Positions 1-64,000 of a stretch of DNA of 64,000 nt are shown here, piece by piece. The position numbers and the translations under genes were made by a program. Where the stretch lies: the NCBI GenBank assembly GCA_937995825.1, contig CALKJO010000017.1:1-64000 (forward strand), written 5' to 3'. Source of the stretch: an uncultured Anaerolineae bacterium (GTDB taxonomy: Bacteria > Chloroflexota > Anaerolineae > Aggregatilineales > Phototrophicaceae). Under the pieces are notes generated by a model. The model made no database searches and was not told where the DNA came from. It saw nothing but the letters and a program-made list of their open reading frames with translations. How positions within the stretch are numbered: the stretch's first letter is position 1; every line of letters begins with the position of its first letter.

Positions 1-19
1 ATGCCCCACGCCCTGCTCA

Positions 20-1273
20 CTAACGCACTTCCTGAATCAGAATCTCCCCGAAATAGGTCTCGAAAATCGGACCGACCAGCCGTGACAGCCAGCGATCTGC
101 CGGCGCAGCGCTGTCGGCCGGATATGTGGCGACGGCGGTGATCACGTAGCGTCCGCGTTTCCAGTAGGTCAGTGCCTGGACTGCGGGACGGTTACATGCT
201 GATGTTTCTTGGGTGTAGACCGGATATGTAAGCCCTCTGACGGTGGTGGCGTTGGTGTAGCCCTGCGCCGCTGCCAATTCAGAGAGGAATCCGTCGTTGA
301 GCGCAGCGGCGGCATCGGCGGGAGTTGTGAAGCCATCGAGCGCGTAAGCGATGCGCATATAGGGAGCTGCGTTCAGATCACACGATGTGTTATCGATTGC
401 AATGCTTGCGCGGTAGGTAAAGCCGTTCTCTTCCAGAAAGGTCTGATATGCTTGACGGACAGCTTCGGGAGCGGCTGCCACCAGCACATCGGCGGTCAGC
501 ATACCGGACGCGCTCTCATCAAGCGTCAGCACGGCGGCTACATTCGGCTGAGCTAATTCATCAACAATCGCGGTCACAACGGCTTCAGCGGCTTCACGGG
601 GTGCGCCGGTAAGCTGTGGTACAGCTGCGCTGACTGTGCCAGGGTTGGTGATAATCACGACAGTGTTCAGCGCTGTCCCAGGATTGGGATCGCTCTGCGG
701 ATCGCGCAGACGCAGTCTGCTGACAATCTCCTGACCTGTCAAGACGACGCCAAAGATCGAGTGCCGCTGATTCAGGTGCGGTGTCGGCACGGTCGTGATG
801 AAGAACTGGCTGCCGTTGGTGTTGGGTCCGGCATTTGCCATCGCCAGCAGACCCGGCACTTCGAAGTTAAGGAAGGGCAGGAATTCGTCCTCAAAGGCAT
901 AACCGGGTCCGCCTGTCCCTGTGCCAAGCGGATCGCCGCCCTGCGCCATGAACTGGTCGATCACGCGGTGAAATGTGGTGTTGTTGTAGTAGCCCTGTTC
1001 CGCCAGGAAAACAAAGTTATTGACTGTGATCGGCGTGTAATCCTCCAGCAAGTCGACGTAAATCGCTCCAACGTCGGTGCAGAAAATGGCGCGGTAATCA
1101 ACGCCGGGTTCAAGTACTTGTTCTGCCTGAGCGAAGCTGCGGCTGGTGGGATCGGCTGCGGGAACCGCCGACTCGCAGATGGCATCCGGCGTAAGCGCAT
1201 TTTGTGCGAACACGTTAGAAACACCGATCAGCAGCGCCACAAACGCCGCTGCGGCAAAAGATGTGGCTTTCAT
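20..1273 (-). CDS. secreted cyclophilin-type peptidyl-prolyl isomerase
   Basis: Cyclophilin PPIase of about 417 residues that catalyses cis-trans isomerisation of X-Pro bonds, probably outside the membrane. The start was set at 1273 because an AGGAG sits 8 bases upstream (1282-1286) and the protein then opens with a clean signal peptide (MKATSFAAAAF..., cleaved near VFAQ). The cyclophilin fold covers roughly residues 60-215 and keeps the diagnostic FHRVIDQFMAQGGD, NGSQFFIT and HSIFG segments. The C-terminal 200 residues have no domain I recognise. The gene follows the alpha-amylase on the same strand with a 48-base gap, so it may be the last gene of that operon. Confident about the isomerase domain, not about the tail. 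Confidence 0.85.
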   Translation of the reverse strand: MKATSFAAAAFVALLIGVSNVFAQNALTPDAICESAVPAADPTSRSFAQAEQVLEPGVDYRAIFCTDVGAIYVDLLEDYTPITVNNFVFLAEQGYYNNTTFHRVIDQFMAQGGDPLGTGTGGPGYAFEDEFLPFLNFEVPGLLAMANAGPNTNGSQFFITTVPTPHLNQRHSIFGVVLTGQEIVSRLRLRDPQSDPNPGTALNTVVIITNPGTVSAAVPQLTGAPREAAEAVVTAIVDELAQPNVAAVLTLDESASGMLTADVLVAAAPEAVRQAYQTFLEENGFTYRASIAIDNTSCDLNAAPYMRIAYALDGFTTPADAAAALNDGFLSELAAAQGYTNATTVRGLTYPVYTQETSACNRPAVQALTYWKRGRYVITAVATYPADSAAPADRWLSRLVGPIFETYFGEILIQEVR

Positions 1274-1321
1274 CCCATGGACTCCTGATAAGTTACGCAC
1301 AAAGATGTCATTCTAGCATGG

Positions 1322-2920
1322 TCACTGAAGCGCGAGAATAGTCACGCTGCGTTCGCGCAGTTCTGGCAGCGGTGTATACCCACTGAAGCCACCCTGCGCA
1401 TTTGGCACTGGCGCTGCTGGCACTTGATCGGTGTTTCCAAAGATCACTGCTGCTTCTGTCACAATCTCTAGTCCACTGCCGCTGTAGGTCAGTGTGTACC
1501 CGGTTACGGGATCGGTATTGAAGTTGAAAAGCATCAGCAGGCGCTCATCTTCGGTCTGACGCAGGAACGCCAGCAGCCGCGACGATGAGGCGGTGACAGT
1601 GTGAACGCTGCCATGCTGCAGCGCGGAATGGCGGCTGCGCAGATGGATCAAATCGCGGTAGAACGCGAGCAGCGAGTCCGAATCGTCGGTCTGTGCAGCG
1701 ACGTTGACGAGGTGGGCAGCCTCTTGCAGCGGCTGCCAGGGTGTGCCAAACGTAAAGCCCCCGTTTGCGGTCGAATCCCACTGCATCGGGGTGCGGATGC
1801 GTTCATCGGGTTTGCGACCCTGCATCCCGATTTCCTCTCCGTAGTAGATAAATGGCACGCCCGGCGCGGTCAGGAGCGCAGCGGCGGCGATCTGCGCCGC
1901 GTCGATACGTCGCACCTTGCTCATCACCCGGTTCTGGTCATGGTTGGTTAGAAAGGTGGCGTACTGACCAAACGGATAGAGCGTCTGGGCTGTTTCGATC
2001 CCAGCTCGGATGCCGGATGGATTGCGTCCGCCTGCGCTGCCGACAATCGTCGCAGCAAGATCGAAATCGAACACCAGATCGAGCGCAGCTGGCACGTACT
2101 GGGCTGCAATCCGGTTGGGCGACCACACTTCGCCGACGAGGAGTGCATCGGGATTGATCGCCTTGACGTGCGCGCGGAAACTGCGTAGCCATGCCCGTGT
2201 TGCGGCTGTATGTTCCTGTTCAGCGCCGTTTTCGATCAGGTGTTTGGCGGCGTCGAGTCGGAAGCCATCGACGCGCATATCCTCCAGCCAGAATCGGGCG
2301 ATTTCGTACAGCTCAGCGGTGACGGCTGGATTAGTCAGGTTCAGGTCAGGCATTTCGCCCCAGAATAAGCCGTAATAGAAACGTTCATCACGTGGATGCC
2401 ATACGCGCTGACCTTCAGGTCCGACAAAGCCTGGATTTTCATCCGACCAGATATACCAGTCTGCGTATGCCGGATCGCCAGCGGCGGATGCTTGGAACCA
2501 GGGGTGCTGCGAGGACGTGTGGTTGATGACCAGATCGATGATGACTGCGATACCGCGTTCGTGGGCGGAGTCGATCAGCCGGAGAAAGTCGTCATTCGTG
2601 CCGTAATCAGGGTGAACTTGCTGGTAATCGATCACGTCGTAGCCGTGATAGCTCGCTGCGTCCATGATCGGCATCAGCCAGATACCGGTAATGCCGAGAT
2701 CGGTGTTCGTGTCCGGATCGCCGTCATTTAGATAGTCCAGCTTTTCGATGACGCCCTGAAGGTCGCCAATGCCATCGCCGTCACTGTCGTAAAAGCTGCG
2801 CACGAAAATTTCATAGAACACCCGATCGTTCCACCAGGGCAGAGGAGGAGTCTGTGCGCTGACTCCCGCTGCCAAAAGCAGAACGATGCCTATCAACACA
2901 AGTTTCGTATAGTCAATCAC
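1322..2920 (-). CDS. secreted GH13 alpha-amylase family glycosidase
   Basis: Glycoside hydrolase family 13 enzyme of 532 residues acting on alpha-glucosidic bonds. I place the start at a GTG (2918-2920) that overlaps the stop of the upstream phosphorylase gene by 8 bases; from there a signal peptide (VIDYTKLVLIGIVLLLAAG...) is encoded, while longer readings add an Arg-rich stretch with no family match. The GH13 signature regions are visible: DLVINHT near 129, GFRLDAAKH with nucleophile Asp223, LVGEVW with acid/base Glu264, and TNHDQNR with Asp328. The overlap suggests translational coupling with the phosphorylase. Exact substrate (starch, trehalose, maltodextrin) cannot be told from sequence. 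Confidence 0.87.
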   Translation of the reverse strand: MIDYTKLVLIGIVLLLAAGVSAQTPPLPWWNDRVFYEIFVRSFYDSDGDGIGDLQGVIEKLDYLNDGDPDTNTDLGITGIWLMPIMDAASYHGYDVIDYQQVHPDYGTNDDFLRLIDSAHERGIAVIIDLVINHTSSQHPWFQASAAGDPAYADWYIWSDENPGFVGPEGQRVWHPRDERFYYGLFWGEMPDLNLTNPAVTAELYEIARFWLEDMRVDGFRLDAAKHLIENGAEQEHTAATRAWLRSFRAHVKAINPDALLVGEVWSPNRIAAQYVPAALDLVFDFDLAATIVGSAGGRNPSGIRAGIETAQTLYPFGQYATFLTNHDQNRVMSKVRRIDAAQIAAAALLTAPGVPFIYYGEEIGMQGRKPDERIRTPMQWDSTANGGFTFGTPWQPLQEAAHLVNVAAQTDDSDSLLAFYRDLIHLRSRHSALQHGSVHTVTASSSRLLAFLRQTEDERLLMLFNFNTDPVTGYTLTYSGSGLEIVTEAAVIFGNTDQVPAAPVPNAQGGFSGYTPLPELRERSVTILALQ

Positions 2921-4628
2921 AAAAAGACACCTGCAGCCAAGCAATCTGATATGGAGTAAGTGAGATCGATGAAGTGAGACGTTGCTGAGTGAGCAGATCG
3001 TGCGCAGGAGACGCCAGCGCCAGCACAATCTCGCGGTCAGTGACGTTGTGCAGCGCAATCACGCGCTCGTTTCCGTCCAGCGAAACTCGTTCAAGGGCAA
3101 ATACGCCCGAATCCAGTTCCAGCACGCGCTGTTCACCGAGCGGGTGAAACGCGGTCGATGCCGTTCGCGCACGCAGCAGCGCCATATATCCGCTGAAAAC
3201 GGCATGTCGCAGGCTGTTGCTGTCGCGTAACTCATGCAGCAGGGTATCTGCGTTCAGCTTTTGACGGTTGATTGCCCGATTATGACCCAATTTATTAACG
3301 CCCTCCGTCCAGTTGCGCGAACCGAACAGGCTGTGGAAGTAAATCCCTGGCATCCCGATCATCGCCAGCATGATCGCCTGTGAACAGAGAAAACGCTTCA
3401 CAGCAGACTGAGGATCGCGCTCGGTCACACCGGGATCGGTGATCGCGTCGAAATAGGTGATGTTCATCTCATATGGGCTTTGCGAGCCATCGGGATTGTT
3501 CTTGTACGAGACACGTCCGCCGTGCGCCAGCGTCCGCTGCACCAGCGCGTCGATTTCGGCATCGCTGATCAGCCCAATCGCAGGACGCACGCCGATACCG
3601 TCATGCGACGCGAGAAAGTTGAAGAAGGTTGTGCGTTCGCTCAGGCGGCGGATGGTCTTTGCCCAGCGCGTGAGTGCGCCGGTGTCACCGGTATGAAAGG
3701 TGTGGAGTGTGAGCGGCGGCAGCGAGAACTGATAGACCATCTGCGCTTCATTCATGCCGTCGCCAAAGTAAGAGATATTTTCTACGTGTGGAACGTTCGT
3801 CTCGGTGATCAGGATCACTTCTGGAGCGACCCAATCCAGCAGATCGCGCATGATTTGGATGATTGCGTGGGTTTGGGGCAGATGAATGCAGGGAGTGCCG
3901 ATCTCTTTCCATAAAAAGGCGATGGCGTCGAGTCTGATATATGCTGCACCATGTCTGACATAGAACAGCAGGGCATTCAGCAGTTCAAGTAGGACATCGG
4001 GGTTAGCCGCATTGACATCGATCTGATCGGCGCTGAAAGTCGTCCATACATGCTTGACTCCGCTCGGTGTCTCGTAAGGTGTGAGCAGGGGAAGCGCTCG
4101 CGGTCGTGTCACCATTGACAGGTCAATGGAGGGATCGACGACATGAAAATATTCAGCATACGGCGGCTGATTCTGAAGAAATCCCTGAAACCAGGTGCTT
4201 TGAGAGGAAATATGATTGAAAACGGCATCAAACATCAAACGAAAGTCTGTTCGCAGCCGTTCAATGTCGTCCCAAGTGCCGAGGTCAGGATTGACCGCCA
4301 GATAATCGACGACGGAAAAGCCATCATCGGATGTGTACGGATAAAATGGGAGGATATGCACGGACGAAATCGTCGGATGGATGGTCTGTTTGAGAAAATG
4401 ATACAGCGTGCGCAGCGGCACTTCGCCTGATCGCCGCACATGATCGCCATAGCAGATGAGCATTGAGTCGCGGTGATCGAGGTTCAGCGCAGCGGACTGA
4501 ACCACTTTCGTTGAGGCGCTGTTCATCAATGTCTGTGCTAGATTTTGAATACGCTCAAAGATGGCTGGCGCACGGTCTGCGCCGTAGACAAATTCCAAAC
4601 GCTGGCGCAGCCGTTCCTGGATATGCAT
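2913..4628 (-). CDS. GH13_18 sugar phosphorylase (sucrose / glucosylglycerate phosphorylase type)
   Basis: 571-residue GH13 subfamily 18 phosphorylase, which splits an alpha-glucoside with phosphate to give alpha-glucose 1-phosphate. Seen: Asp234 in IRLDAIAF as nucleophile, Glu276 in ITETNVP as acid/base, Asp343 in LASHDGIG. Subfamily 18 contains sucrose, sucrose-6-phosphate and glucosylglycerate phosphorylases. The neighbouring divergent genes encode glucosyl-3-phosphoglycerate synthase and a GH63 glycosylglycerate hydrolase, so glucosylglycerate phosphorylase is the favoured inference; sucrose phosphorylase remains possible. Start supported by AGGAGG four bases before ATG. It is the first gene of a leftward unit with the amylase. 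Confidence 0.8.
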   Translation of the reverse strand: MHIQERLRQRLEFVYGADRAPAIFERIQNLAQTLMNSASTKVVQSAALNLDHRDSMLICYGDHVRRSGEVPLRTLYHFLKQTIHPTISSVHILPFYPYTSDDGFSVVDYLAVNPDLGTWDDIERLRTDFRLMFDAVFNHISSQSTWFQGFLQNQPPYAEYFHVVDPSIDLSMVTRPRALPLLTPYETPSGVKHVWTTFSADQIDVNAANPDVLLELLNALLFYVRHGAAYIRLDAIAFLWKEIGTPCIHLPQTHAIIQIMRDLLDWVAPEVILITETNVPHVENISYFGDGMNEAQMVYQFSLPPLTLHTFHTGDTGALTRWAKTIRRLSERTTFFNFLASHDGIGVRPAIGLISDAEIDALVQRTLAHGGRVSYKNNPDGSQSPYEMNITYFDAITDPGVTERDPQSAVKRFLCSQAIMLAMIGMPGIYFHSLFGSRNWTEGVNKLGHNRAINRQKLNADTLLHELRDSNSLRHAVFSGYMALLRARTASTAFHPLGEQRVLELDSGVFALERVSLDGNERVIALHNVTDREIVLALASPAHDLLTQQRLTSSISLTPYQIAWLQVSFCD

Positions 4629-4736
4629 CGATCCTCCTGAAACTGAACATTAGGACTATTTTCATCATATTATAGGCGATCTGATGTGGGTTGACCGAAG
4701 GCATGTTAAGTTTCCGATGTGAATCGTTGCATGACA

Positions 4737-4765
4737 TTGGTGATCTTGGGGTGGTGGGCTATAAT
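4737..4765 (+). promoter_or_regulatory. candidate promoter for the GT4-gpgS-hydrolase genes
   Basis: A perfect TATAAT (4760-4765) lies 17 bases after a weak TTGGTG (4737-4742), 37 bases before the GT4 start codon in the gap between divergent units. The -10 is strong, the -35 matches only three of six bases. Confidence 0.4.
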
Positions 4766-4801
4766 CCCGTTTCTACGTGATGGATTAGATTACGGATAGT
4801 G

Positions 4802-6046
4802 ATGAAGGCGACAGCGATCCTGCATTATGCCAGCGCGCCGATCATCGGCGGCGTCGAAGCGACCGTCACCCATCACGCGCGCGGTCTGGCGCGTCTCGGT
4901 TACCGTGTGCGCGTCATCAGCGGGCGCGGCGAACCCTTTCCCGCAGAAGACAACATCGAATACTATTGCCACGAATGGTTTGACTCTGGACATCCGGACA
5001 TTCTCGCGCTGAAGAAAGCGCTGGATGCGGGGCAAGTGCCAGAAGACTTTGACATGATGGTTGAGCGCGTTACGGTTGAGCTTAAGCGCTCGCTTGACGG
5101 CTTCGAAGTGGTGATTGCCCATAACATCCCTTCGCTGAACAAAAATCTGGCGCTTTCTAAGGCGCTTGAAAATCTGAACAATGCAGGCGTTATCCGCGTG
5201 ATAGCCTGGAGTCATGATCTCGCGTGGACAAATCCGCAGTATCAGCCGGAGCTGCATCCTGGTGAACCCTGGGATATTCTGAGGCGGCGCTGGCGTGGGG
5301 CTGTTTATGTCACTGTGTCCGAGGCGCGGCGTGAAGAGCTGGCGGCGCTGCTAGGCATATCGCCAGATGAAATTCATGTGGTGACACCTGGCGTGGACGC
5401 CGCTGCCATGCTCGGCTGGACGCCGCTCCTGCGCGACTTGGCGCAGCGTTTAAATCTGCTCAATGCGGATGGTCTGCTGCTGCTGCCAGCGCGCTTGACC
5501 CGCCGCAAGAATATCGCGTTAGCGCTGCGCATTCTTGCAGCGATGCGTCAGCAGTCAGGTCGCGACTATCGTCTGATCGTGACAGGACCGCCCGGTCCTC
5601 ATAACCCGACCAATCCGGGTTATCTGGGCGAACTGCTCGATCTGCGGCGCGAACTCGGCTTGATGGACAGCGCGCATTTTCTCTACGAATGCGGTGCGCC
5701 GGATCAGCCGCTTCTGGTCGATGATGCGACAATTGCCGCCTTATACCGGACGTGCGATGCGCTGCTGTTTCCGAGCGAGCAGGAAGGCTTTGGGATGCCT
5801 GTGATCGAAGCGGGGATCGCCGGTTTACCGGTGTTCTGCGCGGCGATCCCGCCGCTTCAGCGCACAGGCGGTGATGAGGCGCGCTACTTCGATCCGAAAA
5901 ATGCGCCTCCAACCTTGATTGCACGTGATATTCTCAACTTCTTTGCAAACGATGCCTCCCATCGGCTGAAAGTGCGCGCGCGCCACGATTTTCGTTGGGA
6001 CGCATTGATTGAGCGTCAAATTATACCGCTTGTGGAGGGCGAATGA
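4802..6046 (+). CDS. GT4 family glycosyltransferase
   Basis: 414-residue GT-B glycosyltransferase of family 4 (retaining). The N-terminal half opens with YASAPIIGGVEATV and the C-terminal Rossmann half holds LPARLTRRKNIALAL and FPSEQEGFGMPVIEA, the latter with the nucleotide-sugar binding Glu pattern of GT4. Two starts (GTG 4799, ATG 4802) are adjacent; ATG is preferred. The stop overlaps the next gene in an ATGA, so it is co-translated with glucosyl-3-phosphoglycerate synthase. In other bacteria a GT4 enzyme next to gpgS extends the product to mannosylglucosyl-3-phosphoglycerate; that role here is inference. It could instead be a glucosyl or mannosyl transferase acting on another acceptor. 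Confidence 0.82.
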   Translation: MKATAILHYASAPIIGGVEATVTHHARGLARLGYRVRVISGRGEPFPAEDNIEYYCHEWFDSGHPDILALKKALDAGQVPEDFDMMVERVTVELKRSLDGFEVVIAHNIPSLNKNLALSKALENLNNAGVIRVIAWSHDLAWTNPQYQPELHPGEPWDILRRRWRGAVYVTVSEARREELAALLGISPDEIHVVTPGVDAAAMLGWTPLLRDLAQRLNLLNADGLLLLPARLTRRKNIALALRILAAMRQQSGRDYRLIVTGPPGPHNPTNPGYLGELLDLRRELGLMDSAHFLYECGAPDQPLLVDDATIAALYRTCDALLFPSEQEGFGMPVIEAGIAGLPVFCAAIPPLQRTGGDEARYFDPKNAPPTLIARDILNFFANDASHRLKVRARHDFRWDALIERQIIPLVEGE

Positions 6047-7857
6047 GCGCAGATACAGGTGTCTACACAGTGATGGTTGCGCTGACGGATGTGACTTTAG
6101 TTGATGCCTGGGTTAAGCTGGGTTCGGAACTCGCAGGCGAACAAGGACATGTCCGACTGCGCGGCATGGTCACCATCCCAGAGGGGCAGTCGCTCAGTGA
6201 AGGCGCAACGCAGGCACGCGCCATTCGAGATCGGATTTGCGCCATCGCGCTGGAGGATGTGTTCGTAGAGGATGCTGTCGAGGTGCGCGTCGATTACCAT
6301 CCGATGGCAGCCCTTCTTGAAGAAACCGATGCCAATCCGGTCGACCTGATCCTGGTGCAGTGGCAGGGACCGACCGAACTCACAGGCGGTCTCGACACGA
6401 ATGCCATTTTGCAGCACGCGCGCTGCGATGTCGTGCTGCTGCATGGGGATGATTGGCATGTGCCGGGGCGCGTTTTGCTGTCGCTGCGCGGAGGTCCCAA
6501 TTTAACCCTTGGCGTTAGGGTGGCAGAGGCGCTGGCGGGAGACAGCGGGGATATCACGCTGTTTCACAGTGTTGATCGCAGCCATCCGGCTCCTGATCTG
6601 GGATCAATCCTGCGCGCGCACAGTCGTATCGGTCGCACCATGACCTCCTACAGCGATACGGCGGCGGAACTGATCAGCGAGGCGGCGCATCATAAGGTGC
6701 TGGTGATGGGGGCGCGCTTTCAGCAGCCGGAGATCATCGGCAGCTCTGCCAGTCCGGTGATGACACAGGTCTACCAGGCGGTCGCCAAACCGATGGCACT
6801 GGTGCGCGCGTGGCATCCGGAGGAAGTGCGCTTTCATGCGCCGGCAGGTCTAGTTCGTCCAGAACTCGACCTGTCTTCGCGAGTGGATCGCTGGTTTGCG
6901 GAAAACACCTTTCACAGCAGCGAATTTGACGATCTGAGCGTCTTAATGGGGCTGAAGGAGCGCCAAGGTGTGACGATCAGCGTCGCGCTCCCCGCTTTAA
7001 ATGAAGAAGCCACAGTGGGGTTGGTGATCGATACGATCAAGTCGGCGTTGATGGACGCTGTGCCGCTTATTGATGAGATCGTCCTGATCGACAGCATGTC
7101 CACCGATAACACCGTGCCAATTGCGGAAGCGCGCGGCATCCCGGTCTACCGCCATCCTGAAATTCTGCCAGAAATGGGCAGTTACCGTGGTAAGGGCGAA
7201 GCGCTTTGGAAAAGCCTGCATGTGACCAGCGGTGATATTGTGGCATGGATCGATACCGATATCAGCAACATCCATCCGCGCTTTATCTATGGTCTACTGG
7301 GTCCGCTGCTGCGCCGCCCTCAGGTTCAGTATGTGAAGGGGTTTTATCAGCGCCCGATTAAAGTCGGAGACACATTGCAAGCATACGGCGGCGGGCGCGT
7401 GACGGAGCTGGTGGCGCGCCCGCTGCTCAATCTCTACTATCCCGAATTATCAGGCATTATCCAGCCGCTGTCCGGGGAATATGCTGGACGGCGCGCTGCC
7501 CTGGAGAGCCTGCCGTTCTTCAGCGGCTATGGCGTTGAGACGGGGATGCTGATCGACATGCATGATCGTTTCGGTCTGGATGCGATTGCGCAGACCGATC
7601 TTGAACAGCGCGTGCATCACAATCAGCCGCTGGTTGGGCTGAGCAAGATGTCGTTTGCCATTCTGCAAGTGTTCATCTCGCGGCTGGAAAACCGCTACGG
7701 GGTGAGCCTGCTCGATCATGCCAATAAGAGCATGAAGCTGGTGGCGCAGGCGCCAGATCGGTTTGCGCTGGATGTGGTCGAAATTACTGATGTCGAGCGC
7801 CCGCCCATGAACACCATCCCGGCATACATGCAGCGCTATGCCGTGTCTTCGACTTGA
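6043..7857 (+). CDS. glucosyl-3-phosphoglycerate synthase with N-terminal USP-like region
   Basis: 604 residues in two parts. Residues about 1-270 look like two universal-stress-protein-like alpha/beta domains (VYTVMVAL...; ...KVLVMGARF). Residues about 305-590 form a GT-A family synthase: SVALPALNEE near 311, a DxD metal motif DTD at 404-406, and YRGKGEALWKSL and SGYGVETGMLID segments typical of GpgS/MpgS enzymes, which join NDP-glucose to 3-phosphoglycerate as the first step to the compatible solute glucosylglycerate. The usual GpgS is about 300-330 residues, so the USP part is an addition. No GpgP phosphatase gene is seen nearby. The start overlaps the GT4 stop (ATGA). Confidence 0.83.
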   Translation: MSADTGVYTVMVALTDVTLVDAWVKLGSELAGEQGHVRLRGMVTIPEGQSLSEGATQARAIRDRICAIALEDVFVEDAVEVRVDYHPMAALLEETDANPVDLILVQWQGPTELTGGLDTNAILQHARCDVVLLHGDDWHVPGRVLLSLRGGPNLTLGVRVAEALAGDSGDITLFHSVDRSHPAPDLGSILRAHSRIGRTMTSYSDTAAELISEAAHHKVLVMGARFQQPEIIGSSASPVMTQVYQAVAKPMALVRAWHPEEVRFHAPAGLVRPELDLSSRVDRWFAENTFHSSEFDDLSVLMGLKERQGVTISVALPALNEEATVGLVIDTIKSALMDAVPLIDEIVLIDSMSTDNTVPIAEARGIPVYRHPEILPEMGSYRGKGEALWKSLHVTSGDIVAWIDTDISNIHPRFIYGLLGPLLRRPQVQYVKGFYQRPIKVGDTLQAYGGGRVTELVARPLLNLYYPELSGIIQPLSGEYAGRRAALESLPFFSGYGVETGMLIDMHDRFGLDAIAQTDLEQRVHHNQPLVGLSKMSFAILQVFISRLENRYGVSLLDHANKSMKLVAQAPDRFALDVVEITDVERPPMNTIPAYMQRYAVSST

Positions 7858-7869
7858 ATAACGCGCTGG

Positions 7870-7899
7870 GATGCGCTGTTCAGGTAGTGACAGCGCATC
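7870..7899 (+). other. perfect hairpin between gpgS and the GH63 gene
   Basis: GATGCGCTGT (7870-7879) is mirrored by ACAGCGCATC (7890-7899) around a 10-base loop, beginning 13 bases after the gpgS stop. Only a short TTTT follows (7904-7907), so a full intrinsic terminator is unlikely; a partial terminator or mRNA 3'-end stabiliser would fit. Confidence 0.5.
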
Positions 7900-7921
7900 T
7901 GGCTTTTACATGCTTGGAATT

Positions 7922-9673
7922 ATGACCGCCATCGAAAACCTCCATAATCGCATTGACCTGTACAACATCCCTTTTTCCGAACGCGGCTCGCGGCTGATGC
8001 TGTTTCGTAAGGCCGATATGCTGTTTATCCGTCTGGCGGAACGCTGGGTTAAACAGGAGAGCGCAGTTGGTCATTATCGAAAACGCCCGCCATTTGTGGA
8101 CAATATCCGGTTTTGGGATGCTGATGGCGCGCCGCTCGCTTTTGAACTCGAAACTTACCCGCACGTGGTCAGTGTTAAGACGCGGGTGGGCGCGTTTGAC
8201 TGGGCGTTTCTGGACAGTGAAACCCTGATGATCAAGCTGCCATCGGGAGGTTGCGGCGTAAGCTTCGATGGACAGAGCCAGGATGGGGCTGCGGATCGGC
8301 GCGGCGGCGTGCTGCATGGTGTCCGCGCAACCGCGTATACCACCAATGCCCAAATTATCCAGAATACGATCACGCCGCTGGACAATGGCTATCATCGAGT
8401 CGAACTCAGGTTGGAGTCGCGCGCTGGCAACGCGCTGATGCTCAACCTGACTCCCCGCCTCGGCTACAACCGTTCTATCCCAGAGCCGGACGCCGTAATT
8501 GCAAAGGCACGTCAGCGCTGGGATGAGTGGTTCAGCGCCGCACCGCCGGTATTGGAGGCATACCGTCAGGATTACGATTATGCGTGGTGGATTCTACGCG
8601 CCGGCTTGATGAGCACACGCTATTATTTCACCCGTGAGGCGCTTGTTCCATCCAAAATTCATTATGTGGGCGTTTGGCACTGGGATCAGTTTTTCCACGC
8701 ACTGGCGTATCGTCATATCAACGTGCGTTTAGCTGAAGATCAGCTTCGCATTCTGCTTGACCACCAGCAGCCCAACGGCATGATCCCAGATGCCGTGCAT
8801 GATGAGGGCGTGGTCATGCATCTGGATTTTCCGCTTGAAGCCGACGTCACTAAGCCACCGCTGATGGCGTGGACGGTTCTCAAGCTGTATGAGACGACTG
8901 GGCATACAGATTTTCTTGAGGAAATGTATGAGCCGCTGCTGCGCTGGCAGAGCTGGTGGCACACTGACAATGTCGATGCGCACGGTTTGGGCATGTATCG
9001 CCATCCGTTTTCATCTGGCTTGGATGACAGCCCGATGTGGGACTATGGGATGCCTGTCACCGCGCCCGATCTGAATACGTATCTAGTGCTGCAAGCGGAG
9101 AGTTTAGCGACCATCGCAGACATCATCGGCAAGCCAGAGGATGCGCGGAGTCAGCGTGAACGTGCCAGAACACTGCTCGACGCTATGATGATGCATCTCT
9201 GGGATGAAGAGCGCGGCTGTTTCAATGCGCTGCGCGGCGGGGAGCGCGTTCCAGTGTTGACGCCGTTTCATCTGCTTCCGATCTGGCTGGACGGTCTGCC
9301 GCGGCAGGTCTATGACCGGTTGATCGCACATCTGACCGATCCGGCGAAATTCTGGACGCGCTTTCCGCTCCCCACTGTCGCCATTGACGATCCACATTTC
9401 GATCCGCTGCAAATGTGGCGCGGTCCGACCTGGGTGAACATCAACTACTTGTTCGTCAATGCGCTTCAGCGGCGTGGTTATCCCGATCTGGCGCGTGAAC
9501 TGCGGCGAAAAAGCCTAGAACTCGTCATGATGCACGATGATATCTACGAGTACTACAATCCGTTCAACGGTGAACGTCCGCCGAAAGCTGCGCCGATTTT
9601 CGGCTGGACATCGGCGGTTTTCATCGACATGGCGCTCCAGGAGACGCGCGAAGCCGCGCCAGAGTCACTTTAA
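7922..9673 (+). CDS. GH63 mannosyl-/glucosylglycerate hydrolase-like
   Basis: 583-residue (alpha/alpha)6-barrel glycosidase of the GH63 type that includes mannosylglycerate and glucosylglycerate hydrolases. Diagnostic stretches are HYVGVWHWDQFFHALAY, the QPNGMIPDAVHDEG turn, DDSPMWDYG and RGPTWVNINYLF, which carry the acidic catalytic and substrate-binding residues. The start at 7922 gives MTAIENLHNRIDL..., matching family N-termini; ORF extension to 7871 would begin inside a hairpin. It probably recycles the glycosylglycerate made by the upstream synthase to glucose plus glycerate. Its end overlaps the convergent permease gene by 9 bases. Sugar specificity (glucose or mannose) is not decided by sequence. 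Confidence 0.8.
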   Translation: MTAIENLHNRIDLYNIPFSERGSRLMLFRKADMLFIRLAERWVKQESAVGHYRKRPPFVDNIRFWDADGAPLAFELETYPHVVSVKTRVGAFDWAFLDSETLMIKLPSGGCGVSFDGQSQDGAADRRGGVLHGVRATAYTTNAQIIQNTITPLDNGYHRVELRLESRAGNALMLNLTPRLGYNRSIPEPDAVIAKARQRWDEWFSAAPPVLEAYRQDYDYAWWILRAGLMSTRYYFTREALVPSKIHYVGVWHWDQFFHALAYRHINVRLAEDQLRILLDHQQPNGMIPDAVHDEGVVMHLDFPLEADVTKPPLMAWTVLKLYETTGHTDFLEEMYEPLLRWQSWWHTDNVDAHGLGMYRHPFSSGLDDSPMWDYGMPVTAPDLNTYLVLQAESLATIADIIGKPEDARSQRERARTLLDAMMMHLWDEERGCFNALRGGERVPVLTPFHLLPIWLDGLPRQVYDRLIAHLTDPAKFWTRFPLPTVAIDDPHFDPLQMWRGPTWVNINYLFVNALQRRGYPDLARELRRKSLELVMMHDDIYEYYNPFNGERPPKAAPIFGWTSAVFIDMALQETREAAPESL

Positions 9674-10495
9674 GCCGCTGCGGGCGAAGCTCTCGATGAA
9701 GCGCCGCTGAAAGAACATGAACAGGATGACCAGCGGCGCGATCACCAGCAGCGTCCCCGCCATAAGCTGGTTGTAAAGCGCGCCGACATCGGTGGTGGCG
9801 ACCAGTTTGCTCAGCCCAACGGTCAGTGGGCGCACCGACTCGCTGCGCGTGACGATAAAGGGCCATAGAAATTCATTCCAGTGACTGCTGATCGAGACGA
9901 GCGCAAAAGCAGTGTAAGCAGGGATGGACAGCGGGATATACACGTGCCGCAGCACCTGCCACAAGCTTGCGCCGTCAATACGGGCAGCCTCCTCCAGTTC
10001 AAACGGGATTTCCCTGAACGTCTGGCGCATTAACAGCAGACCGAATGCCGATCCCCAATAGGGCAGCATCAGCGCGATATGTGTGTCGAACAAGTTCAAC
10101 GTGCGGATGGTGGCGAAGTTCTGCACGATCAGGACGCCGGAGGGGATCATCAGTTGTAGTAGGATGATCAGCAGCAGCGTATCTCGCCCGCGAAAGCGCA
10201 TCCGCGCGAAGGCATATCCCGCCATCGTGACCGTGACAAGCTGCACGATTAGCACCCCAACGACAAAAATGATGCTGTTGAGATAATGGGTCAGCCAGGG
10301 CGCGACTGACCAAGCAGCGCGGTAGTTATCGAGGGTGATCGTGCTGCCAAAAAAGATGTTTCCGTTGGTGATCGGCTCATTCGGGGGGCGAAAGCTGAGC
10401 AGGATAGCAAAAATCAGCGGCGACAGCCACAACAGCGAAAGCAAAGTCGTCACGGCATCAGCGACTCGGCTGCCCAGGGCATTATGATGTCTCAT
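9665..10495 (-). CDS. ABC sugar transporter permease, MalG type
   Basis: 276-residue inner-membrane permease of the CUT1 carbohydrate family with about six transmembrane segments. The EAA loop that docks the ATPase is clear: EEAARIDGASLWQVLRHVYIP near residues 180-200. The start lies inside the end of the upstream permease gene (14-base overlap), so the two are translated together. No ATPase gene is in the cluster; CUT1 systems often share one MsmK/UgpC-like ATPase encoded elsewhere. Substrate unknown; the neighbours suggest a glucoside or glycosylglycerate. Confidence 0.88.
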   Translation of the reverse strand: MRHHNALGSRVADAVTTLLSLLWLSPLIFAILLSFRPPNEPITNGNIFFGSTITLDNYRAAWSVAPWLTHYLNSIIFVVGVLIVQLVTVTMAGYAFARMRFRGRDTLLLIILLQLMIPSGVLIVQNFATIRTLNLFDTHIALMLPYWGSAFGLLLMRQTFREIPFELEEAARIDGASLWQVLRHVYIPLSIPAYTAFALVSISSHWNEFLWPFIVTRSESVRPLTVGLSKLVATTDVGALYNQLMAGTLLVIAPLVILFMFFQRRFIESFARSGLK

Positions 10496-11438
10496 CGTCC
10501 CGTCTCCGCTCGAAATACAGAAAATTGGTGACGGTGAAGACCATCAGCACTAGGACAAGCACAACGGTCATGGCGTTGATATACCCCCAGTTGCGCCGCT
10601 CGCCAATGCTCTGGAAAATAAAATAGAGCAGCAGATTACTTCTATCACCGGGTCCGCCTTGTCCAAGCGCCTGAAGATGTTCCACTGTCTGGAAGCCAAA
10701 GGTGAAGCTGACGATCAGGATGAATAGTGTGGTCCGGCGTAGCAGTGGGATCGTCAGATACAGCAGTTTCTGACATTCGCCTGCGCCATCCAGTTCAGCG
10801 GCTTCATAGAGGTCGCGTGGGATGTTTTGCAGACCTGCTAGATAGAAGATTGTGTAAAAGCCCGCTTGCTTCCAGATGTTGACGGTGGTCACGGTGAATA
10901 AGGCGATGTTAGGATCACCGATCCAGTTCTGCCCTCGGCTTCCGAATGTGCGCAGGATGGTGTTGACCAGACCGAGCGGGTCGGCAAATAGAAATGCCCA
11001 GATGCTTGCTGCGCCGATCATCGGCAGCAAGGCGGGGTAGAACAAGCTGAAGCGATAGACACCAATCCGTTTGATTCGGCGGTTCAGCAGCAGTGCAAAC
11101 CCCAGCGCAAGCGGAACTGACACGACCACCGTTGCAAGGGCGAAGATGATAGTATTGCTTATCACCTGCAAAAAGGTGCTGCCGATGTAGTGAGTAGGGT
11201 CGAAGAGATCGAAGTAGTTTTCCAGCCCGACGAAAGTCGATGGATCGCGGACATTGCGCGGCGGGCGATACAGGCTGGATACGACCGATCCGACCGCCGG
11301 ATAGATGGTAAATAGGGAGACGAGGATAAGCGTTGGCGCGACTAGCAGGTAAGGAACAAGATTGATTGGCTTGCCCGTTTGCGCTGCATTCGCCGCAGCT
11401 TTGATGCGCTCAATGGAGGCGAGAGAGCTGTTTCTCAT
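10482..11438 (-). CDS. ABC sugar transporter permease, MalF type
   Basis: 318-residue CUT1 permease, partner of the MalG-type subunit. An N-terminal anchor (LVPYLLVAPTLILVSLFTIYPAVGSV) is followed by five more hydrophobic segments, and the EAA-type loop reads DLYEAAELDGAGECQKLLYLTIP. Located 48 bases downstream of the binding-protein gene and overlapping the next permease, hence in the order binding protein, MalF, MalG usual for this family. Confidence 0.88.
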   Translation of the reverse strand: MRNSSLASIERIKAAANAAQTGKPINLVPYLLVAPTLILVSLFTIYPAVGSVVSSLYRPPRNVRDPSTFVGLENYFDLFDPTHYIGSTFLQVISNTIIFALATVVVSVPLALGFALLLNRRIKRIGVYRFSLFYPALLPMIGAASIWAFLFADPLGLVNTILRTFGSRGQNWIGDPNIALFTVTTVNIWKQAGFYTIFYLAGLQNIPRDLYEAAELDGAGECQKLLYLTIPLLRRTTLFILIVSFTFGFQTVEHLQALGQGGPGDRSNLLLYFIFQSIGERRNWGYINAMTVVLVLVLMVFTVTNFLYFERRRDDETS

Positions 11439-11486
11439 CGTGGTGTTGGTCGGGATGCCTGAATCAGCGCATCCCGACCCAAAGGT

Positions 11487-12806
11487 TTAGCGATATTCCG
11501 CCAGCAGCGAGTCGATTTGAGCCTGCGCAGTCGTCAGTGCGCCTTCGATATCGGTAGTTGCGCCAGAGATGATGCCGCTCAATGTGCTGTTGATGATCCC
11601 CTGAATATCGATGGTGCGGTAAGCGGAGAATTCCTTCTGCGCGAACGCGAGCTGATCGCGAGCAACTGCATACTGCGGTCGGCGCGCTACGAGTGATGCC
11701 AGCGGGTCAAGCTCCCAGGCGCTTCGGCGAGCAGCAACATAGCCGGTTGCCGCGCCCCAATCCGACTGAATTTCGGGCGAGGAAAGGAACTGAATCCACG
11801 CCCAAGCGGCTGCCTGCTCTTCCGGTGTGCTGTTGGCAAACAGATAGAGGTTGCCGCCGCCGGTCGGCGCGCCGTAGCCCGTGCCGTCTTCGCCGGCTGT
11901 GCCTGAAGGCAGGAAAGCAACACCGACTTCGAACGGCGCTTCATTGAGGATGCGCGTCAGGCTGCCGGTAGTGTGGAACAGCATCGATGCCTTTCCGCTG
12001 GTGAAAATTGACGGACCGTCCCCCCAGGACAGCGTGCCGCCAGGCATCACGCCGTAGTCGCGGCTCAGGCTGATGATATAGTCCAGCGCTTCGCGGGTTT
12101 GCGGGGTGTTGAAATAGACCTCACTGGGGCTTTCCTCAACAAAATGCTGACCATCGGCGATCACGAACGCCGAGAACAGCCAGATTGGGAAGCCCTCTGT
12201 CGGCAACCAGACACCCCAGCGCTGACCGTCGGGCAGGGTGAGCGCCTGAGCCATTTCAGCAAGCTCCTGACGATTGCGCGGCGGCGCGTCGAAGCCAGCT
12301 TCAGCAAACTGCTCAACGTTGTAATACAGCACTGGGGTCGAGCGCTGATACGGGATCGACCAGATGACCCCCTCCTCATCCAGACTGTTCAGCAGGAATG
12401 CGGGGAAGAAATCGGCGACATACGCCTCGCCATCCGGCATGGTGTCGATAAAATCCTGGACGGGCAGGATCGTGCCTTCCTCGATGAAGCTGAACAAGTC
12501 GGTTGTGAGCATCACCGCGACATCGGGACCTGCACCGCCGCCTGCGATTTCGGTCTGGATCGTGTTGCGCGTGTCGGTATAGCTGCCAGTGTAGACGACG
12601 TTGATCTGCACACCGGGATTGGCGGCTTCAAATGCCGCAGCATAGCGGTTGAAAACCGCCTCGATGCTTTCTCCCGCCTCTGGATTGGTGATCGTGGCAG
12701 TGGCAGTGGGGAAGTAAAAATCAACCGTGATGGTCTCCTGCGCCGTGATTGTCGGCGCGACTGAGAAAAGCAGCATGATCACTGTGAGCAGACGCAGCAT
12801 ACGCAT
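11487..12806 (-). CDS. ABC transporter sugar-binding protein
   Basis: 439-residue extracellular solute-binding protein of the UgpB/MalE class (family 1). A signal peptide (MRMLRLLTVIMLLFSVAPTITAQ) has no lipobox cysteine, so the mature protein is probably free or held by other means. FEAANPGVQINVVYTG and GPDVAVMLTTDLFSF are typical of family 1 lobes. The start is supported by GAGGAG nine bases upstream. It delivers substrate to the two permeases transcribed after it. Specificity cannot be read from sequence. Confidence 0.87.
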   Translation of the reverse strand: MRMLRLLTVIMLLFSVAPTITAQETITVDFYFPTATATITNPEAGESIEAVFNRYAAAFEAANPGVQINVVYTGSYTDTRNTIQTEIAGGGAGPDVAVMLTTDLFSFIEEGTILPVQDFIDTMPDGEAYVADFFPAFLLNSLDEEGVIWSIPYQRSTPVLYYNVEQFAEAGFDAPPRNRQELAEMAQALTLPDGQRWGVWLPTEGFPIWLFSAFVIADGQHFVEESPSEVYFNTPQTREALDYIISLSRDYGVMPGGTLSWGDGPSIFTSGKASMLFHTTGSLTRILNEAPFEVGVAFLPSGTAGEDGTGYGAPTGGGNLYLFANSTPEEQAAAWAWIQFLSSPEIQSDWGAATGYVAARRSAWELDPLASLVARRPQYAVARDQLAFAQKEFSAYRTIDIQGIINSTLSGIISGATTDIEGALTTAQAQIDSLLAEYR

Positions 12807-12834
12807 AGAAGAGACTCCTCATCTTAAACCAATG

Positions 12835-12855
12835 CTTCAGTCCCCTAAACTGAAG
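12835..12855. promoter_or_regulatory. inverted repeat upstream of the ABC transporter operon
   Basis: CTTCAGT and ACTGAAG form perfect 7-base arms around a 7-base spacer, 29 bases upstream of the binding-protein start codon. It could be an operator for a sugar repressor or a hairpin in the mRNA leader; sequence alone does not decide. Confidence 0.4.
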
Positions 12856-13021
12856 TAGACCGATTTTTAATCACACAACGTTACCCGTATTTCAAATCAC
12901 TGTTAAGGTTCATCAATTCTCAGATCGATAAGAGGAAGATTAATATCTCAACCACAGACCGCATTTCTATGGGATGATGGAGTATATTGAGAGCAGATCA
13001 AGTTTGGCAGCGAGGCGATTT

Positions 13022-14332
13022 GTGAGTTTACATCACTCAGAATACGATGTGGTCATTGTCGGTGGAAGACCAGCGGGGTCGACGCTTGCAGCGCGTCTAG
13101 GCATGGCGGGTCTGCGCGTGTTGATGTTGGAAAGAGCGCAGATGCCGGCGCTTCCTGGCGCATCCTGCCCGATCATCTATGCCTCAACGATGGATATGCT
13201 CGATGAGATCGGCGCGGATGAAGGCGCATACGCGCGTGGGACGCCGAAAATCCGCCGTATGGTCAATGCAGGTGAGGCGATCAAGGGCGAAATCGCGATC
13301 CCGATGCGGAACGGACGCGATTACGGCTATGCTATCGACCGCGCGCGCTTCGACTTTGCGCTCTGGGAGAATGCGCTGCGTTATCCCACCGTCGAGGGAC
13401 GGTTGGGCTGGTCGGCAGCCGATCTGATCCTCGAAAACGGGCGGGTTACCGGTGTGATCGCTAGCGCGCCTGGTCAACCGCGCCAGGAAATCCGGTCGAA
13501 GGTGGTGGTCGGAGCGGATGGGCGCTTTAGCTTAGTCGCGCGCAAGATGGGCGCAGCGCAGCGCGATGAACATACAGACTTTCCGACCAGCATCTACTAT
13601 GCCTACTGGAAAAACGCGCCGCCCTATGATGAAAATGGCGCGGCGGCAGTCGCTTGGGGGGATGGCACGGGTTTCGGTTTCCTGATGATGGACAGCGCCG
13701 ACGATACGGTCGTGGTTGCGGTGGAAGGTCAGTCAGAGATCATCGATCCGCCGCCAGGACAGGTGGATGCCTGGTATGAGGAACTGATTGCACGCTATCC
13801 GATTACTGCTGAGCGGATGCGCCACGCTGAACGCATCACCGATGTGCGCGGCATGAAAAATATTGGCAATCTTTATCGTCAGCCGGGCGGGAGCGGCTGG
13901 GCGCTGGTGGGCGATGCTTACCATCAGAAAGACCCGCTGGATGGGCAGGGAATTTACGATGCAGTTTTCACCGCGAAAGCCCTTGCCCGCGAACTGGCTG
14001 CCTATTTTGCAGGCGAGCAGGACTGGGAAACGACTCTGCGCCGTTATGACAGCGCGGCGCGCTCGGAGACGTATCCGATGTATCAATCGACACTCCAGCG
14101 CGTGCAGGTGAGTTTGTATGATTCGTCTCCTGAGTGGCTTAAGTGGGCAGCTGCAAACAGCTTTGGGCGCTGGTTGTTCGAGGATCGGCTGATTCGCGAG
14201 CAGATGGGGCTGATGCTCACCCGCCAGATCGCGCCGCGTGATGCAATGTCCATGCCGCTGGTGGTGGGGGCGTTGCTGCGCGGCCCGCTGCGCGATCTGA
14301 GCCGATTTCTGGACAGACAGCTTGAAACGTGA
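13022..14332 (+). CDS. FAD-dependent oxidoreductase (geranylgeranyl reductase / monooxygenase-like)
   Basis: Flavoprotein of 436 residues with an N-terminal FAD-binding beta-alpha-beta motif (YDVVIVGGRPAGSTLAARLG), the VVGADGRFSLVARKMG segment and the second FAD motif WALVGDAYHQKDPLDGQGI of the PHBH/geranylgeranyl-reductase class. I prefer a GTG start at 13022 because GAGG lies six bases before it; ATGs at 12974 and 12977 add 16 residues but have no ribosome binding site. Substrate unknown: FAD monooxygenases and prenyl reductases share this fold. Monocistronic, divergent from the transporter, convergent with the cold-shock gene. Confidence 0.8.
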   Translation: MSLHHSEYDVVIVGGRPAGSTLAARLGMAGLRVLMLERAQMPALPGASCPIIYASTMDMLDEIGADEGAYARGTPKIRRMVNAGEAIKGEIAIPMRNGRDYGYAIDRARFDFALWENALRYPTVEGRLGWSAADLILENGRVTGVIASAPGQPRQEIRSKVVVGADGRFSLVARKMGAAQRDEHTDFPTSIYYAYWKNAPPYDENGAAAVAWGDGTGFGFLMMDSADDTVVVAVEGQSEIIDPPPGQVDAWYEELIARYPITAERMRHAERITDVRGMKNIGNLYRQPGGSGWALVGDAYHQKDPLDGQGIYDAVFTAKALARELAAYFAGEQDWETTLRRYDSAARSETYPMYQSTLQRVQVSLYDSSPEWLKWAAANSFGRWLFEDRLIREQMGLMLTRQIAPRDAMSMPLVVGALLRGPLRDLSRFLDRQLET

Positions 14333-14335
14333 ATA

Positions 14336-14366
14336 AAAAAACACCCCCGACGTAAACCGGGGGTGT
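14336..14366 (-). terminator. intrinsic terminator of the cold-shock gene
   Basis: Read on the minus strand: stem ACACCCCCG/CGGGGGTGT (arms 14341-14349 and 14358-14366, 8-base loop) followed by a run of seven T. It sits 27 bases after the csp stop, between it and the convergent FAD gene. Confidence 0.9.
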
Positions 14367-14392
14367 CGGAAGGCTGTATATGACGATACGAT

Positions 14393-14605
14393 CTACTGGA
14401 TTACGATGACGCCGCTAGCCTGCTTGCCCTTCTTGCCTTCGGTGATTTCAAATTCGACCTTGTCGCCCTCGTTGAGGGTGCGGAAGCCAGAACCGCGAAT
14501 CTCCGAATAGTGGACAAATAGATCGGGTCCGTTTTCCTGAGTGATGAACCCGTAGCCTTTGTCGCCATTGAACCATTTGACCGTACCACGAACACGCTGT
14601 GACAT
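14393..14605 (-). CDS. cold-shock domain protein, CspA family
   Basis: 70-residue OB-fold nucleic-acid binding protein that melts RNA structure or acts as an RNA chaperone. Both RNA-binding motifs are intact: RNP1 KGYGFI at 16-21 and RNP2 LFVHY at 29-33, with the GTVKWFN opening of the family. AGGAGAAG precedes the start by 7 bases. It is the last gene of a long leftward series but lies 255 bases from typA and has its own terminator, so it is probably transcribed alone. The leader (14606-14859) shows no further gene; a possible promoter TTGAAT-N17-TACAAG lies within it. Confidence 0.95.
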
Positions 14606-14859
14606 TTGGAACTTCTCCTGAATGATCTTGGTTTGCTACAACAGCCTTGTACCGACACCCACACAATCATTCAAGCGTTTCATGTGGTACGCTGCGCACA
14701 TGCCCAAATCCGTACAATGCTTCGCGCACTGCCGGTTATGGGACAAGTCCGCATTGGCTTGCCAGACGCCCAACCACTGCGCCTCATGTGGGGGCAGACC
14801 CCATTGTCTGTCAGATACCCACATCGCATCATCAGTATACAACGGTTTTCTGGAAAAAG

Positions 14860-16713
14860 CTACTCCGCTTCGGCAACAAGGCGCTCCCGATTCTTCTGTT
14901 CCTTGAGCCGGCGTTCGTTGTTGAGGATCTTCTTGCGTCCACGTAGACTGATCGGCGTGACCTCAAGCAGTTCATCTTCAGCGATGAACTCGATCCAGTC
15001 ATCGAGCGACAGCACGCGGATCGCTTTGAGGCGTTCGTCGTCAGCGTAGTTCTTGGTGCGGACGGCGGTTAGATGTTTGGTCTTGCAAACATTGACTGCC
15101 AGGTCTTCAGGGCGGATGTGTTCGCCGACGATCATGCCTTCATAGACCTCTGTGCCAGGTTCGATGAAGAATGTCCCGCGGCTTTGCGCGCCGATCATCG
15201 CGTAAGGTGTGGCTGTCCCTGCTTCCCAGGCAAGCAGGCTTCCGAACTGACGACCTGGCAGCGCCCCGACCATCGGCTCATAACCGTGAAACAAACTGTG
15301 AATTTGTCCCAGGCCGCCGGTCGCGGTCAGGAACTTAGAGCGGAAGCCGAGCAGCCCGCGTGTTGGGACGATGTATTTTAGGAAGGTCGTCCCACTTTCA
15401 GTGCGCATGTCGATCATACGTCCGCGCCGTGTGCCGAGCAGCTCGACAACCGTGCCGGTCATCTCATCGGAGACTTCGATATGCACTTCCTCGAACGGTT
15501 CGAGCATCTCGTCCGTCTCTGGATCGCGTCGATAAATGACTTCCGGCTTGCTGATCTCGAATTCGTATCCCTCACGGCGCATCGTCTCGATCAAGATGCC
15601 CAGATGCAGTTCACCGCGCCCACTGACGATAAAGCGATCCGGTGTATCACCATCTTCCACACGCAGGGCAAGATTGCTGCGGGTTTCGTTGTAGAGGCGC
15701 TCACGCAGTCGACGTGACGTTCCCCAGCCGGTTTTGCCTTCGCGTCCAGCCAACGGCGACGTGTTCACGCCGAAGGTCATGCGGACGGTGGGCTGCTCAA
15801 CGCTGATCGGTGGCAGTGGTACGGCATTGGCGGGATCGGCGATGGTATCGCTGATGCCAATCGTGTCCAGACCCGCAAAGGCGATGATTTCGCCCGCGCG
15901 CGCTTCCTCCACCTCCTGCTTGGACAAATTGTGATAGGTGAACAGATACTCGATGCGACCGGTTGAGCGCTCACCCGTTGGCGTGATACGGACGATGTTC
16001 ATTCCGCGCCGGATCGTCCCCGAATGGAGGCGACCGACCGCGATCTGACCTTTGTAGTTGTCATATTCCAGCGTGGTGACCAACAGGCGCGCTGGCGTGT
16101 CGAGGTCAACGACAGGCGGCGGCACTTCGCGGATAATGGTCTCGAACAGCGGCGCGAGACTGTCCTGCAGGCTGTCGGCGCTCAGCCCGGCTTTGCCTTC
16201 CAGCCCAATCGCGTAAACCACAGGGAACTCCGCCTGTTCATCGGTCGCGCCCAGTTCAAGAAACAGATCGAAGGTCGCGTTCAGCGCTGCAGCAGGGTCA
16301 GCCGCAGCGCGGTCAATCTTGTTGATCACGACGATGATGCGCAGTCCATTTGCCAGTGCTTTACGCAGCACGAAGCGCGTTTGTGGCATCGGTCCTTCAA
16401 CGGCGTCGATCAGCAGCAGCGCGCCATCCACCATGTTCAGCACACGCTCGACCTCGCCGCCGAAGTCCGCATGACCGGGCGTGTCTACGATGTTGATCTT
16501 GACGTTGTTCCACGTCACGGCGGTATTCTTCGCCAAAATCGTGATCCCGCGCTCGCGTTCCAGCACATTCGAGTCAAGAATGCGCTCGCCCGCTGCGTCC
16601 GCATTGCGAAACACCTTGGTCTGTTTGAGCATCCCATCGACCAGCGTGGTTTTGCCGTGATCGACGTGCGCGATGATGGCGATATTGCGAATATCATCCC
16701 GCTTCTGTATCAC
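14860..16713 (-). CDS. typA: ribosome-associated GTPase TypA/BipA
   Basis: 617-residue translational GTPase of the EF-G-like TypA/BipA family that binds the 70S ribosome and helps assembly and stress adaptation. G1 is AHVDHGKTT near 15-23, G2 lies in ERERGITI, G3 is [13 protein letters not shown]4 NKIDR. The C-terminal BipA-specific domain with [16 protein letters not shown] and [17 protein letters not shown] is present. Translation starts at a GTG with GAGGA eight bases upstream. Length and motifs are normal for the family. A cluster of short repeats lies upstream. Confidence 0.96.
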
Positions 16714-16756
16714 TGGTTTTTCCTCAGAGATGTATGTGGAGACGTTATTTCATGCC

Positions 16757-16762
16757 ATTGTA
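16757..16762 (-). promoter_or_regulatory. possible -10 box of the typA promoter
   Basis: Read on the minus strand, TGCTACAAT carries a TACAAT hexamer with an upstream TG, 43 bases before the typA start. No good -35 is seen at the right distance, which would suit an activator-dependent promoter. Confidence 0.3.
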
Positions 16763-16801
16763 GCATGGCGAGGTGAAGACATATAGAGAGGATGCCGCGC
16801 T

Positions 16802-16847
16802 TGGGATAACTTGGGATATGTGGGATAAATGGGATAAAGTTGGGATA
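16802..16847. repeat. five phased TGGGATA boxes upstream of typA
   Basis: TGGGATA occurs at 16802, 16812, 16821, 16830 and 16841, that is with spacings of 10, 9, 9 and 11 bases (about one helical turn each). The array lies 40-90 bases upstream of the candidate typA -10 box and between two genes. Similar copies were not seen elsewhere in the window. Confidence 0.7.
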
Positions 16848-16874
16848 AAAATCTTTGAAAAGCGGGATTCTTGG

Positions 16875-17735
16875 TTAGATGGGGGGACGAATCCGAATAA
16901 TATCTTTGCTTTCGATCTGCATCAGGTAGAGACCTGGTCCGCCGTCGCGCCAGGACTCGAATAGAATGCCCGATCCGTCGGGTGTCCAGACTGGATTAAA
17001 ATCCATATAGGCGCCGTATGTCAACCGAGTGAGCTGGTGCGACGCCAGGTCGAATAGATATAGCTCCAGATCGGCGCTTTCGCGGTCGGAGACCAGCGCA
17101 ACCCTGTCCCCAGTGGGCGACCATGCAGGCGAAAAATAGCGAAAACCGTCCCACTGAAGCAGAGGCTGCGCCTGACTGCCATCTGCGTTCATAATCCACA
17201 AATTGATCCCCTCTTCCTGATGGACGTAAAGGATGCGCTGACCGTCTGATGACCAGACGGCATCGCGATGGCTGCCTCGCGTGAGGCGGCGCGGTTCTCC
17301 GCCCTCGGCGTCGATCTGGAAAATTCCGGAGTCGTTACCGCTGTCCAGATCGAAAAGCAGCGTATTTCCATCGGGTGACCAAGCGGGATTGCCGACATTT
17401 GCCGTGAAAAAGGTTAGCTGGCGGCGTTCGCGGCTGCGTAGATCGAGCGTATAAAGATTGGTAGTGCGATTTTGAGCGCTGACATAGGCGATCCGTGTTC
17501 CGTCGGGGGATAGGGCAGGTGTGCCATGCCAAGTGAAGCCGCTGGTCACCTGAACCGCGATCAGGCGATCGAGATCGAGTAGAAATAGATTGTCATCGCT
17601 GTAGAGATTCGCCACCATTACGCTTCGCCGCGCTGTCACTTGCGGTGGGAGCAGCATGACTAGGCAGAGCGCGCCGATAAAAGTAACGCTGAAGGCAGCA
17701 TGAGTCAGAGCAGTTCGTTGAAGCGACGTGAGCAT
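16875..17735 (-). CDS. TolB-like PD40 beta-propeller protein, membrane-anchored
   Basis: 286-residue protein with an N-terminal hydrophobic segment (FSVTFIGALCLVMLLPP) acting as signal or anchor, followed by repeated PD40/WD40-like blades: PALSPDGTRIAYVS, PAWSPDGNTLLFD, AVWSSDGQRILYV, PAWSPTGDRVALVS and PVWTPDGSGILFE. Five blades are visible, so it makes a propeller outside the cytoplasmic membrane, probably a binding or scaffold module. Function unknown. It starts three bases after the LLM oxidoreductase stop, so the pair is co-transcribed. Confidence 0.8.
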   Translation of the reverse strand: MLTSLQRTALTHAAFSVTFIGALCLVMLLPPQVTARRSVMVANLYSDDNLFLLDLDRLIAVQVTSGFTWHGTPALSPDGTRIAYVSAQNRTTNLYTLDLRSRERRQLTFFTANVGNPAWSPDGNTLLFDLDSGNDSGIFQIDAEGGEPRRLTRGSHRDAVWSSDGQRILYVHQEEGINLWIMNADGSQAQPLLQWDGFRYFSPAWSPTGDRVALVSDRESADLELYLFDLASHQLTRLTYGAYMDFNPVWTPDGSGILFESWRDGGPGLYLMQIESKDIIRIRPPI

Positions 17736-17738
17736 CCC

Positions 17739-18641
17739 TTACAGGCGGTTGATGACCTGATCGATTGCCATCTCCAGCACGCCCGGCGATGCGGCGTCCA
17801 GGATTTCGAGCATGAAATAGCTGACGCCGAGATCGATGAACGGCTGCATCTGCGCCCGAATTTGCTCAGGCGTCCCGACAAAGGCATTGTCTGGCGTCCA
17901 GCGTCCGCCGCCGCGCGCCAGCGCCTCCTCCATCGCTGCGCCAATGGCAAAGCGTCCGAACCAGGAAAGCCGGATCGCATTCGGGTTGCGTCCAATCTCA
18001 ACACAGCTCTGCTTGAGGATCGCGGCACGCTCGGCGTAGTGCGCAAATGGCGCGTCGGGGATGTTCCACATTTGGGCAAAACGGGCGGCAAGCCGCATCG
18101 TCTTATTCCCGCCGCCGCCGATGACGATTGGGGGAACTGGATCGGGTTTTGGAGCGAGCATCGCTCGGTCAATGTGGTAGTGTTTGCCCTGATAGCTGAC
18201 TTCGCCGCTCTCTGTCCATAGGCGAGTGACGATCTCAAGCGTATCTTCCAACTGTTCAAGCCGGACTGCGGGAGGCGGAAAGGCGTAACCAAATCCGCGA
18301 TATTCATCCTCTTTCCAACCCGCGCCAAGACCCAGAATCAGGCGTCCGCCGCTCAGAATTTGCAGCGTGGACGCCATTTTCGCCAGCAGCGCAGGATTGC
18401 GGTAGTTTTGCCCGATCACCATTGTGCCAACCTTCATCGATGGAAAGCGCGCCGAGGCATAGGTGAGCAGCGTCCAGCATTCGTGGGTTGGGGTTTCGCC
18501 CCAGAAGAAGTGATCGGTGACCCATAAGCTTCTGAAAAGACCAGGGCAGTATGAGATAATCATCTCAACGTGGTCGAGCAGTCCTTCAACGGGCTGTGGA
18601 ATGGGTTCGATTGGGATATTCAAGCCGAATTCAACGACCAT
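17739..18641 (-). CDS. LLM-class (F420-type) flavin-dependent oxidoreductase
   Basis: 300-residue luciferase-like monooxygenase fold (TIM barrel). The segments VTDHFFWG, VGTMVIGQNYRNPALLAKMASTL, GGRLILGLGAGW and PPIVIGGGGNKTMRLAARFA are those of F420-dependent LLM oxidoreductases of the PF00296 family; FMN cannot be excluded. Substrate unknown. It lies 28 bases downstream of an SDR gene and three bases before the propeller gene. Confidence 0.85.
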   Translation of the reverse strand: MVVEFGLNIPIEPIPQPVEGLLDHVEMIISYCPGLFRSLWVTDHFFWGETPTHECWTLLTYASARFPSMKVGTMVIGQNYRNPALLAKMASTLQILSGGRLILGLGAGWKEDEYRGFGYAFPPPAVRLEQLEDTLEIVTRLWTESGEVSYQGKHYHIDRAMLAPKPDPVPPIVIGGGGNKTMRLAARFAQMWNIPDAPFAHYAERAAILKQSCVEIGRNPNAIRLSWFGRFAIGAAMEEALARGGGRWTPDNAFVGTPEQIRAQMQPFIDLGVSYFMLEILDAASPGVLEMAIDQVINRL

Positions 18642-18669
18642 GTCTTACCTAATCCTGCATTTTTCCCCA

Positions 18670-19299
18670 TTATAAGTCGAGTTTACCCGATTCGCCGCTT
18701 TCCCATCGCGCGAGGATCGCTTCTGCAACGACGAGGGGCTGTTTGGCGGTTTTGGGCAGGCTGAACGGGGCATTTTCCCAGAATGGGGTCGCTACAGCGC
18801 CTGGATGGACAACGGTGAATTTATGCTTGCGGTGTTCTTTGGCAAGAATGCCGACCAGCGGCTCAAGTCCGGCTTTGGCGGCGGCGTAGGCGGCAAATTT
18901 GGGCAGGATCAGGTGGTCAATGTATGCGCCGATGAACATCATATGCCCGCCTTCTTTCGTCAGCGGTACGCTGACCTGAGCGGCGCGCACCGCTCCGCTC
19001 AGGTTGGACTCGATGACCGCGTCCCAGCCGTCGCTGGTGATGTCCGCGACGGGCGCTGCCACTAATCCGCCCGCTGCATAAACCACCAGATCGATCCCAC
19101 TGGATTCGTATGCCACTTTCATTGCCGCTTCTTTGAAGCTGTAGGCGTTCGCGGCATCGAATGTGCAGATCAGGTCAGCAGGTGGCACACGGCTTTCATC
19201 GCGGGCGGCAGCGAATACCTGCCAGCCCTTTTCCTTGAGCAGCGTCACTAATGCCGACCCGATTCCGCCCGATGCGCCCCAGATGAGTGCTTCTGGCAT
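18670..19299 (-). CDS. short-chain dehydrogenase/reductase
   Basis: 209-residue SDR with the NAD(P)-binding motif GASGGIGSAL near residues 8-17, the NNAG-equivalent YAAGG at about 94-98, and a YAAAK catalytic Tyr-Lys pair near 138-142. The protein is shorter than the usual 250-residue classical SDR, with a reduced C-terminal substrate lid. Substrate unknown. It sits between the tspO-like gene (18 bases) and the LLM oxidoreductase gene (28 bases). Confidence 0.85.
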   Translation of the reverse strand: MPEALIWGASGGIGSALVTLLKEKGWQVFAAARDESRVPPADLICTFDAANAYSFKEAAMKVAYESSGIDLVVYAAGGLVAAPVADITSDGWDAVIESNLSGAVRAAQVSVPLTKEGGHMMFIGAYIDHLILPKFAAYAAAKAGLEPLVGILAKEHRKHKFTVVHPGAVATPFWENAPFSLPKTAKQPLVVAEAILARWESGESGKLDL

Positions 19300-19317
19300 A
19301 TTCGGTCATCCTCTGCG

Positions 19318-20091
19318 CTAGCTAATGCTGGGACGCAGCGGAGTGCTTGCGCTGGTGGATGCTCGGCTGATCATGCCGAACAGTCCGATTGCGCCGACGA
19401 GCAGCGCGAACGCGCCCGCGCTCAATGCGACCAGGGTCACTTCAGGATGACGCGAGACGATTCCAGCGAACGACCAGACGATGACAGCAGCGTAAACTGC
19501 ATCGCGGTTGGCTAGCGCCACGCCGCCAGCGATCAGCCCGCCGATCACGATCATGATCGCGCCCCAGGTTTCGTAGGCGATGCCAAATCCATCCCATCCG
19601 CCGTCGATCAGGATGTAGCAGGCGTTGGCGATGGTGGCGACCGTGACCCATGCAAAGTATAAGCTGACCGGCGCGCTGACAAACCAGCGCTCGCTGCGAG
19701 TCAGGGTGACGGCGGGCGCGCGCAGCTTGAGATACATGGCGAGCAGGGCGATTAAAAGCAGCGCCATCGGGAACATGCTGATCGCAAAGGCATTCCAATG
19801 AAAGGCGATCAGCCAGGTCGAATTGCCGACGCAGCCGATCACCCACCACCAGCCGAACGAACGCACGACTGCGCTGTCACGCCGCCCTTGATAGATGGCA
19901 AAAGCGATCATGCTGAGGTAGATGATCCCCCAGATGCCAAACACATAGTTGGCGGGCAGGAAGAAGTTATTGCTGAAACGGTTGGCGATCTCGGCGCTGG
20001 TCTGATTGTTGAATGGCAGCGCTTGAGAGAGGATGTTGATGATAACTGTAGCGATAGTGGCGATGACATTGGCAGCTTGAAGCGTTTTCAT
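19318..20091 (-). CDS. TspO/MBR-related tryptophan-rich membrane protein
   Basis: 257-residue integral membrane protein with about seven hydrophobic segments. PANYVFGIWGIIYLSMIAFAIYQ and the Trp/Asn-rich helices (GWWWVIGCVGNSTWLIAF) resemble the TspO family, whose members bind porphyrins and respond to light or oxidative stress. It is longer than classical TspO (about 160 residues), as is usual in the photolyase-linked group. It overlaps the photolyase gene (ATGA), which ties it to light-damage functions. Confidence 0.75.
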   Translation of the reverse strand: MKTLQAANVIATIATVIINILSQALPFNNQTSAEIANRFSNNFFLPANYVFGIWGIIYLSMIAFAIYQGRRDSAVVRSFGWWWVIGCVGNSTWLIAFHWNAFAISMFPMALLLIALLAMYLKLRAPAVTLTRSERWFVSAPVSLYFAWVTVATIANACYILIDGGWDGFGIAYETWGAIMIVIGGLIAGGVALANRDAVYAAVIVWSFAGIVSRHPEVTLVALSAGAFALLVGAIGLFGMISRASTSASTPLRPSIS

Positions 20092-21515
20092 GAAATCTTC
20101 TCCTGTTTAACGGCTTTGAAAGCTCGAAGTGTGCGCTCGCGCGCGAAGGCATGATCGACAATGGGACGAGGATACTGAGCGGGCGGGGTCTCCATCTCCC
20201 AGGGCGCATGGATAAACTTCGTTGGCACATCCCGCAGTTCTGGCAGCCAATGGCGAATGTATGCGCCATCGGGATCGAACTTCTGCGACTGCAAGATAGG
20301 ATTGAAAATGCGAAAATACGGCTGCGCGTCTGTGCCGGTTCCAGCTGACCATTGCCAGCCGCCGTTGTTGGCGGCGGGATCACCGTCGATCAGGCGCTGC
20401 ATAAACGCCACATCCCCTTCACGCCAGTAGATCAGCAGGTCTTTGGTCAGAAAGCTGGCGACGATCATCCGGGCGCGGTTGTGCATCCAGCCGAGCGCGT
20501 TTAGCTGGCGCATGGCGGCATCAACAATCGGATAGCCGGTTTCGCCGTTCTGCCAGCGCTTCAGCTCATCCGGCGCATGGCGATACTCAACCTGTTCATA
20601 TTCAGGTCGAAAGCTGGTGTTGTGGACATGGGGAAAGTGATAGAGGATCTGCGTGTAGAATTCGCGCCATGCCAGCTCGCTGATCCAGACATCGACCGAC
20701 TCGCGCTCCGCCTCGGTAGAGGCTTCACGGCGCGCGTTCATCGCGGCATGGTATGCCTGGCGCGGTGAGATCATCCCGAAACGAAAGTAGGGCGAGAGGG
20801 CGGAGGTGGTGGGATCGTCATCTGTAAATGGGTTGATCGCCAAGCGGTCGCGCCGCTGGCTGTAGAGAAAAATACCGCGTTCAATAAAGCGTTCAAGCCG
20901 CTGACGCGCCGTTGACTCACCGGCTGCGGGCGTATCAATCGTTTCTGTCACACTGAAATCGTGAAGCGTTGGGATGCAGGGATTATCCAGTCCTTCAAGG
21001 CTGTGAAACTGTTTGTTCGGGATCACCCCGCTCTCAACAGCGGGCTTGGGCTGTTCCAGCCAGCGGCGCTTGAACAGCGTATAGACTGTGTAAGGCGCGT
21101 TCGATCCGCTAAGAATCTGCCCCGGCGGATGCAGCAGCGCATCGTCGAAGGGGTGAATTTCAACGGACAGCGATTCGCGGAGCTGATCATCGCGCCTGAC
21201 CGCGTAAGGGGAATAATCGCGGTTATAAAACAGCGCCGACGCGCCAGCGGTGTCGATCAGTTCGCGCAAAGCGGGAATCGGGCTGCCATATCGGATCAGC
21301 AGGCGCGTGCCGAACGGCTTGAGCGATTCGTCGAGGGCGCGCAGCCCGTCGAGCATGAATTTGAGGCGTGCCGTGCTGAAACGCTCACCTTTTAGCAGCG
21401 CAGGATCGAAAATGAACAGTGGGACCACCGGCTGTCCGGTTTTCAGGGCGGCGCGCAGCGCGAGATTGTCGGTCAGGCGCAGATCGCGCCGGAACCAATG
21501 AATGACAGGCGTCAT
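20088..21515 (-). CDS. phrB: class I CPD DNA photolyase
   Basis: 475-residue deoxyribodipyrimidine photolyase that repairs UV cyclobutane dimers with blue light. The N-terminal antenna domain (TPVIHWFRRDLRLTDNLAL) and the C-terminal FAD domain are both complete; FAD-binding and DNA-contact segments include ELAWREFYTQILYHFP, WQNGETGYPIVDAAMRQL, MHNRARMIVASFLTKDLLI and WQWSAGTGTDAQPYFRIFNP. Overlaps its neighbours at both ends (ATGA), with an FAD desaturase-like gene before it and the TspO-like gene after it. Confidence 0.93.
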   Translation of the reverse strand: MTPVIHWFRRDLRLTDNLALRAALKTGQPVVPLFIFDPALLKGERFSTARLKFMLDGLRALDESLKPFGTRLLIRYGSPIPALRELIDTAGASALFYNRDYSPYAVRRDDQLRESLSVEIHPFDDALLHPPGQILSGSNAPYTVYTLFKRRWLEQPKPAVESGVIPNKQFHSLEGLDNPCIPTLHDFSVTETIDTPAAGESTARQRLERFIERGIFLYSQRRDRLAINPFTDDDPTTSALSPYFRFGMISPRQAYHAAMNARREASTEAERESVDVWISELAWREFYTQILYHFPHVHNTSFRPEYEQVEYRHAPDELKRWQNGETGYPIVDAAMRQLNALGWMHNRARMIVASFLTKDLLIYWREGDVAFMQRLIDGDPAANNGGWQWSAGTGTDAQPYFRIFNPILQSQKFDPDGAYIRHWLPELRDVPTKFIHAPWEMETPPAQYPRPIVDHAFARERTLRAFKAVKQEKIS

Positions 21516-23050
21516 GGTTGAACTGCTTCCAGCGGCGTTTTGGGCTGTGAGACCCGCGCGGTTGGGCGTGGCAGATGGCGCAGCGCATCCTCAGCGACTC
21601 GCATTGCGCCGAGTGTCACCCCCGCCGTCGATTGACCAGGGAAGATCGAGTCGCCGACGAGTCGGATGTTCGAGATGCCCGTGCGCGGCGAGCGCGCCTT
21701 AAAGAGTGAGGTCTGCGGGAAGCCGCCGACCATGCCCATATGACGCCCGGTGTAGAACTGATAGGTCACCGGCGTGCCGGACATGGTCAGAGTCACTGCG
21801 CTGCTGAAGCCGGGGATAGCGCGTTCGATGTTGGTCAGGATTTTGTCCGTATATTCGGCTTTGCGCGCCTCATATGCGGCGGGGTCGCGTTTCAGAATAT
21901 CCCACCATGCCTGCACGTCGGTATGCGTGGTCACGGTGACGGCGCGGTGACCCTCCGGCGCGCGAGATGCGTCCCATTCGGGCGAGAGCGAGATGAAGAT
22001 GCTGCGCGTCTCGCCGAGCGCGCCGCGCATCTCGGAGATGACCTGATGATGATCGGCGAAATTGGGCGGCAGGCGATCAGCGCGGACGCCGAGATGCAGG
22101 CAGAATGCCCCCCATCCATAGCGGCGGGTCTGGGTTTCGCGCCGGAGCGCGGCAGGGCTGTCTTCGCCGAGCAGATCATCCAGCGACCAGGGCGTGAGGT
22201 TGGCGATCACAAAATCGGCATGCATGCGTGTGGACTTGCTGCCGCGAATGCCGTGTTCAACGTGGACGGCGATGGCGCGCTCGCCCTTGACTTCAATCGA
22301 CGCGGCGCGGTGGCGATACAGCACAGTCCCGCCCCATGCCTCGACCGACTCCGCGAGCTGTTCCGCAATGCCGCCGATCCCGCCCTGCGCGTGATATACG
22401 CCTTGGCGCGCTAGATCGAGTGCGGTTGCGCTGTAGAGGGCATTTGCGCCGCGCGAAGTCGTCTGCGCCGAGATCAGAAGCTGTCCATCGATGAGGCGGA
22501 CGAACGCCTCATCCTCCGCCAAACCGCGCAGCGCTAGCCATTGATAGGTTGACAGAAACGCGAACGGGATCATGCGCAGGTCACGCGGCAGATTGCGAAT
22601 GCCGACCTTCACGATTTGCATGATCTCAGCAGTATTTGTTGGCGGGAAGGGGAGTCCTTGTGCCGAAAGCGACCAGCCCAAGTCTGCAAGCACTGACTGC
22701 TCATCCCAGAAGAACGCGCTGAGCGGGAACTGAGCGATCACGTCAGCGTTATCGCGGGTGAAAGTGACGGCGCGGTCGGGCAGATGCACCTGCCACGCTG
22801 GATCGCTGGTGTGGACGCGCCAGTCGATGCCCAGTTTTTTGCCCACCAGGTAGTGCGGCCCGTTCGGCTGAAAGCCGCCGGCAACCGTTGCCCCGGCATC
22901 AAAGCGATAGCCCTTGTGAAAAAATGTCCCTGCACAGCCACCCGGATAGGTCTGCGACTCTAGGACAGTGACTTCATGACCTGCCTGCGCAAGCAGCGCC
23001 GCCGCAGTCAGTCCGCCGACGCCCGCGCCGATCACAATAATTGTCGCCAT
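21512..23050 (-). CDS. phytoene desaturase-superfamily FAD oxidoreductase
   Basis: 512-residue flavoprotein of the CrtI/CrtO/carotenoid isomerase superfamily. The N-terminal dinucleotide fold IIVIGAGVGGLTAAALLAQAGHEVTVLE plus YPGGCAGTF, and the C-terminal RLVGDSIFPGQSTAGVTLGA motif are diagnostic. Its exact reaction is open: desaturase, isomerase and saturase members share these motifs. Position between an SRPBCC gene (4 bases) and photolyase (4-base overlap) points to pigment or photoprotection. Confidence 0.82.
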   Translation of the reverse strand: MATIIVIGAGVGGLTAAALLAQAGHEVTVLESQTYPGGCAGTFFHKGYRFDAGATVAGGFQPNGPHYLVGKKLGIDWRVHTSDPAWQVHLPDRAVTFTRDNADVIAQFPLSAFFWDEQSVLADLGWSLSAQGLPFPPTNTAEIMQIVKVGIRNLPRDLRMIPFAFLSTYQWLALRGLAEDEAFVRLIDGQLLISAQTTSRGANALYSATALDLARQGVYHAQGGIGGIAEQLAESVEAWGGTVLYRHRAASIEVKGERAIAVHVEHGIRGSKSTRMHADFVIANLTPWSLDDLLGEDSPAALRRETQTRRYGWGAFCLHLGVRADRLPPNFADHHQVISEMRGALGETRSIFISLSPEWDASRAPEGHRAVTVTTHTDVQAWWDILKRDPAAYEARKAEYTDKILTNIERAIPGFSSAVTLTMSGTPVTYQFYTGRHMGMVGGFPQTSLFKARSPRTGISNIRLVGDSIFPGQSTAGVTLGAMRVAEDALRHLPRPTARVSQPKTPLEAVQP

Positions 23051-23054
23051 AATT

Positions 23055-23540
23055 TTACGCCGTCTGCCGCGCCGGATATCTGCCGATCACCATCCGCGTT
23101 CGCAGATGGCGGTAGAAGAACAGGAAGCGCAGCGGCAGCCCATCGAAAAACAGGCGCGTGAACAGCCCAGCCAGCCCGTCCTTATGGGCGATCTCAATCC
23201 GGTCGGTGATTTCGACGTAACCGGGCTTATCCGGCAGATCGCGGGCGATATGCTCATGCACCCACACCGCAGCCGGACCCGACACCATCCGGTCGATGAA
23301 CGAGGTCGGGATCGGACCCGGCTCATGGCGCGATGTCCACTTGAAGGGGATGAAGGTGAACCACAGGGTGAATTCGATCTCCCCTTGGTCAATGGCAGTG
23401 CGGCGGTCGTCGCGAATCTGGAAGAAGATCGGCGGCGGCGTCAGGATCACCGGCGCTTTGGGATCGGCGTAAAATGCCATGACCTGCGCGGCAGTGCCGG
23501 GGATGGTCATGCTGAATTCGACAGTTTTGCTTTGGGACAT
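23055..23540 (-). CDS. SRPBCC (START/Bet v1-like) ligand-binding protein
   Basis: 161-residue single-domain SRPBCC protein with a hydrophobic ligand cavity. The pattern SKTVEFSMTIPGTAAQVMAFYADP, RHEPGPIPTSFIDRMVSGPAAVWVHEH and DRIEIAHKDGLAGLFTRLFFDGLPLRFLFFYRH matches the group of cyclase/dehydrase-like proteins found beside photolyases. Start at ATG 23540 is preferred; a TTG at 23567 with AGGA in front would add nine residues. First gene of the SRPBCC-desaturase-photolyase-TspO series, 105 bases after the acetyl-CoA synthetase stop. Confidence 0.75.
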   Translation of the reverse strand: MSQSKTVEFSMTIPGTAAQVMAFYADPKAPVILTPPPIFFQIRDDRRTAIDQGEIEFTLWFTFIPFKWTSRHEPGPIPTSFIDRMVSGPAAVWVHEHIARDLPDKPGYVEITDRIEIAHKDGLAGLFTRLFFDGLPLRFLFFYRHLRTRMVIGRYPARQTA

Positions 23541-23645
23541 GAATGAACAAGCCGTTCGCTGAGACAATCAGTTATCCTGAATGTACCGCGCTCGGCTTAT
23601 CCGAAGCTCATCAATCGGTGAGAGAGCGATGAAAAACAGCGAACT

Positions 23646-25553
<1,908 letters not shown>

Positions 25554-25597
25554 GACCACTCCCCAAAAAAGCAGTTCAATTTAAAGTAGGCTTCATC

Positions 25598-25603
25598 ATT
25601 ATA
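25598..25603 (-). promoter_or_regulatory. -10 box upstream of acsA
   Basis: TATAAT on the minus strand, 45 bases before the acsA start. The -35 is poor (TTGTAC with a 19-base spacer), and a T-rich tract lies between. Confidence 0.4.
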
Positions 25604-25677
25604 CTCATGAAAAAAAAGTTTCGTACAACATGCAATCGGGATGATAGGGGTCATCATGTTTCTTTCATAATTCCCGC

Positions 25678-25683
25678 TACAAT
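25678..25683 (+). promoter_or_regulatory. -10 box upstream of pfkA
   Basis: TACAAT 37 bases before the pfkA start codon, in the 166-base gap between divergent acsA and pfkA. No convincing -35 at 16-18 bases. Confidence 0.35.
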
Positions 25684-25719
25684 CAGCATGTGTCGGAGTT
25701 TTGAAAAGAGGTTCACTGC

Positions 25720-26691
25720 ATGAAGACGATAGCGGTTGTCACCAGCGGTGGCGACGCGCCTGGGATGAACGCGGCGATTCGCGCTGTGGTGCGCACGGGG
25801 CTGCATCGCGGCTGCGATGTGTTCGGCGTGCGCTGGGGGTATCATGGCTTGGTGTTCGATGAGATGCAGCTGATGGGGCTGCGCGAGGTCGGCGGGATCA
25901 TTCAGCAGGGGGGGACGGTGCTGGGAAGCGCGCGCTGCTCTGAATTTCGCACGCCTGAAGGGCGTCAGCAGGCGCTTGACAACCTAAGCCGGCGCGGCAT
26001 CGAAGGCGTCATTGTAATTGGTGGCAACGGATCGCAGGCGGGGGCGCAAGCGCTCTATGAACTGGGTGTGCCAGTCGTTGGCGTCGCTTCCACGATTGAC
26101 AACGATCTGGTTGGTTCGGACATCACGATTGGCGTCGATACTGCACTGAATGTCGCTTTGGAGGCTTGTGATCGTCTGAAGGTGACCGCGTCGTCGCACA
26201 AGCGCGCGTTCATGGTCGAGGTCATGGGGCGCGACTGCGGGTATCTGGCGCTGATGACAGCGCTGGCAGCGGGCGCGGAGGCGGTCGTCATTCCTGAAGC
26301 GGAGAAGACGCCTGAAGAAGTCGCGGAGGTGCTGCGGCGTTCATATCAGCGAGGCAAGACGAATGGGCTGATCGTCGTGGCTGAGGGCGCAAAAAACAAC
26401 GCCGAAAAGCTTGATGCGTGGTTCAAAGCGAACGCGCCGCAGTTGGGCTACGAACTGCGCACGACCAAGCTCGGTCATGTGCAGCGCGGCGGCGCGCCGG
26501 GCGCGTATGATCGTCTGCTGGCAACTCGGCTTGCATCAACGGCGGTAGAGTACCTGTGTGAAGGCAGACACGGCGTTGTAGTCGGCACGATCAAGGGCGA
26601 GATCACAGGTACGCCGTACAGTGAGGTCGTTGGCAAGCATAAGTCACCTGATCTGCGCCTGCTCAAACTCGCCGATATTCTGGCTCAGTGA
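25720..26691 (+). CDS. pfkA: 6-phosphofructokinase
   Basis: 323-residue PfkA-type kinase making fructose 1,6-bisphosphate. TSGGDAPGMNAAIR opens the protein, the catalytic TIDND motif places the base at Asp127, and MEVMGR-type substrate binding reads VEVMGRDCGY. The nucleotide site is GGNGS at 101-105: Gly104, which marks ATP rather than PPi use, is kept, but the usual Asp103 that helps bind Mg is Asn. Length equals E. coli PfkA. Start fixed by AGAGG nine bases upstream. It faces the oxidative pentose phosphate genes. Confidence 0.93.
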   Translation: MKTIAVVTSGGDAPGMNAAIRAVVRTGLHRGCDVFGVRWGYHGLVFDEMQLMGLREVGGIIQQGGTVLGSARCSEFRTPEGRQQALDNLSRRGIEGVIVIGGNGSQAGAQALYELGVPVVGVASTIDNDLVGSDITIGVDTALNVALEACDRLKVTASSHKRAFMVEVMGRDCGYLALMTALAAGAEAVVIPEAEKTPEEVAEVLRRSYQRGKTNGLIVVAEGAKNNAEKLDAWFKANAPQLGYELRTTKLGHVQRGGAPGAYDRLLATRLASTAVEYLCEGRHGVVVGTIKGEITGTPYSEVVGKHKSPDLRLLKLADILAQ

Positions 26692-26697
26692 GGCTTG

Positions 26698-26734
26698 TGC
26701 CTGTGCCACACGATAGACGTTCATGGCACAGGCA
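26698..26734. terminator. hairpin between convergent pfkA and pgl
   Basis: TGCCTGTGCCA (26698-26708) and TGGCACAGGCA (26724-26734) form a perfect 11-base-pair stem with a 15-base loop, six bases after the pfkA stop and 12 bases from the pgl stop. No U-tract follows on either strand, so a role as a bidirectional transcript end is only likely. Confidence 0.5.
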
Positions 26735-26746
26735 GGAAGGTGCAGA

Positions 26747-27502
26747 TCAGCTCTCGGACGGTCGAATAAGCGCGGCGGCGGCATTGTCAAGCATCCAGAT
26801 TATGTTCCCATCTGTGGGCTTGACGATCTGCGCGGGGATGACATCTGGCTGATACGGCGCTGTCAGCACTTTCTGCACTGCTTCCGCTTTTTCACTACCG
26901 CTGACCAGAAACAGGATCGTCTTGGCTGCATTGATAGCAGGAGGCGTGAGCGTAATGCGCCAGGCATCGATTCGGTCGATGCGCTGTGCGGCTGTCCAGC
27001 GCTGCGTCTCGCGAATCGCCGGCGTGCCAGGGAACAAGGAGGCCGTGTGACCATCTGCGCCGAGACCTAGAATTAGCAAATCGAAGCGCGCGCGCGCAAT
27101 CCCCAGCCTGCTCTCAAAATAGTCGCGCAGTTCGCGTTCATACCGAGCCGCCGCCGTTTGCGGATCGATCTCGCCCTGAATCCGGTGAATGCGTGTTGCC
27201 GGAATGTCCACCAAATCGAGCAGGGCGGTTTTTGCCATATGATAGTTGCTATCCGGATGCGTGGGCGGGACGCACCGTTCATCACCCCAGAAGATGTGGA
27301 CGTTGTTCCAGTCGATGATGCGCTTGTAGCGCGAGTCGGTCAGCAGCTCATAGGTGAGGCGAGGGGTGGTTCCGCCTGCCAGACCGAGAATGAACCGTCC
27401 TGTTTGCGAGAGCGCGCGTTCTGCGAGGTCAGCGATGCGATCTGCGGCGGACTGCGCGAGCTGCGCGGGACTGAAGTAGATAAGGAGTTTATTGCCGTTC
27501 AT
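26747..27502 (-). CDS. pgl: 6-phosphogluconolactonase
   Basis: 251-residue DevB-type lactonase hydrolysing 6-phosphogluconolactone, second step of the oxidative pentose phosphate pathway. FILGLAGGTTPRLTYELL, IFWGDERCVPPTHPDSNYHMA and LILGLGADGHTASLFPGTPA are the glucosamine-6-phosphate isomerase/PGL family motifs, with the His of GADGHTAS in the active site. Starts 12 bases after the zwf stop, third gene of gnd-zwf-pgl. Confidence 0.93.
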   Translation of the reverse strand: MNGNKLLIYFSPAQLAQSAADRIADLAERALSQTGRFILGLAGGTTPRLTYELLTDSRYKRIIDWNNVHIFWGDERCVPPTHPDSNYHMAKTALLDLVDIPATRIHRIQGEIDPQTAAARYERELRDYFESRLGIARARFDLLILGLGADGHTASLFPGTPAIRETQRWTAAQRIDRIDAWRITLTPPAINAAKTILFLVSGSEKAEAVQKVLTAPYQPDVIPAQIVKPTDGNIIWMLDNAAAALIRPSES

Positions 27503-27514
27503 GGTCGTTTCCCG

Positions 27515-28957
27515 TTAGTTGCCGCAGTTCAGCCGCCACACCCGCCCATCGTCCGCTAGAAGCAGGTCGGCTTCGTTCGGTCCCCATGTTCCAGGTCGAT
27601 ACGTGACGAGCGCCGGCGCTTGCGGAGTCGCCCATCCAGCGAGAATGTGATCGATCAGCCGCCAGGAGAGGGCGATCTCATCCTCGCGTGTGAAAAGCGC
27701 CGCATCACCGAGGAGCGCATCGAGCAGCAGGCGCTCATAGGCTTCGGGCAGCGGCTCACCGTTGAAAGAATTCGCGTAGTCAAACTCCAAGCTGACCGAC
27801 TGGACTTCGCTTGCTGAACCCGGCTTTTTCACACTGAACGTCAGACAGACACCCTCGTTCGGCTGAATGCAAAGGGAAAGGACGTTGGGCTGGAGCTTCT
27901 GACCGCGCTCGAGATTGAAAAATAAATGTGGCGGACGCCGAAACTGGACAGAAATCTCGCTGGTCTTCGCGTGCAGCGCTTTACCGGAGCGCAGATAGAA
28001 CGGCACGTCCTGCCAGCGCCAGTTGTCGATATACAGTTTTAGGGCGGCGTAAGTCGGTGTTTGCGATGCTGGTGAGACGCCGCTGCTCGCTGTGTATCCC
28101 TCATACTGCGCGCGGACAGTGTTGGCAATATTAACCGGTCTGATTGCGCTCAGGACTTTCACCTTTTCGTTGCGCATCACATCGGCGTCGAACGAATTGG
28201 GCGGCTCCATCGCGACCAACGCGAGGAGCTGAAGCAGATGATTCTGGAACATATCGCGCAGCACGCCCGAATGATCATAGTAGCCGCCGCGATGCCCGAC
28301 ATCCACGCTCTCAGCAACTGTGATCTGAACATTGTCGATATAGTTGCGATTCCAGATCGGCTCGAAGATGGCATTGGCAAAGCGGAAAAACAGCAGGTTC
28401 TGAACCGTCTCTTTGCCTAGATAGTGATCAATCCGATAAACCTGATTTTCCCTGAAGCTGCTGTGTACCACTTTGTTAAGCGCACTAGCAGACGCCAGAT
28501 CGTAGCCAAACGGTTTTTCAATGACTGCGCGCCGCCAGCCCTTATCTTCAATAGTCATGCCGCGCACGTGGAGGTTGATCATCACATCATCAAAGAATTC
28601 AGGCGATGTGGCGAGGTAATACAGCCGATTTGCGCTTCCACCCTCGATGTTCTCAAGAAACGTTGCTAGCGCCTGATAATCGTCAGTGCTGTTCAGATCG
28701 CCGCGCACATACCAGATCGCCTGTGAGAAGTGCGCCCATGCTTCCAGGTCAAATTTTGCGGCATGTTCTTGAGCGCTCGTTAGCAGAAGCTGACGAAACT
28801 GCTCATGACTGTATGGTCGGCGCGCAAAGCCAACCATAATCGTCTTTTCAGGGAGCTTGCCGCGCTGATACAGGCTGAACAGCGCCGGTATCAGCTTGCG
28901 ATGGGTTAGATCGCCGGACGCCCCGAAAATGACGATGCTGGTTGCCAGCGGAGTCAT
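27515..28957 (-). CDS. zwf: glucose-6-phosphate 1-dehydrogenase
   Basis: 480-residue enzyme oxidising glucose 6-phosphate to 6-phosphogluconolactone. The coenzyme motif is [16 protein letters not shown] (residues 11-26) and the substrate motif [15 protein letters not shown] contains the catalytic HYLGKE core. Length is normal. Its start codon overlaps the gnd stop in an ATGA, so the two dehydrogenases are co-translated. Confidence 0.95.
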
Positions 28958-29865
28958 CGTTCATCCTTTTTCACCGGATGTCCGCCGAACTGATGGCGCA
29001 TCGCTGCGAGCAGGCGCGCCCCGTAGCTGTCCTCCTGGCGGCTGACGAAGCGCATCATCAGCGACAGCGTGATCACCGGCGCGGGAATGTCCTGATCGAT
29101 GGCTTCAGCCACCGTCCAGCGACCCTCACCGCTGTCCGCGACCCAGGGCGCAATCTCGCTGAGATCGGCGTCCACTGCGAGAGCGTGCGCGGTCAGGTCG
29201 AGCAGCCATGAGCGGACAACGCTGCCATAACGCCAGATTTCCGCGATCTGATGCAAGTCCATCTTGAATTCGGATTTGCGCTTCATGATCTCAAAGCCTT
29301 CAGCGAACGCCTGCATCATGCCGTATTCAATGCCGTTATGCACCATTTTGACGAAGTGACCTGCGCCGCTCGGTCCGACATGCCCCCAGCCTTTGTCCGG
29401 CGCAGGGGCGAGCGTCTCAAAGATTGGACGGAGACGCTCAACTGGTTCCTTTTCGCCGCCGATCATCAGGCTGTAGCCTTCGCTGACACCCCAGATGCCG
29501 CCGCTGGTTCCACAGTCCACATAATGCAGATGGTGCTGCGCGACATGCTGGGCGCGGCGGATGGTGTCACGGTAGTTGCTGTTGCCGCCGTCAATGATTG
29601 TGTCACCAGCGGACAGCAGACCGATCAGCGTTTCGATCATCTCTTCGGTTGGCGCGCCGGCGGGGAGCATCATCCAGACGGCACGCGGCGCATCCAGTTT
29701 GACGACCAAATCCACAACGGACTCCGCGCCGATCGCGCCTGCCTCAACTGCAACCCGAACCGGCTCAGGGCTGCGATTGAAGACAACAGTCTGATGACCG
29801 CCTTTGAGGAGGCGCTGATTCATGTTCGCGCCCATCTTGCCAAGCCCGATCAATCCTAACTGCAT
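28954..29865 (-). CDS. gndA: 6-phosphogluconate dehydrogenase, decarboxylating, short form
   Basis: 303-residue NAD(P)-dependent enzyme giving ribulose 5-phosphate and CO2. [18 protein letters not shown] is the Rossmann motif, with NRSP following the second strand; active-site segments are [20 protein letters not shown] and [19 protein letters not shown] (catalytic Lys). At about 300 residues it is the short GndA/YqeC type rather than the 470-residue form, often NAD-preferring. AAGGAG lies seven bases upstream of the start. First gene of the pentose phosphate operon. Confidence 0.93.
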
Positions 29866-29896
29866 GGTCGCACTCCTTGTGTGAGGTATTTTGATG

Positions 29897-29924
29897 ATTG
29901 TAACGCACGTCTGATATTTGACAG
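29897..29924 (-). promoter_or_regulatory. promoter of gnd-zwf-pgl
   Basis: On the minus strand CTGTCA (29919-29924) and TACAAT (29897-29902) are separated by 16 bases and end 32 bases before the gnd start codon. Confidence 0.5.
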
Positions 29925-30023
29925 GATGAAAAGGCGAAATCTCACACTGCTCGTTCGCTCTTTGTGTTGGAATATGGCAGAATCACTCGCGTAGTGTCAC
30001 TCGAAGAAGAAGGGTCTAAAAAC

Positions 30024-32756
30024 GTGACTACCATAAAGGGTGAAACCAGGGTCATTCGTGATGCAAGTGAGGGCTTGAACGCGATTTTTGCCCCGAATAA
30101 TGTTGCGCTCATTGGCGCGACCGATAAACCAGGCAGCGTCGGGCGGACGATCCTGCGCAATCTGATCGATAACCCATTTGGCGGCGCGGTCTTTCCGGTC
30201 AATCCCAATCGGTCAAGCGTGCTGGGCGTGCGCGCTTATCCGAGTGTCAGCGCTGTGCCGGACAAAGTCGATCTGGCAGTGGTGGTCACGCCAGCGCGCT
30301 TTGTTCCAGGCGTGATTAAGGAATGCGCCAATCTCGGCATCCCGGGGGCGATCATCATCTCGGCAGGCTTCAAAGAGGCGGGTGAAGCGGGAGCCGAACT
30401 GGAACGTCAGGTTCTGGCGGAGGTGCGGCGCGGCAAGATGCGCGTGATCGGACCTAACTGTCTCGGCGTCATGCGACCGATGAGCGGCTTGAATGCCACC
30501 TTTGCCGCGTCGATGGCGCGCCCTGGCAGTGTTGCCTTCATCAGTCAGAGCGGCGCGATCTGCACGGCGGTTCTCGACTGGAGCTTCAAGGAAAATGTCG
30601 GTTTCAGCGCCTTTGTCTCCGTTGGCTCGATGCTGGATGTTGGGTGGGGCGATCTGATCGACTATCTGGGGCGCGACATCAACACTCGTGCCATCGTGAT
30701 CTACATGGAGTCAGTTGGCGATGCACGTTCATTCATGTCGGCGGCGCGCGAAGTCGCGCTCAAGAAGCCTGTGATCATCATCAAAGCCGGTCGGACAGCG
30801 CAGGCGGCGCAGGCGGCGGCATCGCATACCGGATCGCTCACTGGAAGCGACGACGTGCTGGACGCGGCATTCCAGCGGGTTGGGGTGCTGCGTGTGGAGC
30901 GAATCGCAGATGTGTTCTATATGGCGGCGGTCTTGTCTTGCCAGCCGACTCCGCGCGGCAACCGCCTCATGATGGTCACGAATGCCGGCGGACCTGGCGT
31001 TCTGGCGACGGACGCGCTGATCATGGGCGGGGGCGAGCTTGCCCAACTGTCTAATGAGACTATGCAGGCGCTCAACGAAATCCTGCCGCCGCATTGGAGT
31101 CATAATAATCCCATCGACGTTCTCGGCGATGCCAGCCCGGAGCTGTATGCCAAAGCTCTTGACATCGCGGCAAAAGACCCGAACAGCGATGGACTGCTAG
31201 TGATTCTCACGCCGCAGGCGATGACCGATCCGACCCGGACGGCAGAGCTGATGCGCCCATATGCCCAGATCGAAGGCAAACCAGTGCTGGCGAGCTGGAT
31301 GGGCGGACCCGATGTGGCAGCAGGTGAAACCATCCTCACCCGTTCCAATATCCCCACCTTTCCGTTCCCGGATACTGCGGTGCGCATGTTCAATTACATG
31401 TGGAGTTATGCGAATAATCTTCGCAGCATCTATGAGACACCGATCTTCCTGGAGTCGGACGCCACGCCGGAGCGTGAAGAGGTTGGCACTATCATCGCTA
31501 AAGCGCGCGCTTCCAATCGCGCTATCCTGACCGAGTATGAAAGCAAACGTCTGCTCACCGCTTATAACATCCACACGGTGCAGACGACGCTGGCATTCAG
31601 CCCGGATGAAGCAGCTGCCGCTGCTGACGCCATTGGGTATCCAGTGGTGCTTAAACTCAATTCCGAAACCATTACCCACAAGACCGATGTCGGTGGTGTC
31701 AAGCTAAATTTAGCGGACGCAGACGCGGTGCGCGCTGCGTATCAGGCGATCCAGACTTCGGTCACAGAACGCGCCAGCGCGGCGGATTTCCAGGGCGTGA
31801 CTGTGCAGCCAATGATCAAGCTGGATGGCTACGAACTGATTGTCGGCAGCAGTATTGACCCTCAGTTCGGACCTGTGCTGCTGTTCGGATCGGGTGGGAC
31901 GCTGGTTGAAGTCTATAAAGACAGCGCGCTCGGTCTGCCGCCGCTTAACACAACGCTGGCGCGGCGCATGATCGAAAAAACGATGATCTATAAGGCGCTC
32001 AGGGGCGTGCGTGGGCGTAAACCGGTCAACATGCTCGAACTGGAAGGGCTGTTAGTGCGTTTCAGCCAGCTTGTGGTAGAACAGCCCTGGATCAAAGAGA
32101 TCGACATCAACCCGCTGATCGCGTCTCCGGAGGGGATCATCGCCCTAGATGCCCGCGTAGTGCTGCACGATTCCAGCATGACCGAAGATCAGCTTCCTAA
32201 GCCCGCCATTCGCCCGTATCCCATTCAGTACATCTCAAAGTGGACGACCAAAAGCGGGATTCCAGTTGTGTTCAGACCAATTCGCCCAGAAGACGAACCG
32301 CTGATGGCGCGCTTCCATGAGACGCTGTCGGAGCGCACGGTGTATATGCGCTATCTGAAGGTGATGAATCTCAGCCAGCGTATCGGGCATGAACGCCTCT
32401 CGCGTCTCAGCTTTATCGACTACAGCCGAGAGATGGTGCTGGTTGTTGAGCGCCAGGATGAGGAAGTGCCAGAACTGCTGGCAATCGGTCGCCTGACCAA
32501 AACACGCTACTTTGACGATGGTGATGCCGCCGCTGAGTTTGGGATGTTGGTCAGTGACAAGTATCAGGGACAGGGAGTCGGCAAGGAACTGCTCAAACGG
32601 TTGATCGATGTCTGCCACAAGGAACGGATCGCGCGCATTTACGGAGAAGTCCTTGAGGAAAATGTCGCCATGATCAGCCTGATCGAAGCCGTCGGCTTCA
32701 AGCTCTATCCAACAGACCGTGAAGGCGTGCTGTTCGGTGAGCTGGAGATCACTTGA
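30024..32756 (+). CDS. ADP-forming acyl-CoA synthetase fused to GNAT acetyltransferase
   Basis: About 910 residues. N-terminal CoA-binding domain ([26 protein letters not shown]), succinyl-CoA-ligase-like domain with the phosphohistidine segment [12 protein letters not shown], an ATP-grasp domain ([23 protein letters not shown]) around 490-700, then a GNAT domain from about 740 with acetyl-CoA motif [11 protein letters not shown]. This order is that of Pat/PatZ-like proteins that acetylate lysines, including that of AcsA; it may also make acetyl-CoA reversibly with ADP. The GTG at 30024 is chosen because GAAGAAGAAGGG precedes it; GTG at 29964 lengthens it by 20 residues. It overlaps the convergent kinase gene by 52 bases. 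Confidence 0.88.
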
Positions 32757-33691
32757 TCAGGCTTGCCTGCCCGATCCAGCCAGGCTTGCAGTTCGCTGCG
32801 GGTGGGGGCGTTGGTCGCGCCTCCCACTCCAGTGACGGACAGTCCACCGCAGATATTGCCGAATAATCCACAGACTTCAAGCGGCTGCCTCTCGACCACC
32901 CAAGCGTAGAGAAAACCCGCATTGAAGCAGTCGCCCGCGCCGGTCGTGTCGATCACACGTCCTGCATCGATGCTGTGGATGTGAAAAATCTTTCCGTCAT
33001 GTCCGATCCAGGCGCCGTTGGCGCTGTCTTTAATCACCACGACTGACACCCAGTCCATCAACAGGCGAAGCGCGCTCTGCACGTCGTCGCGGCGCGTCAC
33101 CATTAGAGCTTCACGGGCATTGGGCATAAAAACAGTCACGACTGCCAGAAGCCGTTTCCAGTCGCACGCACTCACTAGCTCCGGCACATCGTGACAGTCC
33201 ATCGAGGTTGTTGCGCCGCGCGTCTGAGCAGCGCTGAGGATCGGCATGATCAGCTGGAGGGGCATCACGCCGCCGAGATGAAGATGTCGGTAGGAGGCAG
33301 ACTCGGCAATCTCAAGCCAGTAATCGTAGCGATCTTTAGGTTCAGGGTCGGAATAAGTCACAAAAGCACGTTCGCCGTGCAGCGGCATCGAGGTCGTAAT
33401 CTGGCGGTAAGGGCGTCCCAGTGTTCTAGCAAGATGCAGATCAATATCTTCCTTCGCTGCAAGTTCCCAGACGAATCGGCTGTATTCGTCGCTGCCAAAC
33501 GTGCCTGCCCAGCCCACATTTGCGCCTAAGCGGCGCAGAGCAGCAGCCGTGATGAACATCGCGCCGCCGGTTGAAGTCATAGCTGTGCTAAAGATTTCGC
33601 GCCCTAGTGAGGGAAATTCAGCTAAGCCAGTGTAGATGAGATCGTAAAAATAATCCCCCAATAGGACAATGTCATAGGATGTTGCCGTCAC
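32705..33691 (-). CDS. PfkB-family carbohydrate kinase
   Basis: 328-residue ribokinase-fold sugar kinase. The C-terminal signature [13 protein letters not shown] near 248-260 includes the catalytic Asp and anion hole; the GG-type N-terminal motif is seen at [20 protein letters not shown]. Substrate unknown (fructose, ribose, KDG and nucleosides are all phosphorylated by this family). A GTG start with GAGG six bases upstream is used. It is downstream of a receiver-domain gene with a 60-base gap holding a stem-loop, and its 3' end overlaps the convergent synthetase-GNAT gene. Confidence 0.85.
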
Positions 33692-33751
33692 GACAGCCTC
33701 GGTTCTGCGCGTCCTCTTCAGGAATGATCTTCGTGTAGGAGGACTGCGCTG

Positions 33752-34120
33752 TCAAGAGGAAATGAAACGGGAGACTAAAGTGCGAAGTTCGGTCATGCTG
33801 AATGGTTTGGAAAGAAAGCCCACTGCGCCGAGTTCGTAAGCGCGCAGCTCATCATCAGGATTAGTTCGGGCGGTAAATGCCACAAACGGGATGTCTTGTG
33901 CTTCTGGTGTGTCACGCAGCCAGTCCATCAGCATAAAACCGTCAATGTCGGGTAGGTTAATGTCCACGAGGATCATATCTGGAGGGTCGGTGCGCACTAG
34001 TTTTAAAGCCGATTGAACATCAACTGCTTCAATTACACGAACCGAGAGCGGACGCAGTGTGAAGGCAACTAGCCGCCGCGTAGTCTCTTCGTCATCGACC
34101 ACTAAGAGAGATGGCTTCAT
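33752..34120 (-). CDS. CheY-like single-domain response regulator
   Basis: 122-residue receiver domain with no output domain. Acid pocket Asp9-Asp10, phosphoacceptor Asp53 in LVDINLPD, Thr83 and Lys105 (FLSKPFS) are all present. The start at 34120 has GGAG eight bases upstream; the longer reading to 34135 is less likely. No histidine kinase lies nearby, so the partner is elsewhere. Such stand-alone receivers act by protein-protein contact. A strong promoter with a palindrome over its start region lies directly upstream. Confidence 0.9.
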   Translation of the reverse strand: MKPSLLVVDDEETTRRLVAFTLRPLSVRVIEAVDVQSALKLVRTDPPDMILVDINLPDIDGFMLMDWLRDTPEAQDIPFVAFTARTNPDDELRAYELGAVGFLSKPFSMTELRTLVSRFISS

Positions 34121-34149
34121 CGATTTCACTCCCAAAAAACTTTACGGTT

Positions 34150-34164
34150 ATCTAATGATTAGAT
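34150..34164. promoter_or_regulatory. palindromic operator candidate at the receiver gene
   Basis: ATCTAA-TGA-TTAGAT is a perfect interrupted palindrome that overlaps the end of the -10 box and the expected transcription start of the response-regulator promoter, a position typical for repressor binding. Confidence 0.45.
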
Positions 34165-34191
34165 TATACATTTTTAGAGCGCCGTTGTCGA
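34163..34191 (-). promoter_or_regulatory. promoter of the response-regulator gene
   Basis: On the minus strand TCGACA (34186-34191, five of six consensus) is followed after 17 bases by a perfect TATAAT (34163-34168), 43 bases before the start codon. The only near-consensus sigma-70 pair in this gap. Confidence 0.65.
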
Positions 34192-34439
34192 AATTTGTAA
34201 AGACACGGCTTTGTCATGCCCAAAAAGCCGGACACAAACGAGCCTATGCTTATTTTAAGCCGGCTCTGGCTGGCAGCCCAACCGAGGCTGCGCCAATTGG
34301 GCTATGTGGCTGAAAGCACGACAAGCAGTGATAGCATCAGCAGGAGAGCGGCACTAAGCCGACTGCTTGCCCCTGACGTGTTCAGCCAACTTGCGTTAAG
34401 ATATGTCCTCATTACATGACGCAGGGATAATAATTCATC
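34192..34439 (+). other. non-coding leader region before argG
   Basis: No gene is supported here; short open frames lack ribosome binding sites. The stretch contains two stem-loops, CGGCTTT/AAAGCCG (34207-34232) and AGCCCAA/TTGGGCT with a 15-base loop (about 34277-34305), and an AGGG 13 bases before the argG start. It is longer than other gaps in the window and may hold the argG promoter and an arginine-responsive element. Confidence 0.4.
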
Positions 34440-35699
34440 ATGCCAAAAACTGAAGTCAAAAAAGTCGTCCTCGCCTACAGCGGCGGCTTGGATACGTCAA
34501 TCATCGTCACCTGGCTCAAACAGCATTATCAGTGCGAAGTCATCTGCTTCACCGCCGATCTCGGTCAGGAAGAGGAACTCGATGGCTTGGAAGAAAAAGC
34601 CATCAAGACGGGCGCGAGCAAGCTGTATATTCGCGATCTGCGCGAAGAGTTCCTAAAGGATTTTGTCTTTCCGACGATCCAGGCGGGCGCAGTCTACGAG
34701 CGCGAATACCTCTTGGGAACCTCGTTTGCACGCCCGCTGATCGCTAAGCATCTAGTGGAGATTGCAGAGCTTGAAGGCGCAGACGCCATCGCGCACGGCT
34801 GCACCGGGAAGGGCAACGATCAGGTACGCTTTGAAGTGACTGCGATGGCGCTCAATCCGAAGCTCAAGGTGATTGCGCCCTGGCGTGAGTGGGACATTCG
34901 CAGCCGCGAAGATGCGATTGCCTATGCGGAGGAATTTAACGTCCCGATCAGCGCCAGCCTGACCAAAATCTACAGCCGAGATCGCAATCTGTTTCATCTC
35001 AGCCATGAAGGGGGACTGCTGGAGAATCCCTGGAATGAACCGGAAGAATCGATGTATGAACTGACGGTCAGCCCGGAAGCTGCGCCGGATGCGCCGGAAT
35101 ATGTTGAGATCGGCTTTGAAAAAGGGATTCCGGTCAGCCTGAATGGGGAAGCGATGGGCGCGCTCGACCTCTTTATCGGGCTGAACAAGCTGGGCGCAAA
35201 ACATGGGATCGGGCGAGTCGATCTGGTTGAGAATCGCTTGGTCGGCATGAAATCGCGCGGCGTCTATGAAACGCCCGGCGGCACGATTCTGCGCAAAGCG
35301 CACCAGGCGCTTGAGAGCATCTGTCTGGACAAGCACACGATGCACTATAAGGACATTCTCGCTGTTAAGTACGCGGAACTGGTGTACAACGGCTTGTGGT
35401 ACACGCGGCTGCGCGAAGCTCTGGATGCTTTCGTCCAGGTGACGCAGCAGAACATCACCGGAACAGTTCGGCTGAAGCTGTACAAAGGAAATCTGATCGT
35501 CTCTGGTCGCAAGAGTCCGCTCAGCTTGTATCGCGAGGATTACGCCTCATTTGGGGAAGAAGATGTTTACAACCAGCGCGATGCAGAAGGCTTCATCCAA
35601 TTGTTTGGGCTGCCGATGAAGGTCGAGGCGCTGCTGAACATCGATGGGTCAGTCAGCCGCTATCGCCAGCCGGATTACAGCAAATTCAAGCGTGACTAA
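34440..35699 (+). CDS. argG: argininosuccinate synthase
   Basis: 419-residue enzyme joining citrulline and aspartate with ATP, next-to-last step of arginine synthesis. The PP-loop ATP site is [17 protein letters not shown] (residues 10-26); [13 protein letters not shown] and [14 protein letters not shown] are family signatures for citrulline/aspartate binding. Normal length. It is followed after 19 bases by argH, forming an argGH unit. Confidence 0.97.
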
Positions 35700-35718
35700 C
35701 AGGATCGAAGGACGAGAC

Positions 35719-37104
35719 ATGACGCTGTGGGGGGGGCGGTTCAGCGAACCGACCGATTCTGATCTGCGCAGGCTCAATGACAGCATCGGCTTTGACCAGC
35801 GTATGTACGCTGAGGATATTCGCGCCAGCATCGCTTGGGCGCAGGCTATTCGAAGAGCGGGCGTGATCACATCTGATGAAGCCGAACGGATTGTGGCGGG
35901 ACTTGAACAGGTCAGGGGCGAATTTGAGGCTGGAACATTTGCGTTCAAACTCAGTGATGAGGACATTCACACAGCCGTCGAACGGCGGCTGACGGAGATC
36001 GTCGGCGCGGTCGGCGGTAAGCTGCACACTGGGCGCAGTCGTAATGATCAAGTCGCAACCGATTTTCGTTTGATCACCGTGAGCATGGCGCGCGGCTTGG
36101 CGGCACAGATCGCGCAGCTTCAAGCCGCTTTGATCGAAAAGGCAGAGGAGCATCTTGATACGCTCATGCCAGGCTATACCCATGTCCAACCGGCTCAGCC
36201 GATTACAGCAGCGCACTGGCTGATGAGCTATTTCTGGATGTTTCAACGCGACACCGTCCGCATGGAACAATCGGGGTCGGGGAGTGCTGGAGATAAACTG
36301 CCATTGGGGTCGGGCGCGCTGGCGGGAACGCCCTTTGCGATTGAACGCGATCAGCTCGCGAGTGAATTGGAATTCAGTGCGGTCAGTGAAAACAGCCTTG
36401 ACGCAGTCAGTGACCGCGATTTTGCGGCTGAGTTCCTGTTCGCGGCGTCGATGACGGGAATTCACCTCAGTCGGCTTGCCGAAGACTTGATCTGGTTCAG
36501 CAATCCGGCGCTCGGATTTGTGACACTGGATGATCGCTACAGCACCGGATCGAGCATTATGCCGCAGAAGCGCAATCCCGATCCGATGGAACTGGCGCGC
36601 GGAAAAGCCGGTCGCCTGATCGGAAACCTGACCGGTCTGCTGACCACGCTCAAAGGGCTGCCCACGGGCTACAACAAGGATTTGCAAGAGGATAAAGAAC
36701 CGGTCTTTGACTCCTATGACACGCTCATGCTGATTTTGCCTGTCATCAGCGCTGTTGTCCGAACGCTGAAGCTCAATCCTGATCAAATGCGCGCTGCGCT
36801 CGATGCGGATATGCTGGCGACCGACCTCGCCGATTACCTTGTTCACCGGGGGATGCCGTTTCGCGAGGCGCACCATGTGGCGGGGCAGGCGGTGCGCCTA
36901 GCGGCGGAAAAAGGCGTGCGCCTAACCGATCTGACAGTCGAAGATTTGCGAGGTTTGTCGCCGCTGTTTGGGGACGATGCTCTAGTCGTGTTTGACTTTG
37001 AAGCGTCAGTGGCGCGGCGCAAAAGCGTGGGTGGAACCGCCCCAGATGCGGTGCGGATGCAGATCGAAGCTGCGAAGATGGAATTGGGCAGGTCACACAA
37101 GTGA
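35719..37104 (+). CDS. argH: argininosuccinate lyase
   Basis: 461-residue lyase of the fumarase/aspartase superfamily, giving arginine and fumarate. The signature GSSIMPQKRNPD with catalytic serine in the flexible loop is intact; TGRSRNDQVATDFRL and TPFAIERDQLASEL are also typical. The start at 35719 (MTLWGGRFSEPTD) has AAGGA eight bases upstream and matches family N-termini; the frame remains open into argG but the extension is not homologous. Confidence 0.97.
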   Translation: MTLWGGRFSEPTDSDLRRLNDSIGFDQRMYAEDIRASIAWAQAIRRAGVITSDEAERIVAGLEQVRGEFEAGTFAFKLSDEDIHTAVERRLTEIVGAVGGKLHTGRSRNDQVATDFRLITVSMARGLAAQIAQLQAALIEKAEEHLDTLMPGYTHVQPAQPITAAHWLMSYFWMFQRDTVRMEQSGSGSAGDKLPLGSGALAGTPFAIERDQLASELEFSAVSENSLDAVSDRDFAAEFLFAASMTGIHLSRLAEDLIWFSNPALGFVTLDDRYSTGSSIMPQKRNPDPMELARGKAGRLIGNLTGLLTTLKGLPTGYNKDLQEDKEPVFDSYDTLMLILPVISAVVRTLKLNPDQMRAALDADMLATDLADYLVHRGMPFREAHHVAGQAVRLAAEKGVRLTDLTVEDLRGLSPLFGDDALVVFDFEASVARRKSVGGTAPDAVRMQIEAAKMELGRSHK

Positions 37105-37159
37105 AGTTGACGAAGATATACGAACTTTGTGCCGTTCAGCGTTTACACACTCGGCGCAC

Positions 37160-37188
37160 TTGACACTTTTGGCGATGTTCGTTACGCT
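37160..37188 (+). promoter_or_regulatory. promoter of the ilv-leu operon
   Basis: Perfect TTGACA (37160-37165), 17-base spacer, TACGCT (37183-37188). Predicted transcription start near 37195, 28 bases before a leader-peptide start and about 340 bases before ilvE. Confidence 0.65.
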
Positions 37189-37222
37189 TTATGTGTCGAG
37201 TCTGTAAATTCGGATGAGAATC

Positions 37223-37294
37223 ATGCGTTCACATTCAGCCTCCAGCCTTATTATCTTCGTAGACCTGCTTGTCCCTGTTATTGAGGTCGAGTAG
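37223..37294 (+). CDS. ilv leader peptide (attenuator)
   Basis: A 23-codon ORF beginning ATG with GGATGAG eight bases upstream and ending TAG. Residues 9-23 read LIIFVDLLVPVIEVE: ten of fifteen are Leu, Ile or Val, the three end products of the operon that follows. It lies just after the operon promoter and just before mutually exclusive antiterminator and terminator helices. Translation of this peptide would sense charged tRNA-Leu/Ile/Val; stalling leaves the antiterminator arm free, while a ribosome at the stop codon covers it. Identified by composition and position, not by homology. Confidence 0.8.
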   Translation: MRSHSASSLIIFVDLLVPVIEVE

Positions 37295-37297
37295 TAA

Positions 37298-37355
37298 CTG
37301 TTTGGGTGCTGACGGACGCGCAAGCGAACACGACAATCAGAAAGCTCCCAAACGG
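37298..37355 (+). promoter_or_regulatory. antiterminator helix of the ilv attenuator
   Basis: CTGTTTGGGTGCT (37298-37310) starts four bases after the leader stop and pairs with AGCTCCCAAACGG (37343-37355), including the seven-pair core GTTTGGG/CCCAAAC, one G-U and one mismatch. The 3' arm contains the 5' arm and loop of the terminator, so only one helix can form. Confidence 0.75.
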
Positions 37356-37365
37356 GGGCTTTTTT
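37341..37365 (+). terminator. attenuator terminator upstream of ilvE
   Basis: AAAGCTCCC (37341-37349), loop AAAC, GGGGGCTTT (37354-37362), ending in six T (37360-37365). Nine pairs with one G-U. Located 170 bases before ilvE in the operon leader. Confidence 0.85.
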
Positions 37366-37388
37366 GTGTGATAGGAGATAACACCAGT

Positions 37389-37478
37389 ATGAAGCAGGCA
37401 GCGCAGTTTCAGAATCAGCAGATGAAGCAGGACACTACTGCAATGGGCTGCTGCGATCACGCCGCATTTTCACGGTGA
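37389..37478 (+). CDS. second short leader ORF before ilvE
   Basis: 29-codon ORF with AGGAG 11 bases before its ATG. Composition is Gln-rich at first (MKQAAQFQNQQ) and ends MGCCDHAAFSR with two adjacent Cys codons. Its TGA overlaps the first base of the following terminator stem, so a ribosome releasing here would cover the 5' arm. It lacks Leu, Ile and Val almost entirely, so it is not a second copy of the first leader. Possibly a real leader peptide; it may also be chance. Confidence 0.4.
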   Translation: MKQAAQFQNQQMKQDTTAMGCCDHAAFSR

Positions 37479-37523
37479 CGCGCTTTTTCAGGTTGCAGAC
37501 CGAAAAAGCGCGTTTTTATTTTG
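37478..37523 (+). terminator. second intrinsic terminator directly before ilvE
   Basis: ACGCGCTTTTTC (37478-37489) and GAAAAAGCGCGT (37502-37513) form a perfect 12-pair stem with a 12-base loop, followed by TTTTTATTTT. It ends only two bases before the GAGGAAGG ribosome binding site of ilvE, so read-through is required for operon expression. Confidence 0.85.
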
Positions 37524-37536
37524 AGGAAGGAAGCAC

Positions 37537-38475
37537 ATGACCACTTATGGGAAGTACGTCTGGAAAAACGGCAGGCTGATCGCCTGGGAGGATGCAACTG
37601 TACATGTGACGGCACATGCGCTCCATTATGGATCAAGCGTTTTTGAAGGTATCCGCGCCTACAATACCCTGCAGGGGACAGCGGTCTTCCGCCTTCAGCC
37701 GCATATGCAGCGCCTGCTTCATTCGGCAAAGATCGCGCGTATGGAAATAGACTACGATCTCGATGCGCTCTGCAATGCCGTTCTGGACACTGTGCGCGAG
37801 AATGGACACGATGCCTGCTACATTCGTCCGATTGCGCTGCGCGGCGCGGGCGCGCTCGGCGTCGAGGGTCGCAAAAACCCAACTGAGGTCTTTATCATCA
37901 CGATGGAATGGGGGCGTTACCTCGGGCAGGAAGCGATTGAGCAGGGCGTCGATGTTCAGGTCAGCTCATGGCGGCGCATTGCGCCGGATACCTTTGCGTC
38001 GATGGCGAAAATTGGCGGTCAATATGTGAACAGCCAGTTCATCACGATGGAAGCGCACGATAACGGGATGAATGAGGGCATTGCGCTGGACTATAACGGT
38101 CATGTTAGTGAGGGCGCAGGCGAGAATATTTTCGTCATTCATGATGGGGTGGTTTACACGCCGGGGCGCGCCTCCTCAATTTTGTTGGGCGTGACGCGCG
38201 ACTGTGCGCTGACGCTGTTGAGCGACTTGGGTTACGAAATTCGCTATGAGGCGCTGCCGCGCGAGATGCTCTATGTCGCGGATGAAATCTTCTTCACAGG
38301 GACGGCTGCGGAAATCACGCCAGTACGTTCGGTGGATCGAATCAAGGTGGGGAGCGGGAGCCGCGGACCCATCACGAAAGCCGTGCAAGATGCCTTTTTC
38401 GCCATTACGTCGGGACAACAGCCCGATAAATATGGTTGGCTCACCTATGTCAAGCAGACTGAAGCAGGAGACTAA
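37537..38475 (+). CDS. ilvE: branched-chain amino acid aminotransferase
   Basis: 312-residue class IV PLP aminotransferase, last step of Val, Leu and Ile synthesis. HALHYGSSVFEGIRAY is the family opening, GGQYVNSQFITMEA carries the PLP lysine region in this subgroup (Lys in SMAKIGG), and DEIFFTGTAAEITPVRSVD is the C-terminal signature. GAGGAAGG eight bases upstream fixes the start. First structural gene of the ilv-leu run. Confidence 0.95.
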   Translation: MTTYGKYVWKNGRLIAWEDATVHVTAHALHYGSSVFEGIRAYNTLQGTAVFRLQPHMQRLLHSAKIARMEIDYDLDALCNAVLDTVRENGHDACYIRPIALRGAGALGVEGRKNPTEVFIITMEWGRYLGQEAIEQGVDVQVSSWRRIAPDTFASMAKIGGQYVNSQFITMEAHDNGMNEGIALDYNGHVSEGAGENIFVIHDGVVYTPGRASSILLGVTRDCALTLLSDLGYEIRYEALPREMLYVADEIFFTGTAAEITPVRSVDRIKVGSGSRGPITKAVQDAFFAITSGQQPDKYGWLTYVKQTEAGD

Positions 38476-38481
38476 AAACCC

Positions 38482-40179
38482 ATGATTTTAACTGGCGCTG
38501 AGATTATGTTAGAGTGTCTGCTCCGTGAAGGCGTAGACATTATGTTTGGGTATCCGGGTGGGGCGATCCTGCCTTTTTATGACGCGATGAGCAAATACCC
38601 GCAGATTAAGCATGTGCTGGTGCGGCATGAACAAGGCGCATGTCATATGGCGGATGGCTATGCCAGAGCGACAGGCAAAGTCGGTGTGGCGGTCGCCACC
38701 AGCGGACCCGGCGCCACCAATTTGGTCACTGGCATTGCAACCGCGATGATGGACTCCTCGCCGATTGTCTGCATCACCGGTCAGGTTCCGCGCAGTGTAA
38801 TTGGTTCGGACGCTTTTCAGGAAACCGACGTGACGGGTATCACCCTGCCGATCACTAAGCACAATTACCTGGTCTCCGACATCAGCGAACTGGCGTATGT
38901 CATGCGTGAGGCGTTTTATATCGCCCGCTCTGGACGACCGGGTCCGGTGCTGATCGATGTGCCGAAGGATGTTCAGAACCAGAAAACCGAGTTTGTCTAT
39001 CCTGAGGGACCCATCCGTCTGCCAGGTTACGTGCCTCCGAGCAGCGGCGTCGAGAATGATATTCAGGCGGCGGTCGAGCTGATCAATCAGGCGGAACGCC
39101 CGATCATTCTGGCAGGCGCGGGCATCGGCAAATCGGGCGCATCCGAGGCGCTGCGAGCGCTTGCGGAAAAAGCGCAGATCCCCGTCGCGCTGACGCTGCT
39201 CGGTAAAGGCGGCATGTCGGAGAATCATCCGCTGACTTTGGGGATGATGGGGATGCACGGCGAAGCAGCAGTCAACTACGCCATTCAGGAAGCCGATCTG
39301 CTGATCGCGCTTGGAATGCGCTTCGACGACCGCGTAACCGGCAATCTCAAGACCTATGCGCCCAAAGCCAAAAAGATTCACGTCGATATCGACCCGTCGG
39401 AGATCAACAAGAATGTTCGCGTGAATGTCGGCATCGCTGGCGATGTAAAAACTGTCATCGAGCAGCTCCTGCCTGGCGTGAAGGAGAACTCGCATCCGGC
39501 ATGGCTCAATACCATCCGCGACTGGCAGGAGGACTCTGATGAGCGCGACATTATCAACCGCGATACCGGCGGACGCCTGCTGGCAGCGCAGGTGATTCAC
39601 GACCTTTGGCAGATCACGGGCGGGAATGCGATCACTGCGACCGATGTCGGTCAGCATCAGATGCTCGAGGCGCAGTATTATCCGCACCTGCGCCCGCAAA
39701 CCCTGATCACGTCCGGCGGCTTAGGCACGATGGGCTTCGGGCTTCCGGCTGCGATTGGCGCGAAATTTGGGCGTCCTAATGAAGAGGTGTGGGCAATTGC
39801 AGGTGACGGCGGCTTCCAGATGACGATGTGCGAGCTGGCGACAGCGGCGCAGGAAGGCTTGGACATCAATATTGCCGTTGTCAACAACGGCTTTCTGGGA
39901 ATGGTTCGCCAGTGGCAGGAACTCTTCCATGAGTCGCGTTACAACTCAACACCCATGTTCAATCCTGACTTTGTGCGGCTCGCGGAGGCGTTTGGCATCC
40001 CAGCGCGGCGGGTCACCAAGCGCGAAGAAGTTGCCGATGCGGTCAATTTCGCGCGCAGCATCCAGGGTCCTGCCTTGATCGAATTTGTCGTCGAGAAAGA
40101 AGACATGGTCTATCCGATGGTTCCCGCTGGCGGTGACCTGCACGCGATGATCCGCCGCCCGAAACCGAACGAGGAGTAA
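38482..40179 (+). CDS. ilvB: acetolactate synthase large subunit
   Basis: 565-residue ThDP-dependent catalytic subunit that condenses two pyruvates, or pyruvate with 2-oxobutyrate. YPGGAILPFYDA and the ThDP-activating Glu in VRHEQGACHMADGYARATGK are seen; the C-terminal ThDP/Mg motif is GDGGFQMTMCELATAAQEGLDINIAVVNNG, with MVRQWQELF of true acetohydroxy acid synthases. Seven bases after ilvE and four bases before ilvN. Confidence 0.97.
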   Translation: MILTGAEIMLECLLREGVDIMFGYPGGAILPFYDAMSKYPQIKHVLVRHEQGACHMADGYARATGKVGVAVATSGPGATNLVTGIATAMMDSSPIVCITGQVPRSVIGSDAFQETDVTGITLPITKHNYLVSDISELAYVMREAFYIARSGRPGPVLIDVPKDVQNQKTEFVYPEGPIRLPGYVPPSSGVENDIQAAVELINQAERPIILAGAGIGKSGASEALRALAEKAQIPVALTLLGKGGMSENHPLTLGMMGMHGEAAVNYAIQEADLLIALGMRFDDRVTGNLKTYAPKAKKIHVDIDPSEINKNVRVNVGIAGDVKTVIEQLLPGVKENSHPAWLNTIRDWQEDSDERDIINRDTGGRLLAAQVIHDLWQITGGNAITATDVGQHQMLEAQYYPHLRPQTLITSGGLGTMGFGLPAAIGAKFGRPNEEVWAIAGDGGFQMTMCELATAAQEGLDINIAVVNNGFLGMVRQWQELFHESRYNSTPMFNPDFVRLAEAFGIPARRVTKREEVADAVNFARSIQGPALIEFVVEKEDMVYPMVPAGGDLHAMIRRPKPNEE

Positions 40180-40183
40180 CCTC

Positions 40184-40747
40184 ATGGCTGAGCCAGTTTC
40201 CAAAAATCATATCGTGTCGGCGCTTGTTGAGAACAAGCCCGGCGTGCTGAATCGAGTCGCTAGCCTGTTTCGCCGTCGCAATTTCAACATCAACAGTCTG
40301 ACCGTCGGGCGCACCCACCGCCCGCACATCTCGCGGATGACGATCACGGTTGACGCGACGCGCCAGGATGCACGGCGAATCCAAGCGAATCTGTACAAGC
40401 TGATCAACGTCATTCGAGTCGAAGTGGTGTCCAATGAGCCGCATGTCAGCCGTGACTTGGCGCTGATCAAGGTGCGCAGCGATGACGCCGACTCGCGCAA
40501 TCAGCTTACCGAGCTGTGCGAGCGTTTTCCGGCGCGCATCGTCGATATCGGTCCGAAGGTCGCTATTGTCGAGATCACGGCTCAGGAAGATTTAGTGCAG
40601 GCGTTCATCAACGCGGTTGAGCCGATTGGGATCGTCGAAATGGTGCGCACTGGCGTAGTCGCGATGGGGCGCGGTGTGCGCATCCTCGACACCGACTATG
40701 AGCCAGCCGTCCCCCAGCCTAGTGGGAGCATTCAGCACGTCTATTGA
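40184..40747 (+). CDS. ilvN: acetolactate synthase regulatory subunit
   Basis: 187-residue small subunit with an N-terminal ACT domain (HIVSALVENKPGVLNRVASLFRRRNFNINSLTV) that binds valine for feedback inhibition, then the IlvN C-terminal domain (FPARIVDIGPKVAIVEITA). Length is that of the long-type small subunit (IlvH-like). Directly follows ilvB. Confidence 0.96.
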   Translation: MAEPVSKNHIVSALVENKPGVLNRVASLFRRRNFNINSLTVGRTHRPHISRMTITVDATRQDARRIQANLYKLINVIRVEVVSNEPHVSRDLALIKVRSDDADSRNQLTELCERFPARIVDIGPKVAIVEITAQEDLVQAFINAVEPIGIVEMVRTGVVAMGRGVRILDTDYEPAVPQPSGSIQHVY

Positions 40748-40762
40748 GATAGGCTTGATCGT

Positions 40763-40811
40763 CTTCGGGGCAGCCACGGACGCTGCTCTGAAGGCTTGAT
40801 TTTTATTTTTG
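40763..40811 (+). terminator. intra-operon terminator-like hairpin between ilvN and ilvC
   Basis: CTTCGGGGCAGC (40763-40774) pairs with GCTGCTCTGAAG (40782-40793), 12 pairs with two G-U, 7-base loop; after six bases comes TTTTTATTTTT. An AGGCTTGAT direct repeat flanks the stem (40751 and 40792). Could reduce or time ilvC expression. Confidence 0.6.
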
Positions 40812-40832
40812 TGCGCGTAGGGAGAACACTTC

Positions 40833-41843
40833 ATGGCAGTAATGTATTACGACAAAGACGCCGATCTGTCGCTCTTGGATGGCAAGACGATTGCGGTGAT
40901 CGGATATGGCAGCCAGGGGCATGCGCACGCGCTCAATGCGCGAGACAGCGGCATGAACGTGATCATCGGATTGTATGAGGGCAGCAAGAGCGCCGAGAAA
41001 GCGCGGGCGGATGGATTTACCGTCATGACCGTGGCGGAAGCGACCCGAAACGCTGACATCATCATGATCCTCATCCATGATACGTTGCAGGCAAAAGTCT
41101 ATGCCGAGTCGATTGCGGATAACCTCAAGCCTGGCTCCATGCTGATGTTTGCGCACGGCTTCAATATCCACTATAAGCAAATTCAGCCGCCCGCTAACAT
41201 CGACGTGACAATGGTCGCGCCGAAAGCGCCGGGTCACCGTGTCCGTGAGGTGTTCACTGAAGGGGCAGGCACGCCGGGCTTGATCGCTGTTCATCAGGAC
41301 GCAACCGGTCAGGCGCGAGCGCTGGCATTGGCATACGCGCGGGCGATTGGCTGCACTCGCGCAGGTGTGATCGAGACGACGTTCAAGGAAGAAACTGAAA
41401 CCGATCTGTTCGGCGAACAGACCGTTTTATGCGGCGGCGTCACAGCGCTAATTCGCGCGGCTTTTGAGACGCTGGTCAAGGCGGGTTATCAACCCGAGAT
41501 CGCCTATTTTGAATGCCTGCATGAACTCAAGCTGATCGTCGATCTGATGTACGAGGGCGGCTTGTCGTACATGTGGTACAGCGTCAGTGACACAGCGGAA
41601 TACGGTGGTTACGTCACCGGCGATATGATCGAAAGTGAGATCAAGGAGTCGTTCTCCGGCGTGCTGACAGCGATTCAGGATGGATCGTTTGCGCAGCGCT
41701 GGATTCAGGAAAATGCGAACGGACAGCCGGAATTCCGCGCGCGCCGGCGAGCCGAGCATGAGCTGCTGATCGAAAAAGTCGGCGCGGAGCTGCGCCCAAT
41801 GATGTCGTTCCTCAAAGCCAAAACCGTTCGTCAAGAGTCATAA
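40833..41843 (+). CDS. ilvC: ketol-acid reductoisomerase (class I)
   Basis: 336-residue enzyme converting acetolactate to dihydroxyisovalerate with NAD(P)H and Mg. [20 protein letters not shown] is the coenzyme fold and [21 protein letters not shown] holds the metal-binding acids. In the loop after the second strand the sequence is GLYEGSKS, with Tyr-Glu where NADPH enzymes usually have Arg, so coenzyme choice is uncertain. GGGAG nine bases before the start. Confidence 0.96.
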
Positions 41844-41870
41844 GCGAGTGCAGATATATAACCTGGGGAA

Positions 41871-41957
41871 AGGGGGTGATCCGATTGGTAGAAGATGGGC
41901 TTAGCGATCTAAACGACCTTTGTTTAACCAATCTGAATGATGAAAGGATCACCCTCC
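41871..41957 (+). promoter_or_regulatory. structured leuA leader with SD / anti-SD-like stem
   Basis: GGGTGATCC (41874-41882) pairs perfectly with GGATCACCC (41946-41954), extended by G-U and G-C; GATTGGT (41883-41889) pairs with ACCAATC (41927-41933) stacked on it. The 5' arm AAAGGGGGTGATCC matches the full 16S anti-SD complement at 12 of 13 positions; the 3' arm resembles the 16S rRNA 3' tail with one inserted C and covers the leuA ribosome binding site AAGGAT. Confidence 0.6.
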
Positions 41958-41977
41958 AATGGCACGCCGACCTATAG
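41885..41977 (+). CDS. Leu-rich leader ORF overlapping leuA
   Basis: 30-codon ORF from a TTG placed eight bases after AGGGGG (an in-frame GTG at 41876 lies inside that ribosome binding site). Seven Leu codons of six different kinds (CTT, CTA, TTA, CTG, CTC) occur; the middle reads [17 protein letters not shown]. It ends with TAG at 41975-41977, inside leuA in another frame. The frame runs through a stem that hides the leuA ribosome binding site. Whether it is translated is unknown. Confidence 0.4.
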
Positions 41978-43563
41978 ATGAAAACGTAGTTCTGATTTTC
42001 GATACAACGCTGCGCGATGGCGAGCAAAGCCCTGGCGCAACGCTGAGCAGCGCGGAAAAGCTGGAGATCGCGCGGCAGCTTGCGCGCTTGGGCGTTGATA
42101 TCATTGAGGCGGGGTTTCCCGCTGCATCACCTGATGATCTGGCTGCAGTTCAGCGCATCGCTCGCGAAGTTGGGACAAAGGACGGACCGACTATCGCCGG
42201 ACTTGCGCGCGCGGTTGAAAAAGACATCCTCACTTGCTGGGAGGGCGTCAAGGACGCTTATTATCCGCGCATCCACACGTTTCTCGGCACAAGCGACATT
42301 CATCTGAAATATCAGACCGGTCTGACGCGCGCGCAGGCGCTCGATGTCATCCGCAAGGCGGTGACGCTGGCGCGCAGCCTATGCGACGATGTCGAATTCA
42401 GCCCGATGGACGCTGGGCGAACCGATCCGGCATTCTTAGTCGAGGTCTGCGCGCTAGCGGTCGAGTGCGGCGCGACGACGCTCAACATTCCCGATACAGT
42501 AGGCTATGTCACGCCGAACGAATGGTATGAAACGATTGCCAATCTGATCGCCGAAACGCCTGGCGCAGGTCCTGGCAGCGGGATCATCTGGTCGATGCAC
42601 TGTCATAATGATCTGGGGCTGGCGACCGCGAATACGCTGGCAGGGATTCGCGCTGGGGCGCGGCAGGCGGAAGTCACGATCAATGGGATCGGCGAGCGCG
42701 CTGGCAACACCAGCCTGGAAGAGGTTGTGATGGCGCTGCAAACGCGCAGCCCCTATTACAAGCTGCGCACCAATATCAACACGCGCGAACTGGTCAAAAC
42801 CAGTCGGATGGTCAGCAATTATACCGGCATTCATGTCCAGCCAAACAAGGCGATTGTAGGCAGCAATGCGTTTGCGCATGAGGCGGGGATTCATCAGGAT
42901 GGGATGCTGAAAAATGCTTCCACATATGAAATCATGACGCCTGAGAGCGTCGGCTGGACGCAGAGCCGGTTGGTGTTGGGCAAACACAGCGGACGCCATG
43001 CGCTGAAGGTGCGGCTGGAAGAGCTGGGCTATAACTTGGACAAAGATGCGCTCAACCAAGTCTTCAGTCGGTTCAAGGTGCTTGCTGATGCCAAGAAAAA
43101 TGTCACCGATGCCGATCTGCAGGCGCTGATGGCGGATGAGTTTCACAAGCCACAGGAATTTTACCGCCTTGTTGACATTCAGGTTACCTGCGGCACGATG
43201 GGAATGCCGACCGCGACAGCGAAAATCGCCGATCCGGACGGCAATGAACATATTGTCGCAGCAGTCGGTGTCGGACCGGTCGATGCGTGCTATCGCGCTG
43301 TCGATCAGGTGGTGAAGATGCCCAACACGCTGACGGAGTACAGCGTTCACAGCGTTACTGAGGGCATCGACGCGCTCGGTGAGGTAACAGTGCGGATTTC
43401 GACGCCGGATGGCTCGCGTTCATTCGGCGGCTACGGCGCGGACAGCGACATTGTCGTATCAAGTGTTAAAGCATATCTGGCGGCACTGAATCGGATGATT
43501 GCAGGTGTTGGAACGGGGCAGTTCAAGCCAGAAGGCGAAGCCGCCACCGTGGAGTTGAAATGA
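41959..43563 (+). CDS. leuA: 2-isopropylmalate synthase
   Basis: 534-residue enzyme condensing 2-oxoisovalerate and acetyl-CoA, first step to leucine. [17 protein letters not shown] holds the metal-binding Asp and catalytic Arg; [37 protein letters not shown] is the metal/substrate signature. The C-terminal LeuA allosteric domain (about 400-520) is present, so leucine feedback is expected. Start codon preceded by AAGGAT at 11 bases within a stem. The sequence is the LeuA type, distinct from CimA downstream. Confidence 0.95.
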
Positions 43564-43588
43564 AGTTCTCAAATTGGGTGAAAGATCG

Positions 43589-45019
43589 ATGACCGCGCAA
43601 ACGCTTTTCGAGAAAGTCTGGAATCAACATATCGTGCAGCCCGGCGGTGAAGGGCTGCCAGCGGTGCTGTATATCGACCTGCACTTGGTGCATGAGGTGA
43701 CTTCACCGCAGGCGTTCACCCTACTGCGTGAAAAGGGATTGAAAGTCCGCCGACCGGATAAGACGCTGGCGACGATGGATCACAGCACGCCGACGACGCC
43801 GCGCGGCATAGACGGCGTGATTCCGGTCACGGACGCGCAGGCAGCGGCGCAGCTTGAAGTAATGCGCAAGAACGCCGCCGATTTCGGCATCCCTCTTTAC
43901 GATCTCGGCACGCGCAATCAGGGTATCGTCCATGTGATCGGACCTGAACAAGGGCTGACTCAGCCCGGCATGACGATTGTCTGCGGCGACAGCCATACCA
44001 GCACGCACGGCGCGTTCGGCGCGCTCGCCTTTGGCATCGGCACAAGCGAAGTGGCGCATGTGCTGGCGACTCAATGTCTGCTGCAGTACAAACCGAAGAC
44101 GATGGCGGTGCGGGTCGATGGTCGGCTGCATCCTGGCGTCACGGCGAAAGACATCATTCTCGCCATTATCGCTAAGATCGGCGTAGGCGGGGGGACGGGC
44201 TACGTTTTTGAGTACATGGGTGAAGCGATCCGAGCGCTGTCGATGGAAGGGCGCATGACGATCTGCAACATGTCGATTGAAGGGGGCGCGCGCGCTGGCA
44301 TGGTCTCGCCGGATGAGACGACCTTTGAGTGGGTGGCGGGGCGTCCCTATGCGCCAAAAGGCGCGGACTGGGATCGCGCCTTGGCGCGCTGGCGGACGCT
44401 GCCGACCGACGACGGCGCGGTATTTGACAACGAAGTTGTCCTCGATGCGGATCAACTGACACCGATGATCACCTACGGCACGAATCCTGGCATGGGGATG
44501 CCGATCACAGCGACAGTGCCTGATCCGGATCAGGTGGGCGATGTCAGCGCGAAGATGGCGCTCGACAAAGCCCTTAAATACATGGATTTGCAGCCCGGTC
44601 AGCCGCTCCTGGGCAAGCCTGTTGATGTCGTGTTCATCGGAAGCTGCACTAACTCGCGCATTGGCGATCTGCGCGAGGCGGCGCGGCTGATGCGCGGTCG
44701 CAAGGTTGCAGATGGCGTGCGTGTGATGGTAGTGCCGGGTTCGCAGCAGGTGAAGGCGCAGGCGGAAGCCGAAGGGTTGGATCGGATATTCAAGGAGGCT
44801 GGGGCAGAGTGGCGCGAAGCGGGCTGCTCAATGTGCATCGCCATGAACGGCGATCAGCTCGCGCCAGGACAGTATGCAATCAGCACCAGCAACCGCAATT
44901 TTGAGGGTCGTCAGGGCAAGGGCGGGCGCACTTTCCTCGCCAGCCCGCTGACAGCGGCGGCAACCGCGATCAACGGCGTGATCACCGATCCGCGCCAGCT
45001 CGTTCTGGAGATGGCTTGA
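43589..45019 (+). CDS. leuC: 3-isopropylmalate dehydratase large subunit
   Basis: 476-residue aconitase-family subunit carrying a [4Fe-4S] cluster. Cluster cysteines are in [14 protein letters not shown] and [38 protein letters not shown] is the substrate signature. ATG at 43589 ([11 protein letters not shown]) is preferred over TTG 43574. Works with LeuD on isopropylmalate and, in this operon, on citramalate. One base separates it from leuD. Confidence 0.95.
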
Positions 45020-45020
45020 T

Positions 45021-45629
45021 ATGGAACCGATCCGGAAATTTAGCGGCAGGCTTGTCCCGCTGCCGATCAATGATATCGACACCGATCAGATCATCCCGGC
45101 ACGCTATCTTAAGGTGACAGACAAAGCCGGACTTGGCGCAGCGTGCTTCACCGACTGGCGCTATGAAGCCGATGGCACGCCAAAGCCAGACTTCATCATG
45201 AACCAACCTGAATATCAGGGGGGAACGATCTTGATTGGCGGACATAACTTTGGCTGCGGCAGTTCTCGCGAACATGCGCCGTGGGCGCTGATGGGCGCGG
45301 GCTTCAAGGCGGTGATCAGCACCTATTTCGCCGACATTTTCCGCAACAACGCGCTCAAAAACGGGCTGCTTCCGATTGTCGTCGATGAGGCGACCCATCG
45401 GCAGTTGATCAGCTTGGCTCAGGAAGACCCGCAGACGCAGGTCACCGTCGATCTGGCGACTCAGACGCTGACTCTGCCTGATGGACGGGCGGTGACGTTC
45501 CCGATTGATGCGTTTTCGAAAGAGTGTCTGCTCAAAGGGGTCGATCAGCTTGGCTTTCTGCTCGATCTGGAAGCGGAGATCGCGCATTACGAGCGTGAAA
45601 ACCCCGCGCGCGTCAATACGTTAGGTTAG
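45021..45629 (+). CDS. leuD: 3-isopropylmalate dehydratase small subunit
   Basis: 202-residue swivelling domain partner of Leu[17 protein letters not shown] and [28 protein letters not shown] are the family signatures. Length is typical of the bacterial form. Confidence 0.95.
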
Positions 45630-45633
45630 TGAT

Positions 45634-47091
45634 GTGAGCCAGACTCCGCAGACCATCCGCGGCTCTTGGTGGATCGGCGCTGCTGTGACCGCCCTGGTCA
45701 TCGCGCTGACACTGCCGGGTATTCGCGCCTGGTTTTACATCATCAACGAGTGGGAGATTGTGGAAGCGACGCCATACGAGGTGATCGCCCCTGCTGCGCG
45801 CCGGATCGAGGCTGACCTCGTCAATTTCGGGCGCTTCCGTCCGCTCTACTGGCTGATCTGGCACAGCCAGCGCAGCCTGATTCGGGATGATGTGCTGGTT
45901 TGGCATCTGGCTGCGGCGGGAATGGGTGTTGTGACCTGTCTGCTCCTGTTTGGCGCGCTGCGCCCGCTGGTGCGCGCGCCGCTGGCAGGGTTGGGCGTGC
46001 TGCTGCTCTTGTTTTATCCGCGCAGCGGCGCAATCTGGTACAACTTGGTGTATCAGGAGACCAGTGGGACGCTGCTGGTCGCGCTGGCGGGGTTTGCCGC
46101 AGTGCGGGGCGCGGTCAGCGGGCGGCGCGGGTGGGATGCGGTGTTTGCAGTGTCGGCGATCCTAGTCGGGTTCATCAAAGAAAACTACGCCCTGCTTCTG
46201 CCCGCTCTGATCGGCGCACGATTGACTCTTCAACTGCTCTATCACCGCCCAGTGAAAGCGGTGATGCCGGCGCTGTTCGCAGTGGGCATGTTCTTCATCG
46301 TCCTGATCGCTGTGATCGGCGTGATCTATCTGCGCAGTCCGCATGGCTATGGGCAGGTGATCGTCTCCGAACGCCCGATCTATCTCGACTCGCTGGCGCG
46401 CGTGCTGCTGCCTGCAGGCGTGATCGTCCCGGCTTCAGCGGCGGGTGTGATCTGGGCGCGCCGCAAGCCCCTGCTGACGCTGTGTGCGCTTGGCACGCTG
46501 GCGTTGTGGGTCATGCCGCAAGTCGGTCTATACAACGAGCGCATTCAGGAGCGCTTTCTCTATCCCGCTATCGTGGGTTCGGCGGCTGGGACAGTCATCG
46601 GTTTGTATATGCTGCGCCAGGTGCGATGGCGCGGCGCGGCTTGGGCGGTCTGGGCTGCAAGCTGTCTGCCATTTTTGCCGAATGTGCCTAGTCAGTGGAT
46701 GGATGCCGCCCACTTTGCGGACTCGACGTATCATCTTCAGTCCACAGTCGCAGCACTCACCGCGCTGGATGTGGAAAACATCGTGATTCAGATCGATCCG
46801 AAGGACAATTACGATCAGTATGAGGCTACCTATTCGGTGACTTTGTTTTTGCGACATGCCGGCTATGATGGCAGACTCGAACTGTATCATCCTCCGAATG
46901 TGCCGATGGAGATGCTGATCGGATATGTCGATAACGGCTTTTACAGTGCCGTCAACGGCGGACGACCTGCCGCGCCAACTGCCTACGTGATCCTCAATGC
47001 GGAGACACGCTGGGAGATCGCGCTGATCTGTCAGGTCGATCCATGTCCAGAACCGCCGATTTTGCTGTCAGACTCAGATGAGAGAGGATAG
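45634..47091 (+). CDS. polytopic membrane protein, GT-C-like, unknown function
   Basis: 485-residue integral membrane protein with about nine to ten hydrophobic segments and a C-terminal soluble part of roughly 120 residues. Topology (large first loop with acidic residues EWEIVEATPYEV, many helices, soluble tail) resembles GT-C glycosyltransferases of the ArnT/PMT kind, but I see no decisive motif. GTG start, four bases after leuD, and its end overlaps the region just before cimA. No role in leucine synthesis is known for such a protein; it may be inserted for co-expression only. Confidence 0.65.
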   Translation: MSQTPQTIRGSWWIGAAVTALVIALTLPGIRAWFYIINEWEIVEATPYEVIAPAARRIEADLVNFGRFRPLYWLIWHSQRSLIRDDVLVWHLAAAGMGVVTCLLLFGALRPLVRAPLAGLGVLLLLFYPRSGAIWYNLVYQETSGTLLVALAGFAAVRGAVSGRRGWDAVFAVSAILVGFIKENYALLLPALIGARLTLQLLYHRPVKAVMPALFAVGMFFIVLIAVIGVIYLRSPHGYGQVIVSERPIYLDSLARVLLPAGVIVPASAAGVIWARRKPLLTLCALGTLALWVMPQVGLYNERIQERFLYPAIVGSAAGTVIGLYMLRQVRWRGAAWAVWAASCLPFLPNVPSQWMDAAHFADSTYHLQSTVAALTALDVENIVIQIDPKDNYDQYEATYSVTLFLRHAGYDGRLELYHPPNVPMEMLIGYVDNGFYSAVNGGRPAAPTAYVILNAETRWEIALICQVDPCPEPPILLSDSDERG

Positions 47092-47098
47092 AGCCGCG

Positions 47099-48679
47099 AT
47101 GCAGATTGCAATCTATGATACTACCCTGCGCGATGGAACGCAGCGCGAAGGCATTTCGCTGTCCTTGATGGACAAGCTGCGCGTCACGGAGCTGCTTGAT
47201 AACCTCGGTGTGGCATATATTGAGGGCGGCTGGCCTGGATCGAACCCGAAGGACGCTGCCTATTTCGACGCCGTGCGCGATCTATCGCTGAAACATGCCA
47301 AAATCGCTGCTTTTGGCGCAACCTGCCGCAAGCATTCCGATCCGGCAGACGATGCCAACATTCGCGCCCTCGTCAATGCGCAGACGCCGGTCGTCACTGT
47401 GGTTGGAAAAACGTCGATGCTGCATGTGACTGACGTGCTGCAAACCACGCCGGAGGAGAATTTGCGCATGATTGCAGAGAGCGTCCGGTATCTGAAAAGC
47501 CTGGGCAAAGAAGTCATCTACGACGCTGAACACTTCTTCGATGGCTCGAAGCTGGATTTTGAGTACGGCTTCGACACCCTGCGGGCGGCGGTCGATGGCG
47601 GGGCGGACGTGCTGGTGCTGTGCGACACCAACGGCGGAACGCTGCCTTGGGAGATCGAGCGGTATTTTGAGGCGGCGCGCCAGGCGTTTCCCGGCGTCCC
47701 ACTGGGGATTCATACACACAACGACTCAGAACTCGCGGTTGCCAACACGCTGGCGGCGGTGCGGGCGGGCGCGGTGCAGGTGCAGGGGACGATCAACGGC
47801 TATGGCGAACGCTGCGGCAACGCCAATCTATGCAGCATTATTCCCGATTTGGAACTGAAGATGGGCTTGCGGGCGCTGCCGCCTGGCAGCCTGCGGATGC
47901 TGACGCATATCTCGCGGGCGGTCGCGGAGATCGCTAACCTCGCGCCGGATGATCACAGCGCTTACGTCGGTAAGAGCGCATTTGCGCATAAAGGCGGGAT
48001 TCATGTCGCTGCGATTCGCCGCAACGTGGACAGCTATCAGCACATCGATCCGAGTCTGGTTGGCAACCAAATGCGCGTGCTGATCTCCGATCTTTCGGGG
48101 CAGGGGAATGTCCTCAGCAAGGCGGAGGAATTCGGGCTGGATGTCAATCAGGCGGAAGCGGTCAAGGTTTTGGATGAGATCAAGCGACTGGAAAATCAGG
48201 GCTTTGTCTTTGAGGGCGCGGAGGCATCGGTTGCGGTGCGCTTGTATCGGGCATATCCGAACTATGTCCCGATCTTCAGCCTAATCGACTTCACCGTGAT
48301 CGTCGAGGATCGCCGTGGACGTGGGACGATTGCGGAGGCGATGGTCAAGCTCGAAATCGATGGCGAAATTGTGCATACCGCAGCGGAGGGCAACGGACCT
48401 GTCAACGCGCTTGACATGGCGCTGCGCAAGGCATTGATGCCGCGCTATCCGCGCATCGCCGATTTCCAGCTTGCCGATTACAAAGTCCGTATTCTTGATG
48501 GCAGCAACGGTACAGCGGCGGTCACGCGGGTGCTGATCGAAACGCACAATGGTGTGAAGCGCTGGAGTACCGTTGGCGCAGGCGCAAACATTATTCGCGC
48601 AAGCTGGCTTGCACTGGTGGACAGCGTTGAATATGGGCTTTGCCTAGCGGATCAGGATGAGAAAGCGCGTGTACAATAA
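47099..48679 (+). CDS. cimA: (R)-citramalate synthase
   Basis: 526-residue LeuA-superfamily enzyme condensing pyruvate and acetyl-CoA to citramalate, first step of the threonine-independent route to 2-oxobutyrate and isoleucine. YDTTLRDGTQREGISLSLMDKLRVTELLD is the opening typical of CimA rather than LeuA; GIHTHNDSELAVANTLAAVRAGAVQVQGTINGYGERCGNANL is the metal/CoA signature and a C-terminal regulatory domain follows. ATG 47099 preferred (AGAGGATAG upstream). leuCD and leuB in the same operon supply the later steps. Confidence 0.9.
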   Translation: MQIAIYDTTLRDGTQREGISLSLMDKLRVTELLDNLGVAYIEGGWPGSNPKDAAYFDAVRDLSLKHAKIAAFGATCRKHSDPADDANIRALVNAQTPVVTVVGKTSMLHVTDVLQTTPEENLRMIAESVRYLKSLGKEVIYDAEHFFDGSKLDFEYGFDTLRAAVDGGADVLVLCDTNGGTLPWEIERYFEAARQAFPGVPLGIHTHNDSELAVANTLAAVRAGAVQVQGTINGYGERCGNANLCSIIPDLELKMGLRALPPGSLRMLTHISRAVAEIANLAPDDHSAYVGKSAFAHKGGIHVAAIRRNVDSYQHIDPSLVGNQMRVLISDLSGQGNVLSKAEEFGLDVNQAEAVKVLDEIKRLENQGFVFEGAEASVAVRLYRAYPNYVPIFSLIDFTVIVEDRRGRGTIAEAMVKLEIDGEIVHTAAEGNGPVNALDMALRKALMPRYPRIADFQLADYKVRILDGSNGTAAVTRVLIETHNGVKRWSTVGAGANIIRASWLALVDSVEYGLCLADQDEKARVQ

Positions 48680-48715
48680 GCGCTTCTCAGCGATAACCAC
48701 ATGGAAGGATGATTG

Positions 48716-49789
48716 ATGAAAGCGAAAATTGCGCTGCTGCCTGGAGATGGCATCGGTGTCGAGGTGGCAGGCGAGGCAGTAAAAGTGCTGAGCGCAGTCG
48801 CTGCGAAATTCGGACACGAATTCGAGTTTAATGAGGGTATTGTCGGCGGCACTGCCATCGATCAGACCGGCACAGCGCTGCCTGATGAGACGCTGCGCTT
48901 GTGTGAAAGCAGCGATGCGATCCTGTTTGGCGCAGTCGGCGGACCGAAGTGGGATATTCCGAGCGCGAAAGCGCGACCGGAGCAGGGAATTTTAGGGCTG
49001 CGCAAGCATTTTGACCTGTTCGCCAATCTGCGACCGGTCAAAGCCTATCCTGCACTGGCGCAGCACACGCCGCTGCGCGCAGACCTGCTTGAAGGCGTCG
49101 ATATGCTGTTCGTGCGCGAACTGACAGGTGGCATTTACTTCGGCGCGCGTCAGGAGCAGGGGGACGGTGATACGGCGTTCGACACCGAGGTTTACAGTGT
49201 TCCAGAAGTTGAGCGAGTCGTGCATGTTGCGTTTCGCGCAGCGCAGGGACGGCGCAAAAAGCTGGCATCTATCGACAAGTTCAACATTCTGGCGTCAAGC
49301 CGGCTGTGGCGCTCAACGGTGATGAAAGTCCATGAGGATTACAGCGATGTTGCGCTGGAGCATATCCTGATTGATGCCTGCACGATGCACCTGATCACTC
49401 GTCCGGCGTCGTTCGATGTGCTGGTGGCGAGCAATATGTTTGGGGACATCATCACGGATGAGGCATCGGTGCTGGCAGGATCATTGGGAATGCTGCCCTC
49501 TGCATCGCTGGGCGCGAGCAAATTCGGATTGTATGAGCCGATTCACGGCACTGCGCCCGACATCGCCGGACAGGGCAAAGCGAATCCGACCGGCTCGATC
49601 CTCAGCGCCGCAATGATGCTGCGTTACAGCTTCGGTCTGGAAGCGGAAGCCGACGCAGTCGAGCGCGCAGTTGACGGTGCGCTTGCTGCGGGAGCGCGCA
49701 CAGCGGACATTGCTCCCCGCGGTGGCGCGCATAAAGGACAATTCATCAGCACTGCGGAGTATACAGCGGCGGTGCTGGCAAATCTTTGA
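48716..49789 (+). CDS. leuB: 3-isopropylmalate dehydrogenase
   Basis: 357-residue NAD-dependent decarboxylating dehydrogenase. [21 protein letters not shown] opens the fold; [12 protein letters not shown] and the signature [27 protein letters not shown] contain the Mg-binding Asp residues. AAGGATG precedes ATG 48716 by seven bases; an adjacent TTG at 48713 is less likely. Last gene of the ilv-leu run; a hairpin follows. The same enzyme can act on 3-methylmalate in the citramalate route. Confidence 0.95.
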
Positions 49790-49797
49790 GTTGATAG

Positions 49798-49822
49798 GGG
49801 GCGTCGCTGGCGAAGACGCCCC
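49798..49822. terminator. hairpin between leuB and the convergent kinase gene
   Basis: GGGGCGTC and GACGCCCC (49798-49805, 49815-49822) pair perfectly around a 9-base loop in the 37-base gap between two convergent genes. No T-run on either side. Confidence 0.5.
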
Positions 49823-49826
49823 GAGG

Positions 49827-51761
49827 CTAGTTGTCCTTGAAAGGTCTGAAATCGGTCTCGCCATCGTGAAGAGTCGAAGTCGGCGAACCACCGCTCCGAT
49901 TGCCGGCATCCAGCAGCAGGCTTTGAGAAAGCGCTGCGAGCAGGAGCATGGCGCGGCGCGCCGTCAACCCCATCGTCTTTTCCCATGTGACGGCGCGCAG
50001 CGCGCACATTGCCAGCGCCGCGTAATACTCATCCCATTTCGACGGATCGCGCAGACAAAGCTCAGCAATCTCGCGGACGGCTGCAATCACGCTGAGCACC
50101 TGACCGAGTAGTGAGTCGGGAAGGGAACGGTTCTGGAGCAGAGCCAGCATCCATTCCCCAAGCATACGTGCGCCTTCCCAGGTGGGTTCGACCAGCGGAG
50201 CCGCCATCTCCGCCCAAATGCTGATCTCAAGCGATGCCCAATCGAAGGCGGTATGCCCGCGTCGCGTGTGTTCAAAGTCGATCAGGAAAGGGATGTCACC
50301 CGGACCGGTAAGGATGTTCCCCAGATGCAGATCGCCGTGGATGTGACTGAACGCGCCGTTGATCTGCCTTTCCAGCAGCAGCTTGCAGCTTAGGATCGGA
50401 TTTGTCAAAGGCATGTCCGCCTGAAATGGGATTGCGCTTTCATGCGGATCGAAATCAGGTTCGAGCGCGCTCACCGCTTCAAAGAGTGAGTCGCGCCGAG
50501 TTTTCCAGACTCGCCCATAGAGCGAGTCGATCATTTCGCGGCGATGGTAGCCTAGCGCCATCACATCCACGCTGCGAACGAGGATGCGGTAGGCGTGATA
50601 GGTTGCTTCGGTGTTGGTCATACCGAGCGTGAGCGTAAGAGACTTCTTGCGACGAATGATTTTGTCGACGACAAAGTTGCTCACCCGCACCAGTGTGCCG
50701 TATTCAAGGCTTTCTGCCTGCCCGCGCTGGAGATTCTTATTGAGTTCGACAACATCGCTTGGCGGCGCGGCTCCTGCCTGATCCTCTGGGACAAAATCGA
50801 TCGTCAGCAGCGGAGGCAGCAGCCAGTCATATTCTTCCCAGACCTGAAACAGACTGGGCGTGCGCTGCATCCACCATGCTCGACCGAAATACGGGAAAAG
50901 CTGATTGCGCAGCCAGTTGCGCAGACGCTCAGCGCCCATTTCGTGCGCCAGAACACGCAGCGACTCGGAAGCCCCGTTCTGATCTGCGACAAATGTATAT
51001 TTCAGCCCAGCGATGTCCAGATATTTAGCGGTCGTTCGCTGCTCCAGGCGCGCTGTCAGCGGCGGGAGCGTGTTGCGGACATAGGTATTGTAGCGCCGCT
51101 CCTCGTCGAGGATGCTGGTGGCATCGGCGATCTTAACAACAACAGCCGCATCTTCGCGCTGATCCGCATGAATAGGCGTGATCAGCAGGATAAGCGCACC
51201 AGAATAGCCACCGGTCAGGCGGCGTTCGATGCGCAGGGCAGCGTACCCGGCGAACATGCGTTGCAAAAGAAAGACTTCATCTTGAGAAAGCGCATACGCG
51301 GGATCGAAATCGGGGCTGAAGTCGAGCTTGAGGATGGACGTACGCGCCGCATTGGTCAAGGTTGCCGCTTGCTCGCCGAGCGCCTTTGTGTCAGCGCCGA
51401 GCCGCCTCAGCACCCGACACGGTATGCTTTCGCCTTCTTCCAACATCGCCAGCAGCAGATCGCGCTCGTCCGGCTCAGTGCGCCCTTCAACCTTAGCGCG
51501 ATCATAAGCGAGATTCAATACCACTGCCGCGCGCGGGGTCGGCTGTAATCCCGTGTAACGGACGCGGTCTTCTTTGCCTCTGCCGATATAGCGGCGCACT
51601 TCGTCCTTGACGTAATCCGGCGTCAGCCCGTGTTTGTCCAACAGACCTGACAGCAGACCGCCTCTCAGGTCAAGCATTCCGATGAAATAATGCTCTACAC
51701 CGAGATAACGGTGCAGCATTCGCGCTGCTTCCTGACGCGCATTGATCTCAATGTCGCGCAT
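49827..51761 (-). CDS. Clp-N domain protein kinase-like phosphotransferase
   Basis: 644 residues. The N-terminal 140 resemble the Clp repeat domain of ClpA/ClpC (EAARMLHRYLGVEHYFIGML...), used for adaptor or substrate binding. The rest is an APH/kinase-like fold: VVVKIADA near 215 for the ATP lysine, HIHGDLHLGNIL near 472 as catalytic loop and FLIDFEH as metal Asp. The combination with a Clp domain and an FHA partner resembles the phosphotransferase domains known from ternary-complex conflict systems, but I cannot confirm that family. Start at ATG 51761, two bases after the FHA gene stop; TTG 51767 is possible. Substrate unknown. Confidence 0.7.
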   Translation of the reverse strand: MRDIEINARQEAARMLHRYLGVEHYFIGMLDLRGGLLSGLLDKHGLTPDYVKDEVRRYIGRGKEDRVRYTGLQPTPRAAVVLNLAYDRAKVEGRTEPDERDLLLAMLEEGESIPCRVLRRLGADTKALGEQAATLTNAARTSILKLDFSPDFDPAYALSQDEVFLLQRMFAGYAALRIERRLTGGYSGALILLITPIHADQREDAAVVVKIADATSILDEERRYNTYVRNTLPPLTARLEQRTTAKYLDIAGLKYTFVADQNGASESLRVLAHEMGAERLRNWLRNQLFPYFGRAWWMQRTPSLFQVWEEYDWLLPPLLTIDFVPEDQAGAAPPSDVVELNKNLQRGQAESLEYGTLVRVSNFVVDKIIRRKKSLTLTLGMTNTEATYHAYRILVRSVDVMALGYHRREMIDSLYGRVWKTRRDSLFEAVSALEPDFDPHESAIPFQADMPLTNPILSCKLLLERQINGAFSHIHGDLHLGNILTGPGDIPFLIDFEHTRRGHTAFDWASLEISIWAEMAAPLVEPTWEGARMLGEWMLALLQNRSLPDSLLGQVLSVIAAVREIAELCLRDPSKWDEYYAALAMCALRAVTWEKTMGLTARRAMLLLAALSQSLLLDAGNRSGGSPTSTLHDGETDFRPFKDN

Positions 51762-51763
51762 AG

Positions 51764-52126
51764 TCAAGTCATCTCAACGTGTTCGACTCGCATCCAAGTG
51801 CGCCCAACGCGGAACAACTGACCTGGCTGAAGGGGAATGGTTGCGCCGCGTTCCAGCGGTTTGTCGTCATCGCCAATGTCGATGTACGTCTTGTTACGGC
51901 TTTCCTGATCCTGGAGCTGAATCTGATCTTGCCGGCACACCACCCGCGCATGATGGCGTGAACTGAATTCGTCTTCTTTCAGGCACAGGTCATTGTCTGC
52001 ATCGCGCCCGATGCGAATCATCCACGCGCCATCCTCCCAGGTGCCATGCCCGGACTCGTCACTGAACGTAAACAGCGTTCCGTCCCAAGCTCCGCTCATG
52101 ATCATGATTTGGATTTGTGCAGCCAC
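51764..52126 (-). CDS. FHA domain protein
   Basis: 120-residue protein consisting of one forkhead-associated domain, which binds phosphothreonine. IRIGRDADNDLCL (about 37-49) and SSRHHARV (about 55-62) hold the conserved Gly, Arg, Ser and His, and the QDQESRNKTYID strand has the Asn-Lys/Thr turn. GTG start with AGG upstream. Placed directly before the Clp-N kinase gene, so it is likely the phosphopeptide reader for that or another kinase. Confidence 0.88.
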   Translation of the reverse strand: MAAQIQIMIMSGAWDGTLFTFSDESGHGTWEDGAWMIRIGRDADNDLCLKEDEFSSRHHARVVCRQDQIQLQDQESRNKTYIDIGDDDKPLERGATIPLQPGQLFRVGRTWMRVEHVEMT

Positions 52127-52261
52127 CTTGCCGAACCTGACAGCCTACTTACTCGTTTGTTCAATCATACCTGACTTTGAGTGCTGGCGTTTGGGTCGAA
52201 ATAGTACTAATCCAAGTACTTCCCACGCTTGAGGGTCGCAGCACGTCGTAACTCGTATCGG

Positions 52262-53560
52262 TCAGGTTGCTGTCGGAATGGGAGTGCTGAGGACGCGCCG
52301 CAAGTCGTCCAGTGTCCCTTCCGCCTCGATGGGGCGGTTGGGACATACAGCGCGAAGGTTGGGAATCCGGTCGGCATGGTAATCGATGGTGGCGTCCGGG
52401 TCTTTCAGGACATGACCGGTCAGCACGCCGACTACCGTCTCCTGAGGCTTGATCGTGCCGTTTTCGACCAGCTTTCGGATGCCCGCTAGCGAACAGCCCG
52501 ATGCCGGCTCACAGCCGATGCCGACGCCATCGATCAGCGCCTTCGCCTCCATAATTTCCTGATCGCTGACCTGCTCGACCACTCCGTCCGTCCATCGCAG
52601 CGCGCGCACCGCTTTCGGATAGTTGACCGGGCTGCCGATCTTAATAGCGGTGGCGATGGTCTCGGCGTGCATCGGTTCGAGTCGGTCGAAACCACGCTGA
52701 TATGCCCGGTAGAGCGGGTTTGCGCCCTCCGCTTGGATGATCGCCAGACGGGGCAGGCGGTCGATCAGACCAAGATCGTAGAGTTCGCGCAGCGCCTTGC
52801 CGAATGCGGAGCTGTTACCGAGATTGCCGCCTGGACATACCACCCAGTCCGGGACGCGCCAGCGGAGCTGCTGGAGCATCTCGATCATGATCGTTTTCTG
52901 ACCCTCAAGTCGGAATGGATTGACCGAATTCAGGACGTAAATATCCAGTTCAGCGGAAATTTCGCGCACGAGCGCCAGGTTTTTGTCGAAGTCGGCGTTG
53001 ACTCGGATGCAGGTTGCGCCATAAGCGATCGCTTGCGCCAGTTTGCCGAGCGCGACCTGCTTGTTCTGAAAAAGTACAATACCGCGCAGATTCGCCCAGG
53101 CAGCATACGCAGCGAGCGAGGCGGATGTGTTTCCGGTTGAAGCGCAGGCGACGCTGTGCTTGCCGAGAATGCGCGCCTGCGTGACGCCGCCGGTCATGCC
53201 GCGATCCTTGAATGACCCGGTCGGGTTTTCGCCTTCATGCTTGAGATAGAGCGTGCCGACGCCCGCCCACTTCGCCAGTCGAGGGACTGGATAGAGGTTG
53301 GTGCTGCCTTCAGGGCGGCTGACGATCAAATCGTCCGGTGCATCCGGGTAGACCAGCTCTTTATAGCGCCAGACGCCGCTGTTATACGGAAAGTCGAGCG
53401 ATCCCAGGCGCGAGTCGAATAATTCGCGGGAGACAAGCGAGCGCAGCGCATCCAGATCGTGAACGACATCGAGTAAGCCGCCGCAGTCGTCGCAGGTGTA
53501 GATCACGGTGTCGGTTCGGTATTGCCGTTCGCAATCCATGCATTGTAAGATGCTCGTCAT
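52262..53560 (-). CDS. thrC: threonine synthase
   Basis: 432-residue PLP enzyme converting O-phosphohomoserine to threonine. PLP Lys118 lies in NPTGSFKDRG, and the phosphate cup is STGNTSASLAAYAAW. An N-terminal Cys4 pattern (Cys7, 10, 23, 26) suggests a small zinc ribbon, as in many long bacterial thrC. Start at 53560 (GAGG nine bases upstream) is preferred to 53578. Divergent from thrB with a 59-base gap. Confidence 0.93.
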   Translation of the reverse strand: MTSILQCMDCERQYRTDTVIYTCDDCGGLLDVVHDLDALRSLVSRELFDSRLGSLDFPYNSGVWRYKELVYPDAPDDLIVSRPEGSTNLYPVPRLAKWAGVGTLYLKHEGENPTGSFKDRGMTGGVTQARILGKHSVACASTGNTSASLAAYAAWANLRGIVLFQNKQVALGKLAQAIAYGATCIRVNADFDKNLALVREISAELDIYVLNSVNPFRLEGQKTIMIEMLQQLRWRVPDWVVCPGGNLGNSSAFGKALRELYDLGLIDRLPRLAIIQAEGANPLYRAYQRGFDRLEPMHAETIATAIKIGSPVNYPKAVRALRWTDGVVEQVSDQEIMEAKALIDGVGIGCEPASGCSLAGIRKLVENGTIKPQETVVGVLTGHVLKDPDATIDYHADRIPNLRAVCPNRPIEAEGTLDDLRRVLSTPIPTAT

Positions 53561-53619
53561 ATAAGTGCGCCTCATCACCGGATCGCAGCATTCGAAGAAT
53601 CGAAGGATAACAAGCCGAC

Positions 53620-54567
53620 GTGGAAATTACCAGAGCCGAAGCCTTTGCGCCTGCGACGATGGCGAATCTGGGCGTGGGATTCGATGTGTTGGGGCTGGCA
53701 TTTGCCCAGCCAGGCGACATCGTTCGCGCGGAGCGGTCTGAACGCCCTGGGGTGACGATCAGCGCGATCATCGGCGATGATGGCAAGCTGCCGCTTGAAC
53801 TAGAACGCAATACAGCCGGAGTCGCAGCGCGCAGCGTGCTGCGTCTGCTTGGCGTCGAGGACACTATCGGCGTGAGTTTGACCATCATCAAAGGGCTGCC
53901 GCGCGCATCTGGTCTGGGGAGCAGCGCTGCCAGCGCGGTCGCAGCGGCGGTCGCGGTCAACGCGCTGCTGGGAGACCCGCTCACCCGCGCCGAACTGCTG
54001 CCCGCCTGTCTGGACGGCGAAGCGGTCGCCAGCGGCTATCACCCCGACAATATCGCGCCCTGTCTGTTTGGCGGTATCACGCTGGCATATGGCATTGAAG
54101 CGCATCAGATCGTCAGTCTTCCGATCCCAGAACGCTTGATCCTGGCGACCGTGACACCGGCAGTTGAAGTGCCGACGAAAGAGGCGCGCGCGGTGCTGCC
54201 GACGCATGTTCCCATGCAGACAGTGGTTGTGCAGACTGCGCAGATCGCCCGCCTGATCGATGCACTTCATCGCAGGGATGTGCCAGCGATGGCAGCGGCG
54301 ATGGAGGCAGATCGGATCATCGAGCCAGCACGGCTTCATCTGATGCCTCATCTTGCCGAAGTGCGCTCGGCTGCGAAGGCGGCTGGCGCGCATGGGGTGG
54401 TGATCAGCGGGGCGGGTCCGACACTGTGCGCGATCTGTGATTGCTATGAGACAGCCGTGCGCGCTGCTGACGCCATGGTGAAGGTCTATCTGTCGTATGG
54501 GATCGAGGCGGTTGGGCGCTGTGTGCCGATTTCTACGGAGGGCGCGCGCGTTTATGCGCTGGCGTGA
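53620..54567 (+). CDS. thrB: homoserine kinase
   Basis: 315-residue GHMP kinase that phosphorylates homoserine with ATP. APATMANLGVGFDVLGLAF begins the fold, the ATP loop is GLPRASGLGSSAASAVAAAVA (about 92-112), and the C-terminal motif is HGVVISGAGPTLCAI. GTG start at 53620 with AAGGAT upstream. With the divergent thrC it completes the last two threonine steps. Confidence 0.94.
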   Translation: MEITRAEAFAPATMANLGVGFDVLGLAFAQPGDIVRAERSERPGVTISAIIGDDGKLPLELERNTAGVAARSVLRLLGVEDTIGVSLTIIKGLPRASGLGSSAASAVAAAVAVNALLGDPLTRAELLPACLDGEAVASGYHPDNIAPCLFGGITLAYGIEAHQIVSLPIPERLILATVTPAVEVPTKEARAVLPTHVPMQTVVVQTAQIARLIDALHRRDVPAMAAAMEADRIIEPARLHLMPHLAEVRSAAKAAGAHGVVISGAGPTLCAICDCYETAVRAADAMVKVYLSYGIEAVGRCVPISTEGARVYALA

Positions 54568-54587
54568 CGGCATCATTTGTGAAATTG

Positions 54588-54616
54588 TTGACAAATAATC
54601 GTCCGATCTCTATACT
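54588..54616 (+). promoter_or_regulatory. sigma-70 promoter of the aldehyde dehydrogenase gene
   Basis: Perfect TTGACA (54588-54593), 17 bases, TATACT (54611-54616); the start codon lies 44 bases downstream. The best consensus promoter in the window. Confidence 0.75.
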
Positions 54617-54659
54617 TGCCGGACTTAAAGACCAATTTATGCGATGAAAGCGTGTTCAC

Positions 54660-56135
54660 ATGACCGAGCTGGTGCGGAATTATATCGGCGGTCGCTGGGT
54701 TGACTCGCGATCTGGCACGGTTTTCGAGACGGTCAACCCGGCGAATGAACAGGTGATCGCGCCGGTCGTTTTGAGCGCGGCTGAGGATGTGGAGGCTGCT
54801 GTGGAGGCTGCAAAGGTAGCGTATCCATCCTGGCGGCTGATGCCTGCGCCCCGTCGCGGCGAGATCCTCTACCAAGTTGCGCGCGTGATCGAAGCGCGCA
54901 AAGAGGCGCTCGCCCGCCTGATGACGCAGGAGATGGGCAAGGTGCTGAGCGAGGCGCGCGGCGATGTTCAGGAAGCCATCGACATGGCATACTACATGGG
55001 CGGCGAAGGGCGTCGGCTGCTCGGCTATACTGCGCCAGTCGAAATGCCGGACAAGTTCGGCATGGCGCTGCGTGACTCGGTCGGCGTGGTGGGGCTGATC
55101 ACGCCCTGGAATTTCCCGATTGCTGTGCCAAGCTGGAAGATGCTCCCCGCGCTGGTCGCTGGCAACACTGTGGTTTGGAAACCGAGCGAGTTCACACCGG
55201 CGGTTTCAGCCGCATTTGTCGAGGTATTCATCGAGGCGGGTCTGCCTGAAGGTGTGCTGAATCTAGTGCAAGGCGCGGGCGCAGCAGGTGAGGCATTGGT
55301 GACGAACCCGGCGGTGCGCGTGATCTCTTTTACGGGTTCAACTGAGACCGGACTCAAAGTCTACGTTAAAGCCGCTGCGCTCGGCAAGAAAGTCTCACTG
55401 GAGATGGGGGGCAAGAATGCCATCATCGTGCTGGACGACGCTAACCTTGAGCTTGCCACCAAAGCGATCACATGGAGCGCCTATGGCACAACCGGACAGC
55501 GCTGCACAGCCACTAGCCGCCTGATCGTGCAGCGCGGTATCAAATCTGCGCTGATCGATGCCCTTGTGGAACGGGCAAAATCGCTCCAGGTTGGCGATGG
55601 GCTGATCGATGGTGTTGAAGTGGGTCCGCTGGTCGATGCGAAAGCGCTGGAAAAAGTTGAGCAGTATGTGGCGGTTGGGCGCGATGAAGGCGCGCGTCTG
55701 ATGATCGGCGGCGAGCGCCTCGACAGGGCAGGCTATTTCTATGCCCCAACGCTGTTTTCTGATGTGAAGCCGGAGATGCGGATCGCCCGTGAGGAAATTT
55801 TCGGTCCGGTGCTGTCAGTGATTGAGGTTGACTCGTTGGAAGAGGCGGTCGCGATCAATAACAGTGTGCCGTATGGCTTGTCAAGCAGCATTTTCACGGA
55901 AAATGTGAATGCAGCGTTTCGCGCGATCCGCGATCTGACAACCGGCATCGTTTACATCAATCATGGGACGACTGGCGCGGAGATTCAGTTTCCTTTCGGC
56001 GGGACGCGCGCTACAGGCAATGGGATGCGCGAGGCGGGTCAGACTGCGCTAGACAGCTTCACCGAGTGGAAGTCGGTTTACATTGATTACAGCGGTCGGC
56101 TTCAGCGCGCACAGATCGACAATCGTGAAGGCTGA
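54660..56135 (+). CDS. NAD(P)-dependent aldehyde dehydrogenase
   Basis: 491-residue ALDH superfamily member oxidising an aldehyde to the acid. TPWNFPIAVPSWKMLPALVAGNTVVWKPSE holds the catalytic Asn and coenzyme lysine; LEMGGKNAIIVLDDA carries the general-base Glu; GQRCTATSR holds the nucleophilic Cys (about 282). Closest in feel to ALDHs of the semialdehyde/2,5-dioxovalerate group; the true substrate is not decided. Transcribed alone from a near-consensus promoter. Confidence 0.88.
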   Translation: MTELVRNYIGGRWVDSRSGTVFETVNPANEQVIAPVVLSAAEDVEAAVEAAKVAYPSWRLMPAPRRGEILYQVARVIEARKEALARLMTQEMGKVLSEARGDVQEAIDMAYYMGGEGRRLLGYTAPVEMPDKFGMALRDSVGVVGLITPWNFPIAVPSWKMLPALVAGNTVVWKPSEFTPAVSAAFVEVFIEAGLPEGVLNLVQGAGAAGEALVTNPAVRVISFTGSTETGLKVYVKAAALGKKVSLEMGGKNAIIVLDDANLELATKAITWSAYGTTGQRCTATSRLIVQRGIKSALIDALVERAKSLQVGDGLIDGVEVGPLVDAKALEKVEQYVAVGRDEGARLMIGGERLDRAGYFYAPTLFSDVKPEMRIAREEIFGPVLSVIEVDSLEEAVAINNSVPYGLSSSIFTENVNAAFRAIRDLTTGIVYINHGTTGAEIQFPFGGTRATGNGMREAGQTALDSFTEWKSVYIDYSGRLQRAQIDNREG

Positions 56136-56176
56136 TGAGCGGGCGAAAAATGAGACCGTCTGCCATGACCAAAAAC

Positions 56177-56195
56177 ACCCAACTTGGGTTAAAAT
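56177..56195 (+). promoter_or_regulatory. candidate operator and -10 box before iscX-nuo
   Basis: Palindrome ACCCAA-C-TTGGGT (56177-56189) directly abuts TAAAAT (56190-56195), nine bases before the iscX start codon region. No clear -35. It suggests a promoter controlled by a dimeric regulator. Confidence 0.35.
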
Positions 56196-56203
56196 AGAAG
56201 CTG

Positions 56204-56431
56204 ATGAGCATTAATCCGCCAGCTAATCCGCTCTATTGGGAAGCGACATACGCGATTGCGTGCTGTCTGCGCGAGACCTATCCGGATATGGATGTGGAAA
56301 TGGTCGGGCTCGGACAGCTTTTAGAGTTGGTGCAGGCGCTGCCTGGGTTTGCCGATGATCCGGCACTGGCGAGCGAGGCGATCCTAAATGACATCCTTCG
56401 AGAATGGTTCGAGGAGACACACAACGAATGA
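56204..56431 (+). CDS. iscX: IscX-like Fe-S assembly protein
   Basis: 75-residue acidic protein of the IscX/YfhJ type: [27 protein letters not shown], then [30 protein letters not shown], which keeps the YPD, L-x-F-x-DDP and EAIL-x-x-I-x-x-W pattern. IscX binds IscS and iron and modulates cluster assembly in other bacteria. Its stop overlaps nuoB (ATGA), so it is made together with Fe-S rich complex I subunits; no other isc gene is in the window. Confidence 0.8.
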
Positions 56432-57273
56432 GTCAATTGAATTTGCAGCAGCTTCACGACACCGAATTCCCCGTTCCGGCAGATATGCAGGGCAACGTGG
56501 CGATCACCAGCCTAAGCCGAATCTATAACTGGAGCCGGCGCTCGTCGATGTGGCCCCTACTGTTTGGACTTGCCTGCTGCGCGATTGAGATGATCGCGAC
56601 GGCGGCATCGCGCTATGATCTGTCGCGCTTCGGCATGGAAGTTATGCGCGCCAGTCCGCGCCAGTCCGATCTGATGATCGTGAGCGGCACGGTCACCAAG
56701 AAGATGCTCGTGCCGATTGTGCGGCTGTACAATCAGATGCCAGAGCCGAAGTATGTGCTGGCGATGGGGGCGTGCGCATCAGGTGGAGGACCGTTCAAAG
56801 AGGGCTACAATGTGGTGTCCGGGATCGATCAGTACATCCCAGTCGATGTCTACGTGCCTGGCTGCCCGCCAACCCCGCAGGCGCTTCTGAATGGGCTGAT
56901 CGCGCTTCAGAAAAAGATCGATGGACAGTTGCTCACCAATCTGGATGATGTGCCGTGGTATGGGGTGGGTCCGTCGGATGCCGTGCCAATTCCGGTTTTG
57001 GGACCCGACATCATCGATCCGCGCCAGATGGAGTTGATCCGGCGTCAAGCGGAGCTGGCAGCGCAGGGGCAGCCCTTCGGTATGCGCGAACTGCCTCCAG
57101 CAGCGATCACCGATGTCGAAAAGGCGAAAGCGAAGATGAAGGTCAAAGGCAGTGCGGCGCCGGCGATTGCGGCTTCTGGCGCGTCTGAAGATGTGGATGC
57201 GGCGCTTGCGGAAATGCGCAATCGGAAGCGTCAGGAAGCGCTCGCTCGTAAACGCGCCATGATGAAGCAGTGA
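56428..57273 (+). CDS. nuoB: NADH-quinone oxidoreductase subunit B with C-terminal extension
   Basis: 281-residue subunit that holds cluster N2 next to the quinone site. Cluster ligands lie in [20 protein letters not shown] and [12 protein letters not shown]. Typical NuoB is about 160-190 residues; here some 90 residues follow, rich in Ala, Lys and Glu, ending in [12 protein letters not shown], almost the same tail as NuoI downstream. The ATG at 56428 overlaps iscX; the longer frame from 56404 is rejected. Confidence 0.93.
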
Positions 57274-57287
57274 AACGGAATGAAGCC

Positions 57288-59168
57288 ATGACTGAAGAAA
57301 TGACCCTTGTTCCTGAGCGCGCCGACACACTGCCGATTGAGGGCGCGATCGATTACCTGAAGCGCAAGTTTCCCGATGCCGTTAAAGACGATACACGGCA
57401 AGGATATAGTGGTATCATCGTTGATCCTGCCCATCTTGTGGAAGTAGCGCGGACAGCCTGCGACGAACTCGGATTCAACTATCTATCCAGCGCGACCGCC
57501 GTCGATTATCTGGGCATCGACGACTCGATGGAGATGGTCTATCACGCCTACCGGATTTCCGGCGGCGGTGCGCTGGTCTTTAAGGCGCAAACAGATCGCA
57601 ATAAACCCGAAATCCCATCCTTGATTGAGGTCTATCCCGGCGCTGATTTTCAGGAGCGCGAAGCCTATGATCTGTACGGGATTCATTTCCCTGGTCACCC
57701 GAATCTGAAGCGTATCCTCTTATGGGATGGTTTCGATGGGCATCCGATGCGCAAGGACTGGAAAGAGGCGTATTACGAGCAGGAGACCAAGCCTTTTGAC
57801 AGCCGCTGGCCCAAAGGCTACGTCCGCCGCGCAGAGGAACTCAACGTCTTCGGCAAAAATGTGAAATATCCCGCTGATCTCGATCTCGCCAAGCTCTCTG
57901 ACATGTCTGAGGAGGCGCTCTACAGCGGGATGGGCTTAGGCGTTGATGTCTCTAGCTTTCCCGCGCAGGCTGATGAACTCCAGACGGATAGGCTGGTGGT
58001 CAATCTTGGTCCGCATCATCCCAGCACGCACGGCGTTTTTCGCATGGTAGTGACGCTGGAAGGCGAGACCATCGTCGCGCTTGAGCCGGTGATGGGCTAT
58101 TTGCATCGCAATCATGAGAAGATCGGCGAGCGCAACGCCTGGAACCACAATATGCCGTTCACCGACCGGCTCGATTACATCAGCAGCATGAGCAACAATC
58201 TGGGTTACGCGCTTGCAGTTGAAAAACTGCTGGCGATGGGCGCGCGCTATCAGCCGCCGACCTATCGCGCGGAGGTGATCCGCGTGCTGATGGTCGAACT
58301 GACGCGCATCGTCAACCACTATTGGGCGATTGGCTTTCTGCTCAATGACCTGGGCGCATTCTTCACACCGGCGCTGTATGCCATCGCGGAGCGCGAGAAA
58401 ATCCTCGACTTTTTTGAGGCAACCGCTGGTTCGCGTATGATGTGCAATTACATGCGCTTTCAAGGGGTGGCTAAGGATTTGCCGGAGCGTATCCGCAGTG
58501 TTGCCAGCCATGTCAACGACAAAGTCCGCGATTTCAACACCATGGACTATCTGACCGAGCTGATCAATGAGCGGATTCCGCGCTCAGTGGACGAACTTGA
58601 CCGCTATCTGACCGACAGTGAGATCATCAAGGAACGCACCATCGGCGTCGGCTATCTGTCGCCCGATATGGCGATTGCTTACAGCACGTCCGGTCCGCTG
58701 CTGCGCGCTTCGGGTGTGCCGTATGACGTGCGTCGTGCTGAGCCATACAGCATTTATCCTGAACTGGATTTCGACGTATGCGTCCGGCACAATGGTGACA
58801 TCTACGACCGCTACTTGATCCGCCTCGATGAGATGCGCGAAAGCATTCGCATCCTCAAGCAGATTTTGCCGCGCCTGGAGAAAACGCAGGGCGAGAGCGT
58901 CTTCGCGGGCAACAAGGCGATCTACATGCCGCGCGTGCCGATTGGCGAGGCGTATGGGCGGGTTGAAAATCCGAAGGGTGAGCTTGGTTATTATCTTGTT
59001 TCACAGGGCGATCCCAAAGGACCGCAAAATCCTTGGCGTTATCATGTGCGCGCGCCATCGTTCATTAATCTGACGCCGTTGGGCGCGATGTGCAGAGGTC
59101 AGAAAGTGGCGGATGTGGTCGCAATCCTGGGGAGTATTGATATTGTCTTGGGCGAGACCGACCGCTAG
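57288..59168 (+). CDS. nuoCD: NADH-quinone oxidoreductase fused subunits C and D
   Basis: About 626 residues: NuoC (30 kDa) part to about residue 190 with [29 protein letters not shown], then NuoD (49 kDa) from about 225 with [25 protein letters not shown] and the C-terminal [30 protein letters not shown]. Gene fusion of C and D occurs in several phyla. NuoD lines the quinone cavity. ATG 57288 (GGAA upstream) is preferred over GTG 57270, which overlaps the nuoB stop. Confidence 0.94.
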
Positions 59169-59179
59169 GAGGCGTGTGT

Positions 59180-60052
<873 letters not shown>

Positions 60053-60071
60053 CTGATCGGCAGATATGCTT

Positions 60072-60107
60072 AAAAGGCGATCTCAGTCAGGGGTCGCCTT
60101 TTTGTTT
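60072..60107 (+). terminator. intrinsic terminator after nuoI
   Basis: AAAAGGCGA (60072-60080) pairs with TCGCCTTTT (60094-60102), 13-base loop, continuing TTTGTTT. Begins 20 bases after the nuoI stop. Confidence 0.9.
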
Positions 60108-60184
60108 GGCGTTCACCTTTATCTCATCAGCGTTTGGTATTATCATCGATAATACGCCGGGTCGGGGTATCTCTGGACAAGACA

Positions 60185-60340
60185 ATGCGTGGGGTGAAGA
60201 AACAGTATCTGCCTTCCAAGCTGTGTGTGGTTTGCGGGCGTCCGTTCACATGGCGTAAGAAGTGGCAACGTAACTGGGATGACGTGAAATACTGCAGCGA
60301 TGGATGCCGCAAACGGGCGAAAACGGCACTGAAGGGATGA
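60185..60340 (+). CDS. DUF2256 zinc-ribbon-like protein
   Basis: 51-residue protein of the DUF2256 family: [15 protein letters not shown] and [11 protein letters not shown] give a Cys4 site. DUF2256 genes are commonly found beside photolyase/cryptochrome-like genes, as here. Function unknown. ATG 60185 is preferred; the frame is open to 60134 without homology. Its stop precedes the next start by five bases. Confidence 0.85.
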
Positions 60341-60345
60341 GGGCG

Positions 60346-61215
60346 ATGTCAGAGCAAGATATGAGGCGCGACTTTGCAGATCGGGATGAGCTGATCCGCT
60401 ATTTGAAGGTAGAATTTGCGGATGCGACGGCGCTGGATGACCACGTTTCATCGACGCGGGGTGGGCGCGCTGCTGCCGAGCGTACGTTGGAGAAGATCGA
60501 CCCGCCGCGCTATGCCGCGACCCGCAACAATCTGCGCGGGAAAGTCTCACGCCTGTCCGCGTATATTCGGCATGGCGTGCTGAGTCTGGCGGAGGTGCGC
60601 GATAAAGCATTGGATATGGTGCGCAGCTGGCGTGACGCTGAGAAATTCGTCAATGAGCTGGCGTGGCGTGACTACTGGCAGCGGGTGTATGCCCAGATTG
60701 GCGATCAGGTCTGGATAGATCGCGAGCCATACAAAACGGGATTCGCCGCAAGCGACTACGCCGATGATCTGCCCGCCGACATTGAACATGGGACGACCGG
60801 GCTGGTATGCATCGATGCTTTCAGCCAGGAGCTTCGTGAAACGGGTTACCTGCACAATCATGCCCGAATGTGGCTGGCGGCATACATCGTCCACTGGCGG
60901 CGGGTGAAGTGGCAGGCGGGGGCGCGCTGGTTCCTCACTCACCTTCTAGATGGCGATCCAGCGAGCAACAATCTTTCGTGGCAGTGGGTCGCTAGCACAT
61001 TCAGTCACAAGCCATACATCTTCAACCGTGAAAATCTCGAACGCAATACTGAACGGGCATACTGTAAGATTTGTCCGCTCTATCGGCGCTGCGACTTTGA
61101 AGGCGATTACGCCAGCTTAGAGCGAAAGTTGTTTCCCCGCAAACCGGTTGATGAAGATTGGGGTGACCGCTTTCCGCCTGCAAGACGAAACGGACGCAAA
61201 GGGGGGCGGCGATGA
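60346..61215 (+). CDS. photolyase/cryptochrome FAD-binding domain protein (C-terminal half)
   Basis: 289-residue protein that corresponds only to the helical FAD domain of DNA photolyases. FVNELAWRDYWQRVY, LRETGYLHNHARMWLAAYIVHW and LLDGDPASNNLSWQWVASTFSHKPYIFN match FAD and DNA contact segments; a Cys-rich end (YCKICPLYRRC) is odd for the class and could bind metal. The antenna domain is missing here and encoded by the next gene, which overlaps by four bases. ATG 60346 chosen; ATG 60337 overlaps the DUF2256 stop. Confidence 0.85.
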   Translation: MSEQDMRRDFADRDELIRYLKVEFADATALDDHVSSTRGGRAAAERTLEKIDPPRYAATRNNLRGKVSRLSAYIRHGVLSLAEVRDKALDMVRSWRDAEKFVNELAWRDYWQRVYAQIGDQVWIDREPYKTGFAASDYADDLPADIEHGTTGLVCIDAFSQELRETGYLHNHARMWLAAYIVHWRRVKWQAGARWFLTHLLDGDPASNNLSWQWVASTFSHKPYIFNRENLERNTERAYCKICPLYRRCDFEGDYASLERKLFPRKPVDEDWGDRFPPARRNGRKGGRR

Positions 61216-61628
61216 GCGAGCTAATCGTGTGGGTGCATGGGGACTGTCTCAGTCCAACTAATCCGGCGCTAGCTGCCTATCAAGATGCGCCAGCGATCTT
61301 TGTATTCGACGAGGCGCTGATCGCATCCTGGCGTCTCAGCCTGAAGCGGATTGTCTTTATCTATGAATGCCTGCTTGAAATGCCGGTTGTCATCCGCAAG
61401 GGGGATGTCGCTGAGCAGCTCACCCGTTTTGCTGAGAGGCATGAGGCGCGCCGAATTGTGACGACGCCATCGCCAAGTCCGCGTTTCAAGGAAATTTGCG
61501 CCGCTCTTCAGCAGAAGTTTGAGCTTGAGATCATCGCGAGTGAGCCATTTCTAGACTATTCAGGTAAGCTTGATCTGGCGCGCTTTTCGCGATACTGGCA
61601 AACGGCGAAGAAACACCTTTTCGAGTAA
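61212..61628 (+). CDS. photolyase-like antenna (alpha/beta) domain protein
   Basis: 138-residue Rossmann-like protein. ELIVWVHGDCLSPTNPAL, APAIFVFDEALIASW, MPVVIRKGDVAEQLTRFAERHEARRIVTTPSPSPRF follows the strand/helix order of the N-terminal photolyase domain (WVHxDxLSxxNPAL; xVFD; G-x-x-x-x-x-L). The start overlaps the FAD-domain gene (ATGA). So the two halves of a photolyase-like protein are encoded separately and in reverse order. Assignment is from pattern, without a search. Confidence 0.7.
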   Translation: MSELIVWVHGDCLSPTNPALAAYQDAPAIFVFDEALIASWRLSLKRIVFIYECLLEMPVVIRKGDVAEQLTRFAERHEARRIVTTPSPSPRFKEICAALQQKFELEIIASEPFLDYSGKLDLARFSRYWQTAKKHLFE

Positions 61629-61657
61629 TTTGAGGTGTGAATTTTAATGATACAGGT

Positions 61658-61663
61658 TATAAT
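61658..61663 (+). promoter_or_regulatory. -10 box upstream of the Mrp gene
   Basis: TATAAT in an AT-rich stretch 38 bases before the Mrp start codon; -35 weak (GTGAAT with 16-base spacer). Confidence 0.4.
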
Positions 61664-61700
61664 AATTTTAGATCGAGGAGTGGAGATTAGGATCGTTGCG

Positions 61701-62753
61701 ATGAGCGATACAGCAGCCCAAGTGATGGCGGCGCTTAGCACGGTGATCGAGCCGGAACTGCACCGCGATATTGTGTCTCTGAACATGGTGCGCGATCTGA
61801 CGATTAACGGCAAGACTGCTGCGTTCACGATTGTGCTGACTACGCCGGCATGTCCGTTAAAGAATGTGTTTCAGGAGCGCTGTCATGCGGCGGTGGTTGG
61901 GAAAGTTCCGGGCATTGAACGCATCGACATTAAATGGGATGCGCAGGTTCCGACTGACCGCAAGATGGGCGGAAACCTCGATGTGCCGATCCGCAGTATT
62001 ATCGCTGTCGGCAGCGGCAAGGGTGGGGTGGGCAAAAGCACCGTGTCAACCAATTTGGCAGCTGCGCTCGCCGAAGCCGGGGCGCGCGTGGGCTTGATCG
62101 ATGCGGACATCCTCAATCCGAACCTGCCGATGATGACTGGGGTCGGATATGGTCGTCCGCGTATCAAGGATGACAAGATGATCCCGATTGAGGCTTACGG
62201 GATCAAGGTCATGAGTACGGGCTTTCTGATCGACCCAAGTAAGCCGATGATCATGCGTGGACCGATGCTGCACAGCGCGATCCGACAGTTCTTCACCGAT
62301 GTCGATTGGGGTGACCTGGATTACATGATCGTCGATCTGCCACCTGGCACGGGGGATGCGCCGCTGTCACTTGCGCAGTCATTCCCGCTAACCGGCGCGA
62401 TCATCGTGACGCAGCCGCAAGATGTGGCGGTGTCGGATGCGCTGCGCTGCGCAGCGATGTTCGATCAGCTTAGAGTGCCGATTCTCGGCATTGTTGAGAA
62501 TATGGCGGGCGAATTCTTCGGCTCCGGCGGGGGGGAGCGGCTGGCAAAAGAGCGCGGTGTGCCATTTCTGGGTCGAATCCCGCTTGATGCAGAGGTTCGC
62601 AAGGGGGGCGACTTTGGCAGACCGACCGTCATCCACGCTCCCGAAACTCCAGCGGGACGCGCGTTCGCGGAGATGGCGCAGAATGCCGCCGCGCGTATCA
62701 GTGTGGTGATGCTGCAAGCTTCGGACGTGATTCCGCTGACTGTGATCGAATGA
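61701..62753 (+). CDS. Mrp/NBP35-family ATP-binding iron-sulfur carrier
   Basis: 350 residues: N-terminal MIP18/DUF59 domain (about 1-85, with TTPACPLKN) then a P-loop ATPase: [11 protein letters not shown] at 104-114, switch [14 protein letters not shown] and [20 protein letters not shown]. Proteins of this family (ApbC, Ind1) carry or insert Fe-S clusters. The C-terminal CxxC that binds a bridging cluster in many members is absent; the spot reads [17 protein letters not shown] 61701 with AGGA nine bases upstream. Lies 1.6 kb from the complex I genes. Confidence 0.9.
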
Positions 62754-62758
62754 GAGCG

Positions 62759-62792
62759 CTGAGCGGCTGAGATACGGTCTCTGCCCGCTCAG
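62759..62792. terminator. hairpin between convergent Mrp and membrane-protein genes
   Basis: CTGAGCGG (62759-62766) and CCGCTCAG (62785-62792) pair, with an inner GAGA/TCTC stem. It overlaps the stop codon of the minus-strand gene. No T-run. Confidence 0.4.
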
Positions 62793-63070
62793 TCATCCAT
62801 CCCGATCACCTGGATATTATCGTCGCTGCTGCGCACCGGATTGTAGCGCCCGATCAGCAGCCAGAATAAGAAGTTCAGAAATACGGCTAGCAGAAATGCG
62901 ATCAACCCTTCCGTGTTGATGTCGCGAAAGACGATAAAGCGGCGGATCAGCTCTGCTGGAACGAGCAGGATCAGGATGACGATCAGCCTTTTCTTGGGGT
63001 CGGTGCGCTGAAACAGAAACAGCAGCAGCCCGATCACCAGTGTAAGCGGAAGCAGAAGGCTCATATTCAT
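62789..63070 (-). CDS. small membrane protein, unknown function
   Basis: 93-residue protein with three hydrophobic segments (LLLPLTLVIGLLLFLF, RLIVILILLVPAELI, GLIAFLLAVFLNFLFWLLIG) and a short acidic C-terminal tail. GAGG eight bases before ATG 63070; the reading to 63091 is less likely. No family recognised. Confidence 0.7.
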   Translation of the reverse strand: MNMSLLLPLTLVIGLLLFLFQRTDPKKRLIVILILLVPAELIRRFIVFRDINTEGLIAFLLAVFLNFLFWLLIGRYNPVRSSDDNIQVIGMDD

Positions 63071-63230
63071 CGTGTCAGCCTCTTCAAACACCTTCGTTCA
63101 TCGTACCCATCACGCATGAGACGAGGCTGAAAAGCCGCGCATGAAGCTGATGCGCTTGCTGTCTTTTGCCTGTTTTTGTCGTCGCAGCGCGGCAAACTGA
63201 TTTCAATGCGCACTGACACCATGCTTTTAT

Positions 63231-64000
63231 CTAAGGAGAGCGCCAGGCGTTGATATTGTCAAGGTTGACTTGTCCATACGGCGGTGAGAACGACGTGCAG
63301 TCTGCGGCGGTCATGTCAATCGGGATGTCTGGTCGTGGGGTGATGAGCGGCTGCTCTGGCACAAAATAATTCCACGCTGCGCGCGAAATGCCTTCGATCA
63401 TCGTCCATGCCCGGGTATAGCTGAAGAAATTGCTGTTTTCCCATAAGAACACCGCGATTACGTAGTCGCGTCCGTTTGGCGGATACACGATCCCAGCGTC
63501 GCCATGCACATCTTCAAGCCAGCCGTTTTTGTGCGAAATGCGCGCTCCTGCTGGAATGCCAGCCTGAAGCAGACGGTTGAGATCATTGGCGCTCATTAGT
63601 TCGAGCATCTGCCGGCATTCCTGCTGGTTGAAATCCTCAGGAAAGACTGTCATCAGCCCCGAACCATAGTTGGCGCAGTCGTAGATCATCGCAAAGAGCG
63701 TGCCTAAATCCTCGGCAGTCGTCTGATTGAAGGGATCAGCATTAGTGCGGTAAGTCGGATTAGGTGAAGTGAGCGGCGCGGGGATCGAGCCGAGTATTTG
63801 ATCGCCACCGAGATAGAGCGGCGCTGACAGATACGTGTTGCGCGCGCCGAGGGTTTGCAGCGTGTTGGTCACCTGGGCAATGCCGGCGAACAGGTCATTT
63901 CGACCTGCGACCTGCATCAGCAGATTAGATGAGCTGTTATTGCTGCACAACAGCGACTGCGCCATTAGGAAGGCGATATCGTTGTCCGGCGCGAGCAGCA
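63231..64000 (-). CDS. class A beta-lactamase-like serine hydrolase, 5' end outside window
   Basis: At least 255 residues; the frame stays open to the window edge, so the N-terminus with the SxxK motif is missing. Seen: CSNNSSSNLLM in the place of the SDN loop and SHKNGWLEDVHGDAGIVY as the KTG-equivalent strand (Lys-Asn-Gly), both typical of the class A/PF13354 fold. Could be a beta-lactamase, a penicillin-binding-like enzyme or an inactive relative. Runs leftwards, alone. Confidence 0.7.
   Translation of the reverse strand, partial: LLAPDNDIAFLMAQSLLCSNNSSSNLLMQVAGRNDLFAGIAQVTNTLQTLGARNTYLSAPLYLGGDQILGSIPAPLTSPNPTYRTNADPFNQTTAEDLGTLFAMIYDCANYGSGLMTVFPEDFNQQECRQMLELMSANDLNRLLQAGIPAGARISHKNGWLEDVHGDAGIVYPPNGRDYVIAVFLWENSNFFSYTRAWTMIEGISRAAWNYFVPEQPLITPRPDIPIDMTAADCTSFSPPYGQVNLDNINAWRSP

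Follow-up and report, generated by a model that had tools for sequence, protein, structure and literature searches.

A candidate peptide-coded transcription attenuator before the ilvEBNC-leuACD operon of an uncultured Anaerolineae bacterium and its counterparts in related genomes

The leader preceding ilvE in an uncultured Anaerolineae bacterium very probably represents a ribosome-mediated transcription attenuator of the ilvEBNC-leuACD operon. The window (the whole 64,000-nt stretch of DNA that was analysed) was placed in contig C17 of the 3.49 Mb genome, and argG and argH (NCBIfam) lie upstream of the leader. The genes from ilvE to leuD are presumably carried on a single transcript, as judged from gene order and spacing. 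A 485-aa ORF, apparently encoding a membrane protein, also lies inside the ilv-leu gene run. The relevant features are as follows:

37104 to 37537: leader gap from the end of argH to the start of ilvE, containing the promoter, ORF1, the arms and terminator 1
37160 to 37188, + strand: sigma-70-type promoter, TTGACA at 37160-37165, a 17-nt spacer and TACGCT at 37183-37188, by direct reading
37223 to 37294, + strand: ORF1, leader peptide of 23 codons, MRSHSASSLIIFVDLLVPVIEVE followed by the stop, with Leu/Ile/Val control codons
37235 to 37246, + strand: arm 1, inside ORF1, from minimum free energy (MFE) folds; its predicted partner is arm 2 when the ribosome is absent
37298 to 37310, + strand: arm 2, the antiterminator arm, CTGTTTGGGTGCT, with the core GTTTGGG
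37341 to 37353, + strand: arm 3, terminator 5' arm AAAGCTCCC (37341-37349) plus the loop AAAC; the 3' portion of arm 3 is the partner of arm 2
37354 to 37365, + strand: arm 4, terminator 3' arm GGGGGCTTT (37354-37362), with T6 at 37360-37365
37341 to 37365, + strand: intrinsic terminator 1, isolated hairpin of -12.9 kcal/mol
37389 to 37478, + strand: ORF2, 29 codons, with AGGAG at 37373-37377; it occupies the site of the small SPWTE protein of relatives, the motifs being absent
37477 to 37522, + strand: terminator-like hairpin 2, GACGCGCTTTTTC (37477-37489) and GAAAAAGCGCGTT (37502-37514) plus TTTTTATTTT, -22.3 kcal/mol
37537 to 45629, + strand: controlled operon ilvE-ilvB-ilvN-ilvC-leuA-leuC-leuD, from ORF calls and NCBIfam names
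45634 to 47091, + strand: the 485-aa ORF, located after leuD and before the citramalate synthase gene
ORF ending at 48679, + strand: citramalate synthase gene (NCBIfam), after the 485-aa ORF

According to the proposed mechanism, transcription would begin near 37195, with a ribosome on ORF1 following close behind the RNA polymerase. When Leu, Ile or Val is scarce, the ribosome would stall in the codon run and leave arm 2 free; as terminator 1 emerges, arm 2 would capture its loop together with half of its 5' arm, and transcription would go on. When these amino acids are sufficient, the ribosome would reach the ORF1 stop and cover arm 2, and terminator 1 would form. Terminator 1 would also form if ORF1 were left untranslated, through pairing of arm 1 with arm 2. 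RNA extending past terminator 1 would meet hairpin 2 before reaching ilvE. Translation of ORF1, ribosome stalling, termination and the response to amino acids are steps that we infer from these parts.

By direct reading, the promoter with its perfect TTGACA, arm 2 and terminator 1 were found where the initial annotation had put them, and the final 15 residues of ORF1 comprise three Leu, three Ile and four Val, as it had counted. Thus, ten of the final 15 codons of ORF1 specify Leu, Ile or Val and can serve as the control codons of a peptide attenuator, and the intrinsic terminator of such an element is present between ORF1 and the first structural gene. Arm 2 starts three bases past the TAG of ORF1. 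Its pairing with exactly the terminator 5' arm, as originally described, was overstated, the partner being the loop and half of that arm: GTTTGGG pairs with the CCC at the end of the 5' arm and with the loop AAAC, after which a mismatch and then a few more pairs follow. Nor is the attenuator complete at 37365, as had been claimed, since ORF2 and terminator-like hairpin 2 follow before ilvE. By the rule used, the ORF1 of the window, the start of which was picked automatically, has no Shine-Dalgarno-like stretch, and a generic promoter and terminator scan of the window reported neither the leader promoter nor terminator 1. The promoter was missed because the rule demands four of six matches in the -10 element and TACGCT has three; terminator 1 was probably missed because the U-run was counted after the A-U pairs. 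The whole leader RNA folds mildly better than its shuffled versions (z -1.67, with 13 of 200 shuffles as good).

The conservation of the leader was assessed in a family set of 98 genomes, 93 of which carry this ilvE by the criterion of E at most 1e-100, and all 93 upstream regions were taken. Two genomes of the window's genus (G010 and G014) lack this ilvE type at that threshold. An automatic rule identified a leader counterpart in 88 of the 93, and the Leu/Ile/Val-rich peptide, the retention of which in related ilvE leaders had been put forward as a check by the initial annotation, is accordingly kept in 88/93. Among the five genomes missed by the rule, peptide and hairpin are visible in G007, G058 and G063 (the hairpin of G058 being without a T-run), a contig end cuts into the leader in G006, and no leader was detected upstream of ilvE in G112. 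A promoter with at least eight of 12 consensus matches precedes 86 of the 88 family leaders, 82 of which have an exact TTGACA, compared to control frequencies of 6/88 on the reverse strand and 7/264 in random upstream 170-mers; it is located 28-46 nt ahead of the ORF1 start in 80 of these 86. Because the promoter is kept upstream in 86/88, a transcription start downstream of 37365 appears unlikely. With automatically assigned starts, only 30 of the 88 leader ORFs are preceded by a Shine-Dalgarno-like stretch. Additionally, CTT and CTC account for 80% of the 467 Leu codons of the family leaders and CTG for 8%, as against 28% and 49%, respectively, of the 219 Leu codons in the ilvE genes of 12 relatives; the associated chi-square of 203.5 derives from rounded fractions and related sequences and is a guide only. 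Biased control codons are a known attenuator trait, according to an excerpt of PMC1183508, while an alternative cause of the Leu-codon bias would be the avoidance of G, keeping the codon run unstructured.

The commonest form of arm 2 is GGCTTGGG, with the partner CCCAAGCC formed by the end of the terminator 5' arm and the loop (47/88 leaders as listed); arm 2 pairs with the terminator loop, which is therefore conserved. Compensatory changes, for which related ilvE leaders were likewise to be searched, were seen in this antiterminator. In the window, as in G019, G048 and G072, the family pairing GCTTGGG/CCCAAGC is altered on both sides to GTTTGGG/CCCAAAC, and other two-sided changes are TCTTGGG/CCCAAGA (G015 and G021) and GCGGG/CCCGC (G067-G069). 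Covariation was scored using TTGG and CCAA as anchors in 79 of the 88 leaders, the other nine being dropped for a missing anchor. The first pair beyond the anchors is C-G in 72 cases, T-A in four and unpaired in three (n=79), so that 76 are paired versus 72.4 in shuffles, with none of 5000 shuffles reaching 76; after collapsing of identical flanks the count is 20 paired of 21 (P 0.0018, from shuffles that ignore relatedness). The T-A versions belong to genera g1 (that of the window), g6 (two genomes) and g25. For outer pairs 2 and 3 no excess over shuffles was found after the same collapsing (P 0.10 and 0.26, respectively). On our reading, the three unpaired cases (G093, G096 and G097) seem to stem from an anchor falling within the ORF, and these leaders pair fully when the arm 2 duplex is computed. 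Across the leaders, the duplex of arm 2 with the stem-plus-loop has a mean energy of -19.3 kcal/mol, versus -10.0 for shuffled arms, and lies at or under 2% of 100 shuffles in 69/88; in G005, G017 and G073 the ORF as read runs over the arm, and the arm 2 duplexes there are weak. Arm 1 is a putative partner of arm 2, at least four of the seven core positions of arm 2 being paired in the predicted MFE structures of 74 of the 80 TTGGG leaders, in a few of them with partners outside the ORF. By prediction, the antiterminator is mutually exclusive with the terminator and would be masked by a ribosome at the stop codon.

The masking fold that the initial annotation had proposed (37195-37370, at equilibrium) provided no discrimination: whether arm 2 or a ribosome footprint was masked, the terminator prevailed in each of the seven full-length states. 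It was replaced by a stepwise fold, in which the polymerase was advanced and only RNA lying 3' of the ribosome could pair. With the polymerase at 37356, just inside the 3' arm, the computed antiterminator probability is 0.999 for a ribosome stalled upstream, as against 0 for one at the stop, and it exceeds 0.9 in 84/88 leaders with the polymerase 3 nt into the 3' arm. At equilibrium, with arm 2 free, the terminator of the window reaches -29.0 kcal/mol versus -25.3 kcal/mol for the antiterminator. Since the terminator thus wins at equilibrium even with arm 2 free, the folding model implies that the switch in the window, if working as proposed, must be kinetic, i.e. co-transcriptional. As a final state, the antiterminator is the more stable of the two in only 34/88 leaders, and in the other 54 it is not. 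With these qualifications, the peptide-attenuation mechanism originally read from the window is supported by the retained peptides and the compensatory changes.

The frequency with which such an arrangement arises by chance was estimated by a rule that calls for a terminator-like hairpin with, at most 110 nt upstream, an ORF carrying at least nine Ile/Leu/Val in its last 22 codons. Only one of the 13 terminator-like sites of the window (both strands) passes, and this is the ilvE leader site. In 80 other loci (1.28 Mb, both strands counted), six of 82 terminator-like sites pass, of which three represent this leader in other members of the family and one an ilvD leader; the remaining two are false on our reading of the peptides, being ends of a longer gene, apparently leuS.

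Related leaders were also encountered beyond the family. Model R1, built from alignment A1, contains three base pairs only, and outside matches were therefore judged by reading the ORFs and the downstream genes. It matches 24 of 298 genomes of the class, with 15 places outside the family or beyond the main match, 11 of which were fetched; nine of these 11 read as attenuators, preceding ilvB, ilvD (twice), leuA (twice), leuS, serA and, with a Leu/Ile/Val peptide, other ORFs (twice), while L220 and L229 were unconvincing on reading. Leu-rich leader peptides with terminators stand before leuA and leuS in L219, L222 and L228 (leuA in two of them), and the Thr/Ser-rich peptide before serA in L227 is a weak case, both its start codon and its relevance being uncertain. 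Its successor, model R2, gives matches in 94 of 400 genomes of the phylum at E 0.01, many of them weak and the E-values being rough; in the window's own genome a single match is strong, the next being at E 0.19. Among 29 R2 loci read (the window's excluded), 19 were judged to match by peptide and gene: ilvB and ilvD (five each), DAHP synthase (five), branched-chain transporter-like (two), metG (one) and, doubtfully, thrC (one). The remaining ten (L236, L237, L240, L244, L245, L248, L253, L254, L257 and L258) were rejected as having no convincing leader-gene link. Gene names in this wider set are from NCBIfam where loci were scanned and from our own reading elsewhere, and the counts carry no shuffled or unrelated-gene control. 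Tyr/Phe-rich leader peptides, each with an arm and a terminator, precede an aroF-type DAHP synthase ORF in L234 (where the peptide has six consecutive Tyr), L235, L249, L251 and L256; in L238 the Met-rich peptide MSRESTPMMAMVNAVAMRHGGLMLGRTL and a terminator precede metG, and in L241 a Met-rich peptide of uncertain start codon and relevance precedes thrC. In Anaerolineae bacterium isolate SJ7, ilvD-ilvE likewise follows a Leu/Ile/Val leader with a terminator (L006:1930-2140).

Alternative explanations of the ilvE leader were weighed against attenuation. Terminator 1 might just end the argGH transcript, in which case the Leu/Ile/Val ORF would have arisen by chance or encode an unrelated small membrane peptide, as short ORFs rich in these codons can code for small hydrophobic peptides. 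In line with this, the end of argH (37104) lies some 240 nt ahead of terminator 1, and argH is found upstream in 78 of the 88 leader-bearing relatives. The other ten keep the leader although no argH was detected, however, and a promoter, kept in 86/88, lies between argH and the terminator; the terminator loop, as the pairing partner of arm 2, is conserved and changes in step with it, the codons of the run are chosen differently from those of ilvE genes, and leuA, aroF and metG have Leu-, Tyr- or Met-rich peptides at the corresponding position, all of which makes a simple argGH terminator highly improbable.

The operon might instead be controlled by a T-box or by some other leader that binds a metabolite or a protein, with the ORF being incidental; in favour of this are the T-boxes found before ilvE in other Anaerolineae (L008, L010, L018 and L022; E 3e-9 to 9e-15 in a permissive search, under the gathering score) and the one RF00230 (T-box) match listed elsewhere in the window's genome (C12:7955-8243). 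Conversely, RF00230 has no match at the window's ilvE leader, no Rfam family reaches the gathering threshold in the window, and at E up to 1 the sole match over 37100-37600 is RF00489, an unrelated plasmid antisense RNA (E 0.9). Moreover, the leader up to the U-run comprises approximately 170 nt, nearly half of which is ORF, and a binding leader of this kind is hence regarded as extremely improbable. The peptide leader could also act by a route other than the arm 2/arm 3 switch, such as translation coupling, Rho or a peptide working in trans. The equilibrium energies in the window, which favour the terminator, are in keeping with such a route, as is the analogous ilvB leader of Streptomyces, which failed codon-mutation tests (codon changes in S. 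coelicolor being without effect, according to the excerpted text of PMC1262725); it is set against the compensatory pairs, the strong co-transcriptional antiterminators and, by the rule used, the U-tract hairpins of the 88 detected leaders, and is considered improbable. Ribosome-mediated attenuation through the arm 2/arm 3 switch consequently remains the preferred reading.

Peptide attenuation is textbook knowledge for enterobacteria, in which the ilv and leu attenuators (ilvGMEDA, ilvBN and leu) are of the leader-peptide type with alternative hairpins and an intrinsic terminator. When compared by description, the window leader shares with these the Leu/Ile/Val control codons, their biased choice, the alternative hairpins and a terminator before branched-chain genes, while it differs in that its antiterminator uses the terminator loop and in that ORF2 and terminator-like hairpin 2 follow. 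Candidate branched-chain peptide attenuators are also in print for Actinobacteria, and hence are not confined to enterobacteria; as described in the accessible portion of PMC1262725, the ilvB and leuS leaders resemble that of the window in their Ile/Val/Leu codon runs and their U-tract terminators before ilv, with attenuators before leuS. The actinobacterial ilvB peptide ORFs overlap the terminator, and in that portion of the paper (PMC1262725) the mode of regulation is left open; the peptide ORF of the window, unlike these, ends before a distinct antiterminator arm, which shows compensatory changes. The literature matches listed also include PMC10272879 and PMC11857589, for Corynebacterium ilvBNC, and branched-chain peptide leaders of S. 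aureus and Listeria (Firmicutes).

In Firmicutes, peptide leaders replace T-boxes, as for hisS (PMC2965389, in extract). The situation here is similar in that the same gene has a T-box in some lineages and a peptide leader in others, and differs in phylum and gene, the contrast being between the window's family and other Anaerolineae. The T-box ilvE leaders of the latter (four loci) have the same target gene and presumably the same amino-acid logic, yet they are tRNA-binding RNAs rather than translated peptides. At the gathering threshold, Rfam reports only tRNA genes before ilvE in other Chloroflexota loci; two tRNA-Ala genes precede ilvE in each of the seven typed loci (L004, L008, L010, L012, L017, L018 and L022). 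In L008, L010, L018 and L022 the order is a tRNA-Ala pair (CGC, GGC), the sub-threshold T-box and ilvE. T-boxes are reported in Chloroflexi in the available parts of PMC2494555 and PMC3766115, and Chloroflexi are mentioned once in that of PMC4833913, as a group with too few genomes. Filing the window's leader under the curated Rfam leader families was rejected, as there was no match; Ile/Val attenuators were then absent from Rfam according to the excerpt of PMC3766115, and the Rfam negative therefore speaks mainly to a Leu leader. Among the literature matches listed, the coverage of which leaves out most subscription journals, no peptide attenuator is reported for Chloroflexota. Attenuation of the classical peptide type is known, while its occurrence in Chloroflexota looks unreported in the papers covered.

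The region between terminator 1 and ilvE was examined as a possible second stage. Hairpin 2 has a counterpart in 45 of the 54 family leaders with a gap of at least 140 nt; by the rule used, an ORF with a Shine-Dalgarno-like site reaches the 5' arm of this hairpin in 29 of the 45, and the other 16 have no such ORF. In 17 of 93 family genomes (G075 included) ORF2 is a conserved small protein (TSPWTEAYQ...PTHDALSxIYN), here termed SPWTE, whereas the ORF2 of the window is without the motif and the SPWTE family profile has no match in the window's genome. In an alignment of 14 SPWTE proteins, pN/pS is 0.18 at motif columns and 0.84 at other columns; the codons of the residues SPWTE vary synonymously, while GAC GCG CTT, which forms the hairpin arm, is nearly invariant. 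Within the order, the profile has matches in 29 of 151 genomes, at one place each and confined to families f1, f7 and f8; in the class sample it matches five of 249 genomes, all of the same order. In the 26 of these 29 matches that were examined (all but G115, G119 and G129), the gene stands directly before the first ilv gene (ilvE, ilvB or ilvD); 16 of them are located just upstream of the family ilvE and ten are read loci (with gene names by reading). All ten f7/f8 loci inspected have a Leu/Ile/Val run further upstream, in which these amino acids make up 8 to 12 of 15 residues. Among four proteins tested for identity with a known protein, no NCBIfam match was obtained, and the single sub-cutoff Pfam match (E 0.027, to an unstructured coactivator region) was rejected.

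These observations raise the possibility, which we consider rather doubtful, that the leader is a two-stage gate, in which ORF1 and terminator 1 would sense branched-chain shortage and ORF2 and hairpin 2 general translation competence. In such a gate, a ribosome finishing ORF2 would overlap the 5' arm of hairpin 2, allowing transcription to reach ilvE, and a ribosome delayed by any other shortage would permit hairpin 2 to stop transcription. The recurrence of hairpin 2 (45/54), the ORF2 counterparts reaching its 5' arm (29/45) and the conservation of the SPWTE motif before ilvE, ilvB or ilvD alike are consistent with a gate of this type. However, the full motif occurs in 17/93 genomes only and is absent from the window's ORF2, hairpin 2 may be merely a terminator, and by the rule used a suitable ORF is lacking in 16/45. 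The SPWTE protein of some relatives is possibly a feedback partner of the ilv pathway.

The data suggest that branched-chain amino acids are handled by peptide attenuation throughout the family, beside relatives with an ilvE T-box, and that other members of the phylum carry related leaders for Leu, Tyr/Phe and Met. A new lead is the conserved small gene that lies between the attenuator and the ilv genes. The family and its relatives would provide a natural series for studying the replacement of one sensing system by another, and the amino-acid responses of uncultured bacteria may in this way become predictable from sequence.
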